Positions 1 through 64,000 of a stretch of DNA of 64,000 bases are shown here, piece by piece. The position numbers were made by a program, and so were the translations under genes. The stretch is from Anaerolineae bacterium (GTDB taxonomy: Bacteria > Chloroflexota > Anaerolineae > DRVO01), in NCBI GenBank assembly GCA_013178015.1, contig JABLXR010000001.1, forward strand, positions 62,001-126,000, in the 5' to 3' direction. The notes beneath the pieces are model-generated. The model saw only the letters and a program-made list of their open reading frames with translations, was not told the origin of the DNA and made no database searches. Positions within the stretch are counted from its first letter, which is position 1. Every line of letters starts with the position of its first letter.

Positions 1-509
1 TCAATGCCGATGACCCTAAATCCCAGGCCCAGCATCTCATCCACCGTCCAACCCGACAGGTGCCTCTGCATGGGGTTTCCGTATGCTTCCCCCTGTGGTA
101 GGAAGCCGTTCGGCGTGTAAATGATCACGCGCTTCCGCGCGATGGTCTCCATGTGCGAGATCAGAGCCAGTCCCTCTTGCTTGTGGAGATGCTCGATCAC
201 GTCCGAAGCAAGCACGCAATCAAAGCTCCCTGGCGCGAAGTGTTGCCCTAGAGCACGAATGTCCAGTTGGAGGTACTCACTGTGAAACCCCTTGGCCCTG
301 CTCTCCTCGAGGGCGGGTCGGAAGGCGTCGACGCCAACTGTCCACGCTAGGTCCGGGGTCAGATGGCCGGCGGGCGAGTTGGACCCGCATCCTACGTCCA
401 ACAGTGTGCCGCAGGACGCGACAACCTCGGCCCTCAAACACTTGAGGTACTGGTGCTCCAGCGGACCCGTCACCAACTGCTTGGCCTTCCTAAGCAGCCG
501 CATCACCAT
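1..509 (-). CDS. Class I SAM-dependent methyltransferase, C-terminus cut by window edge
   Basis: The minus strand is open from an ATG at 509 to the left edge and gives about 169 residues. The glycine-rich SAM-binding motif I (LLDVGCGSN, residues 36-44) and a later DVIEH segment, typical of the acidic loop region, are visible, so it should transfer a methyl group from SAM. The substrate is unknown. The neighbouring sugar-nucleotide dehydratase hints at a role in polysaccharide or glycan decoration (inference). The frame stays open upstream to a GTG at 584, so a 25-residue longer start is possible. The C-terminus lies outside the window. Confidence 0.8.
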   Translation of the reverse strand, partial: MVMRLLRKAKQLVTGPLEHQYLKCLRAEVVASCGTLLDVGCGSNSPAGHLTPDLAWTVGVDAFRPALEESRAKGFHSEYLQLDIRALGQHFAPGSFDCVLASDVIEHLHKQEGLALISHMETIARKRVIIYTPNGFLPQGEAYGNPMQRHLSGWTVDEMLGLGFRVIGI

Positions 510-632
510 CTCTAGGCCAATTCCAGCAGACAAGGCACGCTCCAGGTCGGGAACACGAGTACCACCTCCGTCCTCTGTCCGCACCCACGAAGGTCGTCAG
601 CAATCGTAAACGTCGCGGCGCCCCCGAGAGCA

Positions 633-1643
633 CTAGAACCTGGCGAACTCACCCCCGAGCAGCTCCATGGCCTCGAACTCAGCGTCCGCCCGGGCGATAA
701 GGCTCCTCACCTCCTCCCGGCCAACCAGTTCGTCCCGAGACGAGTACTCCTGCTGCAGGGCCGCCGGCCGTTCCGTCGACCACCATGGATGCACCCGGTA
801 GTACTCACCGCAGTCCGCGGTGCGCGCGAGTTCCTCTTCTGAGACCAGGATCTCGTTGAGCTTCTCCCCGGGCAGGACGCCAATCACCTCGTATTCGAAC
901 TCTCTACCGGCCTCTTCGCACAGGACCTGCGCGATGTCAAGTATGCGCGCGCTCGGGGCCTTTCGGACGAAGATCTCGCCCCCCTGGGCATACTCGGCTG
1001 CGTAGAGAACCAGATCGATAGCATCATGTAGGGTGAGCAGAAAGCGAGTCATACGCTCATCCGTGATCGTCAGCCGCTTGCCCTGGGCCAGTTGGCCGCG
1101 GAAGAACGGGACCACCGAGCCCCGCGAGCGAAGGACATTGCCGTACCGTACACATGACAGCCTGGTGCCACGATTGGCCCGTGAGAGGTTCGCGCGGAGA
1201 ACCAAGCGTTCCTGCAGGGCCTTAGTCATCCCCATGACGTTGACCGGCTTGACCGCCTTGTCAGTGCTGATGGCAACTAGCACCTGAACACCATTGGCAA
1301 GGGCGGACTGCACCACGTTCTCGACCCCGAGCACGTTGGTCCGAATGGCTTCCATGGGATAGCGCTCGCAGTTGGGAACCTGCTTCAGCGCGGCGGCCTG
1401 GAAGACCATGTGTATGCCCGCCATCGCCTCGTCGACGACCTCCCGATCGCGGATGTCCCCCACGACGAGACTGAGGTTCTGACTTCCCGAGTAGAAGACG
1501 CGCATGTCGTGCTGCTTCTTCTCGTCGCGGCTCAGCACCCGAACCTCTGCCGCACCCAGAGCCAGCAGCTGGCGGACCACAAAGTTGCCAAAGGAACCGG
1601 TACCGCCAGTTACGAGAACACGTAGGCTGGGCCAATCAATCAT
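633..1643 (-). CDS. UDP-sugar 4,6-dehydratase / polysaccharide biosynthesis protein (CapD/PseB/FlaA1 type)
   Basis: A 336-residue extended short-chain dehydrogenase that should convert a UDP-N-acetylhexosamine to its 4-keto-6-deoxy form for surface glycans. The NAD(P)-binding glycine motif TGGTGSFG lies about residue 12 from the chosen start. The ISTDKAVKP segment followed by MGMTK is the family's replacement for the usual YxxxK active site. The ATG at 1643 is chosen because GAGG lies six bases upstream and it begins just before the Rossmann strand; a longer in-frame start at 1685 has no ribosome binding site. The exact sugar cannot be decided from sequence alone. Confidence 0.85.
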   Translation of the reverse strand: MIDWPSLRVLVTGGTGSFGNFVVRQLLALGAAEVRVLSRDEKKQHDMRVFYSGSQNLSLVVGDIRDREVVDEAMAGIHMVFQAAALKQVPNCERYPMEAIRTNVLGVENVVQSALANGVQVLVAISTDKAVKPVNVMGMTKALQERLVLRANLSRANRGTRLSCVRYGNVLRSRGSVVPFFRGQLAQGKRLTITDERMTRFLLTLHDAIDLVLYAAEYAQGGEIFVRKAPSARILDIAQVLCEEAGREFEYEVIGVLPGEKLNEILVSEEELARTADCGEYYRVHPWWSTERPAALQQEYSSRDELVGREEVRSLIARADAEFEAMELLGGEFARF

Positions 1644-1742
1644 TCCTGACCTCACTGACCTCAGGCGATGCCGGGAAGCTCTCATGGCACCAACCTGCCC
1701 TGGATAGAGACAGGTCAGACACTACCACACCCTCCGCCTCGC

Positions 1743-3044
1743 CTACAACTCCCGCCGATCCACCACCCGCTTCGACTTCCCCGTGCTCCGCTCGATCCTC
1801 CCGGGCTCCACCAGCCTCACCCGGGCCTGCACCCCCAGCACCTCATACATCTCCCGCTCCGCCTTCGCCTGCAGAGCCTTCAGTTGCCCGAACTCGTCCG
1901 TGAACACCTCGGGCGACACCTCCACCCACACCTCGAGCTCGTCCATCGCCCCCTTCTCCCGGTCCACCAGGATCAAGTAGTGCGGACGAACCCCCTCGAT
2001 CTGCAGGAGCACCGTCTCCACCTGCGAGGGGAACACATTCACCCCCCGCACCACCAGCATGTCGTCCGTCCGGCCGCTCACCCGCGCCATACGGGCCAGA
2101 GTCCGCCCGCAGGCACAAGGCGCCGGATCCAGGCTGGTGATGTCGCCCGTGCGGTACCGCAAGATGGGCAGGGCTTCCTTCGTCAGCGTCGTCACCACCA
2201 GTTCACCCTGCGACCCCGGCGGCAGCGTCTCCTCCGTCTCCGGGTCAATCACCTCCACCAGGAAATGATCCTCGCTCACGTGCAGCCCGCAGCGGCGCTC
2301 GCACTCCGCCGACACGCCCGGCCCCACGATCTCGCTCAGGCCGTACGTGTCAATGGTGATGATCCCCAGGCGCTGCTCGATCTCCCGGCGCATCCCCTCC
2401 GACCATGGCTCCGCCCCCTGGATTCCCACCCGCAGGCTGAACGAGCGCAGGTCTACCCCCATCTCGTCCGCCTGCTCCGCCAGGTAGACCGAGTAGCTGG
2501 GCGTTGCCACCAAGACCGTCGTCTCCAGGTCCTCCATCAGCATGATCTGACGGCGCGTATTGCCCGACGAGATGGGCAGAACCGTGGCACCCAGGCGCTC
2601 ACAAGCGGCGTGCCACCCCAGGGCCCCGGTGAAGAGGCCGTAGCCCATGGCTACCTGCACCGTATCGTCCTCGGTCACCCCCGCGCCCGCGAGCTGCCGG
2701 GCACACACCTCGCTCCAGGCATCCAGGTCCCCTGCCGTGTAGGCCACGATGGTCGGCTTGCCGGTGGTCCCGCTGGAGGCGTGAATCCGCGCCAGTTGCC
2801 GGCGGGGCACCGCCAGCAGCCCGAAGGGGTAGTTGTCGCGGAAGTCATTCTTACGGGTAAACGGGATCAGCGTCAAGTCCGCCAGCGAGCGGATGTCGTC
2901 CGGGCTCAGGCCGCGAGAGCGGAAGGCCTGGCGGTAGAAGGGAACCAAGTCGTAGGCTCGCTGCACCTGCCGCTGCAGCCGCTCCAGCTGCAGCGCCTCC
3001 AGCTCGGCCCTGGACATCGTCTCCCGCTCCGGATTCCAGATCAC
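1743..3044 (-). CDS. paaK: Phenylacetate-CoA ligase (first copy)
   Basis: A 433-residue adenylate-forming ligase that activates phenylacetate or related aryl-acetates to CoA thioesters with ATP. The AMP-binding loop SSGTTGKPT lies at residues 90-98. A DTYGLSE motif, a conserved CGRT cysteine and the C-terminal GRTDDM hinge follow. The GTG at 3044 is preferred over the GTG at 3050 because a GGGGGAGG Shine-Dalgarno sits five bases before it, and because the paralogue at 8419 begins with the same I-W-x-x-E-x-E-T-M pattern. It is the last gene after livKHMGF on the same strand, which links aryl-acid activation to import. A close paralogue lies 5.4 kb away. Confidence 0.93.
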
Positions 3045-3118
3045 GCTCACCTCCCCCTACCGCATCAGGCGATGCCAGAACCCAACCCCCCAATCCCCTT
3101 CCCTCACCAGAGCTTGCC

Positions 3119-3135
3119 CTGAGCGCAGCGAAGGG
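3119..3135. repeat. Short dispersed 17-bp repeat
   Basis: The 17-mer ctgagcgcagcgaaggg lies between paaK and livF and recurs exactly at 20245-20261 within a larger repeat element upstream of rimO. Only these two copies were noticed. Confidence 0.6.
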
Positions 3136-3161
3136 AAGGGGGGCTGGAGGACAGGTACTCC

Positions 3162-3906
<745 letters not shown>

Positions 3907-3914
<8 letters not shown>

Positions 3915-4716
3915 GGGCACCGTCGCCCGTCCCCAGATAGGCTTCGATCACGGCCGGGTTGCGACGTACCTCGACCGGTGTCCCCTGGGCCAGGCGCCGA
4001 CCCTGGTCCAGCACCACCACCCAATCCGCCAGCCGCATCACCAGGCCCATGTCGTGCTCCACCAGCACCACTGTAATGCCCATCTCCCGGATGCGACGGA
4101 TCAGGTCGGCCAGGGAGTCCTTCTCCAGTCGGTTCAGCCCCGCGCCCGGCTCATCTAGCAGCAGGAGCGAAGGCTCTGCCGCCAAGGCCCGGGCCACGGC
4201 CAGGAGCCGCTGCTGGCCGAAGGGGAGGCTGGCCGCCGGGTCCTCGGCCTTGGACCCTAGCCCCACCAGGTTGAGGTAGCGCATACCCTCCAGGTAGAGG
4301 TCCTCCTCCTCGCGCCGGCTTGCCGGGGTGCGAAGGGCGGCGTCCGCCAGACCCCTGCGGCCCCGCAGATGGGCGCCTACCATAACGTTCTCCAGCGCCG
4401 TCATACCGTCAAACAGCAAGGCCTGCTGGAAGGTGCGCACTAGCCCCAGGCGCACCCGCTCGGGTGCTGACAGCCGCAGTATGGAGCGCCCCCGCATAAG
4501 CACCTCGCCCCCGGATGGGCGCAGCGTCCCCGCCACTACGTTGAGCAGTGTCGTCTTACCCGCCCCGTTGGGCCCGATCAGAGCTAGCGTCTGACCCTCA
4601 TAGACCTTGCACGACACGTCATCCAGCGCCCGCACGCCCCCGAAGCTCTGGTGCACGCGGACCACCTCCAGCAGCACCCTCCGGGCGGCGCCGGCCGACT
4701 CAGCCTCGGCGACCAC
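3907..4716 (-). CDS. livG: Branched-chain/aromatic amino acid ABC transporter ATP-binding protein LivG
   Basis: 269 residues with Walker A GPNGAGKTT (48-56), Walker B LLLLDEPGAGL and switch histidine LVEHD. The signature reads SLPFGQQR rather than LSGGQ, which is usual for LivG proteins and a useful marker of the family. The long insert after the FQ Q-loop region is also LivG-like. It overlaps livM by 17 bases upstream and livF downstream, so the genes form one tightly packed operon. Confidence 0.92.
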
Positions 4717-5842
4717 GCCGCCCTCCCCAGCGTCGGTGCCATAGCACGAGGTACCGCCGGCGCCAATACGAGAAGGCGAGCCGCCGCCGCTGACGGAACG
4801 CTCGCCGCACCATCTGCACCCCGCTGACCGTGACGCCCTCCGGCATGAAGATCATGATGACGACGAGCAGTAGCCCGTAAGCGATGCTCTGATACTCCCC
4901 GCCTACGCTAGGGAAGAACGCATCAGCCGCCTCGCGCAGGACGAGGGCCAACAGCACTACAGTAGCAGCGCCAAAGGGAGCTCCCCAGATACTCGCCAGC
5001 CCTCCCACCGCCGCCATCAGCACCAGCCGCACGGAGGCGCCGATGTCGAAGGTGGAAGGGCTGATGAAGGTCATGTAATGAGCATAGAGGCTGCCGGCCA
5101 GGCTGGCATACACCGCCGCCAGGACGAAGACCAACAGCTTGGTGCGCCCCACGTCCACTCCCACGCTCTCGGCGGCCGCCTCGCTGGCGCGGATGGCCCG
5201 CAGCGAGCGGCCAAAACGTGAATCCACGATGTTGAGCGAGATCAACAGAATGGCCGTAGCCACCGCCCAGACCGCGTAGTAGTAAGGCAGATCGCCCCTA
5301 ATGCTGACGCCGATCAACGACAGGTGGGGAATGCCGGCCAGACCCGATGGCCCCCCGGTGATAGCTCTCCACTCCCGCAACCCGATGTTGACTACCACCC
5401 CGAGGGCCAGGGTGCCCATGGCCAGGTAGTGGCCACGCAGCTTGAGGATGGGGATGCCTACCAACCAGGCCACCCCCGCCGTCACCCCCGCTGCTACCCC
5501 CGCCGCCACCACCGGAGGCAAGTGGTATCGGGCCGTCAGCACTGCCGAGCCATAGGACCCCAGGGCCAGAAACCCAGCCTGACCCAGCGAGGCCTGCCCA
5601 GCGTACCCCATCAGCAGACATAGCCCCAGCGTCACTAGGGTGTAGATGCCGATCAGCGTCAGGTTCGAGAGGGCATAAGGAGTGTTGAACACCAGTGGCA
5701 GCACCGCCAGCAGCCCCACAAAGGTCACCGCCGGCACCCACCTGCCCACCCGGGGATGCGCCAACAGACGCAGCCCGTCTCCGACCCTCTCCCGCATCCG
5801 CTCTCCCGAACCAGCACGAGAGCGCGCCGTCTTGGTGCTCAT
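4700..5842 (-). CDS. livM: Branched-chain amino acid ABC transporter permease LivM
   Basis: 380 residues with about nine hydrophobic segments and the LivM pattern GYAGQASLGQAGF, then LRGHYLAMGTLALG. It forms the translocation pore with LivH. The start at 5842 gives an ATGA overlap with the stop of livH; the frame is open upstream to 6298, but that stretch is antisense to no gene and reads through livH in another frame, so it was not used. The C-terminal 40 residues are very basic (RRRRYLV-like), which is longer than usual. Confidence 0.9.
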   Translation of the reverse strand: MSTKTARSRAGSGERMRERVGDGLRLLAHPRVGRWVPAVTFVGLLAVLPLVFNTPYALSNLTLIGIYTLVTLGLCLLMGYAGQASLGQAGFLALGSYGSAVLTARYHLPPVVAAGVAAGVTAGVAWLVGIPILKLRGHYLAMGTLALGVVVNIGLREWRAITGGPSGLAGIPHLSLIGVSIRGDLPYYYAVWAVATAILLISLNIVDSRFGRSLRAIRASEAAAESVGVDVGRTKLLVFVLAAVYASLAGSLYAHYMTFISPSTFDIGASVRLVLMAAVGGLASIWGAPFGAATVVLLALVLREAADAFFPSVGGEYQSIAYGLLLVVIMIFMPEGVTVSGVQMVRRAFRQRRRLAFSYWRRRYLVLWHRRWGGRRGRRG

Positions 5843-6735
5843 GCCCCTGCCCGTGCCCGCCGCCAGGGAAGGGTCGGGAGGCCGGCTGTCCTCACCAAGA
5901 GCACCAGGAACAGCACCAGAAAGGCCAAGGCATCCTTGAAGCCGGCGGAGAAGATCCCGGCGGCCACCGACTCCAGGACACCCAGGAAGACGCCGGACAG
6001 AACCGCCGCCGGGGCGCTCACGAAACCGCCCATCACCGCTACCACGAAGCCCTTGAGCCCCAGAGACAGGCCCATGTCGTAGCTGGCCAGGGTGAGCGGG
6101 GCAATGACTATGCCGGCCAGGGCCCCCAGAGCCGCACTCACCCCGTACGCCAGGGCGCCCATTGCCCCGGCAGGCACGCCCGACAGCTCCGCTGCCTTGC
6201 GGTTCACCGAGCAGGCGCGCAAGGCCTTGCCCAGCAGCGTGAACTCGAAGAAAGCGTACAGCGCCAGGAGAGCCATCGCCGTAGCCCCGATGATCCACAC
6301 CCGCTGTAGGCTAAGCGCAGCGCCCCCGATCAGGAGCGGAGCCCCGGCCGTGAAGGCAGGGAGAGGCCTCGGAGTCGTCCCCCAGACGGTCAGGGCCACG
6401 CCTCGCACGCCCATGGCGGTACCGATAGTGATAAGCAATTGCGTGACCTCAGACGAGCGGCGGGCCGGCACGATGGTGAGCCGGAAGATGGCTACCCCGA
6501 TCAAGGCAGTGGCAGCCACCGCCATCATGAAGGAGACCGCCAGCGGCAGCCCCAGCGATCGGGAGAATACTACCGCCAGCATCGCCCCGAGCATCACGAA
6601 CTCGCCCTGGGCCATGTTGATCACCCGAGTGACGCTATAGATCACGATGATCCCCAGCCCGATGAGCGCGTATATGCACCCGGTGCTAAAACCCGAGACC
6701 AGGAATTGCAGCCAGTCCTTCAGCTCAAAAGCCAA
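5839..6735 (-). CDS. livH: Branched-chain amino acid ABC transporter permease LivH
   Basis: 298 residues, about eight membrane segments, with the LivH N-terminal signature ALIGLGIIVIYSV followed by INMAQGEF. It is the partner permease of LivM. It overlaps livM by four bases (ATGA). It is separated from livK by 144 bases that hold a palindromic GC-rich repeat, which could set different expression levels for the binding protein and the membrane components (inference). Confidence 0.92.
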   Translation of the reverse strand: MAFELKDWLQFLVSGFSTGCIYALIGLGIIVIYSVTRVINMAQGEFVMLGAMLAVVFSRSLGLPLAVSFMMAVAATALIGVAIFRLTIVPARRSSEVTQLLITIGTAMGVRGVALTVWGTTPRPLPAFTAGAPLLIGGAALSLQRVWIIGATAMALLALYAFFEFTLLGKALRACSVNRKAAELSGVPAGAMGALAYGVSAALGALAGIVIAPLTLASYDMGLSLGLKGFVVAVMGGFVSAPAAVLSGVFLGVLESVAAGIFSAGFKDALAFLVLFLVLLVRTAGLPTLPWRRARAGA

Positions 6736-6744
6736 CGCACCCCC

Positions 6745-6879
6745 GCTAGCAGAGGGGGAGAGGGGGAGACAGGGTGACGCGGAGACGGGGAGAGTGCCCC
6801 CGGTTAGCCCCGTCTCCGCGTCTTCCCGTCACCCCTTCACCCTGTCACTCCCTCTCCGCGTCTCCCCGTCTCCCCCTCT
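6745..6879. repeat. Imperfect inverted repeat made of GGAGACGCGGAGAC-like units
   Basis: The left half is rich in ggggagac and gacgcggagac units. The right half carries their complements (gtctccgcgtcttcc, ctccgcgtctccccgtctcc), so the transcript could fold into a long hairpin. It fills the whole livK-livH gap. A second copy lies at 59166-59282, and a related but different palindrome lies at 60459-60542. Confidence 0.7.
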
Positions 6880-8121
6880 CTACCACTGGTCCCTGGGGAA
6901 GTACTGCCACTCGCCGTCTACGATGCGGATGAGCACCATGTCGTTGGCACTGAGGCCCACGTGGTCTTCCGGAGTGAAGTTGAACACCCCATCAATGCCG
7001 ACGAAGTCCTTTGTGGCTTCGATCTCGTCCCGTAGCCTGGCGCGTTGCTCCGCCAGTGACAGCCCTTCCGGAAGCCGCTTCAAAGCCTCGATCACGATGT
7101 TCAGGCCGTCCCAGGCGTGCCCGGCGAAGGAGCTCGGCTCCTGCTTGGTCGAAGCCCGGTAGTCGGCCACAAACTGAGCGATGACCGGCTTCTGAGGGTC
7201 GTCATCGGGCAAGGACTCGTAGGCCACCAGCTTGCTCATGGGGAACACCACGCCCTCAGCATTCTCCGGGCCGGCCAGACTGACGAAAGCCGGCATGCCG
7301 ATGCCGTGGTTGTGGATGAGTGGGAGCTCCACTCCTAGCTCGCGATACTGCCGAGTGAACACGGCCGCCGCCGGCGGTATGGCAGTCACTAGGACGGCCT
7401 CGGCCTGGCTCGCTCTCACCTTCGTGATCTGCGAGGTGATGTCAGTGTCTGCTTCCTCGAAGGTATCCTCGTAGACGATCTCCACCCCGGCAGCCGCGGC
7501 CGCCTCCCTGATGGCGATGGCACCGTCCTCACCATAGGCGTTGTTGACGTAGAGGTTGGCAATCCGGGTGATTCCCTTGGCCCGGGCGTACTCCACCTGG
7601 AGAGGAGCGGTGTGCTCATTGCTGGCCGCCGTCTTGAACACCCATGCCCTCTCCGCCACCGGCTCCACGATGGCGCTGCTGGAAGCCATCGAGACCAGGG
7701 GAACCCGCGCCTCCTGAGCTATGGGAACCACGGCCATAGAAGCACCACTAGTGGTGGGACCTACGATCGCCAGCACGCCCTCATCGTCAATCAGCTTCTT
7801 GATCAGGGTCACCGCGACGTCAGGGCTTCCCTGGGTGTCCTGAATGATGATCTCCACCGGATGCACCGTGCCGTCCGGCCCCACGATGCCTCCGCTGGCG
7901 TTCAGCTGCTCCTGGATCATGACGGCCACATTCCGCTCCGGCTCCCCCAGTGTAGCCGCTGCGCCAGTGACCGAAGCAAGAAACCCGATCTTATACACTT
8001 CGCCCGTCGCCGCCGACTCCGTGACCGGAGCGGCGGTGGGCGTGGCGGCGGCGCCACAACCGGCGCTGGCCCCCACCAGCACTACCGCCAGGACAACCCT
8101 CACCACCCAGGACAGCCTCAT
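6880..8121 (-). CDS. livK: Branched-chain/aromatic amino acid ABC transporter substrate-binding lipoprotein LivK
   Basis: 413 residues. A lipoprotein signal peptide with cleavage before Cys22 (GASAGC) precedes an Ala/Thr/Pro linker and a type I periplasmic-binding fold (IGFLASVTGAAATLG near residue 50, later VGPTTSGAS). It captures the amino acid or aryl acid outside the membrane for LivHMGF. The ATG at 8121 is selected by a GGAGG seven bases upstream and by the signal peptide; the frame is open to 8271 but that extension has no leader-like character. It is the first gene of the minus-strand operon and is divergent from the second paaK. Confidence 0.92.
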   Translation of the reverse strand: MRLSWVVRVVLAVVLVGASAGCGAAATPTAAPVTESAATGEVYKIGFLASVTGAAATLGEPERNVAVMIQEQLNASGGIVGPDGTVHPVEIIIQDTQGSPDVAVTLIKKLIDDEGVLAIVGPTTSGASMAVVPIAQEARVPLVSMASSSAIVEPVAERAWVFKTAASNEHTAPLQVEYARAKGITRIANLYVNNAYGEDGAIAIREAAAAAGVEIVYEDTFEEADTDITSQITKVRASQAEAVLVTAIPPAAAVFTRQYRELGVELPLIHNHGIGMPAFVSLAGPENAEGVVFPMSKLVAYESLPDDDPQKPVIAQFVADYRASTKQEPSSFAGHAWDGLNIVIEALKRLPEGLSLAEQRARLRDEIEATKDFVGIDGVFNFTPEDHVGLSANDMVLIRIVDGEWQYFPRDQW

Positions 8122-8418
8122 AGTAGCTTCCTCCCCTTCAGATTGCTGTTGCGCAGCTAGCGGATCTGGGCCCCATCGCCCTCCAGAAACGCCCCCGGAT
8201 TGACAGGGGCGGCACGACCGGCGACCATGCCCCCTGCTCGTAACAACACCGTCGGCCCGGACTAGTGCCACCAGGCGGCCACGGCGCTTGCCTCTGAGTG
8301 TGGGTCAGGCCGATACTATAGCGCCAGAGTCCTGCTTTGGAAAGCTCCCAGGGGCCTCCTTCCCGGTACCGGGATAGTGGGCCGAACGGGCAGGCACATC
8401 CGTCGGGGGGACACAAAG
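8122..8418. other. Divergent intergenic region between livK and the second paaK
   Basis: 297 bases without a gene, expected to hold both promoters. On the minus strand a TATAGT at 8320-8315 is a possible -10 for livK with a long 5' leader, but no good -35 pairs with it. No convincing operator palindrome was found. Confidence 0.4.
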
Positions 8419-9726
8419 ATGATCTGGGACCATGAGCACGAGACCATGCCCAGGGACGACCTGCGCCGCCTTCAGGGCGAGCGCCTGCGGGCCCTGGCAG
8501 CCCGAGCCCACGAAAACGTGCCCTTCTACCGAGAGGCCTTTGACAAGCGAGGCCTCAGGCCAGAGCACATCCGCAGCCTGGATGACCTTCCCCTGCTCCC
8601 CTTCACCACCAAGAGCGACTTCCGCGACCACTACCCCCTGGGGCTATCGGCCGTACCCCTGGAGCAGATCGTCCGCATCCATGCCTCTAGCGGCACTACC
8701 GGCAAGCCAACGGTCGTGGCCTACAGCGCCGCCGACGTGGACCTGTGGTCGGAGGTGATGGCCCGCACCGTCACCGCCGCCGGAGTGACTCGGAACGACA
8801 TCGTACAAAATGCCTACGGCTACGGACTCTTCACCGGCGGCCTGGGCTTCCACTACGGCGCCGAGCGAGTGGGCGCCACCGTGATCCCCGTCTCCGGAGG
8901 CCAGAGCAAACGCCAGATCATGCTGGCTCAGGACCTGGGCAGCACCGTGCTCTGCTGCACTCCGTCGTACGCCCTCTACCTGGCCGAAACCGCCGAGGAG
9001 ATGGGCACCAGCCTGCGCGACACCAAGCTCAGAGTGGGCATATTCGGCGCCGAGCCTTGGTCGGAACGCATGCGCCGGGAGATCGAGGACAAGACCGGCC
9101 TCCTAGCCATTGACATCTACGGCCTCAGCGAGATCATCGGGCCAGGCGTCTCGGTCGAGTGCGAGCATCAGTGCGGCCTGCACATATTCGAGGATCACTT
9201 CCTGCCCGAGATAGTGGACCCTGCCACCGGAGAGCCCTTGCCCTACGGCGAGAAGGGCGAACTCGTCTTCACTACGCTGACCAAGGAAGCCATGCCGGTC
9301 ATCCGCTACCGCACTGGGGACATCACCTCTCTCAACCCGGAGCCCTGCGCCTGTGGCCGGACGATGACCCGCATGGACAAGATCAGCGGCCGCACGGACG
9401 ACATGATCATCGTACGGGGCATCAACGTCTTCCCCTCTCAAATCGAAGGGGTGCTCTTGCAGGCCAAGGGCGTCCAGCCTCACTACTTGATCATAGTGGA
9501 TCGGCAGCGGACCCTGGACGACCTGGAGGTGTGGGTCGAGGTCTCGGACGAGGTGTTTGCCGACGAGGTCCGGCAGCTCGAGGCCCTGGAGGAGCGGCTG
9601 CGCCGGGAGCTGCAGGAGGTTCTGGGCATCACCGCCCGAGTCAAGCTGGTGGAACCCCGATCCATCCAGCGCAGCGAGGGCAAGGCTAAACGAGTCATAG
9701 ACCGCCGAGACGTGTACTCCGGGTAG
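8419..9726 (+). CDS. paaK: Phenylacetate-CoA ligase (second copy)
   Basis: 435 residues, closely similar along its length to the first copy, with SSGTTGKPT at about residues 90-98, DIYGLSE, the CGRT cysteine and GRTDDM. It should form aryl-acetyl-CoA from aryl-acetates. The ATG at 8419 follows a GGGGGGA purine tract; the frame opens at 8377 without a binding site. It heads the plus-strand run paaK-ACT-iorA-iorB, an arrangement known from anaerobes that interconvert aryl-pyruvates, aryl-acetyl-CoA and aryl-acetates. Two copies may differ in substrate preference (inference). Confidence 0.93.
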
Positions 9727-9824
9727 GTTCAGGTTTTCGGGAATAGGGTGTAGTCTGCCAGCGGCACGGCCCTATCACCTGCAACCTACAACCTGTTTCC
9801 CACAAGCTCAAAGGAGCGCAAGCC

Positions 9825-10214
9825 ATGAAAGCCACCCAGATATCGGTCTTCCTGGAGAACCGGCCCGGACGGCTGCTGCAACTCCTGCAGGTCTTGGCTC
9901 GGGCCGAGGTTAACCTTGAGGCCCTCTCCATCGCTGACACTGCTGACTTCGGCATCGCCCGGGTCATCGTGAGCGACCCGGTTGCCGCCATGGCTGCCAT
10001 CCAGGAGGCAGGCCTTACCGCCGCCACCACCGAAGTGCTCCGGGTCGAATTGCCGGATGAGCCCGGGGCGCTGGCCCGCCATGTGGTAGAGCCCCTGGCC
10101 AAGGCGGGCGTCAATGTGGAGTACATCTACGCCTACAGCCAGCGCGTCGGCGACAGGGCAGTGGTGGTGCTCAAGACGGACGACATCGAGAAGGCAGAGC
10201 AAGTTCTGGGCTAG
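9825..10214 (+). CDS. Tandem ACT-domain amino-acid-binding protein
   Basis: 129 residues that split into two ACT-like halves (about 1-68 and 70-128), the second beginning at LPDEPGALA. ACT domains bind amino acids and act as allosteric sensors. Stand-alone double-ACT proteins are commonly encoded next to paaK and ior genes. It has no enzymatic domain and lies 29 bases before iorA, so a sensor role for aromatic amino acids is likely. AAGGAGCGC precedes the ATG. Confidence 0.82.
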   Translation: MKATQISVFLENRPGRLLQLLQVLARAEVNLEALSIADTADFGIARVIVSDPVAAMAAIQEAGLTAATTEVLRVELPDEPGALARHVVEPLAKAGVNVEYIYAYSQRVGDRAVVVLKTDDIEKAEQVLG

Positions 10215-10243
10215 ACTGGAAGGCCTGAGGAACGGATGATCAT

Positions 10244-12175
10244 GTGCTACAGGAAACTGACGCGGCGCCGTCGCGGGCGTCCGCTTCTGGCAGCCTCGCG
10301 AGGCTCCGCGTGAAGCGCCTTCTCCTGGGGAACGAAGCCCTGGCTCTGGGAGCTCGGGCAGCCGGCGTCGCCGTAGCCACGGGCTACCCGGGCACCCCCA
10401 GCACTGAGATCATGGAGCACTTCGCTCGCTATCCCGGTGTCCGGGCCCAGTGGTGCGTCAACGAGAAGGTGGCACTGGAAGTGGCGATCGGCGCCTCCCT
10501 CGGAGGCGCTCGCACCATGGTCACCATGAAGCACGTCGGCCTGAACGTGGCCGCCGATCCGTTCTTCGCTGCCGCCTATACCGGGGTCAACGCCGGCTTA
10601 GTGGTCCTGTGTGCCGACGACCCCGGAATGCATTCCTCTCAGGGCGAGCAGGACAACCGCAACTATGCCAGGTTCGCCAAGGTGCCCCTTCTCGAGCCCT
10701 CCGACAGCCAGGAGTGCTTCGACATGGTGGGCGTGGCGCTGGATATCAGCGAGGAGTTCGACATCCCCGTGCTGCTCCGCACTACCGGCCGCGTCTCCCA
10801 CGCCCAGTCGGTGGTGGAGGTGGATCCGGCCCTCTTCCAGCCCACGCCGAAGGATAGCGTCCGGCCTCGTACCTTCATCAGGGCACCCGCCAAGTACGTC
10901 ATGCTCCCCGGCAACGCCCGGACCCGGCGGCTTCAGCTGGAGGAGCGGCTGAAGCGACTGCGGCAGTACGCCGAGACCACTTCCCTGAACCAGACGCTCT
11001 GGCAGGATCGCCGGCTCGGGGTAGTCTCGGGAAGCATTGCCTACCAGTACGCCCGCGAGGCCTTCCCCACCGCGTCGTTCCTCAAGCTGGGCATGGCCTA
11101 TCCCTTTCCCGCCGACCTGGTGTCGAGGTTCGCTCGCGAGGTGGAGGTGCTGGTGGTGGTGGAGGAGCTCGACCCGTTCCTGGAGGAGCAGATCAGGTCC
11201 CTCCCCGCCTTGCAGGGCATGCCGATCCACGGAAGGGACGTGTTTCCCGGCGTGGGCGAGTTGAGCACCGAGCTGGTGGCTGGCTGCGCCATAGAGCACG
11301 GCCTCCTGTCACCAACGGCGGCGCCGTCCACTACCGCTTCCTCTCAGCCTGTCACACCACTGCCTATGCCGCCCAGGCCACCCGTCCTGTGCGCCGGCTG
11401 TCCTCATCGGGCCACCTTCTACGTCCTTGGCCGCCTGCACGCTCCCGCGGCGCCAGCGGAAGCCGGGGATCGCGGAGGAGAGCGGCAGCGGGAACGTGTC
11501 ATCGTCACCGGGGACATCGGCTGCTACACGCTCGGGGCGCTCCCTCCCCTCAGCGCCATGGACACCTGCCTGTGCATGGGAGCCAGCATCGGCACCGCCC
11601 TCGGGATGGAGATGGCTGGCCATAAGCACCGAGTGGTCGCCGTGATCGGCGACGGCACGTTCTACCATTCGGGCATCACTGGGCTGGTGGAGGTGGTGAC
11701 ATCGGGAGCCGCCACCACCATCGTGATCATGGACAACGGTACCACCGCCATGACCGGTGGGAACCCTAATCCGGGCAGCGGCATCACTATCCAGGGTGCA
11801 CCGGCACCGAAGGTCACCCTGGAGTCCCTCTGCCGCGGGCTGGGCGTGCAGGATGTGGTAGTGGTGGACGCCTACGATACCGAGGCCATCAGGGCCCAGC
11901 TAGAGCGCTCCTTGCGCACAGACGATCCCACCGTGGTCATCGTACGCGCGCCATGCCGACTGCAGGTCAGTGGCCCTAGCGAGCAGGTAGCCTGGGTCGA
12001 TCCCGATGAGTGCGTCGGCTGCGAAGTCTGCCTGCGCGCGGGCTGCCCGGCCCTGACGCGGGCCGGCGACAAGGTGGAGATACTGGCGGCGCTCTGCACT
12101 GCCTGCAACCTCTGCGGTCAGATATGTCCCCACGACGCCATCCACCTGGGGCCGCGCGAAAGGACAGAAGGGTGA
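10244..12175 (+). CDS. iorA: Indolepyruvate:ferredoxin oxidoreductase alpha subunit
   Basis: 643 residues. The N-terminal pyrimidine-binding domain begins near residue 23 (LLLGNEA, then TGYPGTPSTE). A thiamine-diphosphate domain shows GDIGCYTLG and GDGTFYHSG followed by DNGTTAMTG. The C-terminus holds two 4Fe-4S motifs, the first CxxCxxCxxxxCP from about Cys590 and the second CTACNLCGQICP. It oxidises aryl-pyruvates to aryl-acetyl-CoA with ferredoxin as acceptor. The GTG at 10244 follows GAGGAACG; a GTG at 10310 would start closer to the conserved N-terminus. The stop overlaps the start of iorB. Confidence 0.94.
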   Translation: MLQETDAAPSRASASGSLARLRVKRLLLGNEALALGARAAGVAVATGYPGTPSTEIMEHFARYPGVRAQWCVNEKVALEVAIGASLGGARTMVTMKHVGLNVAADPFFAAAYTGVNAGLVVLCADDPGMHSSQGEQDNRNYARFAKVPLLEPSDSQECFDMVGVALDISEEFDIPVLLRTTGRVSHAQSVVEVDPALFQPTPKDSVRPRTFIRAPAKYVMLPGNARTRRLQLEERLKRLRQYAETTSLNQTLWQDRRLGVVSGSIAYQYAREAFPTASFLKLGMAYPFPADLVSRFAREVEVLVVVEELDPFLEEQIRSLPALQGMPIHGRDVFPGVGELSTELVAGCAIEHGLLSPTAAPSTTASSQPVTPLPMPPRPPVLCAGCPHRATFYVLGRLHAPAAPAEAGDRGGERQRERVIVTGDIGCYTLGALPPLSAMDTCLCMGASIGTALGMEMAGHKHRVVAVIGDGTFYHSGITGLVEVVTSGAATTIVIMDNGTTAMTGGNPNPGSGITIQGAPAPKVTLESLCRGLGVQDVVVVDAYDTEAIRAQLERSLRTDDPTVVIVRAPCRLQVSGPSEQVAWVDPDECVGCEVCLRAGCPALTRAGDKVEILAALCTACNLCGQICPHDAIHLGPRERTEG

Positions 12176-12792
12176 AGCCGCTCGACTTCGTGCTAGTGGG
12201 TGTGGGCGGGCAAGGCATCCTCCTCGCCAGCGACGTGCTCTGCCAAGTGGGCCTGGCCGCCGGCTACGACGTCAAGAAGACCGACGTCCACGGCATGGCC
12301 CAGCGCGGGGGAAGCGTTGTCAGCCACGTGCGCCTGGCCGACCGCGTCTTCTCCCCCATGGTGGCCATCGGCGGAGCCGATTTCCTCCTCGCCTTCGAGA
12401 AGCTGGAGGCTTGCCGCTGGGCCAGCTACCTTCGTCCCGAGGGCACTGCCCTAGTGAATGACGAATCCATTCCCACTTTGGCCGCCCTCTCCGCTTCTCC
12501 CAGGAGGCGGGCTCAAGGCGGACCAGCCTATCCCGACGACGAGGCCATCGCGAAGGCCTTGGCGGCAAGCGCCGGCCGGGTGGTCATGGTAGAGGCGGGA
12601 GCGATCGCTAGCAGGCTGGGCAATCCGCGAGTCACCAACGTCGTTCTCCTGGGCGCCCTGTCTCGCCTGTTGCCCATGCAGGAAGATGAATGGCACTCGG
12701 CCCTCGAGGCCCGAGTGCCCGCTCGGTACCGCGACGTGAATCTGCGAGCCTTCCAGGCGGGCAGGGAGGCCGTGGATCAGCGATCGGTCTGA
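12172..12792 (+). CDS. iorB: Indolepyruvate:ferredoxin oxidoreductase beta subunit
   Basis: 206 residues of the gamma-type pyruvate/ketoisovalerate oxidoreductase fold, with the hallmark GVGGQGILLAS at the N-terminus, then KKTDVHGMAQRGG. It completes the IorAB heterodimer. The GTG start at 12172 overlaps the TGA of iorA (GTGA), so translation is coupled. The frame is open to 12010, but that part is out of frame with and inside iorA. Confidence 0.93.
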   Translation: MKPLDFVLVGVGGQGILLASDVLCQVGLAAGYDVKKTDVHGMAQRGGSVVSHVRLADRVFSPMVAIGGADFLLAFEKLEACRWASYLRPEGTALVNDESIPTLAALSASPRRRAQGGPAYPDDEAIAKALAASAGRVVMVEAGAIASRLGNPRVTNVVLLGALSRLLPMQEDEWHSALEARVPARYRDVNLRAFQAGREAVDQRSV

Positions 12793-12824
12793 ACGCCAGC
12801 AGGCGAGCCAATCTGGGCAGCGAG

Positions 12825-12844
12825 CGACCCCTCACTGGGGGTCG
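12825..12844 (+). terminator. Possible terminator hairpin after iorB
   Basis: cgacccc (12825-12831) pairs perfectly with ggggtcg (12838-12844) across a six-base loop, followed by tgtcttgt. The T-rich tail is poor, so the call is moderate. Confidence 0.45.
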
Positions 12845-12877
12845 TGTCTTGTAGCAGACCACACCTTCAGAAGCCAT

Positions 12878-13318
12878 ATGAGAGACCTCCGAATCGAGAC
12901 CCTGTACGAGCCGACCGACGAGGTCACGAAGGCGATACGCGATGGCCTAGCCGCCTACAACCTCGCCATCACTGGCGAACAGGAGTGGGCCCGATTCGCC
13001 ATCGCCGTTAGGAATGCGCGAGGTGAGGTCCTGGGCGGTCTCCTCGCCGAGCTCGCCTGGGACTGGATGCACGTCAGCCAGCTGTGGCTGCACGAGAGCC
13101 TTCGGGGAAGGGGCATCGGCACCGAGCTTCTCCGCCGCGCCGAAGCGGAGGCGCTTGCCAGGGGTATCACCCGCGCGCACCTGGAAACCACCAGCTTCCA
13201 GGCCCTCGACTTCTACCTCAAGAATGGCTACACCGTGTTCGCCCAGCTGCACGGGAAGCCCAGAGGGCACACCTGGTACTACCTGAAGAGAGAGGACCTC
13301 ACCCGGCCAGAGCGGTAA
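12878..13318 (+). CDS. GNAT-family N-acetyltransferase (paralogue 1)
   Basis: 146 residues. The acetyl-CoA pyrophosphate loop appears as RGRGIGTELL near residue 79, followed by the FQALDFYLKNGY segment of GNAT strand 5 and helix 4. A short N-terminal region without known domains precedes it. The substrate is unknown. The next gene is a clear paralogue in the same orientation, so the pair arose by tandem duplication. The ATG is preceded by a weak AGAAG. Confidence 0.85.
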   Translation: MRDLRIETLYEPTDEVTKAIRDGLAAYNLAITGEQEWARFAIAVRNARGEVLGGLLAELAWDWMHVSQLWLHESLRGRGIGTELLRRAEAEALARGITRAHLETTSFQALDFYLKNGYTVFAQLHGKPRGHTWYYLKREDLTRPER

Positions 13319-13484
13319 CGGTAGCGGGCCGTCCACGCCTTCGCCCTGTTCAGCCGAGACCGGATGCTTTACAATGCCGGTATCGCGCCGGCCGGCTCGG
13401 CGTGTGCGGGCGTGGCCCGTGTTGCCAAGCGATACATGACTGTTAGGTGGGTTCGGCTCTGGGGTACAGTGGAGGCGGGACTCG

Positions 13485-13922
13485 ATGAAGCAGTTGGATA
13501 TCGAGGCCGTATACGACGCGGCGGACGATGTGGTGGATGTGGTCCGCAAGGGTCTGGCCGACTACAACGCCGCTATCCTGGGCCCAAAGGAGCACCACCG
13601 GCTCACCCTGGCCGTCCGGGACGAGACAGGCCAGGTTCTGGGGGGATTGGTGGCAGCTCTATCCTGGGACTGGCTGCACATCACCATGCTATGGCTGCAT
13701 GAAGGCGCTCGTGGACACGGTGTCGGCACCACGCTCTTGCGCCTAGCGGAGGAGAAAGCTGTCGAAGTCGGCATCACCCGAGCCCACGTAGAGACCACTA
13801 GCTTCCAGGCGCTCGACTTCTACCTCAAGAATGGATACGCGATCTTCGCCCGACTCCCCGACAAGCCCATTGGCCATACTTGGTACTACCTCAGGAAGGA
13901 AAACCTCGGCTCCGGCGAGTAA
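13485..13922 (+). CDS. GNAT-family N-acetyltransferase (paralogue 2)
   Basis: 145 residues with the same architecture as its upstream neighbour: a GHGVGTTLL acetyl-CoA loop and an identical TSFQALDFYLKNGY block. The two copies also share the C-terminal GHTWYYL. The 166-base gap between them holds a possible -10 (TACAAT at 13370-13375) but no good -35. GGAGG lies ten bases before the ATG. Substrate unknown. Confidence 0.85.
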   Translation: MKQLDIEAVYDAADDVVDVVRKGLADYNAAILGPKEHHRLTLAVRDETGQVLGGLVAALSWDWLHITMLWLHEGARGHGVGTTLLRLAEEKAVEVGITRAHVETTSFQALDFYLKNGYAIFARLPDKPIGHTWYYLRKENLGSGE

Positions 13923-14006
13923 CCGCGTCCACGGAACGGCAGGTTGTGCGGCGCGGGCAACTGGTCGGAGTGACCGTGAGCCCCGGGCCGGCCTGACCGG
14001 TGGGTT

Positions 14007-15218
14007 CTAGCCTTTCAGCCTTTTCATCCGATCGGCGGCCTCCTGCAGCGTGTCCACCCGCTTGGCGAAGTTGAACCGCAGCCTGGTATGGCCCAGCCGC
14101 CGGCCCTCATAGAAGCTGGTGCCGGGCACCACCGCCACCCCGATCTCTCGAGCCATATACTCGGCGAACGCCCTGTCCAGGGTCCATCCGGGGCGCATGT
14201 ACCGGTCGCTGTCCCACTCTACCTCGGCGAAATCGGCCATCACGTAGTAGGCGCCTTCGGGCTCCAGGCAGGTCATGCCGGCCTCCCGAATGCCACGAGT
14301 GAGCACGTCCCGCCGGGCAGCGAACTCGGCCCGCATCTCCCGATAGTAGCTCTCCGGCAGCCCCAGGGCCACCGTCCCTGCCGCCTGGAAAGGCGCCGGA
14401 GCGCACACGGTGAGATAGTCGTGGACCCGCCGGATGGGCGTCGTCAGTCGTTGGTCGGCCACAGCCCAGCCCACGCGCCAGCCCGTGACCGAGTAGCTCT
14501 TGCCCAGCCCGCTAATGGTTACCGTGCGGTCCTCCATGCCTTCCAGGCTACCCAGGCTGATGTGCTGGCGATCGTTGAAGTAGATGTGCTCGTAGATCTC
14601 GTCGGTGATGGCGATAACGTTGAACTCCTGGCAGAGCCCAGCGATGACCTCTAATTCCTCCTGGGTGTACATGCGACCAGTGGGGTTATGCGGAGTGTTC
14701 ACCATGATGAACCGGGTGCGCTTGTTGAAGGCTGCCCGGAGCTCGTCCGGATCGAAGGTGTAGTCGGGCTCCCGCATGGGGACGAACCGAGGTGTGATGC
14801 CAGCGATGATGCAATCGGGGATGTAGATCTCGAACCAGGGCTCCAGTACGATCATCTCGTCGCCCGGGTTGCTCAACCCGATGAGCGCCGACACGATGGC
14901 CTCGCTCACCCCGCAGGTGACGGTTACCTCAGTCTCCGGATCGCAGGGGATGTGGTTGTACGTGGCCGACTTGCGGGCGATGGCCGCCCGGAACTCGGGA
15001 CTCCCGAAGGAGAAGGTGTACTGGTTGTTCACGCCCCGGATGGCCTCGACCGCAGCCTCGATGACCTCCGCGGGCGAGTCGAAATCAGGCACGCCCTGGG
15101 ACAGGTTGATGGCGCCCGTCTGGGCCCCTAGGCGGGTCATTTCCCGGATGACGGACTCAACGAAGGGCTCGGTCCGAGACCCGATGGACGGCAGCTCCCG
15201 TGCTCTGGCAGTAGACAT
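14007..15218 (-). CDS. PLP-dependent class I/II aminotransferase
   Basis: 403 residues, fold type I. SQGVPDFDSP (40-49) and the substrate-binding NTPHNPTGR (174-182) lie in the N-terminal half. The PLP lysine is Lys240 in SGLGKSYSVTGWRVGW. This pattern fits the aspartate/aromatic aminotransferase subgroup I-gamma. Beside iorAB it could supply aryl-pyruvates from phenylalanine, tyrosine or tryptophan (inference from context). The ATG at 15218 has AAGGGGAG upstream; the in-frame start at 15245 does not. Confidence 0.92.
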   Translation of the reverse strand: MSTARARELPSIGSRTEPFVESVIREMTRLGAQTGAINLSQGVPDFDSPAEVIEAAVEAIRGVNNQYTFSFGSPEFRAAIARKSATYNHIPCDPETEVTVTCGVSEAIVSALIGLSNPGDEMIVLEPWFEIYIPDCIIAGITPRFVPMREPDYTFDPDELRAAFNKRTRFIMVNTPHNPTGRMYTQEELEVIAGLCQEFNVIAITDEIYEHIYFNDRQHISLGSLEGMEDRTVTISGLGKSYSVTGWRVGWAVADQRLTTPIRRVHDYLTVCAPAPFQAAGTVALGLPESYYREMRAEFAARRDVLTRGIREAGMTCLEPEGAYYVMADFAEVEWDSDRYMRPGWTLDRAFAEYMAREIGVAVVPGTSFYEGRRLGHTRLRFNFAKRVDTLQEAADRMKRLKG

Positions 15219-15311
15219 GGACTCCCCTTCCTTGCCGCAAGTCACCCCAGCCCTCGCTGGGCGTCGCCTCTCGGCTGGTCTCCGGCTTCATCGGCGGAGC
15301 CCCTGAGTGAT

Positions 15312-15734
15312 CTAGAAGCACTCATTATCACTGCAACTGCACCGCTGCTCAAGACCCGGTCCAACGGAGGCCGCTGGCCGCTCCAGCACCCACACCGCCT
15401 CCTCGGATAGAGCGCGGCCAAACCGACCCCTCCGGCTCACGGCTTCCCACTCTGAGGTGGTGTAGACCAGCAGGTCCGCAGGCACCGGAAGGGCCGTCGT
15501 ATCGAACCGCGAGGCCCTTCGGGTGAAGGGCTCCCGCGAATCGCCTACGACGACAACGAGGTCGAGGTCGCTGCCTACACCCCAGTCACCGCGGGCATAG
15601 GAGCCGAAGTAGCCCACTCGGATGACGTCCGGGCGCCGGGCGGCGATCTCCTCTGCCCACCGCTGGACTGCCTCATGGACCCTGTCGGCGTCAGGCCACC
15701 TGAGAACGGACGAACTCAACGATCTCACCGGCAT
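15312..15734 (-). CDS. MNT-type minimal nucleotidyltransferase (third module)
   Basis: 140 residues with the polymerase-beta-fold motif GSYARGDWGVGSDLDL near residue 40, giving the G-S and D-x-D metal-binding residues. Proteins of this type adenylylate and silence HEPN RNase partners in MntA/HepT-like toxin-antitoxin systems. It overlaps the preceding HEPN gene by 44 bases with the start at 15734. The order here is HEPN then MNT, the reverse of the first two modules in the array. A longer start at 15767 is less likely. Confidence 0.85.
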   Translation of the reverse strand: MPVRSLSSSVLRWPDADRVHEAVQRWAEEIAARRPDVIRVGYFGSYARGDWGVGSDLDLVVVVGDSREPFTRRASRFDTTALPVPADLLVYTTSEWEAVSRRGRFGRALSEEAVWVLERPAASVGPGLEQRCSCSDNECF

Positions 15735-16080
15735 AGCGAATCGCCTCCTCGCTCTGCAGGGAGCCATAGTGCTCGAACGGTGCCCCCTCGGGATGCTCGT
15801 TGGGGTCTCGCGTGGGCACGTAGAAGTTGTCCAGGACTCGCGCCTTGTCCTGTAGGCCCAGAGGAACAGACACTCCCCGCGGAAGCTCGGACAGGAGCCG
15901 TGCCACCACGTGTCCCCATGCCTCCTGGCCCAACTGGAGGTGCAGAGCCTTCACCGCCTTCTTTGCAGACTGGTGGGCGGCGAAGCACGCCCACTCGTGC
16001 AGCCCAGCATCTCGCGATCGCCGCGCTTGCTCCAGGTCTCGGAGGGCCTGTCTCATCCAGTCGTCCGCCCTTGATGGCAC
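15691..16080 (-). CDS. HEPN-domain protein (third module)
   Basis: 129 residues from a GTG at 16080. The HEPN helices are recognised by DWMRQALRDLEQA near the N-terminus, then CFAAHQSAKKAVKAL, and a late DNFYVPTRDPN segment. HEPN proteins next to minimal nucleotidyltransferases are RNase-type toxins or effector subunits. The start lies two bases after the stop of the HepT-like gene; an ATG at 16056 is an alternative. The frame is open to 16356 but that part is antisense to no gene and out of frame inside the neighbour. Confidence 0.82.
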   Translation of the reverse strand: MPSRADDWMRQALRDLEQARRSRDAGLHEWACFAAHQSAKKAVKALHLQLGQEAWGHVVARLLSELPRGVSVPLGLQDKARVLDNFYVPTRDPNEHPEGAPFEHYGSLQSEEAIRYAGEIVEFVRSQVA

Positions 16081-16082
16081 CG

Positions 16083-16583
16083 CTACCCCTGTACCTCCAG
16101 GCCGTTCGGCCCGCACGCATCCTCCAGGAAGAAGGCGAACTCCAACAGGTCTTGCCGCACCAGGCCGAAGACGGGACGCAAATGGTGCACCAGTGGCAGC
16201 AGTCGCTCCGGATCGAGCTCCAAGGCGTATACGTTGCGCACCACGTGACGGAAACGGAGGTACTCGTCCAAGCGCTTCACCGTCTCGGGCGATAGCACGG
16301 CCGGCCGCACTCGTTTCAGGAACAGCCCCATCTGGCGCAGCCAGTCCCGATGCCACTCCTGCCCCGAGGGTACGGAGCCGTCAACCTGGCTGGCGATCAG
16401 TCGAAAGAGACGTTCTAGGCCGGCGTAGAAGTCATGCAGATTGAGCGCCGCCGCGTCTGCCCACAGTGGGTCGGGCTGACCACGCATGCGCTCGGCGGCC
16501 CTCTCAGCCCTGGCTACCACGAGATTCAGGCTGTCCACCTCCTGACGAATGCGGGCCGCCAGCGCCAGGTGCACCCCACTCAT
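16083..16583 (-). CDS. HepT-like HEPN-superfamily protein (second module)
   Basis: 166 residues. An all-helical protein with the motif RFRHVVRNVYALELDPERL near residue 125, typical of a HepT-like family in which an RH/RN pair replaces the usual RxxxxH. It begins four bases inside the preceding nucleotidyltransferase (ATGA overlap), the normal arrangement for an MNT/HepT pair. RNase toxin activity is inferred from the family. The ATG at 16583 is chosen for this overlap over one at 16631. Confidence 0.78.
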   Translation of the reverse strand: MSGVHLALAARIRQEVDSLNLVVARAERAAERMRGQPDPLWADAAALNLHDFYAGLERLFRLIASQVDGSVPSGQEWHRDWLRQMGLFLKRVRPAVLSPETVKRLDEYLRFRHVVRNVYALELDPERLLPLVHHLRPVFGLVRQDLLEFAFFLEDACGPNGLEVQG

Positions 16584-16960
16584 AGTTCGACCCCCTCGGC
16601 CTCGATGCTGGCCAGGATTGGGGCTCGGCACGCACCCACGTCTACGAAGCTGACCGCGATCTCATCGGACAGGTCCTGCACTGCGCCCAGCGCCGCGAGG
16701 GTATCCTGCGGCTTGATCCCCCAGGCCGCCACGTCCACATCGGACCAGAGGGTGAAGTGGCCCCCGGCCAGCGAACCGAACAGCACCACACGAGTAGCTC
16801 CGAACCGGCGCCCTAGCAGATCGGCCGCCTGACGAGCGAGCTCCCGCGCGCGGCGTTCCCGCTCCTGCCGGGCCCGCTCCTCCTCGACGGCCCGTTCCCG
16901 GTAGGCCTCCCGGTACTCTTCCAGCTCCCCCTGAGTCAGCTCACGCGCCGTCTTGCTCAC
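16580..16960 (-). CDS. Nucleotidyltransferase-domain protein (second module)
   Basis: 126 residues starting at GTG 16960, which overlaps the stop of the upstream HEPN gene (GTGA). An N-terminal charged helix rich in Glu and Arg (about residues 10-40) precedes the nucleotidyltransferase core VVLFGSLAGGHFTLWSDVDV. The second metal ligand pair reads SDVDV. The coiled N-terminal extension is absent from the other two MNT proteins here. It is probably the antitoxin-like partner of the HepT-like gene that follows. Confidence 0.83.
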   Translation of the reverse strand: MSKTARELTQGELEEYREAYRERAVEEERARQERERRARELARQAADLLGRRFGATRVVLFGSLAGGHFTLWSDVDVAAWGIKPQDTLAALGAVQDLSDEIAVSFVDVGACRAPILASIEAEGVEL

Positions 16961-17379
16961 CTCGGGCCCTCCGTGTCCGCGAACCACCGTGACACCTCGG
17001 CCACCGCCTGCTCCGCCAGCTCCAGGGCGCCCTCGGCCGCCTGCAGGTTGAACACTCGGGCCGGTATGCTGTCCGGCAGACCGTTCGGATACCGGGTCGG
17101 GATGTAGTAGGCGTCGAGGATGGCCCACGACTCCAGGCGGGCTGCGAATCCCTCACCATAGGCTGCCGCGCGCTCCGTCAGCTGCCTGACGGAATCACCG
17201 ACGACAAGCTCCTCCCCCTGGGCATACAGGAAGGCCTTCAGAGCCTTCCCCGCCGTCTGCTGGGCCAGGAAGCAGACTAGGTAATAGGCCCCCTGCTCCA
17301 GCAGATGCCGGGACCAGCCCAGGTCGGCTTCTGCCTGCTCCAGCCAGCGCCGCCCCTCAGCTCTCGGCTCACCTCTCAT
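16957..17379 (-). CDS. HEPN-domain protein (first module)
   Basis: 140 residues with the HEPN pattern WLEQAEADLGWSRHLLE near the N-terminus, then CFLAQQTAGKALKAFL and DAYYIPTRYPNGLP. The ATG lies eleven bases inside the end of the preceding nucleotidyltransferase. Family knowledge suggests a toxin-like subunit controlled by its nucleotidyltransferase neighbour. Confidence 0.86.
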   Translation of the reverse strand: MRGEPRAEGRRWLEQAEADLGWSRHLLEQGAYYLVCFLAQQTAGKALKAFLYAQGEELVVGDSVRQLTERAAAYGEGFAARLESWAILDAYYIPTRYPNGLPDSIPARVFNLQAAEGALELAEQAVAEVSRWFADTEGPR

Positions 17380-17710
17380 AGAGCACCTTGCCGGTCTTCA
17401 CAATCTCCCGCATGAACGGTCGCTCCCGCAGGCGCTCCCACTCCTCCGGCGTGTACTCCAACAAGTCCAGCGGCACTCCCGCCCGCAACCGTCCGGCGAG
17501 CTCGGCGGTCCTGCCGACGAAATCCAGAGCCGAATCCATCACCACCAACAAGTCCAGGTCGGTCAGCAGGTCACGGCGACCTCGGGCATAGGAACCGAAG
17601 AGAATGACCCGGTGCACCCCGGGCATGGCCCGCAGCTGCCCCAGCAGCGAGTGGAGCCCTTGCGCCAGCGCCCGTACGTGCTCCTCCCTTCGGTCAGCCA
17701 GGCTCTCCAC
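17369..17710 (-). CDS. MNT-type minimal nucleotidyltransferase (first module)
   Basis: 113 residues with RVILFGSYARGRRDLLTDLDLLVV near residue 34 as the catalytic nucleotidyltransferase motif (G-S and D-x-D). It is the first of six overlapping genes reading leftward, so it probably leads one transcript that carries three toxin-antitoxin-like modules. Only 25 bases separate it from the dehydrogenase gene upstream, so a shared promoter is possible. Confidence 0.87.
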   Translation of the reverse strand: MESLADRREEHVRALAQGLHSLLGQLRAMPGVHRVILFGSYARGRRDLLTDLDLLVVMDSALDFVGRTAELAGRLRAGVPLDLLEYTPEEWERLRERPFMREIVKTGKVLYER

Positions 17711-17735
17711 TACCCCTCACCGCCTCGCCGGACGA

Positions 17736-18887
17736 CTACCTAGCCACCATGGCGATGGCATCCGCCGGACAGACCTCGACGCAGAGGCCGCAGCCGTCGC
17801 ACCGATCGGGCAGGACGGCGTAGGCCCCGTCGCTCTCGATGGCAGCGTCGTAGATGCACACGCGCTGGCAGAGCCCGCACGACGTGCATTTGGCCCGCTC
17901 GATCTCGGCCCGGAGCACGTGATCGCGATACACTTCCTCCATGGAGACGATGCGAGAGCAGACAGCCCCCCTGAACTCAGCCAGGGTGCTGTAGCCCTTT
18001 TCGTCCATCCAACGGGAGAGCCCCCGGTTGAATCGGGTAATCTCGCCGTAGCCACGCATGACCACCGCGGTGACGGTCTGGGTCACCGTGGCCCCGGCCA
18101 GGATAGCCTTGACCACGTCTTGCCAGCTGGTCAGGCCCCCGCTCATGGACAGGGGCACCTGCACCGCCGGGTAGATGGCAGTCAGCCAGCGTAGAGTGTA
18201 CAGCAGTGACCAGGGACCGCCGTGCCCCGCGTATCCCCCGTGCATGACGGGGCGTTCGCTATCGATGTCTATGTCTAGGCCGGTGAAGCGATTGAAGCAC
18301 ACGATGGCGTCCGCCCCTGCCCGCTCTAGGGCCACCGCCACCCCGGGCGGGTTGCTCAGTTGCGGCGTCATCTTGGGGATGACCGGGATGCTTCGCGCCT
18401 CCTTCACCAGGCGGGTCATCTCGATCATCTCCCGGGTCACGTCGTGACCCTCCATCAGGTGGGGACCGTGGGGGCACGACAGGTTGAGCTCTACCGCGTC
18501 CGCGCCCGCCTCCTCCATCATAGCGGAGTACTCCAGCCACTGGTCGGCGGTCAGGCAATTGATGCTGGGGATCACCGGGATGCTCAAGGCCTCCTTGGCT
18601 CGCCGCACCTCCTCGGCGTAGCGATCCGGCCCCCACTCGCTGGCCTGCTCGTAGGAGTAGAGCGCGAAGCTCCGGTCGCGCCCGGCTGTCTGGCGCAACA
18701 CGCGGAAGCGGGGAGTGGGTGCTACCCGGCACACCTCCTTGGCGAACAGGCTCTTCATAACCACGGCGCCTGCACCCGCCTCTTCGGCGCGCTTCATCCC
18801 CTCTACAGTGCCGGTGATGCCAGCCGAACCAGCGATCACGGGCGAGCGCAGCTTGAGCCCTACGAAGTCCAGAGACAGCTCACCCAC
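17736..18887 (-). CDS. PreA-like dihydropyrimidine/dihydroorotate dehydrogenase with C-terminal ferredoxin domain
   Basis: 383 residues. An FMN-binding TIM barrel with NLSCPHG carrying the likely active-site cysteine is followed by two 4Fe-4S motifs, CTSCGLCQRVC and CDGCGLCVEVCP, near the C-terminus. This layout matches PreA and related flavin/Fe-S dehydrogenases. The true substrate cannot be fixed: no partner NAD-binding subunit (PreT) or pyrimidine gene is adjacent. The GTG at 18887 follows GGGAGGTGGG; the frame opens at 18935. Confidence 0.82.
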   Translation of the reverse strand: MGELSLDFVGLKLRSPVIAGSAGITGTVEGMKRAEEAGAGAVVMKSLFAKEVCRVAPTPRFRVLRQTAGRDRSFALYSYEQASEWGPDRYAEEVRRAKEALSIPVIPSINCLTADQWLEYSAMMEEAGADAVELNLSCPHGPHLMEGHDVTREMIEMTRLVKEARSIPVIPKMTPQLSNPPGVAVALERAGADAIVCFNRFTGLDIDIDSERPVMHGGYAGHGGPWSLLYTLRWLTAIYPAVQVPLSMSGGLTSWQDVVKAILAGATVTQTVTAVVMRGYGEITRFNRGLSRWMDEKGYSTLAEFRGAVCSRIVSMEEVYRDHVLRAEIERAKCTSCGLCQRVCIYDAAIESDGAYAVLPDRCDGCGLCVEVCPADAIAMVAR

Positions 18888-19092
18888 GACAGCCCACCTC
18901 CCGCGCAGTAGATTCTCATTATAGCGGGATCGCACGGCGCTGATCCAGCTGCAGCACGAGGTATTCGGCCTCGTGGACCGGGGCCGGCGCGGCCCGATGG
19001 TCCTCTGCCCCTACGCTGCGGGGTCCGCGCTCGGCTCCCGCGGTGGGTTAGGCAGGGGATCATCCCGGCCGAAGGCATCCGCCGGGGAGCAG

Positions 19093-19809
19093 TCAGTTCA
19101 GGGGGGAACGTCCGCTGAGGAGGGTGCTGAGCAGATCGGAGAGATGGTCTTCGCAGTAGATGACGCTCTGGGCGTGCTCGTCCATAGCCTTCGACAGAAG
19201 ATCGGCCCGGCCGTGGAAGGACCGCATGGCGCACAGGGTAGCGTCGTCGTCATGGGGCTGCAGGCCCATGGCCCTGCCGATCCCGTACATACTGAGGCGG
19301 CGTAGGGCCAGCCTCTGCCCCTCCAGGCTCCCGAAGCCGCGTACCCAATCCGTGGATACCACCGCGGCCACGCCCGGCCGACAGGCCAGCGGCACTGGTT
19401 CGGAGCACTCGGCCCGGCGCAGTGGCCGGCGCACCACAGAGAAGTCGTAGTGGCTCGACTCCCGCTGCCACGGTTCGTGCTCCACCAGCTCCAGGAATCG
19501 GTCGGCATCTACAGCGTCCGAGCTGGGGTCTAGCGAGCTCTCCACATACCAGTCGAAGCTGGAGTAGTCGGAGCCTTCCTGTAAGGCCGGAATGACCCAG
19601 TTACCGAAGGGCCGCAGCCCCACGATGGGGGAGATGAGACCCCAGGGCCAGCGAGTGTAGTAGAGGGATGTGATCACACCTACGATGGCAGCTAGGCTCT
19701 GTACTGCTTCATCGTCTTGCACTTCCGAAGACCAGGAAACCGAAATGCTCTTCAAGCCTCCCCCGTACGACGGTGCAGTCTGGCTAACAGACCCTAGTGC
19801 AGGATACAC
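19093..19809 (-). CDS. Putative archaemetzincin-like protein with degenerate zinc site
   Basis: 238 residues from a GTG at 19809. The C-terminal half follows the archaemetzincin order: YDFSVVRRPL, a GVAAVVST strand, then SMYGIGRAMGL and TLCAMRSF (173-197), and a final YCEDHL. In active archaemetzincins the aligned stretch is HExxHxxGxxH with a CxM pair. Here the three zinc histidines and the catalytic glutamate are all absent, while the GL and CAM landmarks remain. It may be a catalytically dead relative or a coincidental resemblance. No good ribosome binding site precedes the start. Function unknown. Confidence 0.5.
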   Translation of the reverse strand: MYPALGSVSQTAPSYGGGLKSISVSWSSEVQDDEAVQSLAAIVGVITSLYYTRWPWGLISPIVGLRPFGNWVIPALQEGSDYSSFDWYVESSLDPSSDAVDADRFLELVEHEPWQRESSHYDFSVVRRPLRRAECSEPVPLACRPGVAAVVSTDWVRGFGSLEGQRLALRRLSMYGIGRAMGLQPHDDDATLCAMRSFHGRADLLSKAMDEHAQSVIYCEDHLSDLLSTLLSGRSPLN

Positions 19810-19954
19810 TTGGCTTAGGTGGGCGTCAAGGCGGCGCGATAAGACCCGCTCCGCTACGGGGCACGCCAGCGCCTCGGGAGCGCTCGACAGCCCGACACTG
19901 CCACGGAGCCTCCCTGCTGCGAGCGTGAGAGCCCAGGACCGGGTGAACGAGCCG

Positions 19955-20311
19955 GTTCAGACGGCAGCCGCACGGCGTAGACCCGCGCCGGCGGCTTCTG
20001 CACAGGCTCTCCGATCCCGCCCTTCCGCCAGGTGCGAGGGCAAGGCGACGGCGTTCGGACTCCCTCTGAGGAGGGAGCGCTCTTCAGGCGCGGTGGGCAG
20101 GCGGAGACAGGGCGCGCGTGGGCGCGCGCACTGCTCCGACGGAAGGTGCACCAGGCGTGGTGGGCAAGTGGAGGCACGGCGCGCCTGGGCGCGCCTTTCC
20201 AGAGAAGGTGTAGCGACAATGCAGCCAGGGCTTGCTGTCGTAGTCTGAGCGCAGCGAAGGGCCTGAGCGGCGGTGCTCATCTCAGGACCCGTCCCCCCGA
20301 TCCTGGAAGCT
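19955..20311. repeat. Dispersed GC-rich repeat element, copy A
   Basis: It fills most of the 559-base gap before rimO. Its left end (cggcagccgcacggcg, agacccgcg) and right end (cggtgctc, then ccgatcctgga) match copy B at 57584-57914. Between them lie two tandem palindromic cores at 20103-20136 and 20170-20195, built on ggcgcgcgtgggcgcgcgc. The first core matches the complement of the 79-bp tandem repeat unit at 50802-51222 in 31 of 34 positions. No reading frame in it looks coding. Confidence 0.7.
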
Positions 20312-20368
20312 TGCCTGCCGGCTTCCCTGACCGGTTGGCCGGCCTCATCCAACCTCACTGGAGCGCGA

Positions 20369-21682
20369 ATGCAGAAGGTCGCCATAGTAACGCTGGGGTG
20401 CCCCAAGAACCAGGTGGATAGCGAGGCCATGGCCGCTCATCTCACAGAGCAGGGCTTTCGCCTCACGGATGATCCCTCCGGGGCCGATGCCATCATCGTC
20501 AACACCTGCGGGTTCATCCAGCCGGCACGCGAGGAGTCGCTAGAGGAATTGCGCCGGCTGGCCGCAAGGAGGACAAGGAGCCAGCTGCTGGTAGCGGCCG
20601 GCTGCCTAGCGGAGCTCAACCCCGAACTGCTCCTGGAAACCGTGCCCGGCTTGGACGGGATCCTCAGCACCCGGCGCTGGCACGAGGCCGGCCCCTTCCT
20701 CGCCCTCCTGCGCCAGCGCCAGGAACCACTCGTGTGGACAGGCGATAGCACCACCGCCGCCCCCGACCTGCGCCGTCGCCCGGCAGGGGCGACTGCCTAC
20801 GTCAAGATCGCGGAGGGTTGCTCTGGACCTTGCGGCTTCTGCACCATCCCCCGCATCAAGGGGCCCTATCGTAGCCGCCCCCTCCACCAAATCGTGGATG
20901 AAGTGGTGGACCTGGCCGGACATGGATACAAGGAGATCGTCCTGGTTGCTCAGGACTCCACCGCCTACGGGCGCGATCGGGGCGAGAACGACGGGCTGGC
21001 CGTCCTGCTGGAGACGATCCTGGAGGCCGCGCCGGCGCTGCCGTGGGTGCGGCTCATGTACGCCTATCCTCAGCACGTCACAGACAGGTTGATCGAGACC
21101 ATGGCCACCCACCGGCAAGTCTGCCGCTACTTCGACTTGCCCCTGCAACATGCCCACCCGGACGTACTCCGGCGCATGCGCCGTCCACCGGACGTGGACA
21201 CAGTGGTGCGCCTGATCGAGCGCATCCGCGTCGCCATGCCGGACGTTGCCTTGCGCACCGCCTTCATCGTGGGCTATCCCGGCGAGACGGAGGCTGAGTT
21301 CGAGGCCCTGCTCCGGTTCGTAGCCGACATGCGCTTCGACCATGTGGGCGCGTTCGTGTACTCCCCTGAGCCCGGCACCTATGCTTACACCCTCCAACCC
21401 TGGGTGCCTGACCCAGTCAAGGAAGAGCGGCGCGGTCTGCTCCTGGAGACGCAGCAGTCCATCTCTCTGGAGATACACCGATCGCTAGTGGGACGCGAAA
21501 TGGAGGTGCTGGTCGAGGGCGCGGGCGACGGCATCAGCGTAGGTCGGACCTACCGCGATGCTCCCGAGGTGGACGGACTGGCCATCGTGCGCGGGGAGTT
21601 CGCCCCTGGTAGCATGTTGAGGGCGCGCGTGCGGCAAGCCCTGGAGTACGACCTGATCATGGAGCCAATCGGCGAGGGCTGA
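20369..21682 (+). CDS. rimO: Ribosomal protein S12 methylthiotransferase RimO
   Basis: 437 residues. The N-terminal methylthiotransferase domain opens with LGCPKNQVDS (9-18). The radical SAM cluster motif CSGPCGFC is at 151-158. A C-terminal TRAM-like domain follows. It inserts sulfur and a methyl group at the conserved aspartate of S12 and needs two 4Fe-4S clusters. The ATG at 20369 is backed by GGAG eight bases before it and by conservation of the start; the longer frame from 20273 lies in the repeat element. Confidence 0.95.
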   Translation: MQKVAIVTLGCPKNQVDSEAMAAHLTEQGFRLTDDPSGADAIIVNTCGFIQPAREESLEELRRLAARRTRSQLLVAAGCLAELNPELLLETVPGLDGILSTRRWHEAGPFLALLRQRQEPLVWTGDSTTAAPDLRRRPAGATAYVKIAEGCSGPCGFCTIPRIKGPYRSRPLHQIVDEVVDLAGHGYKEIVLVAQDSTAYGRDRGENDGLAVLLETILEAAPALPWVRLMYAYPQHVTDRLIETMATHRQVCRYFDLPLQHAHPDVLRRMRRPPDVDTVVRLIERIRVAMPDVALRTAFIVGYPGETEAEFEALLRFVADMRFDHVGAFVYSPEPGTYAYTLQPWVPDPVKEERRGLLLETQQSISLEIHRSLVGREMEVLVEGAGDGISVGRTYRDAPEVDGLAIVRGEFAPGSMLRARVRQALEYDLIMEPIGEG

Positions 21683-21717
21683 TCGCGCCCGACGGTCGAA
21701 GATCTGGCCAGGAAGTA

Positions 21718-21757
21718 GCCCTGGGGCCCCCGGGGCGCGACGCGGGAGCCCCAGGGC
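21718..21757. terminator. Perfect inverted repeat between convergent rimO and the solute-binding protein gene
   Basis: gccctggggc (21718-21727) pairs with gccccagggc (21748-21757), enclosing a 20-base GC-rich loop. Its place between two converging genes suits a bidirectional terminator, but no T tract follows. Confidence 0.5.
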
Positions 21758-21868
21758 CAGGCGTGCACCCGGTGGCGGTGGGGCGCGCCCGGGCGGACAG
21801 CGGTCCGGACACCAGACGCGGAGCCCTCGGGGATGCACTCCCGCTCCCTAGTTTGGGCGCAACTAGTC

Positions 21869-23233
21869 CTAGCTTCTGGGCCAGTCCGGGTAGCCCGCCA
21901 TGATCCTGTCAGCCTGCGCGGCGGCATCGGCGAGCGCTTCCTCCGGCGTCCCCAACCCCAAAACAGCCGCCTCGATAGCCTGCTCTATGATCCATTCGAA
22001 CCTACGCCACTCTGGAATAGCCTCGAATGGCTCTCCGTACTGGGCCAGGTTCTGTTCGGTCTTCCGCATCACCGGGTCGCTCATGTACTCGGCCGTCTCG
22101 GCGGCCGACCGACGTGGCGGCACCCAGGCCAGGCCCTGGTTGAGCACCGCCAGGGGTTCTGGCTCCAGGTGCAGCTTCAGGTAGTCCCACGCTGCTTCCG
22201 CATACCTGGTGGTGGCCGCCATGGCAAGCCATCCGGTGTCTATCGGGCAGACGCGCCGCTCTTGCAGCGGGGGCTGAGGCACGCTTACCAGCGCCGCCTT
22301 GTCGGGCGCGTACCGCCTTACGTCCGCCCAGTGGCCGCCAACGTGTCCGTAGGCGATGGCCCACCGGCCGGCGGCGAAATGCGGGATGGAGGACTCGTCC
22401 AGAGGCGCTGTACCCTCGGGGACCAAGGCAGTGTTCCGTTGCGTGATCCACTTGAGCGCCCATAGCCCGGCCTCGTCACCGAACGCAGGCTTCCCGTTCG
22501 CGATCAGCCTGCCGCCCGCTGCGCGCAGGGCTCCCCAGAACTCCCGGAAATCCACGGGACAGGAAGAGCCCAGGCGCACCACCTTCCCCTCCTCCACCAC
22601 AGTGAGCCTAATGGCCGCCTCCAGCATGTCGTCCCAGGTCCACTCATCTGGTATCTGAACCCCCGCTTCCTCAGTTATGTCTCGCCGATAGCAGTAATGG
22701 CGGGGGCTGACCATCTGCGGGAGGCCCCAGGTCCTGCCCTTCCAGCGCACACAGCTGAGGGCAGCCGGGTAGAAGTCGTCCTCCACCCCCCATTCCGCCA
22801 CGCGCTCGTCCAGCGGAAGGGACAGCTCGTCATTGGCAACGCGAGGCAGGAGCGTCTCGTCCAGCCGGAAGAGGTCCGGCATGACCCCGGCGGCTCGAGC
22901 TACGAGCAGGTGCTCCTCCAGCCGAGTAAGATCGAAGGGAAGGTACTGCACCGTTGCGCCCGGGTGCATCTCCTCCAGCCTGGGGTGAATGCTCCCGGTC
23001 GTATACTCGAGGTATTGGGGAGGGAAATCGGTCAGTACCTCGAGGGTGAACCGCTCGCCCTCCTGCACCACGCCTGCGAGCGCCACCGTGGAAGCCGGGG
23101 TACTGACCGGCGATGCTTCGCTGGCGGGCAGCGGCGCCGGTGTCACAGCACAGGCACTCAAGCTCACAAGTCCTGGAGCCGTCAGAAGGGCGACGGACCC
23201 TCGGAACAGCTGGCGACGAGTCACCTGGTTCAT
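21869..23233 (-). CDS. Extracellular sugar-type solute-binding lipoprotein, orphan
   Basis: 454 residues. A twin-arginine-like leader (TRRQLFRG) and a lipobox ending at Cys28 are followed by a Pro/Ser/Ala linker and a family 1 solute-binding fold. It should present a carbohydrate to an ABC importer. No permease or ATPase is adjacent, so it must work with components encoded elsewhere or is a leftover. The ATG at 23233 has GGAGG and a second GAGG just upstream. Confidence 0.85.
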   Translation of the reverse strand: MNQVTRRQLFRGSVALLTAPGLVSLSACAVTPAPLPASEASPVSTPASTVALAGVVQEGERFTLEVLTDFPPQYLEYTTGSIHPRLEEMHPGATVQYLPFDLTRLEEHLLVARAAGVMPDLFRLDETLLPRVANDELSLPLDERVAEWGVEDDFYPAALSCVRWKGRTWGLPQMVSPRHYCYRRDITEEAGVQIPDEWTWDDMLEAAIRLTVVEEGKVVRLGSSCPVDFREFWGALRAAGGRLIANGKPAFGDEAGLWALKWITQRNTALVPEGTAPLDESSIPHFAAGRWAIAYGHVGGHWADVRRYAPDKAALVSVPQPPLQERRVCPIDTGWLAMAATTRYAEAAWDYLKLHLEPEPLAVLNQGLAWVPPRRSAAETAEYMSDPVMRKTEQNLAQYGEPFEAIPEWRRFEWIIEQAIEAAVLGLGTPEEALADAAAQADRIMAGYPDWPRS

Positions 23234-23410
23234 TCCTCGACCTCCGGAGGCGTCAGGCCAGCGAGAGCGCAATGGGGAGGTGTCGTGGTGGGTGGCGTGG
23301 TCTCGACCAACCTCTTGCGCCCGTGGCCTGCCGAAGCGTACGGTCCTACCACCCAGCGCCCCTTGGGCAGTTACCGCTACCCTGCCCGGACGCGTGACTT
23401 CGAGCTGGAC

Positions 23411-23764
23411 CTACAGGATGCGGTACTCGCCGTCTATCACGTCGTCGCCGTGCGCTCCGGCGGGGGCCCCGGATCGCCGCAGGCGGGCCAGATGCTCGGT
23501 CACCACCGAGCGCGGGGCCCAGGACTCGAACAGGCGCAATGCCAGCAGCAGCACCAGCACATCATCCACCTGGCCCAGCACCGGGACCAGATCGAGCAGA
23601 AGGTCGGCAGGCCAGAGCACGTACACGAGAGCCAGAGCGGGGACGGCCAGCTTCAGTACGCCGGGGACTCTGGGGTCGCGCAGGAGGCGCCACCACAGCC
23701 TGAGGTGAAGCAGCAGCTCGCTGAGGTAGTTGGCTTTCAGTGGTATCTTGCTCAAGCCCATCAC
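23411..23764 (-). CDS. DUF1232 (YkvA-like) small membrane protein
   Basis: 117 residues. A hydrophobic stretch around residues 38-75 contains the family's PADLLLDLVPVLGQVDDVLVL segment with conserved D, P and G residues. The function of the family is unknown; it is thought to sit in the membrane. It stands alone between an orphan binding protein and a gene-poor stretch. Confidence 0.82.
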   Translation of the reverse strand: MMGLSKIPLKANYLSELLLHLRLWWRLLRDPRVPGVLKLAVPALALVYVLWPADLLLDLVPVLGQVDDVLVLLLALRLFESWAPRSVVTEHLARLRRSGAPAGAHGDDVIDGEYRIL

Positions 23765-24349
23765 CCTGCTAGCCTAGGTCTTGCGTTTCATGCTAGCGAC
23801 AATAGCCCGCGCTTGCAAGCCGTCCCCGTCGCTTCCGAGGTCAACCAGCGCAGCCAGCCCTGTCCTTCCTGGACCAGTGCGGCTTCTCTTCCAGCCACCA
23901 GCTAGCCGTAAAGAGCCTGCCCAATACTCACATGATCCTGGCCTGAGAGTGCCCCAAGAGCATCCGGCTGAACGCCATGGCCCCCTCACCCCGAGGGTCC
24001 AGACCCCGAGCCCGTGTGGCGGCCGGCACCGCTTGTCAGCAGCCAGGACCTCTTGGAGATGCTTCCTACCTTGCCCCCTTAGGGGGACACCGCGTACTGC
24101 TCGCTATCGGCTCCATCCACATGAGCAGAGTAGCCAAGAAGCCGCTGTCAGAGCTGGAGGGGCAAAGGCTCAAGCGCGACCACCCAACCCTCCGGTAGGC
24201 GCGCACTCAGCTTCATCCAGGCCGTCTTGGGGGACACCACCGCCCAGGCGGAGCCCGAGAGGTCTCATTCCATCCTGCCGGTCCTCATGGGCGCTGTGGA
24301 CTCGGCCCTCACCAGAGCTCACGCTAGGCCGATCGGCAGATGCCATTGT
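23765..24349. other. Gene-poor interval
   Basis: 585 bases with no supported gene. A 25-codon open frame at 24121-24198 (MSRVAKKPLSELEG start) has no binding site or recognisable homology. Short patches could be decayed coding sequence, but no family could be named. Confidence 0.4.
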
Positions 24350-25534
24350 CTACACCAACTTGGCCTCGCTTCCCAGCACCCCCGAGACATCCATGCAGTA
24401 GACCTGCCGTTCTCCTTCGTGGATCGAGTCGAAGCACACTTGGGTGCCATCGCGGTTCCAGCGAGGATGCAGGTCACAGCGTATCTCGCCGGAGATATCG
24501 GGAGCAGCGTAGAAGTGGCCCACGTCGAAGCGGGTATTGCTCTCCAAATGATACAGAATCAGGGTACGCTCCGAGCGTGCCGGATCCGGGTACGTGTCAT
24601 CGAGGAGCCACCGGCGATCGGGGCTGTACGAGCAGTGACCGTCCTGGAGCAGCACGTCCCGCCCCACCACCTCGACCTCGTCCGATCGGTCCCGATACAG
24701 GTGAAAGTGGTCCTCGCCGTTGTGGCGCGACCAGGCAAGCACGTGGTCGTCGTCCCGCCAATCGAAGTGAGAGACGAGGTGCTCCCTGCCAAGGAAGGCG
24801 ATATCGCTCCCGTCAGGGCTTGCCGTAAAGAGCCTCGTGTGCCAGCCGCGGATCCCCGGTCCGCGCCAGCGATGCAGGAAGATGAAACGCGTGCCCGAGG
24901 GGTTGAACTGGAGGTGGTTGAACCAGTGCTCGGCGCCCTCCATCGAAGCCTCACGTTGGAACTGGGCCATCTGCGCCAAGCTGATGACCAGGCGGCTAGC
25001 CCCAGTCGCCAGGTCCATATGATAGATGCCATCCTCGGCCGGGGCGGGGTCCTCCGCCCAGGCGTCGGGCACCCCCACGTAGCCGTAGCCGGGACGGGTG
25101 CAGGCCACTCGGGAGAAGTTCAGGGTAACCGCCTGCCGGCCGTCGGCGGAGACGGCGTAGATCGGGCGGGGCAGGACTTGCCTCTCCCCAGTGTGCACGT
25201 CCAGGATCACAGCGACGTAGTGATCGCGCTCCCGGGTGTTGAAAATGACCAGCCTGTCAGGAGCGGAGCCGAGCCACTGCAGGTGGGTACCTTGTTGCCA
25301 ATTCCAAGCGGTGGTCTCGGCGAGAGGACTCCAGCGGTTGCCGTCCTGCAGGTCTACCGTTCCGATGATGGCCATGTCCTCAGGGCCAGGGGGCCGGTGC
25401 ATAAAGGCGACGCGCATACAAAGGAGATTGCGACCGGCGGCATCCCAGGGGCACTTGTCGTAGTAGCCAAAGAAGTGATAGAACGGCCCATCAGTGACCC
25501 TGACTACAGGGCAGGCTCTTTCTACGGTAGGCAT
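24350..25534 (-). CDS. Oligogalacturonate-lyase-like beta-propeller protein
   Basis: 394 residues. Repeated propeller blades of the TolB/WD40 type (for example FNPSGTRFIFLHRW and PRWNRDGTQVCFDS) surround conserved histidines in EHWFNHLQF. This matches the seven-bladed PL22 oligogalacturonide lyases, which split 4,5-unsaturated digalacturonate in the cytoplasm; no signal peptide is present. The exact Mn-binding histidines cannot be confirmed by eye. It ends an Opp-type importer cluster controlled by a LacI regulator, which supports a role in uronate-type oligosaccharide use. Confidence 0.72.
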   Translation of the reverse strand: MPTVERACPVVRVTDGPFYHFFGYYDKCPWDAAGRNLLCMRVAFMHRPPGPEDMAIIGTVDLQDGNRWSPLAETTAWNWQQGTHLQWLGSAPDRLVIFNTRERDHYVAVILDVHTGERQVLPRPIYAVSADGRQAVTLNFSRVACTRPGYGYVGVPDAWAEDPAPAEDGIYHMDLATGASRLVISLAQMAQFQREASMEGAEHWFNHLQFNPSGTRFIFLHRWRGPGIRGWHTRLFTASPDGSDIAFLGREHLVSHFDWRDDDHVLAWSRHNGEDHFHLYRDRSDEVEVVGRDVLLQDGHCSYSPDRRWLLDDTYPDPARSERTLILYHLESNTRFDVGHFYAAPDISGEIRCDLHPRWNRDGTQVCFDSIHEGERQVYCMDVSGVLGSEAKLV

Positions 25535-25603
25535 GTCCGCCTCCTTGCTGCGGATTCTCAGCAGGCTGGCAAGGTGGTAACCCAGCTTGCCCCGCCATAG
25601 CCC

Positions 25604-26677
25604 TCAGCCCAACTCGTACCAGCCGTAATCCTCAACCGCTTGCACCAAGGCCAAGATGTTCTCCCACGGTACCTCCGGCTCCACCAGATGGGTGGGCGCA
25701 ACCAGCAGGCCACCGCCAGCCCCGACAGCGAGGATCAGCTCCCGCACGGCCTGGCGCACGTCGGTCGGCGAGCCGAAGGGCAGCGTGGTCTGCGTCCCTA
25801 CCCCGCCCCAGAAGGCCAAATGCCCACCATATTCCCTCTTGATGGCCGCTATGTTCGTGACCTCGGGCTGAAGAGGATTGAGTACGTCGACTCCGATGTC
25901 GATGAGATCGGGGATGATCTCGTCTATCTTGCCGTCACTGTGGAAGGCAACCAACAAGCCCGCTCGCGCCGATCTGGCAGCGTCGATCACCTGCTGGAGG
26001 CGCGGCTTGAACCAGCTTCGCCACAAGGCTGGCCTCATCATGAGAGCTCTCTGCGTGCCAAAGTCGTCCGCCAGCCAAAGCACGTCGATATCGAAGCTAG
26101 CCAGACGAGCAGCGAGACGGGACGACACCTCGGTCACACGGTCCAGGAGTGCTTCGGCCAGTTCTGGCGTCGTCATCATGTCCATCATGAGGGCTTCCAT
26201 GCCCCGGAGTTTGTAAGCAGGCCAGAATACGGTGCCGCCCAATGGTGTGCAGTGAGCAACCACGGCCAGGCCCTGCTCGTGCAGTGAAGTCACCGCGGCG
26301 GCAAACCCAGCAAACCGCTCCTCTGCTGCTAGGTCCGGCAAGGGGTAGCGCGCTATCTCCTGCACGGAGCGCGCCCCCGCCAGGGGGTGAAGGATCCGTT
26401 CGAAGTGATACTCGGAACCCTTTGCCCAGCCGACTCCCCACTCATCCACGCGCGCCCCCTCGGGGTAGCCGCGCCGGTAAGGTGTGAGGTCGCCGGAGGG
26501 CCGCGCCGGCAGGGGGTGTACATCCCGCACCTCGAAGCCGAAGTAGCTCGCGGGATCCTCAGCGCTAGTCTCCTGCCGAAAGCGCTCAAGCTGGCTCGGG
26601 CAGAGAGACATCGTCTTGGGGACGCAGTCCGGGACGCGTCGAGAAAGCGCGGTGAGCACTCTCTCCCGGGGCGTCAA
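25604..26677 (-). CDS. Uroporphyrinogen-decarboxylase-superfamily protein (methyltransferase-like), first
   Basis: 357 residues with the UroD-superfamily barrel: [11 protein letters not shown] at the start, [18 protein letters not shown] and DVLNPLQP in the C-terminal half. Members outside haem synthesis include corrinoid-linked methyltransferases and many uncharacterised proteins in carbohydrate gene clusters. The conserved arginines of true HemE are not evident and no haem genes are near, so HemE is unlikely. It overlaps the stop of the Opp ATPase gene by four bases (ATGA) and is therefore part of that operon. Reaction unknown. Confidence 0.75.
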
Positions 26678-27726
26678 GAGCTTACCCCCTGGGCCGGCCG
26701 ATAGGAGGACAGGGCGCCGGCCAGACCCAGGTCCTCAGACCGGTGACAGGCCACTGTCCTCTCGCCGGGCATGGCTCGCAGCTCGGGCTCCTCCTTGGCG
26801 CAGACCGGCTCGGCGTAACGGCAGCGAGGGTGGAATGGGCAGCCTGGTGGTGGGTTGGCCGGGTCGGGAACCTCTCCCGCCAGGACCAACCTCGTACGCT
26901 TTCGCCGGGGATCCGGCACTGGCACCGCCGAGAGGAGGGCCTCAGTGTAGGGGTGAAGCGGCCTGGCAAACAGGGCTTCCCGGTCGGCCACTTCCACCAG
27001 CTTACCCACATACATGACGGCGATGCGGTTGCTCATGTGCTTCACCACGCTCAAGTCATGGGAGATGAAGAGGAACGTCAGGCCCAGCTGCCTCTGCAAC
27101 GACCGCATCAGGTTGAGTATCTGCGCTTGCACCGAGACATCCAGCGCAGAGACGGGCTCGTCGGCCACAATGAACTGGGGGTTGAGCGCCAGCGCCCGCG
27201 CTATGCCGATGCGTTGCCGCTGGCCCCCGCTGAAAGCATGTGGGTAGCGCATCATGTATTCGGGGCGCATCCCCACCAGGTGCAAGAGCTCCGCCACCCG
27301 GTCCTGTAGCTGCCGCCCCTGGGCCACGCCATTCACCCGCAGCGGCTCCCCCACTATGTCCAGGATCGTCTTGCGCGGGTTGAGGGAAGAAAACGGGTCC
27401 TGGAATATCATCTGCATGTACCGTCGCAGGGGCCTGAGCTCGCCATGATCCAGCCGCGCCAGATCCACCACCTGGCCATCGGGCAGACGGAAGAGGATCT
27501 CACCGGCGGTCGGCCGGTATAGCCGAACGATCACCCTCCCCGCCGTCGTCTTGCCACAGCCGCTCTCACCGACGAGGCCGAGCACCTCACCCCGGGGGAC
27601 CTCGAAGCTCACACCGTCTACGGCTTTCACATGGCCCTTGACGGAAGCAAAGAGGCCCTTAGTGATGGGAAAATGCTTCTTGAGCTCCCGCACCAAGAGA
27701 AGAGGCTGATTGTCTACCGCATCCAT
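26674..27726 (-). CDS. Oligopeptide/oligosaccharide ABC transporter ATP-binding protein OppF-like
   Basis: 350 residues with Walker [10 protein letters not shown], signature FSGGQRQR, Walker [11 protein letters not shown] and switch SHDLSVV. The C-terminal Opp/Dpp extension with four cysteines ([14 protein letters not shown] then CHR) would bind a 4Fe-4S cluster, as in OppD/DppD-type ATPases. The start at 27726 follows a G-rich tract and is preferred to 27762, which lies inside the upstream gene. It pairs with the next ATPase and two permeases. Confidence 0.9.
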
Positions 27727-27743
27727 CGACGCCCCCCGCGCCC

Positions 27744-28775
27744 TCAGGAGTAGAGATGGCAACGGACCCGGTGCCCCGGCGCGGCATCCACGTGCGGGAC
27801 CTCAACGTCGGCGCTGCACACCGGTTTGCGGCTGCCGCACCGAGGATGAAAGGGGCATCCCCGGGGAATGGCGTAGGGATCGGGCACTCGGCCGCGGATC
27901 ACAGCAAGCTCTTCGACGTCCTGGTCCACCCGCGGGATCGAGCGCAGCAAGGCACGAGTGTATGGATGCAACGGGTTCTCGAAGATCTCTTGGGTAGACG
28001 CCTGCTCCACATCCCGGCCCATGTACATGACCACCACCTCGTGGGCGATCTCCGCCAGGACCGCCAGGTTATGCGTTATGTACATGACGGCCGTATGGTA
28101 GGTCTCCTGCAACTCCTGGATAAGGTCAAGTATCTGGGCTTCGGTGGTGACGTCCAGAGCTGTAGTCGGTTCATCGGCTATGAGTAGGTCTGGCCGGCAA
28201 GAGAGCGCCAGGGCGATCATCGCCCGCTGGCACATGCCGCCGGAGAGCTGATGCGGATAGGCATCTATGCGCTCCTCCGGGTTGGGGATACTGACGCGAC
28301 GCAGCATCTCCACCGCGCGTTCCCTTGCCTCCTCCCTGCTGATGCTCTGGTGCAGCACGATGGCCTCAACGATCTGGCTGCCGACAGTGTGCACCGGGCT
28401 GAAGGAAGCCTTCGGCTCCTGGAAGATCATGGCGAACTCGCCACCGCGTATGGCCCGCATTTCCTCGCCCATTGGCGGTAGCTGTACCAGGTCGATCACC
28501 TGCTCCATCGAGCTGCGCGACCCATTCCTGCGCCGATGGTATAGAATCTGGCCGCCGACGATGCGGCCGGGTCTACGGATCATGTTCATGATCGAGCGGG
28601 CTGTCACGCTCTTGCCGCAGCCACTCTCTCCCACCACGCCAAGCGTCCGCGCCCTGCTCACCTGGAAGCTGACGCCGTCCACGGCGCGTACCGTACCCTC
28701 CGTAAGATCGAAGTACGTCCGCAGCTCTTTCACTTCGACCAGGATACCAGCTGCGCCCGCACCATCAACGTACAT
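27744..28775 (-). CDS. Oligopeptide/oligosaccharide ABC transporter ATP-binding protein OppD-like
   Basis: 343 residues with Walker [10 protein letters not shown], signature LSGGMCQRA, Walker [11 protein letters not shown] and switch THNLAV. The C-terminus carries the Opp-type cysteine set ([15 protein letters not shown], then CHL). It lies 17 bases before oppF and five bases after oppC. The signature has MCQR where MRQR is usual, a small oddity. Confidence 0.9.
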
Positions 28776-28780
28776 CTTCG

Positions 28781-29956
28781 CTAGACCCTCTGCCCGTAGG
28801 GATCGACAGCATCGCGCAGGCCATCGCCAAGGAAGTTGAAGCTAAGCACTGCCGCGAGCACGAAGAGCGCCGGGATAAGGATCCACGGGTGCAGCGCCAC
28901 CTCCTGCAGCTTCTGGGCGTCCTTGAGGAGCACCCCCCAGCTGATGGTCGGCGGAGCTAGCCCCAGCCCCAGGAAGCTAAGAGAGGTCTCCCCAAGGATC
29001 ATTCCGGGGATGGCTAGCGTCAGGTGCACCAATATGTAGCTCATGAAAGAGGGTACAAGGTGCTGCCAGATGATGAACCATTCGCTAGCCCCGCTCTGGC
29101 GCGCAGCAAGCACGAAATCTTCTTCCCGCAGGGAGAGGAATTTGCCGCGAACGACGCGGGCAAGCGTTGTCCAGCCAACGAAAGAGAGGATGATGGTGAT
29201 GGCAAAGTAGATGCGCAGCTGTGGCCAGCTCGGCGGCAAAGCTGCTGCCAATCCCATCCAAAGCGGTATAGTAGGAATCGAGCGAATGAGCTCGATGACG
29301 CGCTGGATGATGTTGTCGGCCACTCCTCCGTAGAGGCCAGACAACCCGCCGAGAATGAGCCCGATCACCAGGCTCATCAGCACGCCCACGAGGCCCACCG
29401 AGAGGGAAATCCGGCTGCCGTAGATTACCCGAGAGAAGAGGTCCCTGCCCATGTAGTCCAGACCAAATAGGGTCAAGGGACCGTCGTACCCAGGGGCGCC
29501 GAAAAGATGCAGATCGGTCCTGATCAGGCCCCAGAGCTTGTAGCTGTCCCCGCGCACAAAGAGCCGAATCGTGTAGCGGGTGCTCGTGTCTTCCAGAAAC
29601 TTGCGCTCGAACGTGATAGTGTCAGTCTTGCGCTTGACGGGATAGGTGAAGGGCCAGTGCCAGCTGCCGTCCTCGGCCTGCAGGCGGATCTTGCTCGGCG
29701 GCGCGTAGACGTACCCCTGGAACCGACGGTTCGGGTCGTAGGGGGCCACGAACTCGGCAAAGGCGACCATGACGTAGAGACAGGTGATGACGCATAGCCC
29801 CAGCACTGCCAACCTGTTCTTGCGGAAGCGCAGGAAGACAAGCTGTCTGTGGGAGAGAAGGGCAAGCTTACCCTCCTCCGCCTCGTCTACCGGCAGCTCA
29901 ACCTCTGCCGCGGGCACGCTCAGTGGCTGAGGCTTAGCGATTTCCTGCTCTGCCAC
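28781..29956 (-). CDS. ABC transporter permease OppC-like
   Basis: 391 residues, longer than typical OppC (about 300) because of an extra extracytoplasmic segment between the first membrane helix and the core (residues about 70-150). The core has the EAA-type cytoplasmic loop near LAARQSGASEWFIIWQHLVP. The N-terminus is acidic and cytoplasmic. It is immediately adjacent to oppB, with no bases between the two coding regions. Confidence 0.88.
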   Translation of the reverse strand: MAEQEIAKPQPLSVPAAEVELPVDEAEEGKLALLSHRQLVFLRFRKNRLAVLGLCVITCLYVMVAFAEFVAPYDPNRRFQGYVYAPPSKIRLQAEDGSWHWPFTYPVKRKTDTITFERKFLEDTSTRYTIRLFVRGDSYKLWGLIRTDLHLFGAPGYDGPLTLFGLDYMGRDLFSRVIYGSRISLSVGLVGVLMSLVIGLILGGLSGLYGGVADNIIQRVIELIRSIPTIPLWMGLAAALPPSWPQLRIYFAITIILSFVGWTTLARVVRGKFLSLREEDFVLAARQSGASEWFIIWQHLVPSFMSYILVHLTLAIPGMILGETSLSFLGLGLAPPTISWGVLLKDAQKLQEVALHPWILIPALFVLAAVLSFNFLGDGLRDAVDPYGQRV

Positions 29957-30949
29957 CTATTCGGCCCTCCCAAACCGCACGCGCGGGTCAATCCAGGCGA
30001 GCAACACATCCGATATGAGCGTGCCCAGCACCGTGAGCGCGCTCAGAATCATGATGAAACTTGCCGCGAGAAACATGTCCTGGGTAATGAGCGCCGTGTA
30101 CAGCAGAGGACCGCAGGTTGGCAGCCCCAGGACCAGGGCCACGAGCGTCTCCCCCGAGACGATGGCCGGCAGTTGCCAGCCTATGGTGCTCATCACCGGG
30201 TTCAGGGCCACCCGCACGGGGTATCTCAGCACCGCCTGTGCTTCAGTAAGGCCACGGGCGCGCGCTGCCTCGACGTAGGCCCGGCTCAACTCGTCGAGCG
30301 TTATGGCGCGCATGACCCGAATGGTGCCCGCAGTGCCCGAGATGCCAATGACCACTACCGGAAGCCACATGTGCTTGAGCAAGTCCACTACGCGCGCCAC
30401 ACTCCACGGGGCGTCGAGATACTCCGGCGAGAAGAGCCCACCGGCACTAAGGCCGAAGTACCTTATGCCCAGGTACATGACCACCAGCGCGACCAAGAAG
30501 GCGGGCAGCCCCACACCTATGAACGCTATGAAAGTGATGATGTAGTCAGACAGCGAATACTGCTTCACCGCGGAGTAGATGCCTACGGGAATGGAGATGC
30601 TGTACTGCACTATGAGGGTGAAGATGGACACAATCATACTGAGCGCAATGCGCTCGCCAATGAGGGAAGACACCGGCTTGTTCCAGTAGAAGGAATACCC
30701 CATTCGGCCTTGGATGAAGTTAGCCGTCCATTTGACGTACTGCATGTATACGGGCAGGTCCAGCCCGTACTGCCGCTTGAGCGCGGCGATTTCGCTTTCT
30801 CCGATCACCTCGCCCTGCGCTGCCAGGTTGTTGACGTAGGTGGTGAGGTAATCCCCCGGCGGCAGCTGAATGATGGCAAAGGCGATGACAGAGATGCCGA
30901 CGAGAATCGGAATGCACTGCAGGATTCTTCTTGCCAGGTACGCCCGCAT
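29957..30949 (-). CDS. ABC transporter permease OppB-like
   Basis: 330 residues with six predicted membrane helices, the N-terminal pattern YLARRILQCIPILVGIS of OppB/DppB proteins and the EAA loop EAARARGLTEAQAVLRYP. The ATG at 30949 is chosen because it begins just before this conserved start; an in-frame start at 31021 adds 24 unrelated residues. With OppC it forms the pore of a peptide/oligosaccharide-class importer. Confidence 0.9.
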   Translation of the reverse strand: MRAYLARRILQCIPILVGISVIAFAIIQLPPGDYLTTYVNNLAAQGEVIGESEIAALKRQYGLDLPVYMQYVKWTANFIQGRMGYSFYWNKPVSSLIGERIALSMIVSIFTLIVQYSISIPVGIYSAVKQYSLSDYIITFIAFIGVGLPAFLVALVVMYLGIRYFGLSAGGLFSPEYLDAPWSVARVVDLLKHMWLPVVVIGISGTAGTIRVMRAITLDELSRAYVEAARARGLTEAQAVLRYPVRVALNPVMSTIGWQLPAIVSGETLVALVLGLPTCGPLLYTALITQDMFLAASFIMILSALTVLGTLISDVLLAWIDPRVRFGRAE

Positions 30950-31039
30950 GCCAAGAGACCCCAGCTCAGCATCATATGCTCGGGTCCTTCCGGCCCGGGA
31001 GGCGCCGAGCCGGAAGGACACCTGCGATCAGCGCTAAGC

Positions 31040-33079
31040 CTACTTGTAGAAGAACTGCTCCGGGTTGACGGGCACAGCGCGGATAGTTGCGAATCCCCAG
31101 ACACCATCCTCGGGGAAGTTGCCGAAGTTGGGCTTGGTGACTATGGCCTGGGGCACCCCGACCGTGCCGAAACACGGCAAGTGCTCGTAGAAGCGGTCCA
31201 GCATGCGGCGCATGATGGCAATGCGCTCCTGCTCATCCAGGGTGACGTTGAACTCACTCCTATCCGTGTACTGCGCCTTGACCCAGTCTGGCGGCTCCTC
31301 CTCCAGATCGGGGAACTGGCCCTTCAGGGTCATGTAGGCCTCCCACGCCCGGCCCCAACCAAGGGCGTTGCCCCACTCTGGAGCGGCATGTAGGATCTTG
31401 CTGGTGGACGGAAAGACGATGTCAGAACCGACATCTCCCTGCCAGAACAACATCGGCAGTTCGTTGGCGATAGCCCGCTCGCTAAGGAGCTGACGGTTCA
31501 CCGGCTTGATGCTGAACTCGATGCCGATGTCCTTCCAGTACTGGATGCATAGCTCGAGAGTGGGCTGGATATCGCCCTGCTCCGGGTCGAACTCACCCAG
31601 CCAACCTATACGCTTGCCAGAAGGGAAGAGACGATACCCTTCAGAATCCCGCTGTGTGAAGCCCTCCTCGTCCAGCAACTGGTTAGCCCTGTCCGGATCG
31701 TACTCGGCGTAGTGCGCTTCATCGCCCTCCTTATAGTAGATCGAGTTGGGCCACAGCGCGACCTGGCGCGGCTCACCGAGGCCGAAGTGAACAACGTCGT
31801 TGATCTCGTCGCGGTTGATCGAAATGGACAGAGCTCTCCGCACGTTCAATCTCTGGAAGAAGTCCCGCAGCTCCGGGTCCTTGGCGGTCAAGTTCGGGTA
31901 GATGATGACAGCGGAGACGAGGGTTGACTTCCAGAGGTAGACCTTGACCTTGCCCTCCTGCTCGGCCCTCTTATACAGCTCCATGTTCTTGAGGTAGGTG
32001 CTGTGGCCGACGAAGTCGAGGTCACCGGCCAGCAGCTTTGCCGTGAGCAGCTCCTTGTCGGGCACGATATAGACGATCACCTTGTCGAAGTACGGCAACT
32101 GGTTCCCGGCTGTGTCTACCTTCCAGTAGTACGGGTTACGCTCATACGTGTGGTGATCCGGGTCGTCGGCCGTGCGGATGAAGGCCGTCATCCCTGGCAG
32201 ACCCACAGCCGCAGGGATGGTAGAGCCCACCCGCATCTTGTCCCCGAACAGCTGCGTCCAGTTCTCGAAACCGGCATCCTTGACCAGTTTGTCGAGATCC
32301 TCCTGGTCGGCATACTTGGGGTGAAACTGCTGCCCGTAATGCTTGGGTGCCCACATTCCACCACCCTGGCAGCCAGAGTAGAATCCCTGGTTCAGGATGA
32401 TGAGCGGATACGAGGCGGCGAATTCCAGCTTCAAAGTGTAATCATCGAGTGCCGTCATCTTCATGGGCACCTTGTCGGGCCCAGCACGCCACACATCGCC
32501 GGGACCCGCGGGGAAGAGCTCTTCGTTGAGCCTGCAGTCTTCCCAGTCGAAGAGGCAATCCTGCGTGGTCATAGGTTGACCGTCCGACCAGCGCAGCCCC
32601 TTACGCAGATACAGGACCTGCTCTGTGGCGTCGTCGTTGAACTCCCAGCTCTCGAACAACCCGCCCGTGATACTGTTGAAATCCCTGTCGATACGCAGCA
32701 CTAGCTCAGTGCCTATCACCGCCTGCCCATCGCCGAAGAGAGCATTGGCGTTGCCGATAGCGACGCGCACCGTGCCACCGTACTGCCCTACTTCTTCGAT
32801 GGGCTCGATGATCTGAGGGGTCGGCGGAAGACGTTGTTCCACCGGCTCGAGAGTCCCGCCACTCACCAGCTCAGCCAACATGGGCGCTTCGCTGTACTTG
32901 GCTAGCGGTGCAGCTGGACTGGGACTGGCCTCCGGCGCTTGTGTCGCCACCTCGACGGCGGCTTCGGTGGGCGTTGGCGCCGGAGCACCAGGGGCGCAGG
33001 CGCCGACGCCTGCCGCTGCCACAACCATGGCTGAGGCTCTTAGGAAGGCTCTGCGGTTCATCGTGCATCTCCTTGCCAT
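31040..33079 (-). CDS. Family 5 (Opp/Dpp-type) substrate-binding lipoprotein
   Basis: 679 residues. A Tat-like RRAFLR leader ends at a lipobox Cys28 (GVGAC), followed by an Ala/Pro/Thr linker and the large family 5 binding fold (LRKGLRWSDGQPMTTQD is the family landmark). Proteins of this length in this phylum often bind oligosaccharides rather than peptides. The start at 33079 has AGGAGG seven bases upstream; an ATG at 33061 with AAGGAG is almost equally good. It is the first transport gene in the LacI-controlled cluster. Confidence 0.9.
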   Translation of the reverse strand: MARRCTMNRRAFLRASAMVVAAAGVGACAPGAPAPTPTEAAVEVATQAPEASPSPAAPLAKYSEAPMLAELVSGGTLEPVEQRLPPTPQIIEPIEEVGQYGGTVRVAIGNANALFGDGQAVIGTELVLRIDRDFNSITGGLFESWEFNDDATEQVLYLRKGLRWSDGQPMTTQDCLFDWEDCRLNEELFPAGPGDVWRAGPDKVPMKMTALDDYTLKLEFAASYPLIILNQGFYSGCQGGGMWAPKHYGQQFHPKYADQEDLDKLVKDAGFENWTQLFGDKMRVGSTIPAAVGLPGMTAFIRTADDPDHHTYERNPYYWKVDTAGNQLPYFDKVIVYIVPDKELLTAKLLAGDLDFVGHSTYLKNMELYKRAEQEGKVKVYLWKSTLVSAVIIYPNLTAKDPELRDFFQRLNVRRALSISINRDEINDVVHFGLGEPRQVALWPNSIYYKEGDEAHYAEYDPDRANQLLDEEGFTQRDSEGYRLFPSGKRIGWLGEFDPEQGDIQPTLELCIQYWKDIGIEFSIKPVNRQLLSERAIANELPMLFWQGDVGSDIVFPSTSKILHAAPEWGNALGWGRAWEAYMTLKGQFPDLEEEPPDWVKAQYTDRSEFNVTLDEQERIAIMRRMLDRFYEHLPCFGTVGVPQAIVTKPNFGNFPEDGVWGFATIRAVPVNPEQFFYK

Positions 33080-33163
33080 CTTAGGTCCTCCTGTATGGTC
33101 TCTGCGAGCGGCCAAACCAAGATACCCTCCCTGCCACGGAAGCCGGTAGTCATCAGGCAGTCA

Positions 33164-33736
33164 TCACTTCCTTTCCCCTGTGCTCGACTCGAGCCCCAGC
33201 CGATGGTCCGCCAGCCATCGTTGGGCGTCGAAGGACCCGGTGCCGACGGTAAGCATGGTCCACTCGAACATGCCTCGCCAGTAGCCAAAACGCTCCTCGG
33301 TGGAGCCTTGAAACACCACTGCATACTGATACCGGTCGCTGAAGAACAGCCTGCCGCGCCGCCAGCAACGCCGGTCGGCCACATCGAAGCTGCACCGCCA
33401 CTCCACTCCCCAGAGGCTGCCCACTGCGATCTCGCCAAGGGAGTGGACTTCGCACCTATCAAGCTGTGCCAGCCCCTCGCGCACTCCCTCCAGGACCGCA
33501 GGTTGCTCTCCTGGAGCGAGGGGAGCACCAAGGTCACTCACCGCTATGGCCATGTGTGTGTCCGGGTCTCTGACATCGGGCGTCAGTCGAACACGCGGCA
33601 AAGGCTCGCTCTCAACCTGCAGCTGCCACTCGGCAGAATACCAGAAGGAAAGGAGCCCGCTCGGGTCGTTGTACAGCATCACTCTGGTGAACCGCGACCG
33701 CTGCCGCCCTGCGCCATCCCCGGGCAGACCGCTCAC
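33164..33736 (-). CDS. Hypothetical protein, PsbP/DUF1795-like
   Basis: 190 residues, soluble, no signal peptide. The N-terminal LLSFWYSAEWQLQ and the late YQYAVVFQGSTEERFGYW followed by a helix resemble the PsbP/MOG1-type fold, but the match is only by eye. Function unknown. It lies between the LacI regulator and the binding protein on the same strand with gaps near 84 bases each side, so it is probably co-transcribed. Confidence 0.6.
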   Translation of the reverse strand: MSGLPGDGAGRQRSRFTRVMLYNDPSGLLSFWYSAEWQLQVESEPLPRVRLTPDVRDPDTHMAIAVSDLGAPLAPGEQPAVLEGVREGLAQLDRCEVHSLGEIAVGSLWGVEWRCSFDVADRRCWRRGRLFFSDRYQYAVVFQGSTEERFGYWRGMFEWTMLTVGTGSFDAQRWLADHRLGLESSTGERK

Positions 33737-33818
33737 TCTTACCTCCTACGCGGACGGCTGCGCCTTCCGTGGCGCCTAACGCAAGGGGCGAGGGACCAGC
33801 CGCCGAGCTCAACACTCG

Positions 33819-34853
33819 TCACTTGACTCTCTCCTCTCGGGCAGGTGGCCCCGATGACTGCCTGATCACTAGCTGCGGCTTGAGCACAAGCTGCCGCGGT
33901 TCCGAGCTCCTTTCGTCCGACTGCTCAAGCCCCTCGATAAGGAGCTCAGCTCCCTTCATGCCTACATCGTACGGAGACTGGGACACGGTCGTCAGGGGTG
34001 GAGAAAGCCAGGCCGCAAACTCGGCATCGTCATAGCCAACGAGCGCCATATCGCCCGGCACAGCCCAATCAAGCTCTCGTAAGGCCTTAAGAATGGGAGT
34101 GCACTGAAGGTCGTTGTAGGCAAATATGGCCGTCGGACGCGGGCTTAGCGCTGGCAAGGCCTGCAGGACACGCTCGTACACGCTAGCAAGCTCTGGGGAG
34201 CAACGTACGACCAGCTCCGGCGCCATCCGAACGCCATATTCCTCGAGAGCGTGACGGTAGCCTGCCAGCCTCGTCCGCACGCTGTAACGGTCGCCCTCCA
34301 GCGTGACGTGCGCGATGCAAGTGTGCCCCAGGCGGCACAAATGCGCCGTTGCTTGGTAGGCGCCATCCTCGTAGTCAGAGATCACGTAGTCGAGGTCTAG
34401 CCCCTCCAAGCGCCTATTGAGGAGCACGCAACACACGCCAGCCTCAATCAGGCGGGAGAGTGCGTGAATGCCGCTCTCCACGGACGCTACCAGAACGCCT
34501 TCTACCCGTCTCTCCAGCATCAGCCGGTGAGCTTGCAGCTCCAGTTCTGGGCACTCGTTGGTGTTGTAGATGATCATGCCGTAACCGCGCGCAGTGGCCG
34601 CATCTGCGACCCCACGCGCGAGCTGAGCGAAGAAGGAATCACCGTTGTTGGGGATGATGAGGCCAAGCATGCGGCTTCTGCCGCCCACCAGTGTGCGTGC
34701 GTAGGCGTCGGCGGTGTAGTTGAGCTCCTGGGCGGCGGCAAGAACACGTTCCCGCGTGGCACGAGCCACATCAGGCTTGTCATTCAGAGCCCGGCTCGCC
34801 GTGCTCACGGACACACCTGCCCGACGAGCTATATCACGGATGGTGACCCTCAC
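33819..34853 (-). CDS. LacI-family transcriptional regulator
   Basis: 344 residues. The helix-turn-helix VTIRDIARRAGVSVSTASRALN and hinge helix fill residues 3-50. A periplasmic-binding-like effector domain begins at LGLIIPNNGDSFF. It should repress the downstream opp/lyase cluster until a sugar ligand binds. The GTG at 34853 follows GAGGAG nine bases upstream; an in-frame start at 34892 would lie inside the operator. Its own promoter and a matching operator are legible just upstream. Confidence 0.92.
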   Translation of the reverse strand: MRVTIRDIARRAGVSVSTASRALNDKPDVARATRERVLAAAQELNYTADAYARTLVGGRSRMLGLIIPNNGDSFFAQLARGVADAATARGYGMIIYNTNECPELELQAHRLMLERRVEGVLVASVESGIHALSRLIEAGVCCVLLNRRLEGLDLDYVISDYEDGAYQATAHLCRLGHTCIAHVTLEGDRYSVRTRLAGYRHALEEYGVRMAPELVVRCSPELASVYERVLQALPALSPRPTAIFAYNDLQCTPILKALRELDWAVPGDMALVGYDDAEFAAWLSPPLTTVSQSPYDVGMKGAELLIEGLEQSDERSSEPRQLVLKPQLVIRQSSGPPAREERVK

Positions 34854-34898
34854 AAGGGCAAACTCCTCGCAGACAAGAGAAACACCACCCAAGCACGA

Positions 34899-34914
34899 CC
34901 GGTAGCGTTACCGG
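34899..34914. promoter_or_regulatory. Predicted LacI-family operator
   Basis: The palindrome ccggta-gcgt-taccgg has perfect six-base arms and matches the general LacI-family operator core GGTAxCGxTACC. It lies about ten bases downstream of the predicted -10 of the lacI-type gene, where binding would block transcription. Autoregulation and operon control are inferred. Confidence 0.72.
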
Positions 34915-34924
34915 GAACGTCTCT

Positions 34925-34954
34925 AGTGTAGCGAGATCGCGATCCCGTTGTCAA
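34925..34954 (-). promoter_or_regulatory. Sigma-70-type promoter for the LacI-opp cluster
   Basis: Minus-strand TTGACA (34954-34949) and TACACT (34930-34925) with an 18-base spacer that contains the palindrome gatcgcgatc. It points at the LacI-type gene and, with small gaps downstream, may drive the whole cluster to about 24.35 kb. Confidence 0.72.
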
Positions 34955-35377
34955 GTGGGATGGCGAAAGCGCGTATCCAGTGCTGGGACCCAGACCGAGG
35001 GCGCAGGGAGTCGCGGCGTGCCACTGCACAGCGTCCCTCGCCGCTATCGGCGTAGTTCGAGTGCTCCGCCCCTTCACCCCTTCGGTGGCCTCTGCCTCAT
35101 TCTGCGTGCCACATGCCGCACGGCGGCAAGCTGCCACGCCACGACGCCCGTTTCTGTAGAGGTACACGCGGGCGACGGGTACGTCATGAGCAGTGCCTTC
35201 CCTCCTACCCTGTCGGTGGGCTCGGGCCGGCTCCAGGCCCCAGCGCACGGTCTCCGGCTCCGCCAGCCGAGATGCCTCAACCCGCAGACAGATGCTCCAC
35301 TCGGCGGGAACACGAAGCGCTCGCGCTTCCTGCCGTCCACCCCTAGCCTGGCCCCACGCCCCACGGCCCGATGACCA
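34955..35377. other. Gene-poor interval between divergent transcription units
   Basis: About 420 bases with no supported gene. Open frames on both strands lack binding sites and recognisable domains. Confidence 0.4.
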
Positions 35378-35407
35378 TTGACACAGGACGCCAGCACGCG
35401 GTATAGT
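35378..35407 (+). promoter_or_regulatory. Sigma-70-type promoter upstream of the Fe-S reductase cluster
   Basis: TTGACA (35378-35383) and TATAGT (35402-35407) separated by 18 bases. The next gene starts at 35671, so the transcript would have a leader of roughly 255 bases. Confidence 0.7.
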
Positions 35408-35449
35408 GCCGGCATTCAGCGTTACCGCGCTCTCTGAGCTGTCCACCGC

Positions 35450-35524
35450 GCAACCACGAGCGGTGCCGCCGCTCTGGCGTCGTGGTTGCCGGGACGCTGG
35501 CGCGGCAGTGCGCGACGACTGCCG
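35450..35524 (+). ncRNA. Structured 5' leader with nested hairpins, unclassified
   Basis: gcaaccacga (35450-35459) pairs perfectly with tcgtggttgc (35480-35489), with an inner gagcgg/ccgctc stem. A second stem follows, cggcagt (35503-35509) with actgccg (35518-35524). It does not show the conserved boxes of cobalamin, SAM or TPP riboswitches as far as can be judged by eye. It could be a regulatory leader or simply GC-rich DNA. Confidence 0.4.
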
Positions 35525-35670
35525 GCCTGGTCGGTATCCGCGCAGGGCGGTTGCTCCGCCCGCGAGGCCAAGGGAGCAGCAGCGCCGGTGGCGGCCTGCT
35601 GTCATCGGTGCTAGGTCTCTTGCCTTGACACACGAGGGTGGACCGTACGAGGACACAGGAGGCGTGGCAA

Positions 35671-36651
35671 GTGTCGCAGGCAACGGACAGGACGCTGACG
35701 CAGAGAGTCAAGGAGCATGCCAGGCAACACGGGGCCGATCTCGTCGGTGTGGCCAGTATGGACCGCTTCGAGGGAGCCCCGAAGCAGATGGATCCGAGGT
35801 ACATCTTCCCCGACGCGAAGGCCGTGCTCGTCTTCGGCTTCCGCATCCCCAGGGGCACCCTTCGCGGTATCGAAGAGGGCACCTTCTTCTACGTCTACTC
35901 CAGCCTGGGCTACGCCGGCATCAACGTGGTGCAGCAGCCCGTCCTCCTTTGGAGCGTAGCCGCCTTCCTGGAGGACGAAGGCTGGGAAGCCGTGCCCATC
36001 CCCAACCACCTCGACTGGGAAAACACCGGGAAGCACGGCAAGGACCCGGTGGTCCACGCCCGAGTCAACGAGGCCTGGAGCCGGCCCGTCTCTGCGGACA
36101 AGCCTGCGCCTGATGTCTTCATCCATCTGCGCATCGCCGCCTTCTGCGCCGGACTGGGCGAGATAGGATACAGCAAGCTCCTCCTCACCCCGGAGTTCGG
36201 GCCTCGGCAGAGGTTGGCCGCCATGCTCACTGACGCCCCCCTGGAGCCCGATCCTCTCTTCGAGGGCGAGCTGTGCGATCGCTGTATGCTGTGCGTGCGC
36301 GACTGCACCGGCAGAGCCATCAGCCCCTCGGAGACAATCAAAGTGACCGTGGCCGGGCGGCAGCTGGAGTGGGGCAGGCTCGACCACTACCAGTGCAGCC
36401 GCTACTTCTGCGGCGCCAGCAGGGAGCACAACCCGTTCATGGTCAGCGCCGAGGACGAGCGGGGGTTCACCCAGGAGGTCTCCCAGGCTCAGCAGTACAA
36501 GCTCACCCCTGCCTACGGCTACGGGCGGGCACTCGAGGGAGCGCGAGGGTGCATCAGAGCCTGCATGGTGCACCTGGAGGAGACCGGCAAGCTGAACCGT
36601 AGCTTCCACAACCGGTTCCGTAGCCGTGAGCCGTGGAGGCTGGAGCGGTGA
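35671..36651 (+). CDS. QueG/reductive-dehalogenase-like 4Fe-4S protein, copy 1
   Basis: 326 residues from a GTG preceded by AGGAGG eight bases upstream. An N-terminal QueG-like domain (GADLVGVASMDRF, residues about 17-29; then FPDAKAVLVFGF) is followed by a ferredoxin-like part, CDRCMLCVRDCTG, and a later pair CIRAC. This resembles the cobalamin/Fe-S part of epoxyqueuosine reductase and reductive dehalogenases. There is no Tat signal or RdhB anchor, so dehalogenation is not supported. Substrate unknown. It aligns end to end with the gene at 37033. Its stop overlaps the GTG of the truncated fusion ORF that follows. Confidence 0.78.
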   Translation: MSQATDRTLTQRVKEHARQHGADLVGVASMDRFEGAPKQMDPRYIFPDAKAVLVFGFRIPRGTLRGIEEGTFFYVYSSLGYAGINVVQQPVLLWSVAAFLEDEGWEAVPIPNHLDWENTGKHGKDPVVHARVNEAWSRPVSADKPAPDVFIHLRIAAFCAGLGEIGYSKLLLTPEFGPRQRLAAMLTDAPLEPDPLFEGELCDRCMLCVRDCTGRAISPSETIKVTVAGRQLEWGRLDHYQCSRYFCGASREHNPFMVSAEDERGFTQEVSQAQQYKLTPAYGYGRALEGARGCIRACMVHLEETGKLNRSFHNRFRSREPWRLER

Positions 36652-36959
36652 AGCTCTCGGTCGGGTATCGGTTGCCTGCCGACGAGGAAGACGACTGGAT
36701 CGCCTCCATCGTGGCCGGGCACCGCCAGTCGGTGGCTGAGGCCTACTTCGCCTGCGAAGGCATGGCGAGCGGGCGGGCGCCCGTCGGATGGCGCGGCGGT
36801 GAGGTCGACCGGACGGGCCAGGGCGGAGCTCAAGTGGACTGCAATTGCTACCAGCCTCTGATTGAGATGTTGCAGGAGGCGGATCCCGATCTGACTGTGG
36901 AGCCAAGCTGGGGGCCCGGTGGTGCCGTCGAAGGCCAGGCCAAGCTGCCCTGGGTCTGA
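36648..36959 (+). pseudogene. Chimeric remnant: start of a U32-like gene fused to a piece of a solute-binding protein gene
   Basis: 103 codons from a GTG that overlaps the preceding stop (GTGA). Residues 1-47 match the start of the U32-like protein at 37995 in 25 of 47 positions (shared YFA, GMASGRA). After a short bridge, the segment at 36848-36946 matches residues 70-102 of the binding protein at 39223 in 25 of 33 positions (PLIEM, PDLTVEP). The stop comes right after. So most of a U32-like gene and both ends of a binding-protein gene are missing. It is best read as the collapsed first copy of a three-gene tandem duplication. Whether the fused ORF is translated is unknown. Confidence 0.85.
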
Positions 36960-37032
36960 GCTTCATGAGGAGCCGAGCTCACACTGCCCTGTACGTTGGA
37001 AGCCAATCCCTCAGGGGCGGAGGAGAATCCGA

Positions 37033-37998
37033 ATGGCCGCACTGACCGACAAGGCGTTCACCCAGAGAGTCAAGGAATACGCCAAGCTTCAGGGAGCCGA
37101 CCTGGTCGGCGTCGCCTCCATGGACCGCTTCGAAGGAGCACCGAAGCAGATGGACCCCCGCTACATCTTCCCTGACGCCAAGGCCATGATGGTCTTCGGC
37201 TTTAGGATACCCAGGGGTGCTCTGCGGGGGATAGAGGAAGGCACCTTGTTTCATGCCTACTCGAGCATGGGATACATGGGTATCAACTTCGTGCGACAAC
37301 CAGTGGTGATATGGAGCATAACGAACTATCTGGAGGATGAGGGATACGAAGCCGTACCTCTTCCTAACTTCGCCTTCGAGTGGAGCAGCCTGGTTCTTCA
37401 CACGGGTGAGCAGCGGCCGGCGGTGAGGCATCATGTCTACCCCTACCAGCCGCATACGGGCTCGGGTCGCGCCCCGTGGAGCATCCCTGTGGACGCGAAC
37501 AAGCCGGCGCCGGACGTGTTTGTCCACTATCGGATCGCCGCTGTAGCCGCTGGGCTTGGTGAGATCGGCTATAGTCACCTCTTCCTGAGTCCCGAGTTTG
37601 GTCCCAGGCAGAGACTGGCCTGCTTGCTCACCGATGCGCCTCTCGAACCCGACCCCTTGTACGAAGGGCAGATCTGCGATCGCTGCATGCTCTGCGCTCG
37701 CGACTGCACCGGCAACGCCATAAGCACCACGGAGACCGAGAAGGTGGTCGTTGCCGGCAAGGAGTGCGAGTGGGGCAAGTTCGACATCGAAAGGTGCTGG
37801 AAGGCTTTCCAGGACCCGCCACCCGAGTACAACCCCTTCCTCGGCGATCCATCGCCGACCTACTGGGGAGGAAGGGCACTGGAGGGCGCCAGGGGCTGTA
37901 TCCGCGCCTGCATGGTACACCTCGAGGAGACCGGGAGGCTGACCAAGCCGTTCCGCAAACCGTTCCGAACTAGGAGGCCTTGGAGAATCGACCAATGA
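37033..37998 (+). CDS. QueG/reductive-dehalogenase-like 4Fe-4S protein, copy 2
   Basis: 321 residues. It shares with copy 1 the GADLVGVASMDRFEGAPKQMD block at the N-terminus, the CDRCMLCARDCTG cluster motif and GCIRACMVHLEETG near the end. The middle segment (about residues 115-150) differs and is longer here. AGGAG lies seven bases before the ATG. The stop overlaps the ATG of the U32-like gene (ATGA), as in copy 1, which points to a real physical or metabolic partnership. Reaction unknown. Confidence 0.8.
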   Translation: MAALTDKAFTQRVKEYAKLQGADLVGVASMDRFEGAPKQMDPRYIFPDAKAMMVFGFRIPRGALRGIEEGTLFHAYSSMGYMGINFVRQPVVIWSITNYLEDEGYEAVPLPNFAFEWSSLVLHTGEQRPAVRHHVYPYQPHTGSGRAPWSIPVDANKPAPDVFVHYRIAAVAAGLGEIGYSHLFLSPEFGPRQRLACLLTDAPLEPDPLYEGQICDRCMLCARDCTGNAISTTETEKVVVAGKECEWGKFDIERCWKAFQDPPPEYNPFLGDPSPTYWGGRALEGARGCIRACMVHLEETGRLTKPFRKPFRTRRPWRIDQ

Positions 37999-39104
37999 GG
38001 TTTTCGGTCGGGTACCAACTACCCCTCGCGGACGATCAGCCCACGATAGTGGACTTGGTCCGGCTCTACCGCCAGTCCATAGCCGAAGTCTACTTCGCTT
38101 GGGTGGGCATGGCGAGCGGGCGGGCCAGGGTAGGACACTACGACGGCGACGTTGACTGGGGCAGTCAGCACCAGATCGAGGCCGACTTGACCCGCCTATC
38201 CGATATGGGCGTGGGCCTGAGCCTCCTTCTGAATGCCAACTGCTACGGCGGCCTGGCTGTGTCCACCGCCCTGGCCAATGAGGTGAGCTCATTGGTGCGA
38301 CACCTGCTGTCGTTTGCTCACATTGCCGTCGTCACTACCACGTCGCCCTTCGTCGCCCACGTCATCAAGCAGAGCTGGCCCGAGATTGACGTGAGAGCCT
38401 CCGTCAACATGCGAATCGGCACCGTGGAGGGCATGCAGTACCTCAGCGACCTGTTCGATAGCTTCTGTGTCCTGCGAGACGACAACCGAGACCTCGACAG
38501 GCTGGGTGAACTGAAGGAGTGGGCTGACCAGAACGGCAAGAGGCTGACCATCCTTGCCAACAGCGGCTGCCTGTACGCTTGCTCTGGGCAGACCTACCAC
38601 GACAACCTGGTGGCCCACGAGGCGGAGGTGAGTCGCACCGTCAACGGGAGCGACTGGAACCCAGTGACTTGCTGGCGATACTACGCCGAATCCGGCCATT
38701 GGGTCTCCTGGATGAAGAGCACCTGGATTCGGCCGGAGGACGTGGCTAGCTACGAGCCGTACGTCTCACAGGTGAAGCTGGCGACGCGCATGCACAGCAG
38801 CCCGGGCAAGGTCATTGATGCTTACGCGAGGGGCAAGTTCCACGGCAATCTGATGGACCTGATGGAGCCCTCACATTCCCTGCTGCTTCATCCGTGCATT
38901 GTCGCCAATGATCGCTTCCCAGCCGATTGGTTCGAGCGGACCTCCGCCTGCCACAGGCAATGCCGGACTTGCAGCTACTGCGAGGAAGTCTTGGCCCGAG
39001 TGTTGGTACGTGAAGATGCGCTTCTGCCGAGGAGCGCACGGAGAGGAAACGGCCCGCTGGCGGCAGCCGTGGAGACCCCCGCGGCGGGGCCCGAAGGGGG
39101 GTGA
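37995..39104 (+). CDS. Peptidase-U32-like protein with C-terminal cysteine cluster
   Basis: 369 residues from the overlapping ATG. A U32/UbiU-UbiV-like barrel is suggested by the strand pattern and SVNMRIGTVEGMQYL, then ANSGCLYACSGQ. Cysteines at 192, 196, 226, 301, 319, 323, 326 and 329 could ligate one or two Fe-S clusters, the last four in a CxxxCxxCxxC string. UbiU/UbiV and other U32 members are Fe-S proteins that act in oxygen-independent hydroxylation or RNA modification, not proteolysis. The family assignment is by eye and the function is unknown. It follows the Fe-S reductase in both intact and fossil copies. Confidence 0.68.
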   Translation: MRFSVGYQLPLADDQPTIVDLVRLYRQSIAEVYFAWVGMASGRARVGHYDGDVDWGSQHQIEADLTRLSDMGVGLSLLLNANCYGGLAVSTALANEVSSLVRHLLSFAHIAVVTTTSPFVAHVIKQSWPEIDVRASVNMRIGTVEGMQYLSDLFDSFCVLRDDNRDLDRLGELKEWADQNGKRLTILANSGCLYACSGQTYHDNLVAHEAEVSRTVNGSDWNPVTCWRYYAESGHWVSWMKSTWIRPEDVASYEPYVSQVKLATRMHSSPGKVIDAYARGKFHGNLMDLMEPSHSLLLHPCIVANDRFPADWFERTSACHRQCRTCSYCEEVLARVLVREDALLPRSARRGNGPLAAAVETPAAGPEGG

Positions 39105-39210
39105 GCAGTACACCGCCCGAACGGTCGATACGTCGGCAGCGTAGCAGTGAACGAAAGGAGGTGATCGGTACACGATGCAGTAGACGGATTCGCCGGTAGC
39201 GTAGCAGTAA
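39091..39210 (+). repeat. Imperfect 60-bp direct duplication before the binding-protein gene
   Basis: Bases 39091-39150 and 39151-39210 align register for register: a purine-rich Shine-Dalgarno-like tract, gtac-ac, a cg-rich middle and gtagcagt. The duplication spans the end of the U32-like gene and its spacer, and places three purine-rich sites in a row before the ATG at 39223. Confidence 0.75.
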
Positions 39211-39222
39211 AGGAGGAACACG

Positions 39223-40575
39223 ATGGTTGCGGAAGCCATCAGCGTCTCGCGTCGGCGCCTGCTCAAGCAGGCCATGGTGGGCGGTATTAGTGTGTTTGTG
39301 GCCGCCTGCGTCCCCGCTACTCCCGCCCCGGCGCCCGCCACCGCCCCACCGGAAGAGGTGGCTCCAACCAGGGCACCGGCCACAGTGAGGTTCCTCACTC
39401 AGGGCGGCGCCCAGGTGGCGTTCGATCGCTACGAACCGCTGATCGAGATGTTCCAGGAGGCAAATCCCGACCTGACTGTGGAACCGATCTGGGAACCCGG
39501 TGGTGCCATCGAAGTCCAGACCAAGCTCCTTACCCTCATCGCCGCCGGCGATGCGCCTGACGTCTACTGGGCGCATACCTATACCAACGCCGGTCAGGCC
39601 AAGCGGGACATCCAGATGGACATCCAGCCCATGGTCGAGGCAGACCCGTCGGTCAACCCCGAGGACTTCCTGGCCGGCGCATGGGCGGACTTCAATGTGG
39701 CCGGCAAGCAGATCGGCATCCCTCGAGAGACCACCAGCACCGTCCTCATCTACAACAAGGCCCTGTTCGAGGAACTCGGCCTGCCTCTGCCCACCGACAA
39801 CTGGACCTGGAGCGACTTCCTGCTGGCCGCCCAGGCCATGACCACGGGGGAAGGTGCGGAGCGAGTCTACGGCACCGCGGACTGGAACCTGAACCGCAAC
39901 ACCTGGATCAAGATGTGGCAGAAGGGTGGCGACGTCGTCAACCAGGACCGCACTCAGTTCACCATGAACCAGGAGCCCAGCGTCTCCCAGGTAGCACTGA
40001 TCCAGGACTGGCACCACGACCCCCAGATCCACATCCCCGGCGTGGAGAAGGGGGGCTTCTCCACCGGCGATCTGTTCACCACCGGCCGCATCGGCATGTT
40101 CCCCCAGTTCTCGGTATTCGATAACGTCATGCCCTCCGAGTTCGAGTGGGACATCGCCCACCTGCCCCGGGACGCTGATGATGTGCAGACCACCAGAGTG
40201 GCCTCTGCTGGCCACAGCATGTACTCTGGAACCAAGCAGCCCCAGGCAGCCTGGCAGTGGATGTCGTTCCTAACCACAGAGGAGGCGTTCTGGCACTGGG
40301 TCGCCACTGGCCTGAAAGTGCCCTCTCGCATCTCGGTGGCCCAGGACCCGAAGTTCCTCGATCCCACCCAGCCGCCTGAGCACGCCCAGATCATGATTGA
40401 CGCCTTCGCCTACGGCCGTCCCGAGCCTGTGGCCGGGGACTGGATCGGCGTACACCGCGAGATCCAGGCGGCATTGGACTCCATCTACGGCATCGAGAAG
40501 CCCGACGTGCAGGCCTCGCTGGACGCCATCGCTGAACGGGTCAACGAACTGATCGCCTTCGTGCCAGGCGAGTAG
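39223..40575 (+). CDS. Extracellular sugar-binding lipoprotein of an ABC importer
   Basis: 450 residues. A Tat-like SRRRLLKQA leader, lipobox Cys29 (FVAAC) and Pro/Ala linker precede a family 1 solute-binding fold (FQEANPDLTVEP; later PQAAWQWMSFL). It serves the permeases at 42800 and 43772, while no ATPase gene is present, so a shared MsmX-type ATPase is presumed. AGGAGG lies six bases before the ATG. Confidence 0.92.
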   Translation: MVAEAISVSRRRLLKQAMVGGISVFVAACVPATPAPAPATAPPEEVAPTRAPATVRFLTQGGAQVAFDRYEPLIEMFQEANPDLTVEPIWEPGGAIEVQTKLLTLIAAGDAPDVYWAHTYTNAGQAKRDIQMDIQPMVEADPSVNPEDFLAGAWADFNVAGKQIGIPRETTSTVLIYNKALFEELGLPLPTDNWTWSDFLLAAQAMTTGEGAERVYGTADWNLNRNTWIKMWQKGGDVVNQDRTQFTMNQEPSVSQVALIQDWHHDPQIHIPGVEKGGFSTGDLFTTGRIGMFPQFSVFDNVMPSEFEWDIAHLPRDADDVQTTRVASAGHSMYSGTKQPQAAWQWMSFLTTEEAFWHWVATGLKVPSRISVAQDPKFLDPTQPPEHAQIMIDAFAYGRPEPVAGDWIGVHREIQAALDSIYGIEKPDVQASLDAIAERVNELIAFVPGE

Positions 40576-40589
40576 GAAGAGGTAGCAGC

Positions 40590-42803
40590 TTGCACCTTCG
40601 GAACAGGCGTCTCCATCTGGAGTGGGACGACACCACCGGCAACCTCCTGCGGCTGGTGGATGTCCGGAGCGGCCACAACTTCGCCAGCGAGCGAGCAGGT
40701 GGCTCTTCCCTGTGGCACCTGCAGCTGGACGAAGGGCCACCCATCAGTGCCGAGGACGCATCTACCTTCGAGTGGCAGGCTCTACCGGGCGCCCGTAAGG
40801 AAGGCATACTGATGCGGTGGCGGGGGTTCGACGCCCGAGGCCAGCAAGACCTCCAGGCTGAGGCCACCGTTACGCTAGACGACGATGGCCTCAGCCGCTG
40901 GCGGCTGAGCCTGCGTGGCTTGCAGGCTGAGCTTCGAGCCGTGCACTTCCCTCGGGCGCCCGATCTACAGCGCGCCGCCGGCCAGGAAGTACTAGCCTTG
41001 CCGGTCGGCAGTGGGCGTCTGATCCGGGAACCGCGCCAGGATGGTCGGTGCTCCAGAGGCTGGACGCTGTTCTACCCGGGCCCGCTTACCATGCAGTGCA
41101 TGGGACTGTACAGCACGAGCGGGCCCGGGCTCTACCTGGCTTGCGAGGACGGGGCGGGCTACAGCAAGGCTTTCGTCTGGGATGGCAACAGCGATCAAGC
41201 CACACTGGGATGGGCTGTGCTGCACTTCCCTTCCCTGCCCCTGGAACCTGGCGGCCAATACGTCATGCCCTACGACGCCGTGATTGGCACCTTCGAGGGC
41301 GACTGGCTCACCGTGGCAGAGATCTACCGCGCCTGGGCCCTGGAACAGGCCTGGGCCAGGAACAGCCGGCTGCGCCAGGGAGCGGTCCCCGCTTGGCTGC
41401 GGGAGACCGTCCTATGGGCCTGGAACCGGGGCACCTCTCACGAAGTGGTGCCCGGGGCGCTGGCCCTGAAACGCGCTAGCGGTGTGCCCACCAACCTGCT
41501 CTGGCACTGGTGGCACAACTGCCCCTACGACGTCGGCTTCCCTGAGTACCTCCCGCCTCGCGAAGGCGCTGATTCCTTTCGCCAGGCCGTAGTTGAGCTG
41601 CAACGAAGCGGCGTCCACGCCTTCCCTTATGTCAATGGCCGCCTATGGGGCCTTCGCACCGAGAGCTGGGTCTCCGAGGGCGCCGAACGGGGAGCGGCCA
41701 TCGGGCCCGATGGGAGCATCTACGAGGAAGTCTACAACACCTTCACCGGTGCGCCCATGGCCCCCATGTGCGTGGCCCACTCCCTCTGGCAGGACAAGAT
41801 CCGCTTTCTCCTGGGGGCACTGGCCAACGACCTCGGCTCTCCCGGCATCTACCTAGATCAGGCAGCCATCGCCCGTCCCGTTCCCTGCTTCAACGCGCGC
41901 CACGGCCACCCCCTCGGCGGAGGCAACCACTGGGTGCGCGGCTATCACCGCATGATGCAGGGGGTAAGAGAACATTTCGACGACGGTGCAGTAGCCGTTG
42001 CCACCGAGGGTTGTGCCGAACCGTACCTAGATGCCTTCGACGCCTTCCTGGTGCTTGACCCGAGCATCGAGCGCTACTCGGCGACGCACTCGGCGTGCAG
42101 TCACTGGGAGGCCATCCCCTTGTTCAGCGCCGTATACCACGGCCATGCCCTGGCCTTCGGGAGTTACAGCTCCCTCACCGAGCCCCCTTACGACGAGAAG
42201 TGGCCGCAGGAGACCGCTCCTTCGGAGAGGCTAAAGTTGCTCGACCGCAAGTTCAGTGCGCAGCTTCGGGTGGAACTGGCGCGCCAGCTCGTCTGGGGAA
42301 GCCAACTGATGGTGGCCAACCTTCGTCCCGAGCATTGGGAGCAGCGGCCCGAGGAGTTGGCGTTCGTCAGCCAACTAGCCCGACTGGCCCATGCCGCGCC
42401 GATGTTCCTGCGCGACGGCACCTTGGTGCGGGCGCCACACTGCGACGTCCCCTGGCTTAGGTTGCCCTTCATCACCCTGTCCATCTACGAGCGATCGGCA
42501 GCCGAAGTGGTGCACGAGCGCGGGGTGCCTGCGGCCATAGCCGCCGCCTGGCAGGCCCCCGACGGCTCTGTGGCGCTGATCATGGTGAACATCAGCGACG
42601 AGCCGGTAGGTCTAGATGTGCCGCTGGATCCTGCCCAGCAATGGGGCCTGGCGGGCCGCTGGCAGGCGGCAATCCATGGCGCCGAGGGCACAGAAGCCGT
42701 TTCCGGGCCCTTCCGCGGCTTCACTGACCTCGAGGTGCTTCTCCCGCCGCACTCGGCCCGGATGATCGAGGTCCGCTCGGCAGGCGGAATGGGGGCGTCG
42801 TGA
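40590..42803 (+). CDS. DUF6259-type putative glycoside hydrolase
   Basis: 737 residues, no signal peptide, so cytoplasmic. An N-terminal beta-sandwich (about 1-250) precedes a TIM-barrel-like region with GIYLDQ around Asp423, a plausible catalytic nucleophile, and a C-terminal beta domain. This order fits large retaining glycosidases of the DUF6259 group. The TTG start at 40590 follows AGGAAGAGG. It lies between the binding protein and the permeases, so it should act on the imported sugar. Specificity unknown. Confidence 0.7.
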   Translation: MHLRNRRLHLEWDDTTGNLLRLVDVRSGHNFASERAGGSSLWHLQLDEGPPISAEDASTFEWQALPGARKEGILMRWRGFDARGQQDLQAEATVTLDDDGLSRWRLSLRGLQAELRAVHFPRAPDLQRAAGQEVLALPVGSGRLIREPRQDGRCSRGWTLFYPGPLTMQCMGLYSTSGPGLYLACEDGAGYSKAFVWDGNSDQATLGWAVLHFPSLPLEPGGQYVMPYDAVIGTFEGDWLTVAEIYRAWALEQAWARNSRLRQGAVPAWLRETVLWAWNRGTSHEVVPGALALKRASGVPTNLLWHWWHNCPYDVGFPEYLPPREGADSFRQAVVELQRSGVHAFPYVNGRLWGLRTESWVSEGAERGAAIGPDGSIYEEVYNTFTGAPMAPMCVAHSLWQDKIRFLLGALANDLGSPGIYLDQAAIARPVPCFNARHGHPLGGGNHWVRGYHRMMQGVREHFDDGAVAVATEGCAEPYLDAFDAFLVLDPSIERYSATHSACSHWEAIPLFSAVYHGHALAFGSYSSLTEPPYDEKWPQETAPSERLKLLDRKFSAQLRVELARQLVWGSQLMVANLRPEHWEQRPEELAFVSQLARLAHAAPMFLRDGTLVRAPHCDVPWLRLPFITLSIYERSAAEVVHERGVPAAIAAAWQAPDGSVALIMVNISDEPVGLDVPLDPAQQWGLAGRWQAAIHGAEGTEAVSGPFRGFTDLEVLLPPHSARMIEVRSAGGMGAS

Positions 42804-43729
42804 GCCTGCGCGCGCTGGTGAGCGGGTGGCGCAGCAGACGCGGTGGTCTGTTGTGGGCCGAGACGAGGGATGCCTACCTGTTCCTTCTGCCCTGGATCGC
42901 GGGCTTCGTCCTCTTCACCGCCGGGCCCATGATCGCCTCGCTATACATCTCCTTCACCAAGTGGGAGATCGTCACCCCGTCGGTGTGGGTCGGGTTGGCG
43001 AACTACGCCAGGCTGATCCGCGACGACCGTTTCTTCCTATCTCTGTACAACACGGCCTTCTACGTGTTCCTCGGCGTGCCTCTGCACCTGTTCCTGGCCC
43101 TGCTGGCGGCGCTCGCGGTGAACCTAGACTTGCGCGGCATACGCATCTTCCGCACTTTGTATTACGTGCCCTCCATCACCCCTGCAGTCGCCAACTCCAT
43201 CCTGTGGTTGTGGATCTTCCATCCGCAGTGGGGTCTGGCCAACGGTCTGTTGCAAAGCGTCGGCCTCAAGGGGCTCTACTGGCTCCAGGATCCTAAGCTG
43301 GCCAAGCCTTCATTCATCATCATGAGCTTCTGGACCATCGGGGGCCAGATGGTCATTCTGCTTGCCGGCCTAAAGGGCATCCCCCAGAGCTTCTACGAGG
43401 CAGCCCAGATAGACGGGGCCAACACGCGCCAGCGGTTCTGGAAGATAACCTTGCCTCTGCTTACTCCTGCTCTGTTCTTCAACCTGATCATGGCCATAAT
43501 AGGCGCCTTCCAGGTCTTCACTCAGGCTTACATCATGACCGAGGGCGGACCGAACTACGCTACCCTCTTCTACGTGCTCTACCTGTACCGCATGGCCTTC
43601 GAGAACTTCCGGATGGGGTACGCCTCCGCCATGGCCTGGGTGCTATTCACCATCATCCTCCTCTTCACCCTGCTGCAGTTCCGCATCTCGGACCGATGGG
43701 TCTTCTATGAGAGCAGCTTGCGAGCGTAG
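42800..43729 (+). CDS. Sugar ABC transporter permease, MalF/UgpA-like
   Basis: 309 residues, six membrane helices, and the EAA loop EAAQIDGANTRQRFWKITLP. The GTG at 42800 overlaps the stop of the hydrolase gene (GTGA). It forms a heterodimeric pore with the next gene product. Confidence 0.92.
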   Translation: MSLRALVSGWRSRRGGLLWAETRDAYLFLLPWIAGFVLFTAGPMIASLYISFTKWEIVTPSVWVGLANYARLIRDDRFFLSLYNTAFYVFLGVPLHLFLALLAALAVNLDLRGIRIFRTLYYVPSITPAVANSILWLWIFHPQWGLANGLLQSVGLKGLYWLQDPKLAKPSFIIMSFWTIGGQMVILLAGLKGIPQSFYEAAQIDGANTRQRFWKITLPLLTPALFFNLIMAIIGAFQVFTQAYIMTEGGPNYATLFYVLYLYRMAFENFRMGYASAMAWVLFTIILLFTLLQFRISDRWVFYESSLRA

Positions 43730-43771
43730 GCGGGCGCTCCTGTCGCGCTGTGCACCTGGAGAGAGCAGCAC

Positions 43772-44683
43772 ATGGTCACCAAGGGCAACGCGAGCCTAGA
43801 GACGACCCAACTGGCGAGACCCATTGTTGACTGGGGCCTAGCAGCCAAGCGGATCCGCCGGGCGCTGCGGGCCGCCTTCTGGTACGCGGTGCTCAGCTTC
43901 TTCGCCGTGGTGCTGGCCATGCCGCTTGCCTGGCTCGTTTCCACTTCCCTGAAGACGGGAGCGCAGACGTTCGTCATGCCTCCCAAGTGGATACCGGAGC
44001 CCATTGTCTGGGATAACTACTCGGCCGCCTTCCGGGCAGTCCCGTTTCACCGCTACTTCTGGAATACCATCCAGATCGTGGTGTTCGCCACCCTGGGCAC
44101 TCTCGTCACAGCGTCTATGGCCGCGTTCGCCTTCGCCAGGCTGCGGTTCCCCGGGCGCAGCTTCCTCTTCGGGCTGGTACTCTCAACCATCATGCTCCCC
44201 AACGTCATCACCCTGATTCCCACCTTCATCGTCTTCCGCGCCTTGAAGTGGATCAACACTCTCCTGCCGCTCATCGTCCCCTCGTGGCTAGGCGGCGGCG
44301 CTTTCAACATCTTCCTGATTCGCCAGTTCTTCATGACTCTCCCCTACGATCTGGACGAGTCGGCCCGCATAGACGGGGCGAGCAACTTCCGCATCTACTC
44401 CAGCATCCTCCTGCCCCTCTCCAAGCCAGTCGTAGCCACCGTGGCCATCTTCTCCTTCATCCATCACTGGAACGACTTCTTCCTGCCCCTGATCTATCTG
44501 CAAGACACGAAGAAGTGGACCATGGCCATCGGTCTACAAGGTTTCAAGGACCTCTACTCCACCAGCTGGAACCTAATGATGGCCGCTTCGACGGCGATGA
44601 TCCTGCCTCTGCTGGTGCTCTTTTTCCTGGCCCAGCACTACTTCGTGGGCGGCATCCATCTCACCGGGATCGCCGGGAGGTAG
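43772..44683 (+). CDS. Sugar ABC transporter permease, MalG/UgpE-like
   Basis: 303 residues, six membrane helices, EAA loop ESARIDGASNFRIYSSILLP, and the usual C-terminal AQHYFVGG segment. A GGAGAG motif precedes the ATG. Second permease of the importer; no ATPase follows. Confidence 0.92.
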   Translation: MVTKGNASLETTQLARPIVDWGLAAKRIRRALRAAFWYAVLSFFAVVLAMPLAWLVSTSLKTGAQTFVMPPKWIPEPIVWDNYSAAFRAVPFHRYFWNTIQIVVFATLGTLVTASMAAFAFARLRFPGRSFLFGLVLSTIMLPNVITLIPTFIVFRALKWINTLLPLIVPSWLGGGAFNIFLIRQFFMTLPYDLDESARIDGASNFRIYSSILLPLSKPVVATVAIFSFIHHWNDFFLPLIYLQDTKKWTMAIGLQGFKDLYSTSWNLMMAASTAMILPLLVLFFLAQHYFVGGIHLTGIAGR

Positions 44684-44802
44684 CGCCCGGGCCACCTGGT
44701 GGGGCGACTGGCCGCGCCAGCCCGGACATGCGTACCGACAGCGTCGCCCCGGCGACGTAGTGCCAAGCCCCGCAGCCATCGAGACACCCGAAAGGAGAGG
44801 AC

Positions 44803-45978
44803 ATGGACGTCAAGACCGGCATCGAGGTACTCCGGGACGAAGGCTACCGTCGGCTGAAGGGCCGGCGCGTGGGCCTGATGACTAACCAGAGCGCTGTAGA
44901 CCGACAGCTCAGAGGCACCCTCCAGCTTATGTGGGCAGACCGTGCTGTGGACCTGGTCGCGCTCTTCGCGCCCGAACACGGACTGTCGGCTGCCGCCCCC
45001 GATGCAGCCGGCGTGGTTACCGGCAAGGACCGGCTCACCGGGCTGCCAGTCCATAGCCTATACGGCGAGACCTACCGCCCCACGGCCGACATGCTGGACG
45101 GCCTGGACGCCATCGTCTGCGACGTCCAGGACGTGGGCGTGCGCTACTACACCTATCCCTCGACCATCTCCTACATCATGGAGGCAGCCGGCGAACACGG
45201 AGTATCCGTGGTGATCCTCGATCGCCCCAATCCCCTGGGAGGGGAGGAAGTCTGGGGTCCGACTCTGGAGCCGCATCTGTCGTCATTCGTGGGGCGATTC
45301 CCAGTGCCGGTGCAGCATGGGCTGACCCTGGGCGAGCTTTCCCTCATGATCAACGCGACCTGGAACCCCCACCCCGCGGAAGTATCGGTGGTGCCCTGCG
45401 AGGGCTGGCGTCGCTCTATGCGCTGGGACGACACCGGGCTCGCCTGGGCGCCTGCTTCTCCCGCCCTGGCTCATCTCAGCGCTGTGTGCCAGTACCCCGG
45501 GTCCTGCCTCATCGAGGGCACAACCCTGTCCGAGGGTCGCGGCACCCCGCTGCCATTCGAGGTCGTCGGGGCTCCCTGGCTGGACGGAACGCTGCTGGCC
45601 GAGCGCCTGAATGAGCAGGGCTGGCCCGGGGTGCGATTCCGTGCCCATAGCTTCCTCCCTACCGCCAGCAAGTGGAACGGTCAGTACTGCCACGGCGTGC
45701 AGGCGCATGCCACCGACCGGCAGGCGCTGCGTCCACTGGAAACATGGCTGGGAGTCATCGGCACTATCCGCTCGCTCTATCCGGAGCCGTTCGCGTGGCT
45801 GCCCCCCTTCCAGGAAGGTGTGGAACCAAGCTCCCAGCACTTCGACCGTCTCATTGGCTCAGAGCGGACCCGCAAGCAGATTGACGCTGGCGCCTCGCTG
45901 GATGAGATCACCGAGGGCTGGGACGAGTTCTGCCGCTCATTCCGCCAGCAGGGGCAGCCCTTCCTGCTGTACCCGTGA
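44803..45978 (+). CDS. NamZ/DUF1343-family exo-beta-N-acetylmuramidase, apparently cytoplasmic
   Basis: 391 residues. DUF1343 landmarks are GLMTNQSAV, FAPEHG with the proposed catalytic glutamate, YTYPST, DRPNPLGG and IEGTTLSEGRGTP. Family members remove non-reducing terminal N-acetylmuramic acid from peptidoglycan fragments. Known NamZ proteins are often secreted, but this one begins directly with the domain and has no signal peptide. AAAGGAGAGG precedes the ATG. Placed after a sugar importer and a hydrolase, it suggests uptake and internal cleavage of muropeptide-derived saccharides (inference). Confidence 0.85.
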   Translation: MDVKTGIEVLRDEGYRRLKGRRVGLMTNQSAVDRQLRGTLQLMWADRAVDLVALFAPEHGLSAAAPDAAGVVTGKDRLTGLPVHSLYGETYRPTADMLDGLDAIVCDVQDVGVRYYTYPSTISYIMEAAGEHGVSVVILDRPNPLGGEEVWGPTLEPHLSSFVGRFPVPVQHGLTLGELSLMINATWNPHPAEVSVVPCEGWRRSMRWDDTGLAWAPASPALAHLSAVCQYPGSCLIEGTTLSEGRGTPLPFEVVGAPWLDGTLLAERLNEQGWPGVRFRAHSFLPTASKWNGQYCHGVQAHATDRQALRPLETWLGVIGTIRSLYPEPFAWLPPFQEGVEPSSQHFDRLIGSERTRKQIDAGASLDEITEGWDEFCRSFRQQGQPFLLYP

Positions 45979-46026
45979 CTCCGCCCTGGCTCTAGACATC
46001 GCTTGGAGCGACGAGGGGCAACCTCC

Positions 46027-46058
46027 ACAACATATCGCGGATACAACATATCGCGGAT
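46027..46058. repeat. Two adjacent 16-bp direct repeats
   Basis: acaacatatcgcggat occurs twice head to tail (46027-46042 and 46043-46058). Each contains the near-palindrome tatcgcggata. It could bind a regulator, but it lies after the NamZ gene and 150 bases before the next promoter. Confidence 0.5.
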
Positions 46059-46110
46059 ACGCGACGGGCACCCGGCCGCTCCAGGAGTGCGTGGCGAAGG
46101 GTGGCCGTTC

Positions 46111-46148
46111 GAGTGGGGGCTGCACCGCGGGAGGTGCAGCCCCCACTC
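46111..46148 (+). terminator. Strong hairpin after the NamZ gene
   Basis: A perfect 16-base stem (gagtgggggctgcacc, 46111-46126, with 46133-46148) closes a six-base loop gcggga. It probably ends the 35-46 kb transcript; there is no T tract, so factor-independent termination is uncertain. Confidence 0.6.
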
Positions 46149-46204
46149 CAGCCAGCCAGCAAGGAGCGCAGTTCGTCGGTGTACCCCTGTGCCATCAGAA
46201 CCGG

Positions 46205-46234
46205 TTGACACTCCGGAATCTCGCGTGCTAGCAT
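46205..46234 (+). promoter_or_regulatory. Sigma-70-type promoter for the PIN-TRAM gene
   Basis: TTGACA (46205-46210) and TAGCAT (46229-46234) with an 18-base spacer. The gene starts about 110 bases downstream. Confidence 0.6.
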
Positions 46235-46344
46235 CCCTTTGTCCGAGCGCGAGTTCAGGCCCGAAAGCGTGCTGGTCTCGGGCTAGGGTTTGCCTAATCC
46301 AGGAGCACAGCATGTAGCATTTCGACATCACCGTGGAGGGTGCA

Positions 46345-47400
46345 GTGGCAGTCCAGTTGGTCATCCGCCTCCTTGGGATGATAGCCTTCGGCGTGCTGGG
46401 CTGGCAGTTCGGCATCTTCCTCGCCGGCAATAGCGAAGACGCGCTCCCTGACGTTCTGGCACTGGCACTGCTATCATCAGGGTTCGGAGTGGTCATCACC
46501 CCCTGGCTCACCATTCGCCCGTACAGGTGGCTGCGCGATACCCTTCGCTCTATGCCGGCGGAAGAGCTCGTCTCTGCCATCATCGGCCTCATCACCGGCC
46601 TCATCCTGGCATCCCTGCTCTCGATCCCTTTGAGCCTGTTGCCATCTCCGCTACGCGAAGGCATTACCCTGGCGGAGACCTTCACCCTGTGCTACGCCGG
46701 CGTGGCCGTCATGCTCATGCGCCGGCGAGAGCTGAGTCGTCTCATCAGATACGGGCGTCCCCGGCCTGGTGCGGACGAGCCGGAGCGCGAGACATCGGGC
46801 AACGGCCGCGACCAGAGCGTCCTGCTCGATACAAGCGCCATCATCGACGGTCGCATCGCCGACATCACCCGCACCGGGTTCATCTTCGGCACCATCGTGG
46901 TCCCTCGCTTCGTCCTCAACGAGCTCCAGCGCATCGCCGACTCACCCGACCCCCTTCGCCGGAACCGCGGCCGCCGAGGACTCGACATGCTCAGCAAGCT
47001 GCAGAAGGAGTCAGTGACGCCTGTCCGCATCGTGGACTACGAGGTGGATGGGCCCGAGAGTGTGGACGAGCGGTTGGTCACGCTGGCCAAGCAAAGCCGT
47101 TGGCCGGTCATCACCAACGACATCAACCTCAACCGGGTGGCGCAGCTTCAGGGCGTCACCGTCCTCAACATCAACGAGCTGGCCAATGCGGTCAAGACGG
47201 TCCTGCTTCCGGGCGAGACGGTGAGGGTGCGAATCATCCAGGAAGGCAAGGAGCCCGGGCAAGGGGTCGGCTACCTGGATGACGGCACCATGGTGGTAGT
47301 GGAGAACGGCCGCCGGCATCTCAACCACACCCTAGAAGTGGTGGTCACCAAGGTCCTGCAGACGGCTGCCGGCAGGATGATCTTCGCCCAGTTGCCCTGA
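46345..47400 (+). CDS. Membrane-anchored PIN-TRAM domain protein (YacL-like)
   Basis: 351 residues. Four hydrophobic segments fill about residues 1-120. A PIN nuclease domain follows with LLDTSAIIDGRIADI and later TNDINLN acidic residues, then a C-terminal TRAM domain (GETVRVRIIQEGKEPGQGVGYL) that binds RNA. YacL-type proteins are conserved in Gram-positives, cyanobacteria and Chloroflexota; their RNA target is not settled. The GTG at 46345 has GGAGGG four bases upstream; a GTG at 46333 is possible but has no site. Confidence 0.88.
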   Translation: MAVQLVIRLLGMIAFGVLGWQFGIFLAGNSEDALPDVLALALLSSGFGVVITPWLTIRPYRWLRDTLRSMPAEELVSAIIGLITGLILASLLSIPLSLLPSPLREGITLAETFTLCYAGVAVMLMRRRELSRLIRYGRPRPGADEPERETSGNGRDQSVLLDTSAIIDGRIADITRTGFIFGTIVVPRFVLNELQRIADSPDPLRRNRGRRGLDMLSKLQKESVTPVRIVDYEVDGPESVDERLVTLAKQSRWPVITNDINLNRVAQLQGVTVLNINELANAVKTVLLPGETVRVRIIQEGKEPGQGVGYLDDGTMVVVENGRRHLNHTLEVVVTKVLQTAAGRMIFAQLP

Positions 47401-47408
47401 TAGCGAAT

Positions 47409-47537
47409 AGGTTATAGGTTACAGGGGATAGGGAACAGGGAACGCGCCGCCGGCGCCAGCGGGCGGGACGCTTGCCGGCGTAGCCGGTGCGTCTGGAGCT
47501 TGCATCCCTAGAACCTATACCTTCTAACCTATAACCT
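47409..47537. repeat. Inverted repeat with aggttataggtt arms
   Basis: aggttataggtt (47409-47420) has its exact complement at 47526-47537, with an extra aacctata at 47512-47519. The arms enclose about 105 GC-rich bases. It occupies most of the first third of the 367-base gap between the PIN-TRAM gene and cysE. The rest of the gap shows no clear feature. Confidence 0.65.
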
Positions 47538-47767
47538 GCAATCAGTGGTTGGCCAGGGACATATGAGTGCTGCCTACCTTCTTGCCAAGCGCATACGCTC
47601 TTTCCCCTCCTTGCCCCCCTGCTACTGTCTCGAGGGATGCGGCTCCTAGGGCGCTGCATCCCCTGTCTCGCTGGGTACTACGTCTCCCGTCCATCAGTCC
47701 GCATCGCCTGATGCCCGCTTCGGCCGGCCCACTGGCGGTGCGGCCAACAACCCCAGTCGGAGGCAAC

Positions 47768-48451
47768 ATGAGCTTCCTTCACCGGATGCGAGAAGACATC
47801 GAGACAGTGTTCGATCGCGACCCGGCGGCCGTGAGCCTGCTGGAGGTCCTGCTCACCTACCCCGGCCTTCACGCCCTTTGGCTCCACCGCGTGGCCCACC
47901 GCCTCTGGGAGTGGAAGGTGCCGATAGTACCGCGGCTGCTCTCCCATCTGTCGCGGTTCCTCACCGGCGTGGAAATCCACCCTGGGGCCACCATCGGCAG
48001 GCGGTTCTTCATAGACCACGGCATGGGTGTGGTCATCGGGGAGACAACCGAGATAGGTAGCGACGTGACTCTCTACCAGGGCGTGACCCTGGGAGGAACG
48101 GGCAAGGACCGGAGTAAGCGCCACCCCACCCTGGGCGATGGCGTGCTCGTGGGAGCAGGTGCCGTAGTGCTCGGTCCCGTCACCATCGGCCAAGGCGCCA
48201 GGATAGGTGCTGGAGCGGTGGTGCTCCGAGATGCGCCACCCCACAGCACCGTTGTGGGGGTGCCGGGACGTGTGATAGCCTACTCCCAGACCGACGAAGC
48301 CTGTAGAGACCGGCCGTCGAGCCCCGAGAGCCACAACCTTGGGGGAATCGAGCAGAGGATCGGAGAGCTGACGGCTCGCGTGGAGCGCCTCGAGGCGAGC
48401 CTAGGCGAGCTCTCGGGCCAGCCACTTGGCCTGGTCGGCAAGCGAGGATGA
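47768..48451 (+). CDS. cysE: Serine O-acetyltransferase
   Basis: 227 residues. The N-terminal helices ([16 protein letters not shown]) lead into left-handed beta-helix hexapeptide repeats with [27 protein letters not shown], the CysE signature with the catalytic histidine. A C-terminal coiled coil ([22 protein letters not shown] pattern, about 195-217) is an addition not found in all CysE. It makes O-acetylserine for cysteine synthesis. GGAGG lies six bases before the ATG. It overlaps cysS by four bases (ATGA), so the product's cysteine is used by the next gene. Confidence 0.94.
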
Positions 48452-49911
48452 CAATGGCACTGGAAGTCTTCAATACTATGGGCCGCAGAAAGGAGGTGTT
48501 CCAGCCCCTGCGCGAGGGCTTCGTGGGCATCTACGTCTGCGGCCCAACGGTGTACGACCACGCCCACATCGGGCACGCCAAATCCTACGTCTCCTTCGAC
48601 GTCATAGTGCGGTACCTGAGGCATCTCGGGTATCGGGTACGTTACGTGCAGAACATCACCGACGTGGGCCACCTCACCGACGACGCCGATGAGGGCGAGG
48701 ACAAGATCGTGCGCCGGGCTGCCGCTGAGCGGGTCGAGCCCATGGAGCTGGTCGAGACCTACGTCCGAAGCTACTTCGAGGACATGGATGCCTTGGGGAA
48801 CGCCCGCCCCGACATCTCGCCGCGGGCCAGCGCCCACATCCCCGAGCAGATAGAGCTGGTTCAGGAGTTGCTCGACCGGGGATACGCCTACGAGGTCAAG
48901 GGCTCGGTCTACTTCTCGGTGGAGAAGTTCCCTGACTACGGCAAGCTCTCCGGCCGGCGCATAGAGGATCTGATGGAAGGCGCCCGGGTGGAGGTCAACC
49001 CCGACAAGCGCAACCCTCTGGACTTCGCCCTGTGGAAGAAGGCAGAGCCGGGTCACATCCTGCGCTGGCGCAGCCCCTGGGGCTGGGGCTTCCCCGGCTG
49101 GCACCTGGAGTGCTCTGCCATGGGCACCAAGTACCTGGGCCAACCCTTCGACATCCACGGTGGTGGGCTAGAGAACCAGTTCCCCCACCACGAGTCCGAG
49201 ATCGCCCAGAGCGAGGCAGCTCGCGGCGTTCCCTTGGCCCGCTACTGGCTGCACAACAACATGGTCACCGTGGGCGGACAGAAGATGGGCAAGTCCTTGG
49301 GCAACGCCATCTACCTCAAGGACCTGTTCCGTCGCTATGACCCGCTGGTGGTGCGCTACTTCATCCTCAACAGCCACTATCGCTCCCCCCTGGACTTCAC
49401 GGACGAGGCCCTCTCCGCTGCCGAGCGCGGGCTGCAGCGCCTCCATAACGGCGTCCGCGCCCTTCGGAGTGCCCTCGCTCGCGCTGAGGACGGCTCGTTG
49501 GCCGAAGGGGTGCGCCAGATCGTGGACAGCACTCGCTCGGCTTTCACGGCGGCTATGGACGACGACTTCAATACCGCCGCTGCCCTGGCTGCCCTCTTCG
49601 ACCTCGCCCGCGCCGCCAATGGCCTCCTATCCCAGCGTTCGCTGAGCCGAGAGGAGTTGCAGGCTCTCGATGCCGTGTTCCGCGAGCTCGGTGGGCAGGT
49701 GCTGGGCATCGTGCCCGACAAACTACCAGAGGAATCCGGTGCCGGCCTGGAGGCGGAGTTGATCCGGCTGCTCATAGAACTGCGCCAGGAGTTCCGGGCC
49801 GACCGGCAGTGGGACAAGGCCGACGCCATCCGCGACCGGCTGTCAGCCCTGGGAGTGCAGCTGGAAGACAAGCCGGAGGGGACCACCTACCGGCTCGTCG
49901 CCGCCGGATGA
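48448..49911 (+). CDS. cysS: Cysteinyl-tRNA synthetase
   Basis: 487 residues of a class I synthetase. A zinc-binding Cys31 precedes the HIGH motif at 40-43 (HAHIGHAK). The WHLECSAM and [12 protein letters not shown] zinc and tRNA elements follow. The KMSKS loop reads KMGKS (279-283), a tolerated but less common form. It charges tRNA-Cys. The start overlaps the stop of cysE; a second ATG two codons in is possible. Confidence 0.96.
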
Positions 49912-50651
49912 CCGAGCTTCTCTACGGCCGCCAGTGCGTCCGCGAAGCTCTCATCGCCGGGAGGCGGCGAGTTCATCGCGTCCTCCTCGCGGACGGCCTC
50001 AAGCCGGCTCCCATTCTCAACGACATACTCAATGCGGCGGAGGAGCTAGGGATACCCCTGAACCGGGTGCCCCGCCAGGACCTCGCCCGCCTGGCCGAGG
50101 GGCACCAAGGCGTAGTAGCCGAGGCAAGCGGGTTCCCCTACGCCGACTTCGAGGTGGAGTTGGACTCCGTGCGCCGCCGCCGAGACGGCATGGTCCTGGC
50201 TCTGGACCTGCTCCAGGATCCTCAGAACTTCGGCTCGCTCCTGCGCTCGGCCGAGGCCGCCGGAGTGGACCTAGTGCTGGTCCAGGAGCGGCGGCAGGTG
50301 GGAGTGACCCCTGCCGTCAGCCACGCCTCGGCCGGTGCTGCGGAACACCTGAACGTGGCCGCAGTGGTGAACCTCCGGCGAGCCCTGCAGCAACTGCAGC
50401 AGGCAGGGTTCTTCGTCTACGGGCTAGAGCCGAGCCCCACCAGCCGGCCCTACTACACGGCCGATCTCACCGGACGAGTGTCCCTGGTAGTGGGGAGCGA
50501 GGGCCAGGGGCTACGTCGCCTCACCCGGGAGACCTGCGACGAGCTCCTCGAGATTCCCATGCGAGGCAGGGTGGCTAGCCTCAACGCCGCAGTGGCGGGC
50601 TCCATCGTCCTGTTTGAGGCGCTGAGGCAGAGAACCGCGGCCGCCCCCTAG
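49908..50651 (+). CDS. rlmB: 23S rRNA 2'-O-methyltransferase, TrmH/RlmB family
   Basis: 247 residues. An N-terminal L30e-like substrate-binding domain begins LLYGRQCVREAL. The SPOUT domain shows three family motifs: DPQNFGSLLRSAEAAG, VGSEGQGL and IPMRGRVASLNAAVA, which form the knotted SAM site. It probably methylates G2251 of 23S rRNA. The ATG overlaps the stop of cysS (ATGA). cysE-cysS-rlmB is a common arrangement in bacteria. Confidence 0.92.
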   Translation: MTELLYGRQCVREALIAGRRRVHRVLLADGLKPAPILNDILNAAEELGIPLNRVPRQDLARLAEGHQGVVAEASGFPYADFEVELDSVRRRRDGMVLALDLLQDPQNFGSLLRSAEAAGVDLVLVQERRQVGVTPAVSHASAGAAEHLNVAAVVNLRRALQQLQQAGFFVYGLEPSPTSRPYYTADLTGRVSLVVGSEGQGLRRLTRETCDELLEIPMRGRVASLNAAVAGSIVLFEALRQRTAAAP

Positions 50652-50801
50652 AGAGCCCGGCTCCGCTGCCCCGCGGTCGGAGGGGGCCTGCCGACGGCGA
50701 GGCTTGGACGAGCCTGCTGGAGACCCCTTGCACGCCTGCCACTTCCTCGCGGACAGACAAGGCCAACTGCGGGAGAAGGTCCTCTCTGGGCTCGAGGCGC
50801 A

Positions 50802-51222
50802 CCCTGGGCGTGCCCGCTCCCCGAAAGCACAAGAGGAGTGCGCGCGCCTACGCGCGCCATGCCTCCAAGTACACAGCGCACCCTGGGCGTGCCCGCTCCC
50901 CGAAAGCACAAGAGGAGTGCGCGCGCCCACGCGCGCCATGCCTCCAAGTACACAGCGTGCCCTGGGGGTACCCACTCCTCGAAAGCACAAGAGGAGTGCG
51001 CTCGCCCACGCGCGCCATGCCTCCAAGTACACAGCGTGCCCCGGGAGTGCCCGCTCCTCGAAAGCACAAGAGGAGTGCGCGCGCCTACGAGCGCCATGCC
51101 TCCAAGTACACAGCGTGCCCCGGGAGTGCCCGCTCCTCGAAAGCACAAGAGGAGTGCGCGCGCCCACGCGCGCCATGCCTCCAAGTACACAGCGTGCCCT
51201 GGGGGTACCCCATTTCTCGGGG
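50802..51222. repeat. Five 79-bp tandem repeats plus a partial sixth
   Basis: Units start at 50802, 50881, 50960, 51039 and 51118, with a partial at 51197. Each carries a ctcctc/gaggag stem (perfect in units 3-5) around gaaagcacaa and a gcgcg/cgcgc stem, then catgcctccaagtacacagcg. Copies differ at only a few sites, mostly in the first 20 bases. The 79-base period is not a multiple of three, so long open frames across it rotate through frames and are artefacts. The rest of the 1.17-kb gap up to 51819 holds no supported gene. Confidence 0.95.
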
Positions 51223-51590
51223 GAGATGGCCTCAAGTCTGCCACGATGCCATGGCCCTGCTTCCGTAGGCGGCTCCCCGGCCAGAGCGAAGGGAGCGGCT
51301 CCGCGGGCTCCATTCCCGGAGCCTTCTTGGGTACACCGATGGGCCTCGGCGATGCCACCGCCAAGCAGTTACCCGGTCGTTATGTTGCGCAACTGAAGGA
51401 TTGGCTGCATAATACTGGCATCTGTCCGGCAACTGGGCTATGGCGAAGGAGTGCGGTGCGCCGACGCGAGGAGCCGGTGTGGGGACCGCAGCCTCGGTGG
51501 GCGCCCCAGCCGCCCGTCGCCCATAGGGGGCCTGAACCCGTGTCCCCCTCCCGACCGCCTCGCGGAATGACCAGGCGGGCTGCGCATTCT

Positions 51591-51619
51591 TTGACATCGG
51601 CAACCCGAGGCGCAATACT
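51591..51619 (+). promoter_or_regulatory. Sigma-70-type promoter for the second oppD-oppF pair
   Basis: TTGACA (51591-51596) and AATACT (51614-51619) with a 17-base spacer, about 200 bases before the ATG at 51820. Confidence 0.65.
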
Positions 51620-51819
51620 ACGGTAGACGAGTCGTTCTTCGTTCCGTGGGCTTGTCCCCGCCGACCATCGCTACGGAGTACTCATCGAGGCGCGGAGCCG
51701 TAGGGCGCTGAGCCCGGCGGGCACCCGAGCCAGGCTGTTCAGCGAGATGAATGATCAGCCGCTTCGGGTCACGAGCGACGCTGCAGGGATGCTTTCGATC
51801 CTTATGCGAGGTAGAGGAG

Positions 51820-52860
51820 ATGGCGACGGCACAGCAGGAGAGAGATCTGCTCATCGAGGTAAACAACCTCAAGACCTACTTCTTCCTAGATGAGGGGACC
51901 GTACGGGCGATCGACGGGGTGCAGTTCGACATCAAACGCGGCCAGACGCTCGGCGTGGTGGGTGAGAGCGGTTGCGGCAAGAGCGTGACTGGTCAGTCCA
52001 TCCTCAGGATCGTGCCCAGCCCCGGACGGATCGTCGAAGGCAGCATCCTGTTCCACCGCTACACCGGCGGCAACGGCTCCAGCAAGACCGAGAGCGTCAT
52101 AGATTTGACCAAGCTCGATCCTATGGGAGATGAGATTCGCGCCATTCGCGGCGCCGAGATCGCCCTCATCTTCCAGGAGCCCATGACCTCCTTCTCCCCG
52201 GTGCACACCATCGGCAACCAGATCATGGAGGCCATCCTCCTGCACCAAGACGTGACCAAGGAAGAGGCTAGGGAAATCGCGGTGGACATGCTGCGCCACT
52301 GCGGCCTTCCTCGTGCCGACGACGTCATCGACCGATACCCCTGGGAGCTCTCCGGCGGCATGCGCCAGCGCTCAATGATCGCTATGGCTCTCTCCTGCCA
52401 GCCTAGCCTGCTCATCGCGGACGAGCCCACCACCGCTCTGGACGTCACCACGGAAGCCCAGATTCTGGCGCTGATGCGGGGGCTCCAGGAAGAGATGGGG
52501 ATGGCCATCATGTACATCACCCACAACCTCGGGGTGATCGCCGAGATGGCGGAGGAAGTGATCGTCATGTATCTGGGCAAAGTGGTGGAGCGGGCCAGCG
52601 TGGACGCCGTGTTTCACGATCCCAGACACCCGTACACTCGCGCCCTGCTGCGCTCGATCCCCAAGATTGGGCGGCGCAGCCGCCAGAAACTGGATACCAT
52701 CAGGGGGATGGTGCCCGACCCGTACAACATTCCGCCGGGATGCACCTTCCACACCCGCTGCCCCAGCTACATGCCGGGCGTGTGCGACGTAACCGAGCCG
52801 AAGATGGTAGATGTGGGCGACGGACACCTCGTCAGCTGCCTGCTGTACAACGGCCAGTAA
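51820..52860 (+). CDS. Peptide/oligosaccharide ABC transporter ATP-binding protein OppD-like (second set)
   Basis: 346 residues with Walker [10 protein letters not shown], signature LSGGMRQRS, Walker [11 protein letters not shown] and THNLGVI. The C-terminal cysteines ([16 protein letters not shown]) match the Opp Fe-S extension. A GAGG tract precedes the ATG. It is clearly related to the gene at 27744 but has no permease or binding protein beside it. Confidence 0.92.
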
Positions 52861-52879
52861 GGGGGAAAGAGAGGCGAAG

Positions 52880-53926
52880 ATGGCTGAAGCACAGAGCAAC
52901 GGCAACAGCAACAGGCCCATCTTGGAGGTGCGAAACCTCAGGAAACACTTTCCCATCGTCCGCGGGTTCATGCGCCGGGTGACCGGGTACGTCAAGGCCG
53001 TGGATGGCGTCACCTTCTCCGTCCCCGAGGCCAAGACCCTGGGCCTCGTGGGAGAGAGTGGCTGCGGCAAGACTACCACCGGACGCTGCATCCTCCGCGC
53101 CGTCGAGCCCACCAGCGGCGAGGTGATCTTCCACGATCAGGACCTGGGTCCGGTTGACGTGGCCCGGGCCGACAAGGACACCGTGCGTCAGTTGCGCCGC
53201 AACATGCAGATGATCTTCCAGGACCCGTACTCCTCCCTCAACCCCCGCATGACCCTCCTGGATATCGTGGGAGAGCCCCTCGTGGTCAACAAGGTGGCCA
53301 GGGGCTCTGAGCTCGAAGACCGAGTGGCTGAGCTGCTGCGGCTGGTCGGCCTTCGGCCGGAGTACATGCGTCGCTACCCGCACGCCTTCAGCGGCGGCCA
53401 GCGCCAGAGAATCGGGATCGCCCGCGCCCTGGCCCTCAACCCTCAGCTCATCGTGTGCGACGAGCCCGTGTCTGCCCTCGACGTGTCCATCCAGGCTCAG
53501 ACGCTGAACCTCCTGCAGGACTTACAGGAGCAGTTCAGCCTGTCGTACCTGTTCATCGCGCACGACCTCAGCGTAGTAGAGCACGTTAGCGACGCCGTAG
53601 CTGTCATGTACGTCGGCAAGCTAGTGGAGACCGCTGAGACAGAGGAGCTTTACGCCAACCCCCTCATGCCTTATACCGAGGCACTCCTTTCCGCCGTGCC
53701 CCGGCCCGACCCAAGAATGGAGAAGAACCGGATCATCCTGGAAGGTGAGGTGCCCGACCCGGCTAACCCACCTAGCGGATGCTACTTCCATCCGCGGTGC
53801 CGCTACGCTCAGGCGATCTGCTCCCAGGAGGAGCCCGCTCTGCGCGAGGTCAAGCCGGGGCACTTCGCCGCCTGCCACTTCGCTGAGGAGCTTTCTCTAC
53901 GAGGAGTGGCCGAGCTGACCAGGTAA
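52880..53926 (+). CDS. Peptide/oligosaccharide ABC transporter ATP-binding protein OppF-like (second set)
   Basis: 348 residues with Walker [10 protein letters not shown], signature FSGGQRQR, Walker [10 protein letters not shown] and AHDLSVV, and the C-terminal [14 protein letters not shown] cysteine set. It starts 19 bases after oppD. As an ATPase pair without membrane partners it may energise permeases encoded elsewhere. Confidence 0.92.
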
Positions 53927-53945
53927 CGGTTTTCCTGGAGCAACT

Positions 53946-54281
53946 ATGGTCGTTACTATGGTTAGGAACATCGGCAAGTACTTGGCGATCTACGGCGGCT
54001 GGCTCATTAGCTGTGCCCTGGGCCTGCTGGCCTTGATGGTATCAAGGCAGGCAGTGATAGTGCTGGCGGTCGGCTTCGTGGACAAGTGGGCACGGTCGGC
54101 CCTCGTCAACTGGTCCACGCTCCTGATAGGCCTGGCATGGCTCATAGTGGCAATCTTCACCGAGACTTACTACCGCGAAGGCGCCAACCAGGGTCTCCTG
54201 CCCAGGAGGTTCGGCCGAGTCACTCTCATCGAGCTCGCGGTCGCCGCTGTGGCTGCCCTTGTCATCCAGTTCCTCGGCTGA
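53946..54281 (+). CDS. Small membrane protein of unknown function
   Basis: 111 residues with hydrophobic stretches at about 12-42, 57-74 and 93-110, and short charged loops. GGAG lies six bases before the ATG. It follows oppF by 19 bases and probably shares its transcript. No family was recognised. Confidence 0.7.
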   Translation: MVVTMVRNIGKYLAIYGGWLISCALGLLALMVSRQAVIVLAVGFVDKWARSALVNWSTLLIGLAWLIVAIFTETYYREGANQGLLPRRFGRVTLIELAVAAVAALVIQFLG

Positions 54282-54310
54282 GCTCCCGTTAACCGATCGT
54301 CGAAAGGGGG

Positions 54311-54335
54311 AAAGCACGGGCAGTGCCCGTGCTTT
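54311..54335 (+). terminator. Terminator hairpin after the opp/membrane-protein unit
   Basis: aaagcacgggc (54311-54321) pairs perfectly with gcccgtgcttt (54325-54335) across a three-base loop, followed by cctgtct. The stem ends in TTT, which gives a short T run. Confidence 0.75.
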
Positions 54336-54453
54336 CCTGTCTGCGCGCCACCGGCCGTGGATGGGCTTTTCCTCGGCACGTCTGGGCGTTACTATGGCCG
54401 CAGGAAGCTCCGATAGGGGCAATCACTGCTGAGCACCAGTACGAGAGGTTCGC

Positions 54454-56034
54454 ATGACTCCTTCACAGCGGGTTACCGCCGAAGGCATCCTCATGACGGA
54501 CGAGTACCAGCTCACTATGGCGCAGCTCTACTACCGCATGGGGCTGCACGAGCGTCCGGCTCAGTTTGACCACTTCTTCCGCTCCTATCCCGACTACGGC
54601 GCCCACCAGGCCGGCTACTGCATCAACGCCGGCCTAGCCTGGCTTCTGGACTGGATGCGCGAGTCTCACTTCCGCGACGAGGACATCGAGTACCTCCGGT
54701 TGCAGCGCACGCGCTCCGGTTCTCCCCTCTTCGGCAACGACTTCCTCACTTGGCTCCGTGGGCATGGCTCATTCGAGGCCATCAGCATGGACGCCATCCC
54801 GGAAGGCCGGGTGGTACACCCCAACATGCCCCTTACCGTGGTCCGGGGCCCTCTAGCCCTGGCCCAGATCCTGGAGACTCCCCTGCTCAACCACCTCAAC
54901 TACCAGACTCTGGTCGCCACCAAGGCGGCCCGAATGCGCGACAGCGCCAGAGGGCGGCCCATTCTGGAGTTCGGGCTCAGACGAGCCCATGACAAGGGCG
55001 CCAATGCTGGGGCCCGGGCCGCCCTGATCGGCGGCGCTGACTTCACCTCCAATACCGGGCTATCCCACGTCTTGGGCTACCCGCCCAGAGGGACCCACGC
55101 CCACAGCATGGTTCAGGCCTTCATGGCCCTAGGCGAGGGGGAATTGGGCGCCTTCCGGGCCTATGCCGACGTCTATCCGGATGACTGCCTCCTGCTGGTT
55201 GACACCATAGATACGCTGGAAAGCGGCGTGCCCAACGCTATCAAGGTCTTCGAAGAGCTCCGCCGCCGCGGCCACGAGCCCGTGGGAGTCCGGCTGGACT
55301 CGGGGGACCTGGCCTACCTGAGCGTGAAGACCGCTCAGATGCTGGATCGGGCTGGGTTTCCCAACACATCCATAGTCCTGTCGGGTGACCTGGACGAACT
55401 CCTGATCTGGCAGATCCTGCATCAGATCGAGGAGGAGTGCCGCCGCAACGGCGGCGATGCCGATGCTCTCATCGGCCGGCTCACGTTCGGGGTGGGCACC
55501 CGCCTCATAACCTCCGAGGGACAACCGGCGTTGGGTGGGGTGTACAAACTGGTGGCCATTGAAGACCGAGGGCGCTGGGTGCCGGCCATCAAAGTCTCTG
55601 ATACGCCGGCCAAGGTGCCCAACCCGGGCCACAAGAGAGCCTGGCGGATCTACGACCAGCGAGGCAAGGCCACTGCCGACCTCCTGTCGCTCGCTGACGA
55701 GGACCCCCGGCAGATGGACCCCTTACTGCTTCGGCACCCAGTGGATCATACCGCGCACCGGACCCTTGCCTCCAACGACATCTCCGCCATCGAGCCCCTG
55801 CTGGTCGAGGTGCTCCGAGAAGGAGCACAGGTCTATGACATGCCCAGCATCGAGGCGATGCGCCAGGCGCGGACCGAGGACATGGCCCGCCTGGATGCGG
55901 GGGTGCGCCGGCTTATCAATCCTCACATCTACCACGTCTCTCTCACTCAGCGCCTCTGGGACTTGAAACAAGACCTGGTAGCGCGGGCAGTGGGCAGTAG
56001 GGCCGATCGCTCCCACCAGGGCAGGATCCTCTAG
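54454..56034 (+). CDS. pncB: Nicotinate phosphoribosyltransferase
   Basis: 526 residues, a little longer than average. [24 protein letters not shown] begins the enzyme; [10 protein letters not shown] and [11 protein letters not shown] carry the active-site loop and the histidine region; [13 protein letters not shown] binds phosphoribosyl pyrophosphate. It joins nicotinate and PRPP to form nicotinate mononucleotide in NAD salvage. GAGAGG lies before the ATG. It ends four bases inside the convergent membrane-protein gene. Confidence 0.93.
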
Positions 56035-57500
56035 TCTAGCAGGTAGTAGACGTGCCGATCGGCAAAGTGCCCCTCTAGGATGGCGTTGGGCACCGGAGCC
56101 CGGTTCTCCCACACGTTGTGCTCGGCCCGATGGCGAGCGAATACTACCGGCTCAGAATCGAGGAAGGGGGACTGAAGGGCAAAGTAGCGGCCATACGCCT
56201 GCCAGGAATCCCCAGCGGGCACGAAGACCAGCGCTGGGGTGGCCAGAGGCGGAAGATCCGGACGATGCATGTTGTTGTGGCCCCGGTACGCGGGAAGGAG
56301 GCGCCAGTCCTCCCGCAGCGACAACCCGATGAAGGCGATCAGCGCCACGGCCAACAGCGTGTTGATCACACGGCGGCTCAGCCGCCCCGCTAGCCATTCG
56401 ACAGCCACGGAGATGCCTTCGGCGGCCAGCATGAGAGGCACCCAGGACACCTCGTACCAGTAACGAGGGCCTAGGTAGACCCCTGGGTGGAAGTATAGAG
56501 CGTACGCCAGGGCCTGCGCCCCGAACAGCAAGAGCATCACCAGGGCCTCCCATCGGTGGCGCCCCAGGAAGGCTAGGGGCGCGGCCAGCAACAACGTCGC
56601 CCCCGGCCAGGCCACCAGCGTCTTTACCAACGCGTCGGCGTTGTCGCCCAGGTTGTCTATCGCGTCGTTCGTGCTGAACTCGCGTCCCCATTCCACCCCC
56701 CGCTCGCCGAAGCCGATGAAGTCCCAGCGGGAGTAGGCCTGGTGGGGGAATCGGAGTGGGTGCCCGGTGAGCGCCACGTTGTACCCCAGCCCCAGCAGGA
56801 AAAGCAGGCCCGCCGGGACCACCAGATGCGCCAGCCGGCTTAGCCTCCCCCTCCGGTCCACCGCCAAAGTCCGAAGGCCATCCACAACGGCCACCGCGCC
56901 GATAAGCGACACCGGCAGAACGTTGTACGGCCGGATGAGGAACAGGAGTCCGATCCCTACGCCCGCCAGGCGGTACCGACCCGCCATCACCTTCGGCGAG
57001 ACCGGGGCTCGCGGCGTGAGGACGCCCAGCAAGAACGTGAGCGTGGCCACCAGCGCCGGGGCGTGACTCATGAGGCTGGCCGACATCAGCAAGGTGAAGG
57101 GACTGACCGCGAACGCCGACGTGGCCAGCAGCGCTGTCCGCCGGGAGAACAGCCTCTCCGCCAGGCGGTGGAGCAGAAGCACGCAGGCGGCTCCCAGCAA
57201 CGGGTTGACCAGCCAGGGCACGCCCGCGGCCTCCCCGACGGCCATCAGCGCCGAAGTGCCCGGAGTGTACTTCCCATACCACTTGCCGTTGTTGACGATG
57301 AACTCGTGGTCGAAGAAGCCGCGCACACTCTCGGGCAAGGAGGGAAGGTAGAGACGCCCGGCCGCCAGCACCCGGGCTTGGAAGAGGTAAGCCACTTCGT
57401 CCTGGCAGTGAGGCATCCCCTCCAGGATGTCCGCCGCCGTGTAAGCCGATGCTCCCAGCACCAGAAGCGCCAGGGATAACACGATCGCCCGCTTACTCAT
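56031..57500 (-). CDS. GT39/PMT-like multi-pass membrane glycosyltransferase
   Basis: 489 residues with about ten membrane helices. The first extracytoplasmic loop carries [14 protein letters not shown], whose acidic pair is placed like the catalytic residues of GT-C enzymes, and later [12 protein letters not shown]-terminal soluble part follows. GT-C enzymes transfer sugars from polyprenyl phosphate donors; acceptor and donor here are unknown. The ATG at 57500 is chosen because membrane helix 1 follows directly; the frame is open to 57632 inside repeat copy B. Confidence 0.75.
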
Positions 57501-57583
57501 CCTAACTCGCCGGCCAACTCCATCCACACCGTCTGTCCGAGCGCAGATCATAGCGAGGCCGAGGGAAGCCCACAACCGCCGGT

Positions 57584-57914
57584 GCTCAGGCGGCAGTCGT
57601 ACGGGGCAGACCCGCGTAGGTGGTTCCTTCACAAGCTCTAGGGCTAGGCTCTTCGGCCGGCTGCGCGGCCAAGGCGATGGCGCTCAAGTCCCTCTCGAGC
57701 AGCCCGGGCCCCCAGGCGCATGGACACAGGGCACGCTCACGCGCGCACTCCTTCTTCCCGAGGAGTCCGCGCCCCCAGGCGCGGCCGGCGCATGGACACA
57801 GGGCACGGGCGGGCGCGCACTTCTCGAAGGAGGGCGTACCGGCGATCCAGCCGGGGCCCGCTCCCGCAGTCTGAGCGCCGGTGCTGCTCCAAATCCGTCC
57901 CCTTGATCCTGAGC
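57584..57914. repeat. Dispersed GC-rich repeat element, copy B
   Basis: Ends match copy A (19955-20311). Inside are two tandem units with a 72-base period: catggacacagggcacg occurs exactly at 57719-57735 and 57791-57807, each followed by a gcgcgcac-type core and a cgaggag or cgaaggag tract, as in the complement of the 79-bp unit. It fills most of the 481-base gap between the GT39-like gene and the radical SAM gene. Confidence 0.7.
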
Positions 57915-57981
57915 TGTTACCGGCAGCCTACCTGGAGCAGAGATACAGTCGGCAGCCAGATGGGCAGGGGGAGGCACGGAG

Positions 57982-59118
57982 TCAGCCGGACAACGGAAGA
58001 GGCATCTGCATCGGGGGACGTCGGCCAGCCAGCAGCACGAAGGGAGCGCATGTCTCGGCTCGCATCCCCAAGCGCGCCAACTGGGTCAAATCGCGGATGG
58101 TAGCATGGCGGCGGGCCTCCAGCAGCCGCCGGGCGCCGGTGGGGCCGATCCCTGGCACCCGCACCAGAGCCTGCCGGCTGGCGGTGTTGACCTCCACCGG
58201 AAAGCGCTCCGGGTGCCTCAGCGCCCAGGCCAGCTTCGGGTCCATGCCACTTTCCAGATCCCCCTGGTCGTCGTACGGGATCTCATCGGCGGAGAAACCG
58301 TACTCCCGCAGCAGAGCATCCGCTTGATACAGGCGACGCTCCCGAGCTGGGGCCATGGGGGGCACATCCTGCAGAGGCGAATCGGGCACGGGCCGGAAGG
58401 GGCTGTAGTAGGCGCGGCGGAGCCCATAGCCCCGATAGAGCCCATCGGCGCAGGCCAGCAGCTCCCGATCGCTCTCCCCTGCCGACCCGGCCACGAACTG
58501 GGTGGTGGGGCCGGCAGGCGCGAACCCGGGGATGCGCGCCCTGAGTGCCCGCATCCGGTCCATCAGCCCCAGCAGCGCCCCGAAGTCCTTGTCGGGCGCG
58601 ATCCGGCCGAGGCGAGCGGGGTTGGGTGCCTCCAGATTCACCGAGATGCGGTCCGCTATGAGGCCGGCGCGCTCTACCTGGTCGTCCGTGGCGCCAGGCA
58701 TCACCTTCAGGTGCACATAGCCGGTGAACTGATAGCGGCCTCGCACGATCTCCACCGTGTCCAGTAGCCGATCCATGGTGCGCACCGAGTCGCCGCACAG
58801 GCCTGAACTGAGGAACAGGCCCTGAACCAGCCCGCTCCGCCGCATGTCGTCGAAGGATCGGGCCAGTTGGTCCGGACTCAGAGTGCACCGCCGCACGCGG
58901 GCACTGGCCCGGGTGGCGCAGTAGGCGCAGTCGTTCTGACAGGCGTTGCTGAGCAGGACCTTGAGTAGAGGCACGCGTCTCCCGCCCGCCGCGGCCCGAA
59001 AGACGGCGCCGGTCAGATCCGGCCCGGGGGAGCATGCCAGCTCAGCGGAGCTGGCCTCCACGCAGGCTGCTCCCACCAGCAGCTCCAGCTTCTCATCCAC
59101 GCCCAGAGCCCGCACCAT
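57982..59118 (-). CDS. Radical SAM / helix-hairpin-helix putative DNA modification or repair protein
   Basis: 378 residues. The radical SAM cluster motif is C60-x3-C64-x2-C67 (NACQNDCAYC). The barrel is followed by a C-terminal helix-hairpin-helix DNA-binding unit (VNTASRQALVRVPGIGPTGARR). This matches the family usually annotated as DNA modification/repair radical SAM protein and often found near a uracil-DNA-glycosylase-like gene, which is not adjacent here. The ATG at 59118 sits seven bases after a TATACT box, so the mRNA is probably leaderless. A LexA box lies in the promoter. Confidence 0.85.
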   Translation of the reverse strand: MVRALGVDEKLELLVGAACVEASSAELACSPGPDLTGAVFRAAAGGRRVPLLKVLLSNACQNDCAYCATRASARVRRCTLSPDQLARSFDDMRRSGLVQGLFLSSGLCGDSVRTMDRLLDTVEIVRGRYQFTGYVHLKVMPGATDDQVERAGLIADRISVNLEAPNPARLGRIAPDKDFGALLGLMDRMRALRARIPGFAPAGPTTQFVAGSAGESDRELLACADGLYRGYGLRRAYYSPFRPVPDSPLQDVPPMAPARERRLYQADALLREYGFSADEIPYDDQGDLESGMDPKLAWALRHPERFPVEVNTASRQALVRVPGIGPTGARRLLEARRHATIRDLTQLARLGMRAETCAPFVLLAGRRPPMQMPLPLSG

Positions 59119-59124
59119 GACCCC

Positions 59125-59153
59125 AGTATAAGAACGTATGTTCTCACCGTCAA
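59125..59153 (-). promoter_or_regulatory. Promoter of the radical SAM repair gene, leaderless
   Basis: Minus-strand TTGACG (59153-59148) and TATACT (59130-59125) with a 17-base spacer. Transcription would begin at or next to the A of the ATG at 59118, leaving no room for a ribosome binding site. Confidence 0.75.
59132..59143. promoter_or_regulatory. LexA (SOS) box, GAAC-N4-GTTC type
   Basis: gaacgtatgttc is a perfect match to the GAACN4GTTC operator bound by LexA of Gram-positive bacteria and Chloroflexota. The flanking bases extend the palindrome to agaac-gtat-gttct. It sits inside the -35/-10 spacer, so LexA would block RNA polymerase until DNA damage. Confidence 0.8.
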
Positions 59154-59165
59154 GAGGAGCACCGC

Positions 59166-59282
59166 AGGGGGAGACGCGGAGACACGGAGACACGGAGAGG
59201 GGGAGACTGGTCAGTCACTCCCGTCTCCGCGTCTCCCGGTCTCCGTGTCTCCCCCTCTCCCCGTCGCCGCGTCTCCCCTGCG
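59166..59282. repeat. Imperfect inverted repeat of GGAGACGCGGAGAC-like units, second copy
   Basis: Left half: gggggagacgcggagac and gagacacggag units. Right half: cgtctccgcgtctcc and ccgtgtctccccctctcc. The same family as 6745-6879. It lies between a radical SAM gene and a UroD-family gene. Confidence 0.7.
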
Positions 59283-59297
59283 CTCTCGGCGATGAGA

Positions 59298-60428
59298 TCA
59301 GTACTCCCCGTACATGCGCGCGGCTTCGACCAAGGCGCGGATGTTCTCGTCCGGGGTATCCCGGCCACACTGGTCCCCGGTGGAGAGAATGAACCCGCCG
59401 CCATGTCCCGCCGCCTCTATCGCCTCCCTCGAGGCTCGCATCACTTCCTCGGGCGTCCCCCGGAGCATCACATCGGTGGTGTGCAGGTTGCCCATGAGAG
59501 CGATCCGGTCGCCGTAGGTGCGCTTGAGCTCGGCCAGGTCGCAGTCGCCCATAGGAGGGACTTCCAGGGGGTTGATGCAGTCCAGATCGGTCTCCTCAGC
59601 GCACCACCGCACCAGGTCCCGCTCTATCCCGCAGGAGTGCAGCATGGTGGGCACCCCGGCCTGCTTCGCCATGGCCGTTAGTGCCTTGATGGTGGGCAGG
59701 GAGAGCTCACGAGCAATCCGGGGCGACTGGAGGGTGATGGTGCCTGAGCCTCCCAGGAGCACGAAGTCGGGACGCTCCTGGAGGATCATCTCCATCTGCG
59801 TCACCGCCAATCGGTGGTGGAGCTGCCGCAGGGCCTCGATCAGGTCGTGTTTCTCATAGTACCAGTAGGCCAAGTCCGCCAGACTGCCCTTGAACAGCCC
59901 GTACCATGACTGGAACCCGGGGTAGCCCATCGCCACCCCGAAGATGCCCAGGTCGCCCCACTCCTCCCGCTGCTGGCGCAGCAGGGAGGGGTTGTACCCC
60001 AACGGCGGCGCCATCCACTTCTCCACCAGGTCCCACCTGGCCTCGAGGTCCTCGATGGGCTTCTCGGTGACGGTGGGCGGATCTCCCTCGTAGTACGTAG
60101 TGACCGATCGCCAGGGAAGCCGATCCAGCAGCCCCCTCACCATCACCACCCAGCGGCCATCTCCCTTCCGGATGTCTTCAATGGCCTGGTAACGCTCGCC
60201 CGGGTACTGGAACTGCATGTCTCCGTACGTGAACCAACCATCTATCCCGAAGTAGCGCACCGCCTCGGTGTAGGCCTGCCACAGGGGAGGCTGGCGGAAG
60301 TAGTACACCTCCCAGAAGGGCTTGCCCGTCAGCCGGCTGGGCACCATATTGGAGATGTCGGGCGTGGCCGGCACCCGGTCGGGCATGCCACCCGTCATGG
60401 CAATTAGCATCCGCTCGCGTGAAGTCAT
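59298..60428 (-). CDS. Uroporphyrinogen-decarboxylase-superfamily protein (methyltransferase-like), second
   Basis: 376 residues with the UroD-superfamily frame: MTSRERMLIAMTGG at the start and LHSCGIERDLVRWCAEETDLDCINPLE, whose H-x-C and later cysteine resemble the zinc site of MtaA-type corrinoid methyltransferases. No haem or corrinoid protein gene is adjacent. It is only distantly related to the gene at 25604. Together with the following oxidoreductase it may belong to a catabolic cluster (inference). Confidence 0.78.
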   Translation of the reverse strand: MTSRERMLIAMTGGMPDRVPATPDISNMVPSRLTGKPFWEVYYFRQPPLWQAYTEAVRYFGIDGWFTYGDMQFQYPGERYQAIEDIRKGDGRWVVMVRGLLDRLPWRSVTTYYEGDPPTVTEKPIEDLEARWDLVEKWMAPPLGYNPSLLRQQREEWGDLGIFGVAMGYPGFQSWYGLFKGSLADLAYWYYEKHDLIEALRQLHHRLAVTQMEMILQERPDFVLLGGSGTITLQSPRIARELSLPTIKALTAMAKQAGVPTMLHSCGIERDLVRWCAEETDLDCINPLEVPPMGDCDLAELKRTYGDRIALMGNLHTTDVMLRGTPEEVMRASREAIEAAGHGGGFILSTGDQCGRDTPDENIRALVEAARMYGEY

Positions 60429-60458
60429 CTCACCATCCCATCCATAGGGGAGATCTCA

Positions 60459-60542
60459 CCGCAGAGAGCGCAGAGAGAAGGGGAGGAGAAGAAGGGGCGA
60501 AGAGTCAATGCGTCTTCTCTGCGATCTCTGCGATCTCTGCGG
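60459..60542. repeat. Inverted repeat with CCGCAGAGA-CGCAGAGA arms
   Basis: ccgcagagagcgcagagagaag (60459-60480) faces a complementary series of gcgatctct units ending in ctctgcgg (60514-60542). It lies between the UroD-family gene and the ThuA/MocA fusion gene and is different in sequence from the GGAGACGCGG family. Confidence 0.7.
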
Positions 60543-60569
60543 TAGAATCCCCTTCCCTGCGACGATTCC

Positions 60570-62237
60570 CTACCAGTACGTCGGCTTCTCCGGCCGACCG
60601 GACTCGGCGGACCGGTTCGCGGCCTCGATCACACCAATCACCCGCGCTGCGGACTCCGGGGTCACAGGCACTGGATCGCCCAGGATGAGGTGATCCGCCA
60701 GGCGGCGGTACAGGTCCTCCACCTGTGACCAGTCCGACCAGGTATGCGGCCCCTTCTTCGCGGGCCGGTAAGGGAGCAGCTCCTCGGCCATGCCGTCCTG
60801 GCCCGCCCGGTAGACGAGTACGTTGCCGCCGATGTCGCGGTGAGGCGGTCGCACCTCCACCGCGCCCCGGGTGCCCAGTAGCCGCATGTAGGCCTTGCGC
60901 GAGGCGGAAAGCGTGCCGAACTCGATGTCCATCAGCTGGCCCCCGGAGAACTTCACTACCATCTTGGCCGCGTCGGCCACGTTGACATCGAACCAGCGGC
61001 GCTTCTGCGTCCACGCACTCACGGCCACGACGTCATCGCGGATGAGGTTCAGGCCCCAGTCCACCCCGTGCGCCCCCCAGTCGTGCATCAGCCCCCCGGA
61101 CACGTCCTTGTCCGACCGCCACCAGTAGCCCGGGTGGCCATACCCCGCCAGGAACAGCTCGTACAGGTAGGGCTCCCCTATCTCACCCGACTCGGCCACC
61201 GTCCTCACGGCCATATAGTCGCGGTCCCAGCGGCGGTTGTGGAAGACAGTCAGAGTCAGCCCCTTCGCCGCTGCCTTCTCGATGAGCCCGGCCGCCTCAG
61301 CCCCTGTGATGGTGAAGGGCTTCTCCACCATCACGTGTTTGCCCCCGTCCAGCAGCCGGTGGGTCACTGATGCGTGGGCGTTGTGGGGAACTATGACCAC
61401 CGCCAGGTCCACCTCGGGATCGGAGGCGATCTGCAGCGGATCGGTGCAGGTGCGTATGCCGGGCCAGTGCTCGGCGGCCAGCTCCATCTGCTTCGGGTTC
61501 AGGTCACACGCCGCCACCAGGGTGATCCCCGGGGTAACAGTCGCCAGCGTGCCGTGGAAGTGCCCCATGCCGAACTGGTTGCCGTAGCCGACCAGGGCTA
61601 GGCGCACATCCGGCCCCGGCCGCTGGCCCAGAGCCCACCGCGTGCCGTGGCAGGTCAGATCGAGGAAGTTGGCGTCGGCCAGGGCGCGCTTGTCGTGCCC
61701 CAGGCCCAGGTAGAACACCCGACCGTCGCCTTGTTGGCGCACCCAGGATATGGGCACCGGTTGGCCCAACTGGCGCGCCTCCAACAGGGGGTGGAAGTCG
61801 CACCGCTGCGTCACCAGGTAAAGCTCGTCCTCGATGGTGAACGACTCCGGGGCCCGTCGGGTGATCATGTGCTCGCGGTCCACCGTCCAGACGGTGAAGG
61901 GCATGCGCGGCGGGTGGCCGTTGAAGTCCGCCCCCAGAAGCTCATGGTAGATGCGGTTCTGGGGAAATGCGGCCATGCCCCCGTGCAGCACCACCAGAGC
62001 CCCGCCGGCTTCCACCCAGGAGACCAGCGACCGGGCCTGATCGTCCGTCATTTCGCCCCGGTCGCTATAGACCAGGAGCAGGTCGTACCCACCCAGGTGG
62101 CTGAAGGCGTCCATCTCAGTGGCCTTCTCCACTGTGGCAATTCCGCGCCGCTCCAACTCTCTAGAGACGACCCCAAAAGCATGGTCCGCCGGGTGGAACC
62201 CTCCGAAGCTGCGCGCGAACATCAGTCCCTTCTTCAT
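60570..62237 (-). CDS. Fusion of ThuA-like domain and Gfo/Idh/MocA oxidoreductase
   Basis: 555 residues. Residues 1-205 form a ThuA-like glutamine-amidotransferase-fold domain (VVLHGGMAAFPQN around 82-94; FYLGLGHD near 175-182). Residues 211-555 are an NAD(P)-dependent Gfo/Idh/MocA enzyme with VGYGNQFGMGHF at 216-227, the EKPF dinucleotide/lysine motif near 300 and a C-terminal beta-sheet domain. These two families are often neighbours in sugar catabolism; here they are one chain. ThuA domains are linked to 3-keto-sugar metabolism. Substrate unknown. Confidence 0.88.
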   Translation of the reverse strand: MKKGLMFARSFGGFHPADHAFGVVSRELERRGIATVEKATEMDAFSHLGGYDLLLVYSDRGEMTDDQARSLVSWVEAGGALVVLHGGMAAFPQNRIYHELLGADFNGHPPRMPFTVWTVDREHMITRRAPESFTIEDELYLVTQRCDFHPLLEARQLGQPVPISWVRQQGDGRVFYLGLGHDKRALADANFLDLTCHGTRWALGQRPGPDVRLALVGYGNQFGMGHFHGTLATVTPGITLVAACDLNPKQMELAAEHWPGIRTCTDPLQIASDPEVDLAVVIVPHNAHASVTHRLLDGGKHVMVEKPFTITGAEAAGLIEKAAAKGLTLTVFHNRRWDRDYMAVRTVAESGEIGEPYLYELFLAGYGHPGYWWRSDKDVSGGLMHDWGAHGVDWGLNLIRDDVVAVSAWTQKRRWFDVNVADAAKMVVKFSGGQLMDIEFGTLSASRKAYMRLLGTRGAVEVRPPHRDIGGNVLVYRAGQDGMAEELLPYRPAKKGPHTWSDWSQVEDLYRRLADHLILGDPVPVTPESAARVIGVIEAANRSAESGRPEKPTYW

Positions 62238-62368
62238 GCCGTCTCCCCCGCCAACACCAGATTCAGGGTGGAGTCGGCCGGGATGGCCTGCCCCACGACT
62301 GGATCCGATCTGAGTGGCAGCAATCTACGCGCGGGGGATGGCAGAGTCAACGCGCATGGGGAAGCGAA

Positions 62369-62390
62369 GGGGCCCGCGCGTGCGGGCCCC
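62369..62390 (-). terminator. Perfect GC hairpin downstream of the Cys-rich secreted protein gene
   Basis: ggggcccgc (62369-62377) pairs with gcgggcccc (62382-62390) across a four-base loop, 36 bases after the minus-strand stop at 62426. No T run follows. Confidence 0.5.
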
Positions 62391-62425
62391 GGCTGGGTGC
62401 AGGCTGACCGGGAGCGACTGAGGCG

Positions 62426-62962
62426 CTATTGTACCACGTAAGTGATATAGGTCGCCCAGTTGGCGCCAGGGAAGGGGCTCCCGGCGCCCCAAGCGGTCTC
62501 ACCCTCACCGCTGCAGTCGCAACGGTCGCACAGGTCTCCACAAGGAGGGCACGGGCAGCACGAACCCCCACTATCAATCCAGGGGTAGACCTCCGCGTGA
62601 GCAGCGATGTACAACGTGGTACCGACACCCCACGATCCAAGCGACACCCTCTTGGAGGCTCCTGGGGTGCACTCGCCCTCCCGCTTGTGCTCGAAGCGGC
62701 CTGGAATGGGATTGCCACGCGCTTGAGGAATGCTGTCGAGGCTAGTGGCCACGTGCAGGTGCGCCTCACCAATGCACCATCCCCGGCCAGCGATGGTCAC
62801 GTACAGAGCCTCACTATCGTTCCAAACGAGGACGTCACCGACATCGGTGTGCTGGCCGGCTATGAGGTCCGAGCTCATAGGACTGTCTTGCGTATGCGCC
62901 CAGGCACCCATAGGTAGGCCGACAGCCAGTACAACGAGAACAAGGATCGCCAAACGCTTCAT
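62426..62962 (-). CDS. Secreted Cys-rich protein of unknown function
   Basis: 178 residues. A signal peptide with likely cleavage after Ala22 (MGAWA) is followed by a beta-rich region with HLHVATSLDSIPQARGNPIPG. Near the end seven cysteines are packed at 135, 136, 138, 141, 145, 148 and 150 (CCPCPPC then CDRCDC), before a WGAGSPFPGANWATYITY tail. The cysteines could bind metal or form disulfides. GGAGG lies eight bases before the ATG. No close family was recognised, though the WATYI tail recurs in uncharacterised exported proteins. Confidence 0.75.
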   Translation of the reverse strand: MKRLAILVLVVLAVGLPMGAWAHTQDSPMSSDLIAGQHTDVGDVLVWNDSEALYVTIAGRGWCIGEAHLHVATSLDSIPQARGNPIPGRFEHKREGECTPGASKRVSLGSWGVGTTLYIAAHAEVYPWIDSGGSCCPCPPCGDLCDRCDCSGEGETAWGAGSPFPGANWATYITYVVQ

Positions 62963-63459
62963 CGAAGACCTCCAGGATTGATGGTGCCAAATCGGATAGG
63001 GTTCGCACCATAATAGCATCGGAAGGTGCCTGGGCGAATAAGTGTTCGACAGGAAGTGTGTAGGAAATGCGTTAGCCCGTGCGCCCTTGGAGGCCGCGAA
63101 GACTGCTGTCGCCTGCGCCTGCTGCGCCTCGGCTGGGCGATAGCGGTCAGAGGACGACGGTGTGTGAGGCGAAGCTGTGGAGGCGGCCGATCGCCGCCAC
63201 CGGGCCAGGCCCCCTCCGGGCCCTACCTCAGCGAGAAGCGCCGGTGGGGCCGATCGCGTGAGTGCCGAATGCAGGCGAGCCAGCGCCCGGTCCGGCTGGG
63301 GGGACATGGCGGTTCGGAGCTGCACGCTTGAGCTCGATCGGGTGGACGGCGGGCCAGCTCGGCTTGGCTCCTGCGTCAGACTGGCGGCAGCCGCCCCACG
63401 CCACCGAGCGGTTGTACTCGCTATCGACCTGCCCTCTCCAACCGCCTCGGACCGGCGGC
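62963..63459. other. Gene-poor interval
   Basis: 497 bases with no supported gene between the secreted-protein gene start and the end of the FAD oxidoreductase gene. It should hold the promoter for the former, but none was clear. Confidence 0.4.
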
Positions 63460-64000
63460 CTAGAGGCCCACCTCACTCAGATGCAGCCGCACTCCCCGAC
63501 GGCGAAGATGCTCTTGCAGCGCCCCCACGTCCAGCAAGTCCGGCGTAGTCTGGGCCCGCACCGCCAGGGCTGCCGCTGCGCCGGCCGCCTGGCCCGTAAG
63601 CGCCGCCGGCGGGATCACCCGGGCCACCTCCCAGGCGTCGCCCTCGGCATCCAGGCAGCGGCCCGCTACCACCAGGCTCTCCACTCCCTGCGGCAGCAGG
63701 GCGCCATAGGGGATCTCCCATACCGGACCGGCCCGGCGCCAATCCGCCACCAACCCGATCGAGTCCGCGCGCGCCATGCCAGCCTGTCCCGGACGCATCC
63801 CGTCGCGCCCTACGATGCGCCTGACGGTGCGGAACTGAGGCATCGCCGGCAGCGTCACCGGGTACAGGGTCTCCCGCGTCGCCTTGCCGGATTGGTAGCA
63901 GTCGCGATAGCGCTCCCGCAGCAAGCGTCGGCCAGCAAGCACGAACTCAGTGGCATCGCGAGGACCGCATCCAGACAGCTGCGGGGCATCGCCTGGCTGA
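63460..64000 (-). CDS. FAD-dependent oxidoreductase, C-terminal part (5' end beyond window)
   Basis: About 180 residues read to the right edge without a stop. The conserved C-terminal pattern of the large FAD-dependent oxidoreductase family is clear: EIPYGALLPQGVESLVVAGRCLDAE, then RVIPPAALTGQAAGAAAALAV. These enzymes often accompany sugar catabolic genes. The N-terminal FAD-binding motif lies outside the window, so the substrate cannot be inferred. Confidence 0.82.
   Translation of the reverse strand, partial: QPGDAPQLSGCGPRDATEFVLAGRRLLRERYRDCYQSGKATRETLYPVTLPAMPQFRTVRRIVGRDGMRPGQAGMARADSIGLVADWRRAGPVWEIPYGALLPQGVESLVVAGRCLDAEGDAWEVARVIPPAALTGQAAGAAAALAVRAQTTPDLLDVGALQEHLRRRGVRLHLSEVGL

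Follow-up and report, generated by a model that had tools for sequence, protein, structure and literature searches.

We consider it reasonably probable that two modules, each made up of a reductase gene and a U32-like gene, were stacked in front of a sugar ABC operon within the window (the whole 64,000-nt stretch of Anaerolineae bacterium DNA that was analysed), and that the first of them lost its U32 partner by a microhomology rearrangement. In each module, the U32-like gene would be translationally coupled to a putative reductase gene of the cobalamin superfamily. At the locus, most of one U32-like gene (U32A) has been lost, and both reductase genes (redA and redB), the other U32-like gene (U32B) and the transporter genes are intact.

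Layout of the locus and the fusion junction

The features of the region are as follows.

35671–36651, plus strand: redA, putative reductase of the reductive-dehalogenase/QueG superfamily, intact, GTG start, 326 aa
36648–36821, plus strand: U32A remnant, codons 1–57/58 of a further U32-like gene, starting with GTG
36819–36821, plus strand: CAG microhomology at the fusion junction (best breakpoint 36818–36822)
36819–36946, plus strand: piece of the gene for the solute-binding protein (SBP), codons 60–102, in frame with the U32A remnant
36947–37032, plus strand: spacer, holding the stop codon of the fusion ORF (TGA 36957–36959) and the redB leader
37033–37998, plus strand: redB, the second of the reductases (321 aa); its ~19-residue deletion is common to the reductases of genomes G753 and G758
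37995–39104, plus strand: U32B, intact U32-like protein with a predicted TIM barrel, 369 aa
39223–40575, plus strand: SBP, extracellular sugar-type solute-binding protein of an ABC transporter (PF01547, E=4e-28), parent of the fragment
40590–42803, plus strand: DUF6259 protein of the same operon as SBP (PF19773, E=5e-103)
42800–44683 (42800–43729 and 43772–44683), plus strand: two ABC permeases of the same operon as SBP (PF00528)

The ORFs, strands and frames given in the original prediction were reproduced, with the small correction that the stop codon of redA is the TGA at 36649–36651, so that the reductase gene spans 35671–36651. The stop/start overlap described for both copies is also present, as two 4-nt couplings, GTGA at 36648–36651 (redA/U32A) and ATGA at 37995–37998 (redB/U32B). 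The GC3 values are 0.87/0.88 for redA/U32A and 0.76/0.80 for redB/U32B (the U32A piece being of 57 codons only), and these module-wise values are consistent with two modules.

Alignment of the DNA of 35400–37032 against 36960–40700 yielded three significant blocks: the reductase genes (E=1e-73), a stretch covering the 3′ end of the reductase and the 5′ end of the U32 gene (E=4e-23), and 36819–36946 against 39400–39527 (81% identity over 128 nt, E=3e-31). The DNA matches between the two copies are far beyond chance. The 103-codon ORF at 36648–36959 aligned with both parent genes at the DNA and protein levels and is a chimera of U32-like and SBP pieces, as had been proposed; both of the matched stretches proved real but slightly longer than first described. 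Codons 1–57 match U32B, the gene at 37995 (28/57 identical, rather than 25/47 over residues ~1–47), and codons 58–100 match codons 60–102 of the SBP gene at 39223 (31/43 identical, rather than 25/33 over residues 70–102).

A breakpoint scan placed the join anywhere in 36818–36822, with the CAG at 36819–36821 included. This CAG is equivalent to CAG 38166–38168 (Q58 of U32B) and to CAG 39400–39402 (Q60 of SBP), and the register is kept with both. At the junction the offsets to the two parents are 1347 and 2581, a difference of 1234 bp. A microhomology of 3 bp is weak evidence for any one joining mechanism. The SBP similarity ends at 36946, and the 86-nt spacer 36947–37032 has no match above shuffles in the rest of the window. 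Therefore, of the deletion endpoints that a DNA alignment was expected to fix, the first join was located, but the second (3′) junction could not be placed. The SBP piece is internal to its gene, with neither the natural start nor the natural end present. It shares with the window's own SBP states that are absent from the orthologues (71% versus at most 57%), and is, from this comparison, lineage-specific. The U32A fragment is identical to U32B at 28/57 positions versus 24/57 for its best outside homologue.

We suggest that a break in U32A was joined in frame, at the CAG, to a copied piece of the SBP gene, and three sources of this copy can be envisaged. A secondary duplication reaching into the SBP gene may have been followed by a deletion that joined it to U32A; a second module with its own SBP allele may have been integrated by a single crossover, again followed by deletion; or the piece may have come in by templated repair, in one step. 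Under the last of these, a sub-case of the stacking described above, the modules were already stacked when repair of the U32A break copied ~128 bp of the SBP gene and joined it upstream of redB, and no second SBP gene ever existed. An insert that is internal to SBP and has neither gene end would be expected from such an event, as would the microhomology at the 5′ join. Moreover, when the amino-acid differences in the SBP part were polarised with orthologues, 12 of 12 fell on the fragment branch, which is near-neutral, and none on the SBP branch. However, the junctions are old and the 3′ join is unreadable, and a duplication edge within SBP plus one deletion explains the structure equally well. 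We regard templated insertion as possible but doubtful.

Kinship of the two reductases and age of the copied pieces

In the original prediction the locus recorded a single tandem duplication of the reductase–U32–SBP block, followed by an in-frame deletion. This would involve a long retention of both copies, a deletion from codon 58 of U32A to codon 60 of the first SBP copy, and a further event taking out what was left of that copy. The gene order, the same twice, with both 4-nt overlaps kept, agrees with such a history, as does the fact that the neighbouring genes are the closest relatives of the fragments. Part of the reductase phylogeny also agrees with it. A redA+redB clade is obtained over residues 1–110 (100/99), where the alternative was not rejected (p=0.094); the two are sisters at full length in smaller taxon samplings (97/95), and their full-length sisterhood was not rejected in the AU test (p=0.22).

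The rest of the protein speaks against it. Upon addition of Armatimonadota relatives (reductases of 18 genomes, out of 46 in the class that contains the Armatimonadetes locus L009), a redA+redB clade was rejected for residues 148–326 (AU p=0.001), where redA and redB group with different outside lineages and the union of redB with G753 and G758 is supported at 98/91 (redB with the loci L147/L149). The grouping of redB with G753 and G758 was also obtained at 95/93, and at 92/92 in the trimmed set. In common with the reductases of these two genomes, redB has the ~19-residue deletion and an FQxPxPExNPFLxxP signature, and redA retains the FCGAS...EDxxGF segment found in G752, G768, G769 and L009. 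A closer kinship of redA with L009 than with redB was overturned in few-taxon trees and partly restored by the added Armatimonadota genomes. At the thresholds used, neither U32B nor redB had a homologue in the same-genus and same-family genomes (G001 and G002), and so no near outgroup is available.

The history of redA and redB is mosaic. Over residues 148–326 they come from different pre-existing sub-lineages and would not be simple copies made here, and their union over residues 1–110 is most simply read as the result of an old gene conversion in the 5′ region. One old duplication, followed by a partial C-terminal replacement of the reductase, is possible.

We estimated synonymous differences by the Nei-Gojobori method, with 95% intervals. 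The values were 0.65 (0.59–0.73) for redA/redB, 0.56 (0.38–0.73) for the U32 pieces and 0.40 (0.21–0.60) for the SBP piece versus its parent. The reductase and SBP values differ by the Fisher test (p=0.015; U32 versus SBP, p=0.34), and resampling of 42 reductase codons gave p=0.003, a value that ignores clustering along the gene; 8 of the 266 overlapping 42-codon reductase windows are at or below 0.40. The region of SBP represented in the fragment is not slow in the orthologues (synonymous difference 0.54–0.79). The SBP piece is thus probably younger than the reductase split, as judged from a fragment of 126 nt only; gene conversion between SBP copies would mimic this youth. The lower synonymous divergence of SBP counts against duplication of the whole block, as do the rejected clade, the deletion that redB has in common with outside reductases and the requirement that the SBP copy, too, should stop at codon 103, by a second event or at the duplication edge. 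We consider a single block duplication unlikely. The original claim is thus supported in part: the short ORF joins, in frame, pieces of the two genes named there and has decayed, whereas a single duplication of the three-gene block is not supported.

With the stacking of two modules, the reductases would come from separate sub-lineages of a habitually tandem-arrayed family, and their first ~110 residues would have been homogenised by the old gene conversion. The sisterhood over residues 1–110, the undecided full-length AU test, the full-length sisterhood in smaller samplings, the slightly greater closeness of the U32A fragment to U32B than to any outside homologue and the shortness of the 126-nt fragment used for dating stand against this reading. 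The locus carries a caution of general use: what looks like a tandem duplication can consist of stacked paralogues of separate origin that share a tract of partial conversion.

Probable decay of the fusion ORF

The fusion ORF has lost residues that are invariant in its functional homologues. Of the 24 positions invariant among ten orthologous SBPs, 9 are changed in the fragment and 0 in the intact SBP; in the U32 part, the departures are 11 against 5. The U32A remnant has W36 changed to C (in YF(P/A)W, a Trp kept in 12/12 close relatives) and W55 changed to R (in DW, a Trp kept in 11/12). No comparable short fusion was found with the U32B query in 396 genomes of the class and 400 of the phylum, the own genome having been searched too. 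The ORF therefore looks like a decayed remnant, since invariant residues of both families are lost and the fusion is seen nowhere else; its conservation in many genomes, which would have spoken against the original prediction, was not observed. We conclude that it is most likely a non-functional scar, which would retain the coupled start beside a redA that persists intact.

An open frame with a translationally coupled start and no stop gained could also be expected if the ORF encoded a small fusion protein with a function of its own, such as regulating redA. We judge this very improbable: besides the lost invariant residues of both parent families and the occurrence in only one of the genomes searched, the ORF has no match in Pfam or NCBIfam, no SBP export signal and none of the conserved U32 cysteines. 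An assembly artefact joining unrelated reads is hardly credible, as the region, although from a draft genome of 97 contigs, is internal to a 182-kb contig, has a coherent reading frame and overlap, and shows a DNA difference of 19–39% between the copies that makes collapse or mis-joining of near-identical repeats unlikely.

The reductase–U32 pair in other genomes and in known systems

Orthologues of SBP, 62–78% identical, are present in 19 genomes of the same class. Nine relatives were read to either side of the SBP gene: permeases adjoin it in these, and neither a reductase nor a U32-like gene was detected nearby at E<=1e-8; a tenth neighbourhood, that of G059 (L075), begins at a contig end, and the region upstream of SBP is outside view. 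As SBP and permeases occur in these relatives with neither of the other two genes detected beside them, the triplet would have been assembled in this genome, and most simply, the reductase–U32 pair is an addition to the SBP operon. This, too, counts against a single duplication of the three-gene block. The state with two full reductase–U32–SBP copies, for which the original prediction had looked to related genomes, was not seen among about 800 class and phylum genomes or at 11 loci, an absence from a sample that weighs little.

The pair itself occurs elsewhere, in Armatimonadota, Planctomycetota, Bacillota and other lineages as well as in two genomes of the same class. By our reading of the match table, reductases are adjacent in 10 of 11 genomes. 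Four reductases, belonging to more than one clade, lie in a row with a U32 gene on contig C325 of G752, and contig C341 of G009 has the order reductase–reductase–U32. This layout is also what would result here if redB and U32B stayed as the working pair. Tandem reductase arrays are present in several genomes, some of them beside sugar or peptide transport and carbohydrate genes, and contig C24 of the own genome has two further reductase genes side by side, next to a different sugar ABC operon. A few literature searches found no paper describing such a pair in sugar operons.

The scar itself represents ordinary gene-cluster turnover and is of modest interest; the recurrent reductase–U32 module is the more interesting lead. 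More broadly, a reductase of the cobalamin superfamily is paired across phyla with a U32-like, probably Fe-S, protein in the vicinity of transport and carbohydrate genes. We tentatively propose that the two genes might form a mobile, undescribed anaerobic two-enzyme module, repeatedly inserted and stacked beside carbohydrate transport operons in several phyla, which may provide a new redox step on sugar-derived substrates. If so, the window catches one stacking event together with the loss of a redundant partner.

Both profile and fold place the reductases in the cobalamin reductive-dehalogenase/QueG superfamily. redA matches TIGR02486 with E=5e-11; the reductases score 43–50 bits versus the cut-off of 160, far below the cut-offs of TIGR02486 and TIGR00276, and by this score they do not qualify as reductive dehalogenases proper. 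Their profile match to the PceA-type and NpRdhA structures covers the core and the first Fe-S motif, and the top Foldseek matches are reductive dehalogenases (E~1e-11), with a TM of only ~0.5. The cysteines comprise a CxxCxxCxxxC motif (four Cys, the first motif) and three further invariant residues (242, 294 and 298), all of which redA keeps; these give seven candidates for the eight ligands that two 4Fe-4S clusters would require. They are probably B12/Fe-S reductases, as fold and motifs suggest. PceA, NpRdhA and QueG (4uqu, 8q4h, 4ras, 5d08) have the same superfamily profile, fold and CxxCxxCxxxC motif as redA and redB; in contrast to these enzymes, redA and redB are shorter, do not have the extra domains and belong to a family found as tandem arrays in several genomes.

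U32B scores 13.4 bits with Peptidase_U32, short of the gathering score of 22.4, and 8 of 12 members of its family match this model weakly (best E=3e-5). Its top Foldseek match is the U32 protein 5d88 (E=4e-9), in agreement with a U32 TIM-barrel fold. Eight cysteines are conserved (C83, C192, C196 and C226; C319, C323, C326 and C329). Enzymes of the U32 family, UbiU/UbiV among them, contain [4Fe-4S] clusters and take part in O2-independent hydroxylation (PMC6747719; PMC11574389), and the usual U32 cysteine spacing is CX6CX15CX3/4C (PMC6747719). Like the U32 Fe-S hydroxylases UbiU/UbiV, RlhA and TrhP, U32B combines a predicted TIM barrel with conserved cysteines; it differs from them in its cysteine spacing, in an extra C-terminal CX3CX2CX2C and in having a reductase as operon partner. 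Its fold and motifs suggest that the U32-like partner is probably an Fe-S TIM-barrel enzyme acting on an imported sugar-derived compound.

As for the scar, microhomology-mediated deletion and duplication scars and chimeric pseudogenes occur in bacterial genomes. Such structures resemble the present one in having a short motif at the join and a decayed chimeric ORF with a working copy adjacent to it. Unlike them, the locus described here has parent parts that appear unequal in age and flanking paralogues that do not appear to be simple sisters.

Reductase pairs and arrays in other contexts

Elsewhere in the source genome (locus L045, contig C24, 36161-38091 region) there is a second ABC operon of the sugar type, with two further tandem reductases after it. 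These two reductases are members of deeper clades, adjacent pairs of which are also present in genomes of Armatimonadota and Bacillota. In a genome of the same class (locus L042, 3690-5734), two sister reductases form a separate tandem pair, with a gene for a peptide-type binding protein before it and a U32-like gene after it. Three to five reductase paralogues, belonging in some cases to different clades, are arrayed with an adjoining U32-like gene at three loci: L133 (G752:C325:1-4700), L144 and L008 (4900-10800).

Other features of the window

Residues 347-369 of the intact U32-like protein form a low-confidence C-terminal extension. The leader of the binding-protein gene (39127-39214) carries a 28-nt motif twice (82%), at a spacing of 60 nt. 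Further along, a tandem repeat at 50802-51210 (79-bp unit, 5.2 copies, 93% matches) is located within overlapping ORFs on both strands.

Follow-up and report, generated by a model that had tools for sequence, protein, structure and literature searches.

Do a reductase-like Fe-S protein and a U32-type protein, encoded by two overlapping genes, act together as a two-component enzyme? The question arises in a stretch of 64,000 nucleotides of Chloroflexota DNA (hereafter, the window), in which the gene of a 321-aa Fe-S protein with the RdhA/QueG fold, which we term red (37033..37998, + strand; assigned from profile scores, the fold of its AF2 model, and its conserved cysteines), is followed by that of a 369-aa U32-type TIM-barrel protein with eight conserved cysteines (37995..39104, +; assigned from its AF2 fold and cysteine conservation). 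As a sequence-only reading of this DNA had proposed, the two reading frames share an ATGA stop/start overlap (37995..37998, +), and a 4-nt overlap of the same two genes also exists at four other loci (L021, L022, L029, and L039). Downstream lies a gene for an extracellular solute-binding protein of the SBP_bac_1 type (39223..40575, +), which is within a duplicated unit (see below), and a LacI-family regulator gene (33819..34892, −), divergent from the pair, is a neighbour only. Besides these solute-binding-protein and LacI genes, the window has genes for ABC permeases, DUF6259, and NamZ. Upstream of the transporter genes, at 25604-26677, there is also a protein of the uroporphyrinogen-decarboxylase type (PF01208), a family to which some corrinoid methyltransferases belong.

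The pair has a partial copy upstream. A second red gene (35638..36651, +), intact, 68% identical to red in DNA and 66% in protein, ends in a GTGA that opens a shortened U32 frame, as the sequence-only reading had reported. This frame is the 5'-end remnant of a second U32 gene, with a GTG start overlapping the stop of the red copy (36648..36778, +; about 130 bp at 70% DNA identity to the intact U32 gene), and joined to it is a 128-bp fragment of a solute-binding-protein gene (36819..36946, +), which DNA comparison found to be 81% identical to 39400-39527 in the downstream gene. Since the fossil consists of a red copy, a U32 5' end, and a solute-binding-protein fragment, the tandem duplication took in the whole red-U32-SBP unit; what stands upstream is a genuine remnant of it, shortened by an internal deletion that cut down the first copy of the unit and left its red gene intact. 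The fragment and its source are more alike (81%) than the two red copies (68%), which suggests later recombination or a different constraint.

A Pfam scan of Red gave no match over threshold, and its NCBIfam scores lie far below the curated cut-offs, with 50 bits against 160.35 for RDH (TIGR02486) and 24.8 bits against 200 for QueG (TIGR00276). A profile of 64 Red relatives, searched against the PDB, found PceA, a subunit of a membrane-bound RDH complex, NpRdhA, and QueG at 1e-10 to 1e-21. The AF2 model (pLDDT 86) resembles PceA (Z 18.0) and QueG (Z 17.4), and the next fold is that of MMACHC (Z 10.0), which is also a B12 protein. Indeed, the model has the cofactor-core fold of the class III cobamide/[4Fe-4S] enzymes (Z 16.5-18 for PceA, QueG, and NpRdhA). 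Because the folds match and both scores are far below their cut-offs, Red belongs to the RdhA/QueG structural class but lies outside both named families. A nitroreductase-type domain that binds cobamide and a C-terminal ferredoxin-like module are probable. The host genome encodes CobS, and a profile search of this genome found no QueG over the cut-off.

The cysteines of Red at positions 215, 218, 221, 225, 255, 289, and 293 are conserved in 63-64 of the 64 family members. The eighth ferredoxin-type position, a cluster-II ligand, is Cys in 39/64 and Glu in 16/64; both window copies have Glu. All the sequences with Glu, these two included, have Ala at position 173, where many members without it have Cys. 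At the position aligned to the corrin-proximal Tyr of RdhA and QueG, where the sequence alignment is weak, the family has Tyr in 41/64 and Phe in 9/64, and the window copies carry Arg and Gln.

The second protein had been read as U32-like, which the fold bears out. A PDB sequence search with its family profile gave one chance match only, so a fold comparison was needed: the AF2 model (pLDDT 89.3) matches the U32 TIM barrel of 5D88 with a Z score of 19.5 over 224 residues, the next fold scoring 12.7. Profile evidence points the same way, with weak scores: the window protein reaches 13.4 bits against the PF01136 gathering score of 22.4, 27 of 52 relatives match this family weakly (best E 2.9e-5), and distant homologues at two loci (L012 and L013) that share its cysteines exceed the cut-off. 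In a local profile comparison, the barrel core also aligns weakly with TrhP and RlhA. No canonical U32 protein was found in a profile search of the window's genome. As to the eight cysteines claimed for this protein, its total is ten, and eight is the number conserved. C83, C192, C196, and C226 are invariant (52/52 members), and C319, C323, C326, and C329, which make up the CX3CX2CX2C string of the sequence-only reading, at residues 319-329, are present in 48-49/52. The barrel spacing, C83..C192-X3-C196-X29-C226, with this additional C-terminal site, departs from the U32-oxidase motif, CX6CX15CX3C (PMC11574389). Since the barrel cysteines are invariant and the C-terminal site is conserved, the protein probably carries two Fe-S clusters of its own.

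Is the pairing peculiar to this genome? When 84,980 species genomes were scanned, 53 further loci turned up, in the Kiritimatiellaeota, Armatimonadota and WS1/Zipacnadia, Lentisphaerota, Planctomycetota, Chloroflexota, Bacillota, and Latescibacterota. With the window included, there are 54 U32 genes, and a red gene lies near (within about 1 kb) 46 of them, upstream within about 1.05 kb in 39 and downstream within 64 nt in 7. The two are within 100 nt of each other in 34 cases; where the gap is longer, it is taken up by an IclR-type regulator at several loci of the Lentisphaerota. At all eight loci where U32 is unpaired, red occurs elsewhere in the genome, and in two of the eight, U32 sits at a contig edge. 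Adjacency is thus not confined to one genome, and the two genes travel together in bacteria of seven or more phyla, most of them uncultured and probably anaerobic. No relative of the query protein P0002 was found in plasmid and viral collections.

Co-occurrence at the genome level was followed in two groups. Of 100 genomes related to that of the window, in its Chloroflexota class, and counting full red genes, 3 have both genes, none has a single one, and 97 have neither (p=6e-6, uncorrected for kinship). Among 59 Lentisphaeria genomes, with two-domain red-like proteins and weak U32 matches left out, 24 have both, 1 has red alone (G139), 1 has U32 alone (G142), and 33 have neither (p=3e-14, again uncorrected for kinship). 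Moreover, the tree distances of the two proteins are correlated (r=0.41, 0/5000 permutations; 0.40 and 9/5000 in a thinned set), a moderate mirror-tree signal that may come partly from species relatedness.

The two genes are not equally numerous. In the six genomes counted, red matches, some of them two-domain or partial, and U32 copies stand at 24/3, 12/2, 10/1, 8/2, 7/1, and 4/1. In gut Lentisphaerota and some Bacillota, as many as three red genes come after a U32 gene; three Lentisphaeria loci show four-gene units of one U32 and three red paralogues (L094:9366-13310, L096:7130-11104, and L097:8991-13190), and at another (L095), two of the reds are apparently fused (615 aa). Some red genes stand in tandem with no U32 gene next to them. 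The window's own genome has a second red tandem pair of this kind next to a sugar-type ABC transporter (L083:6161-8091), and a similar red-only tandem is found in both of its pair-bearing relatives. At another locus (L084:11369-16115), with no U32 in the fetched stretch, two proteins of ~780 aa each match Red twice and adjoin three tandem single-domain red genes and two IclR-like regulators. No fusion of red to U32 was found, the long U32 frames at L041, L053, and L058 having no red domain; the extension at L041 looks like a spurious GC-rich reading frame.

The excess of red hints that it is Red that faces the substrate. The opposite division of labour, that of the sequence-only reading, is to our minds unlikely: Red would only deliver low-potential electrons, and O2-independent oxygen transfer would take place in the U32 barrel. 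No characterised RdhA or QueG protein is known to be a mere electron carrier, and red is the more numerous of the two in the genomes counted. This scheme does draw on the U32 relatives characterised so far, which are O2-independent hydroxylases (PMC11574389, PMC6599085), and on the many invariant polar residues of the barrel (E31, R43, N80, R134, N138, R161, R165, H202, H208, K261, and R265); the chemistry would be a prephenate-dependent hydroxylation, as in UbiU-UbiV, TrhP, and RlhA, or its reverse. In its favour too, distant eight-Cys U32 relatives in one Chloroflexota genome (L012:8146-10437 and L013:7874-10283) directly adjoin a chorismate mutase-DAHP synthase fusion and a DAHP synthase, neighbours that would fit a prephenate co-substrate for this distant sister family. 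However, this shikimate link is limited to one genome and is absent in two others (L109 and L110), and no homologue of DAHP synthase or chorismate mutase-DAHP synthase was found at the 53 pair loci at phmmer E<=1e-8; the surroundings of this family give prephenate as oxygen donor no backing. At L014:6900-9128, the gene of a further distant U32-like protein overlaps one for a radical SAM protein, in a cluster that may serve peptide modification.

The sequence-only reading had placed the pair in a carbohydrate uptake cluster. Sugar-gene neighbours are indeed common, with fucose-isomerase-type, FGGY kinase, class II aldolase, rhamnosidase, xylose-isomerase-like, and fucosidase genes at several single loci, but they are not constant: only IclR-type regulators (9/74) and family-5 solute-binding proteins (SBP_bac_5, 5/74) recur, and among the 74 neighbours, there is no conserved third gene. 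A sugar-related role is plausible. The varied neighbours, together with the patchy spread over phyla and the red-only tandems, could mean that the two genes have separate functions and merely travel together on a mobile catabolic cluster. We think this improbable, since nothing else is conserved with the pair, and since 4-nt overlaps and a near-perfect co-occurrence in genomes, even where the genes are unlinked, speak against it.

The same patchy spread, multiple copies, and sugar or regulator neighbours are unlike housekeeping RNA modification, for which there is precedent at the level of the superfamilies, each of which contains RNA base-modifying enzymes (QueG in one, TrhP and RlhA in the other; PMC4646009, PMC6599085). 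Moreover, the C-terminal helical-repeat domain of QueG (residues 258-372; PMC4646009) is missing from the 321 aa of Red, whose best alignments to QueG stop at about residue 252 of the latter. That the pair modifies RNA is, in our view, very improbable.

Our preferred reading, to which we give a probability of about 0.5, is that the pair is a conserved two-component anaerobic redox enzyme, with Red as a third class III B12 family, alongside those of RdhA and QueG, and with the U32 protein as its dedicated partner. This reading starts from the folds, the conserved cysteine sites, the gene overlap, the co-occurrence, and the shared tree signal; the units of one U32 and three red genes, the sugar genes at several loci, and a host genome that has CobS but neither QueG over the cut-off nor canonical U32 also count in its favour. 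It would extend to cobamide and cluster binding, a physical interaction, and separate roles. Red would be a cobamide/[4Fe-4S] reductive catalyst that faces the substrate, perhaps a sugar-derived small molecule, and cleaves a C-O or similar bond; we favour this role because the known RdhA and QueG proteins are catalysts and because red outnumbers U32 in the six genomes. The U32 protein would be a shared Fe-S partner for electron transfer or oxygen handling. Against this reading stand the corrin-proximal Tyr, which is not conserved at the weakly aligned position, the Glu at one cluster-II ligand, the red-only tandems, the two Lentisphaeria genomes with a single one of the genes, the lack of a fusion, and the moderate mirror-tree signal, and the neighbours are too varied to name a substrate. 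More speculatively, cobamide chemistry and the Fe-S oxygen chemistry of U32 proteins might be coupled in one complex of the pair, an enzyme of a new kind for an O2-independent sugar transformation, for example, a reductive deoxygenation or ether cleavage absent from known pathways.

Both folds are known ones, but the pairing seems to be undescribed, as do the two subfamilies. In open full texts, a scope outside which most subscription papers and preprints fall, no paper was found that pairs QueG or RdhA with U32, and no described pathway with both proteins came up there, in keeping with the sequence-only reading. According to the authors of the QueG structure, there may be further B12- and [4Fe-4S]-dependent families that await characterisation, and knowledge of the redox partners of class III enzymes is scant (PMC4646009). 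Red is a concrete and widespread candidate for such a family, with a genetically defined partner; if the two form a complex, class III B12 enzymes gain a new conserved protein partner. The range of U32 proteins is likewise widened: beside those that hydroxylate RNA and ubiquinone, there is now a variant, probably with two clusters, whose genetic setting is another one. The pair can be tested, since it has a cultured carrier, Oligosphaera ethanolica DSM 24202.

How, then, does the pair compare with known systems? Like the RdhA proteins PceA and NpRdhA, Red combines a nitroreductase-type corrinoid domain with a ferredoxin-like module (Z 16.5-18), and its strongest sequence match to them takes in the last part of the corrinoid domain together with the first Cys motif. 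It differs from them in its score (50 bits against a cut-off of 160), its size of about 320 aa, and, as far as the weak alignment goes, the corrin-proximal Tyr, which is not conserved at the aligned position. With QueG, Red shares the fold of the cofactor domain and the CX2CX2CX3C motif; unlike QueG, it scores 24.8 bits against a cut-off of 200, lacks the C-terminal repeat domain, is multicopy, and lies beside U32 genes. The U32 protein of the pair has the TIM barrel and conserved cysteines of the U32 oxidases UbiU, UbiV, TrhP, and RlhA, but differs from them in the spacing of its barrel cysteines, in its extra C-terminal CX3CX2CX2C site, and in its partner, which is Red rather than a second U32 protein.

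Follow-up and report, generated by a model that had tools for sequence, protein, structure and literature searches.

The radical SAM/HhH gene and its promoter

In the window, i.e., the whole 64-kb stretch of Anaerolineae DNA that was analysed, a radical SAM/helix-hairpin-helix (HhH) gene lies behind a promoter whose spacer encloses a LexA (SOS) box of the GAACN4GTTC type (Table 1). Both half-sites of the box are perfect; it reads GAACATACGTTC, equal to gaacatacgttc, on the minus strand (59143-59132) and gaacgtatgttc on the plus strand. An earlier note on this DNA had placed such a box between TTGACG and TATACT, in a 17-base spacer, with the ATG where transcription should start. We found every one of these elements in place; they lie on the minus strand, a point the note had left unstated. 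The -10 hexamer ends 6 bases before the start codon, which puts the expected +1 at the A of the ATG.

Table 1. Features of the radical SAM/HhH gene and its promoter-operator unit
Feature	Position	Strand	Remark
-35 hexamer TTGACG	59148..59153	minus	17-base spacer to -10
Spacer	59147-59131	minus	17 bases, encloses LexA box
LexA (SOS) box GAACN4GTTC, perfect palindromic half-sites	59132..59143	strand-neutral	kept in orthologues
-10 hexamer TATACT	59125..59130	minus	position conserved among orthologues
ggggtc between -10 and ATG	59124-59119	minus	6 bases
ATG start codon	59116..59118	minus	expected +1 at 59118; same 6-base gap in genus mate L067
Radical SAM/HhH gene, 378 codons plus stop, TIGR03916-like	57982..59118	minus	profile matches
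Codons 60-67, radical SAM cysteines C60, C64 and C67 (CX3CX2C)	58918..58941	minus	position computed from start 59118
Codons 308-361, HhH domain HHH_3	58036..58197	minus	domain match

Two intergenic stretches, 59168-59262 and 60449-60552, form long imperfect inverted repeats; the former is one of a TCTCCGCGTCTCC-like family, whose matches number 12 in the window where 0.36 would be expected.

Conservation of the promoter-operator unit

Of the refuting conditions named in the earlier note, two were checked and neither held: absence of the box upstream of orthologues, and lack of a LexA of matching type in the genome. For the first, we used a class set of 41 genomes (the source and 40 relatives from 39 families), in which TIGR03916 matches were present in 32, two of them confined to the HhH stretch. 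Searches of the 400 bases preceding the domain match in the 27 full-length class genes, the source gene included, revealed a strict box in 17 and a one-mismatch box in seven, a total of 24 of 27, and no box in three (L050, L064 and L073). Two fragments lacking the 5' end (L077 and L078) were omitted, and a third (L079), which has a one-mismatch box, was examined outside the count of 27. In one of the 17 strict cases, L055, the box follows a -10-like hexamer instead of lying within the promoter spacer.

A second set comprised the best 80 of at least 581 named loci, nearly all titled Chloroflexota and mostly Anaerolineae; it is therefore biased toward close relatives, and since some of its loci apparently come from the same organisms as the class relatives, the two sets are not independent. 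Among these 80, 64 have a box, strict in 35 and with one mismatch in 29, and 16 have none. Upstream sequence was short in four loci, one of which still has a one-mismatch box, and among the 76 with sufficient upstream sequence 13 had no box; in one of the 13, L107, the box stands one gene further upstream. With a background rate of 3.2e-4 per base for one-mismatch sites, a few of the 29 would be expected by chance. These 29 include two Dehalococcoidia loci (L098 and L102) and one titled Chloroflexota (L126) with an AAACN4GTTC site between weak flanking hexamers.

A composite rule, requiring a box with at most one mismatch together with -35 and -10 hexamers spaced 15-19 bases apart, identified the unit in 53 of the 80 named upstream windows (29 of the 53 with a strict box; L098, L102 and L126 not among them), the spacer being 17 bases in 43 and 16 in 10. 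Two reversed control patterns each gave none in the 80 target windows, and elsewhere in the named loci the rule was satisfied at two places in 941,956 bases, both strands counted. Conservation upstream of orthologues is thus above background. One of these two places heads a gene pair in the Nitrospirae genome L107 (L107:259-2204), in which lexA (127.5 bits) directly precedes a radical SAM/HhH gene (348 bits) behind one SOS-type promoter. By eye, no downstream neighbour ORF recurs among the 27 class loci; since the neighbours of the gene vary, the operator appears to go with the gene itself. At L055 a convergent DNA polymerase IV gene lies beside the radical SAM gene, an isolated case.

Start of the transcript

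The start in the source genome is probably leaderless, judging by the geometry of the promoter. The gap between the -10 hexamer and the start codon is 7 bases in the family mate L066. Of the 53 composite loci, 18 have their first in-frame start at 6 bases from the -10 hexamer and three at 7 bases, so that 21 of the 53 have leaderless geometry (6-7 bases); in the other 32 this start is closer in two, spread over 8 to 54 bases in 29 and at 168 bases in one. This scatter suggests that the leader is evolutionarily loose, with the promoter-operator unit fixed.

A rival reading accepts LexA control and denies the leaderless mRNA: translation or transcription would start elsewhere, for example at in-frame GTG codons behind a short leader. 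The other distances in 32 of the 53 orthologues are in line with this, as are the GTG codons in frame with the ATG of the source gene, 3 and 18 bases past it, and the rarity of leaderless geometry in the window, where a loose TANNNT test picked out 3 of 45 genes; general leaderlessness of the organism, entertained as an explanation, was not seen in the window and was dropped. However, the ATG stands exactly 6 bases past the -10 hexamer in both genus members, the later GTG is missing from L067, inspection by eye showed nothing like a Shine-Dalgarno sequence ahead of the GTG codons of the source gene, and the exact 6-base gap is common to 18 orthologues. We regard a start elsewhere as unlikely, and leaderless initiation as likely in the family of the source organism and several other lineages, not universally. 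Leaderless genes are known from Chloroflexi at low frequency: passages of PMC3160421 give them for 4 of 12 genomes, with a mean of 4.7%.

The protein and its missing partner

The protein matches PF04055 (radical SAM) and, in its C-terminal part, PF12836 (HhH). In an alignment of 27 orthologues, its three radical SAM cysteines are invariant in all 27 and its HhH motif is conserved. The best NCBIfam match is TIGR03916, with 310.8 bits against a curated cut-off of 343.5, a threshold passed in 4 of the 41 genomes; because of this score, the protein, which has both the CX3CX2C motif and the C-terminal HhH domain, is called TIGR03916-like and not a member. No characterised member of the TIGR03916-like radical SAM/HhH family was found. 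The predicted structure (mean pLDDT 91.1, pTM 0.89) gave matches over the radical SAM core to HydE/HydG and to biotin and lipoyl synthases, the best TM-score to the query among the 50 fold matches listed being 0.48. The fold search matched only this core, so that no substrate can be read from the fold. An identity with spore photoproduct lyase (SplB) was considered and rejected, as SplB did not match the protein in NCBIfam, Pfam or PDB sequence searches or among the 50 fold matches listed.

We take the TIGR03916 family to be defined by its pairing with TIGR03915/DUF4130; to our knowledge, the pairing of the radical SAM protein with a DUF4130 or uracil-DNA glycosylase (UDG)-like protein is near-obligate. 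The NCBIfam model name, rSAM_link_UDG, points to the same link, and passages of published work (PMC8565304 among them) tie the radical SAM protein to DUF4130 and uracil-glycosylase-like proteins. We found neither TIGR03915 nor PF13566 (DUF4130) in any of the 41 genomes, the source included, with models that detected the Caulobacter and Bacteroides controls. Of 201 evenly sampled Chloroflexota genomes, 28 had TIGR03916 (E up to 1e-20) and six, all of one genus, had a weak TIGR03915 match under the cut-off, none of them among the 28. From this distribution, the radical SAM protein appears to be partnerless in Chloroflexota and to work without DUF4130; incomplete genomes could mask single partner cases, not every one. 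A conserved neighbour as replacement partner was discarded as a candidate, no downstream ORF recurring in the 27 class loci. The source genome has one UDG-family gene, located elsewhere, with no strict box nearby.

SOS control could also be real with an enzyme whose target in damaged cells is not DNA, such as RNA, nucleotides or protein. The absence of the UDG/DUF4130 partner would fit this, and so would a fold core resembling HydE, biotin synthase and lipoyl synthase, no DNA enzyme among them. On the other hand, the C-terminal HhH domain is of the ComEA type (it matches the ComEA-related chain 2duy, E 1.5e-6), and elsewhere the family is associated with UDG-like proteins. We consider a target other than DNA unlikely, and a damaged DNA base the more plausible substrate.

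LexA and the wider regulon

The genome does encode a LexA of matching type, with PF01726 and S24 peptidase domains (TIGR00498, 203.5 bits), and the promoter of its gene, TTGACA-ta-GAACGGTTGTTC-tac-TACAAT, contains the same type of box. Among 29 lexA loci examined from the 37 relatives with a LexA match, the 250 bases ahead of the match to the LexA domain contained a strict box in 27, a one-mismatch box in one and none in one. Since the source and 27 of 29 relatives carry the box at lexA, the class very probably reads GAACN4GTTC with LexA. Another repressor with the same half-sites might read the box instead of the SOS LexA, and two further LexA-like HTH matches are present in the source genome; these are weak (24.7 and 20.8 bits), whereas the gene of the sole strong LexA itself carries this box in its promoter, as do 27 of the 29 lexA loci of relatives, and we find such a repressor very improbable. 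Taking the conserved operator and the boxed lexA together, we consider it very likely that the radical SAM/HhH gene is under LexA (SOS) control.

The number of boxes is not in itself significant, being near background in both the window and the genome. One GAACN4GTTC site was observed in the window against 0.44 expected, 38 of 100 shuffled windows contained at least one, and the whole genome has 47 sites against 33 for a reversed control pattern. When the 47 were ranked by their flanking promoter hexamers, lexA came first with 11 of 12 bases and the radical SAM/HhH gene second with 10, the next site having eight. The case rests on the placement of the box and its conservation, one box per 64 kb not being rare. 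That the box is a functionless 12-base palindrome inside a promoter-like stretch, a reading that site counts alone would not exclude, is hardly conceivable given that box, hexamers and spacing are kept class-wide (53 of 80 loci against two background places), and it is this conservation that rules chance out.

Further candidate SOS genes of the source organism were assigned by motif and position alone. Strict boxes near gene starts were found at ssb (L011) and gyrA (L042), in both of which the box lies just past a -10-like hexamer, not between -35 and -10. No LexA-like box with up to two mismatches was found in about 270 bases upstream of recA (L195, contig C85), and no strict box upstream of dinB or the UDG gene; we therefore dropped the assumption of a full textbook SOS regulon. 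The predicted regulon is unusual, with ssb and gyrA boxed and recA and dinB not.

Just ahead of their start codons, two phage-integrase-like genes (L027 and L030, on contigs C18 and C20) each carry GAACATCCGTTC; mobile elements may possibly be integrated or excised under SOS control. Two other genes (L032 and L041, on contigs C22 and C39), for which Pfam gave no match, lie behind AT-rich strict boxes, GAACAAATGTTC, and may represent new SOS genes.

Proposed function

We propose that in undamaged cells LexA, bound to the box between -35 and -10, would block RNA polymerase, and that upon DNA damage LexA would be cleaved and the promoter, with its near-consensus hexamers, would fire. In the source genus the transcript would most likely begin at the A of the ATG, giving a leaderless mRNA. 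The product would be a radical SAM enzyme carrying an HhH DNA-binding domain at its C-terminal end. This enzyme would most probably use 5'-deoxyadenosyl radical chemistry to repair or modify a damaged DNA base, acting in Anaerolineae without the DUF4130/uracil-glycosylase-like partner found in other phyla. LexA control together with the domain make-up makes DNA base repair or modification the most likely role. A LexA-repressed SOS gene with a leaderless mRNA, encoding a radical SAM enzyme for DNA-base repair or modification, is the best explanation overall, and we hold it with good confidence.

The earlier note had regarded SOS control as direct evidence for a repair role. Our data support such a role for the radical SAM/HhH protein, SOS control being supporting rather than direct evidence. 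We suggest more tentatively, and with considerable doubt, that the Chloroflexota enzyme may be a self-sufficient, SOS-induced DNA-lesion enzyme, in which the catalytic core of the "rSAM plus UDG-like" repair system would act with no DUF4130/UDG partner, constituting a second radical-SAM DNA-repair family besides SplB, and that part of the lineage may be leaderless, with the start codon locked to the operator-promoter unit. Retention of the LexA operator throughout the class would mean that cells need the enzyme upon DNA damage. With the partner gene absent, Anaerolineae would be the simplest place to study the radical SAM protein alone, and the fixed promoter-operator unit may serve as a predictive SOS motif for the class.

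Comparison with known systems

In motif and palindrome, the Anaerolineae box is the same as the LexA box of the GAACN4GTTC type known from Gram-positive bacteria and reportedly also present in Dehalococcoides; the Anaerolineae box differs in being fixed, class-wide, between -35 and -10 of a radical SAM gene. With TIGR03916 (rSAM_link_UDG) the protein shares the domain order, the radical SAM cysteines and the HhH domain, but it scores under the cut-off and TIGR03915/DUF4130 is absent in 41 of 41 genomes. SplB (COG1533) is likewise a radical SAM protein; it is a DNA repair enzyme and, according to passages of PMC8565304, SOS-controlled in several species. Passages of PMC7739468 list "a radical SAM protein", which one being unspecified there, in the SOS regulons of Gram-positive bacteria and Balneolaeota. 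No published Anaerolineae SOS regulon was found by title in the open literature searched.

COG4277 is presumably the same family as the radical SAM/HhH protein. For Bacteroidetes, passages of PMC8565304 predict SOS networks that include a COG1573-COG4277 operon, and they cite reports for Verrucomicrobia and Alphaproteobacteria. The Bacteroidetes gene thus resembles the Anaerolineae gene in its predicted SOS control and, presumably, in family; however, it stands in an operon with a uracil-DNA glycosylase under other LexA motifs, whereas the Anaerolineae gene has GAACN4GTTC and no partner. For Clostridium acetobutylicum, SOS control of the family has already been proposed, at CAC3343-CAC3344 (passages of PMC3828012), so that the SOS reading of the earlier note, which our data support, has precedents there and in Bacteroidetes. 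As described in those passages, the family gene of CAC3343-CAC3344 shares its operon with another gene, whose function is unknown; the Anaerolineae gene, in contrast, is single, its box is fixed between -35 and -10, and its start is likely leaderless. While SOS control of the family has been proposed before, its occurrence in Chloroflexota, the solo gene and the fixed promoter-operator design are new.
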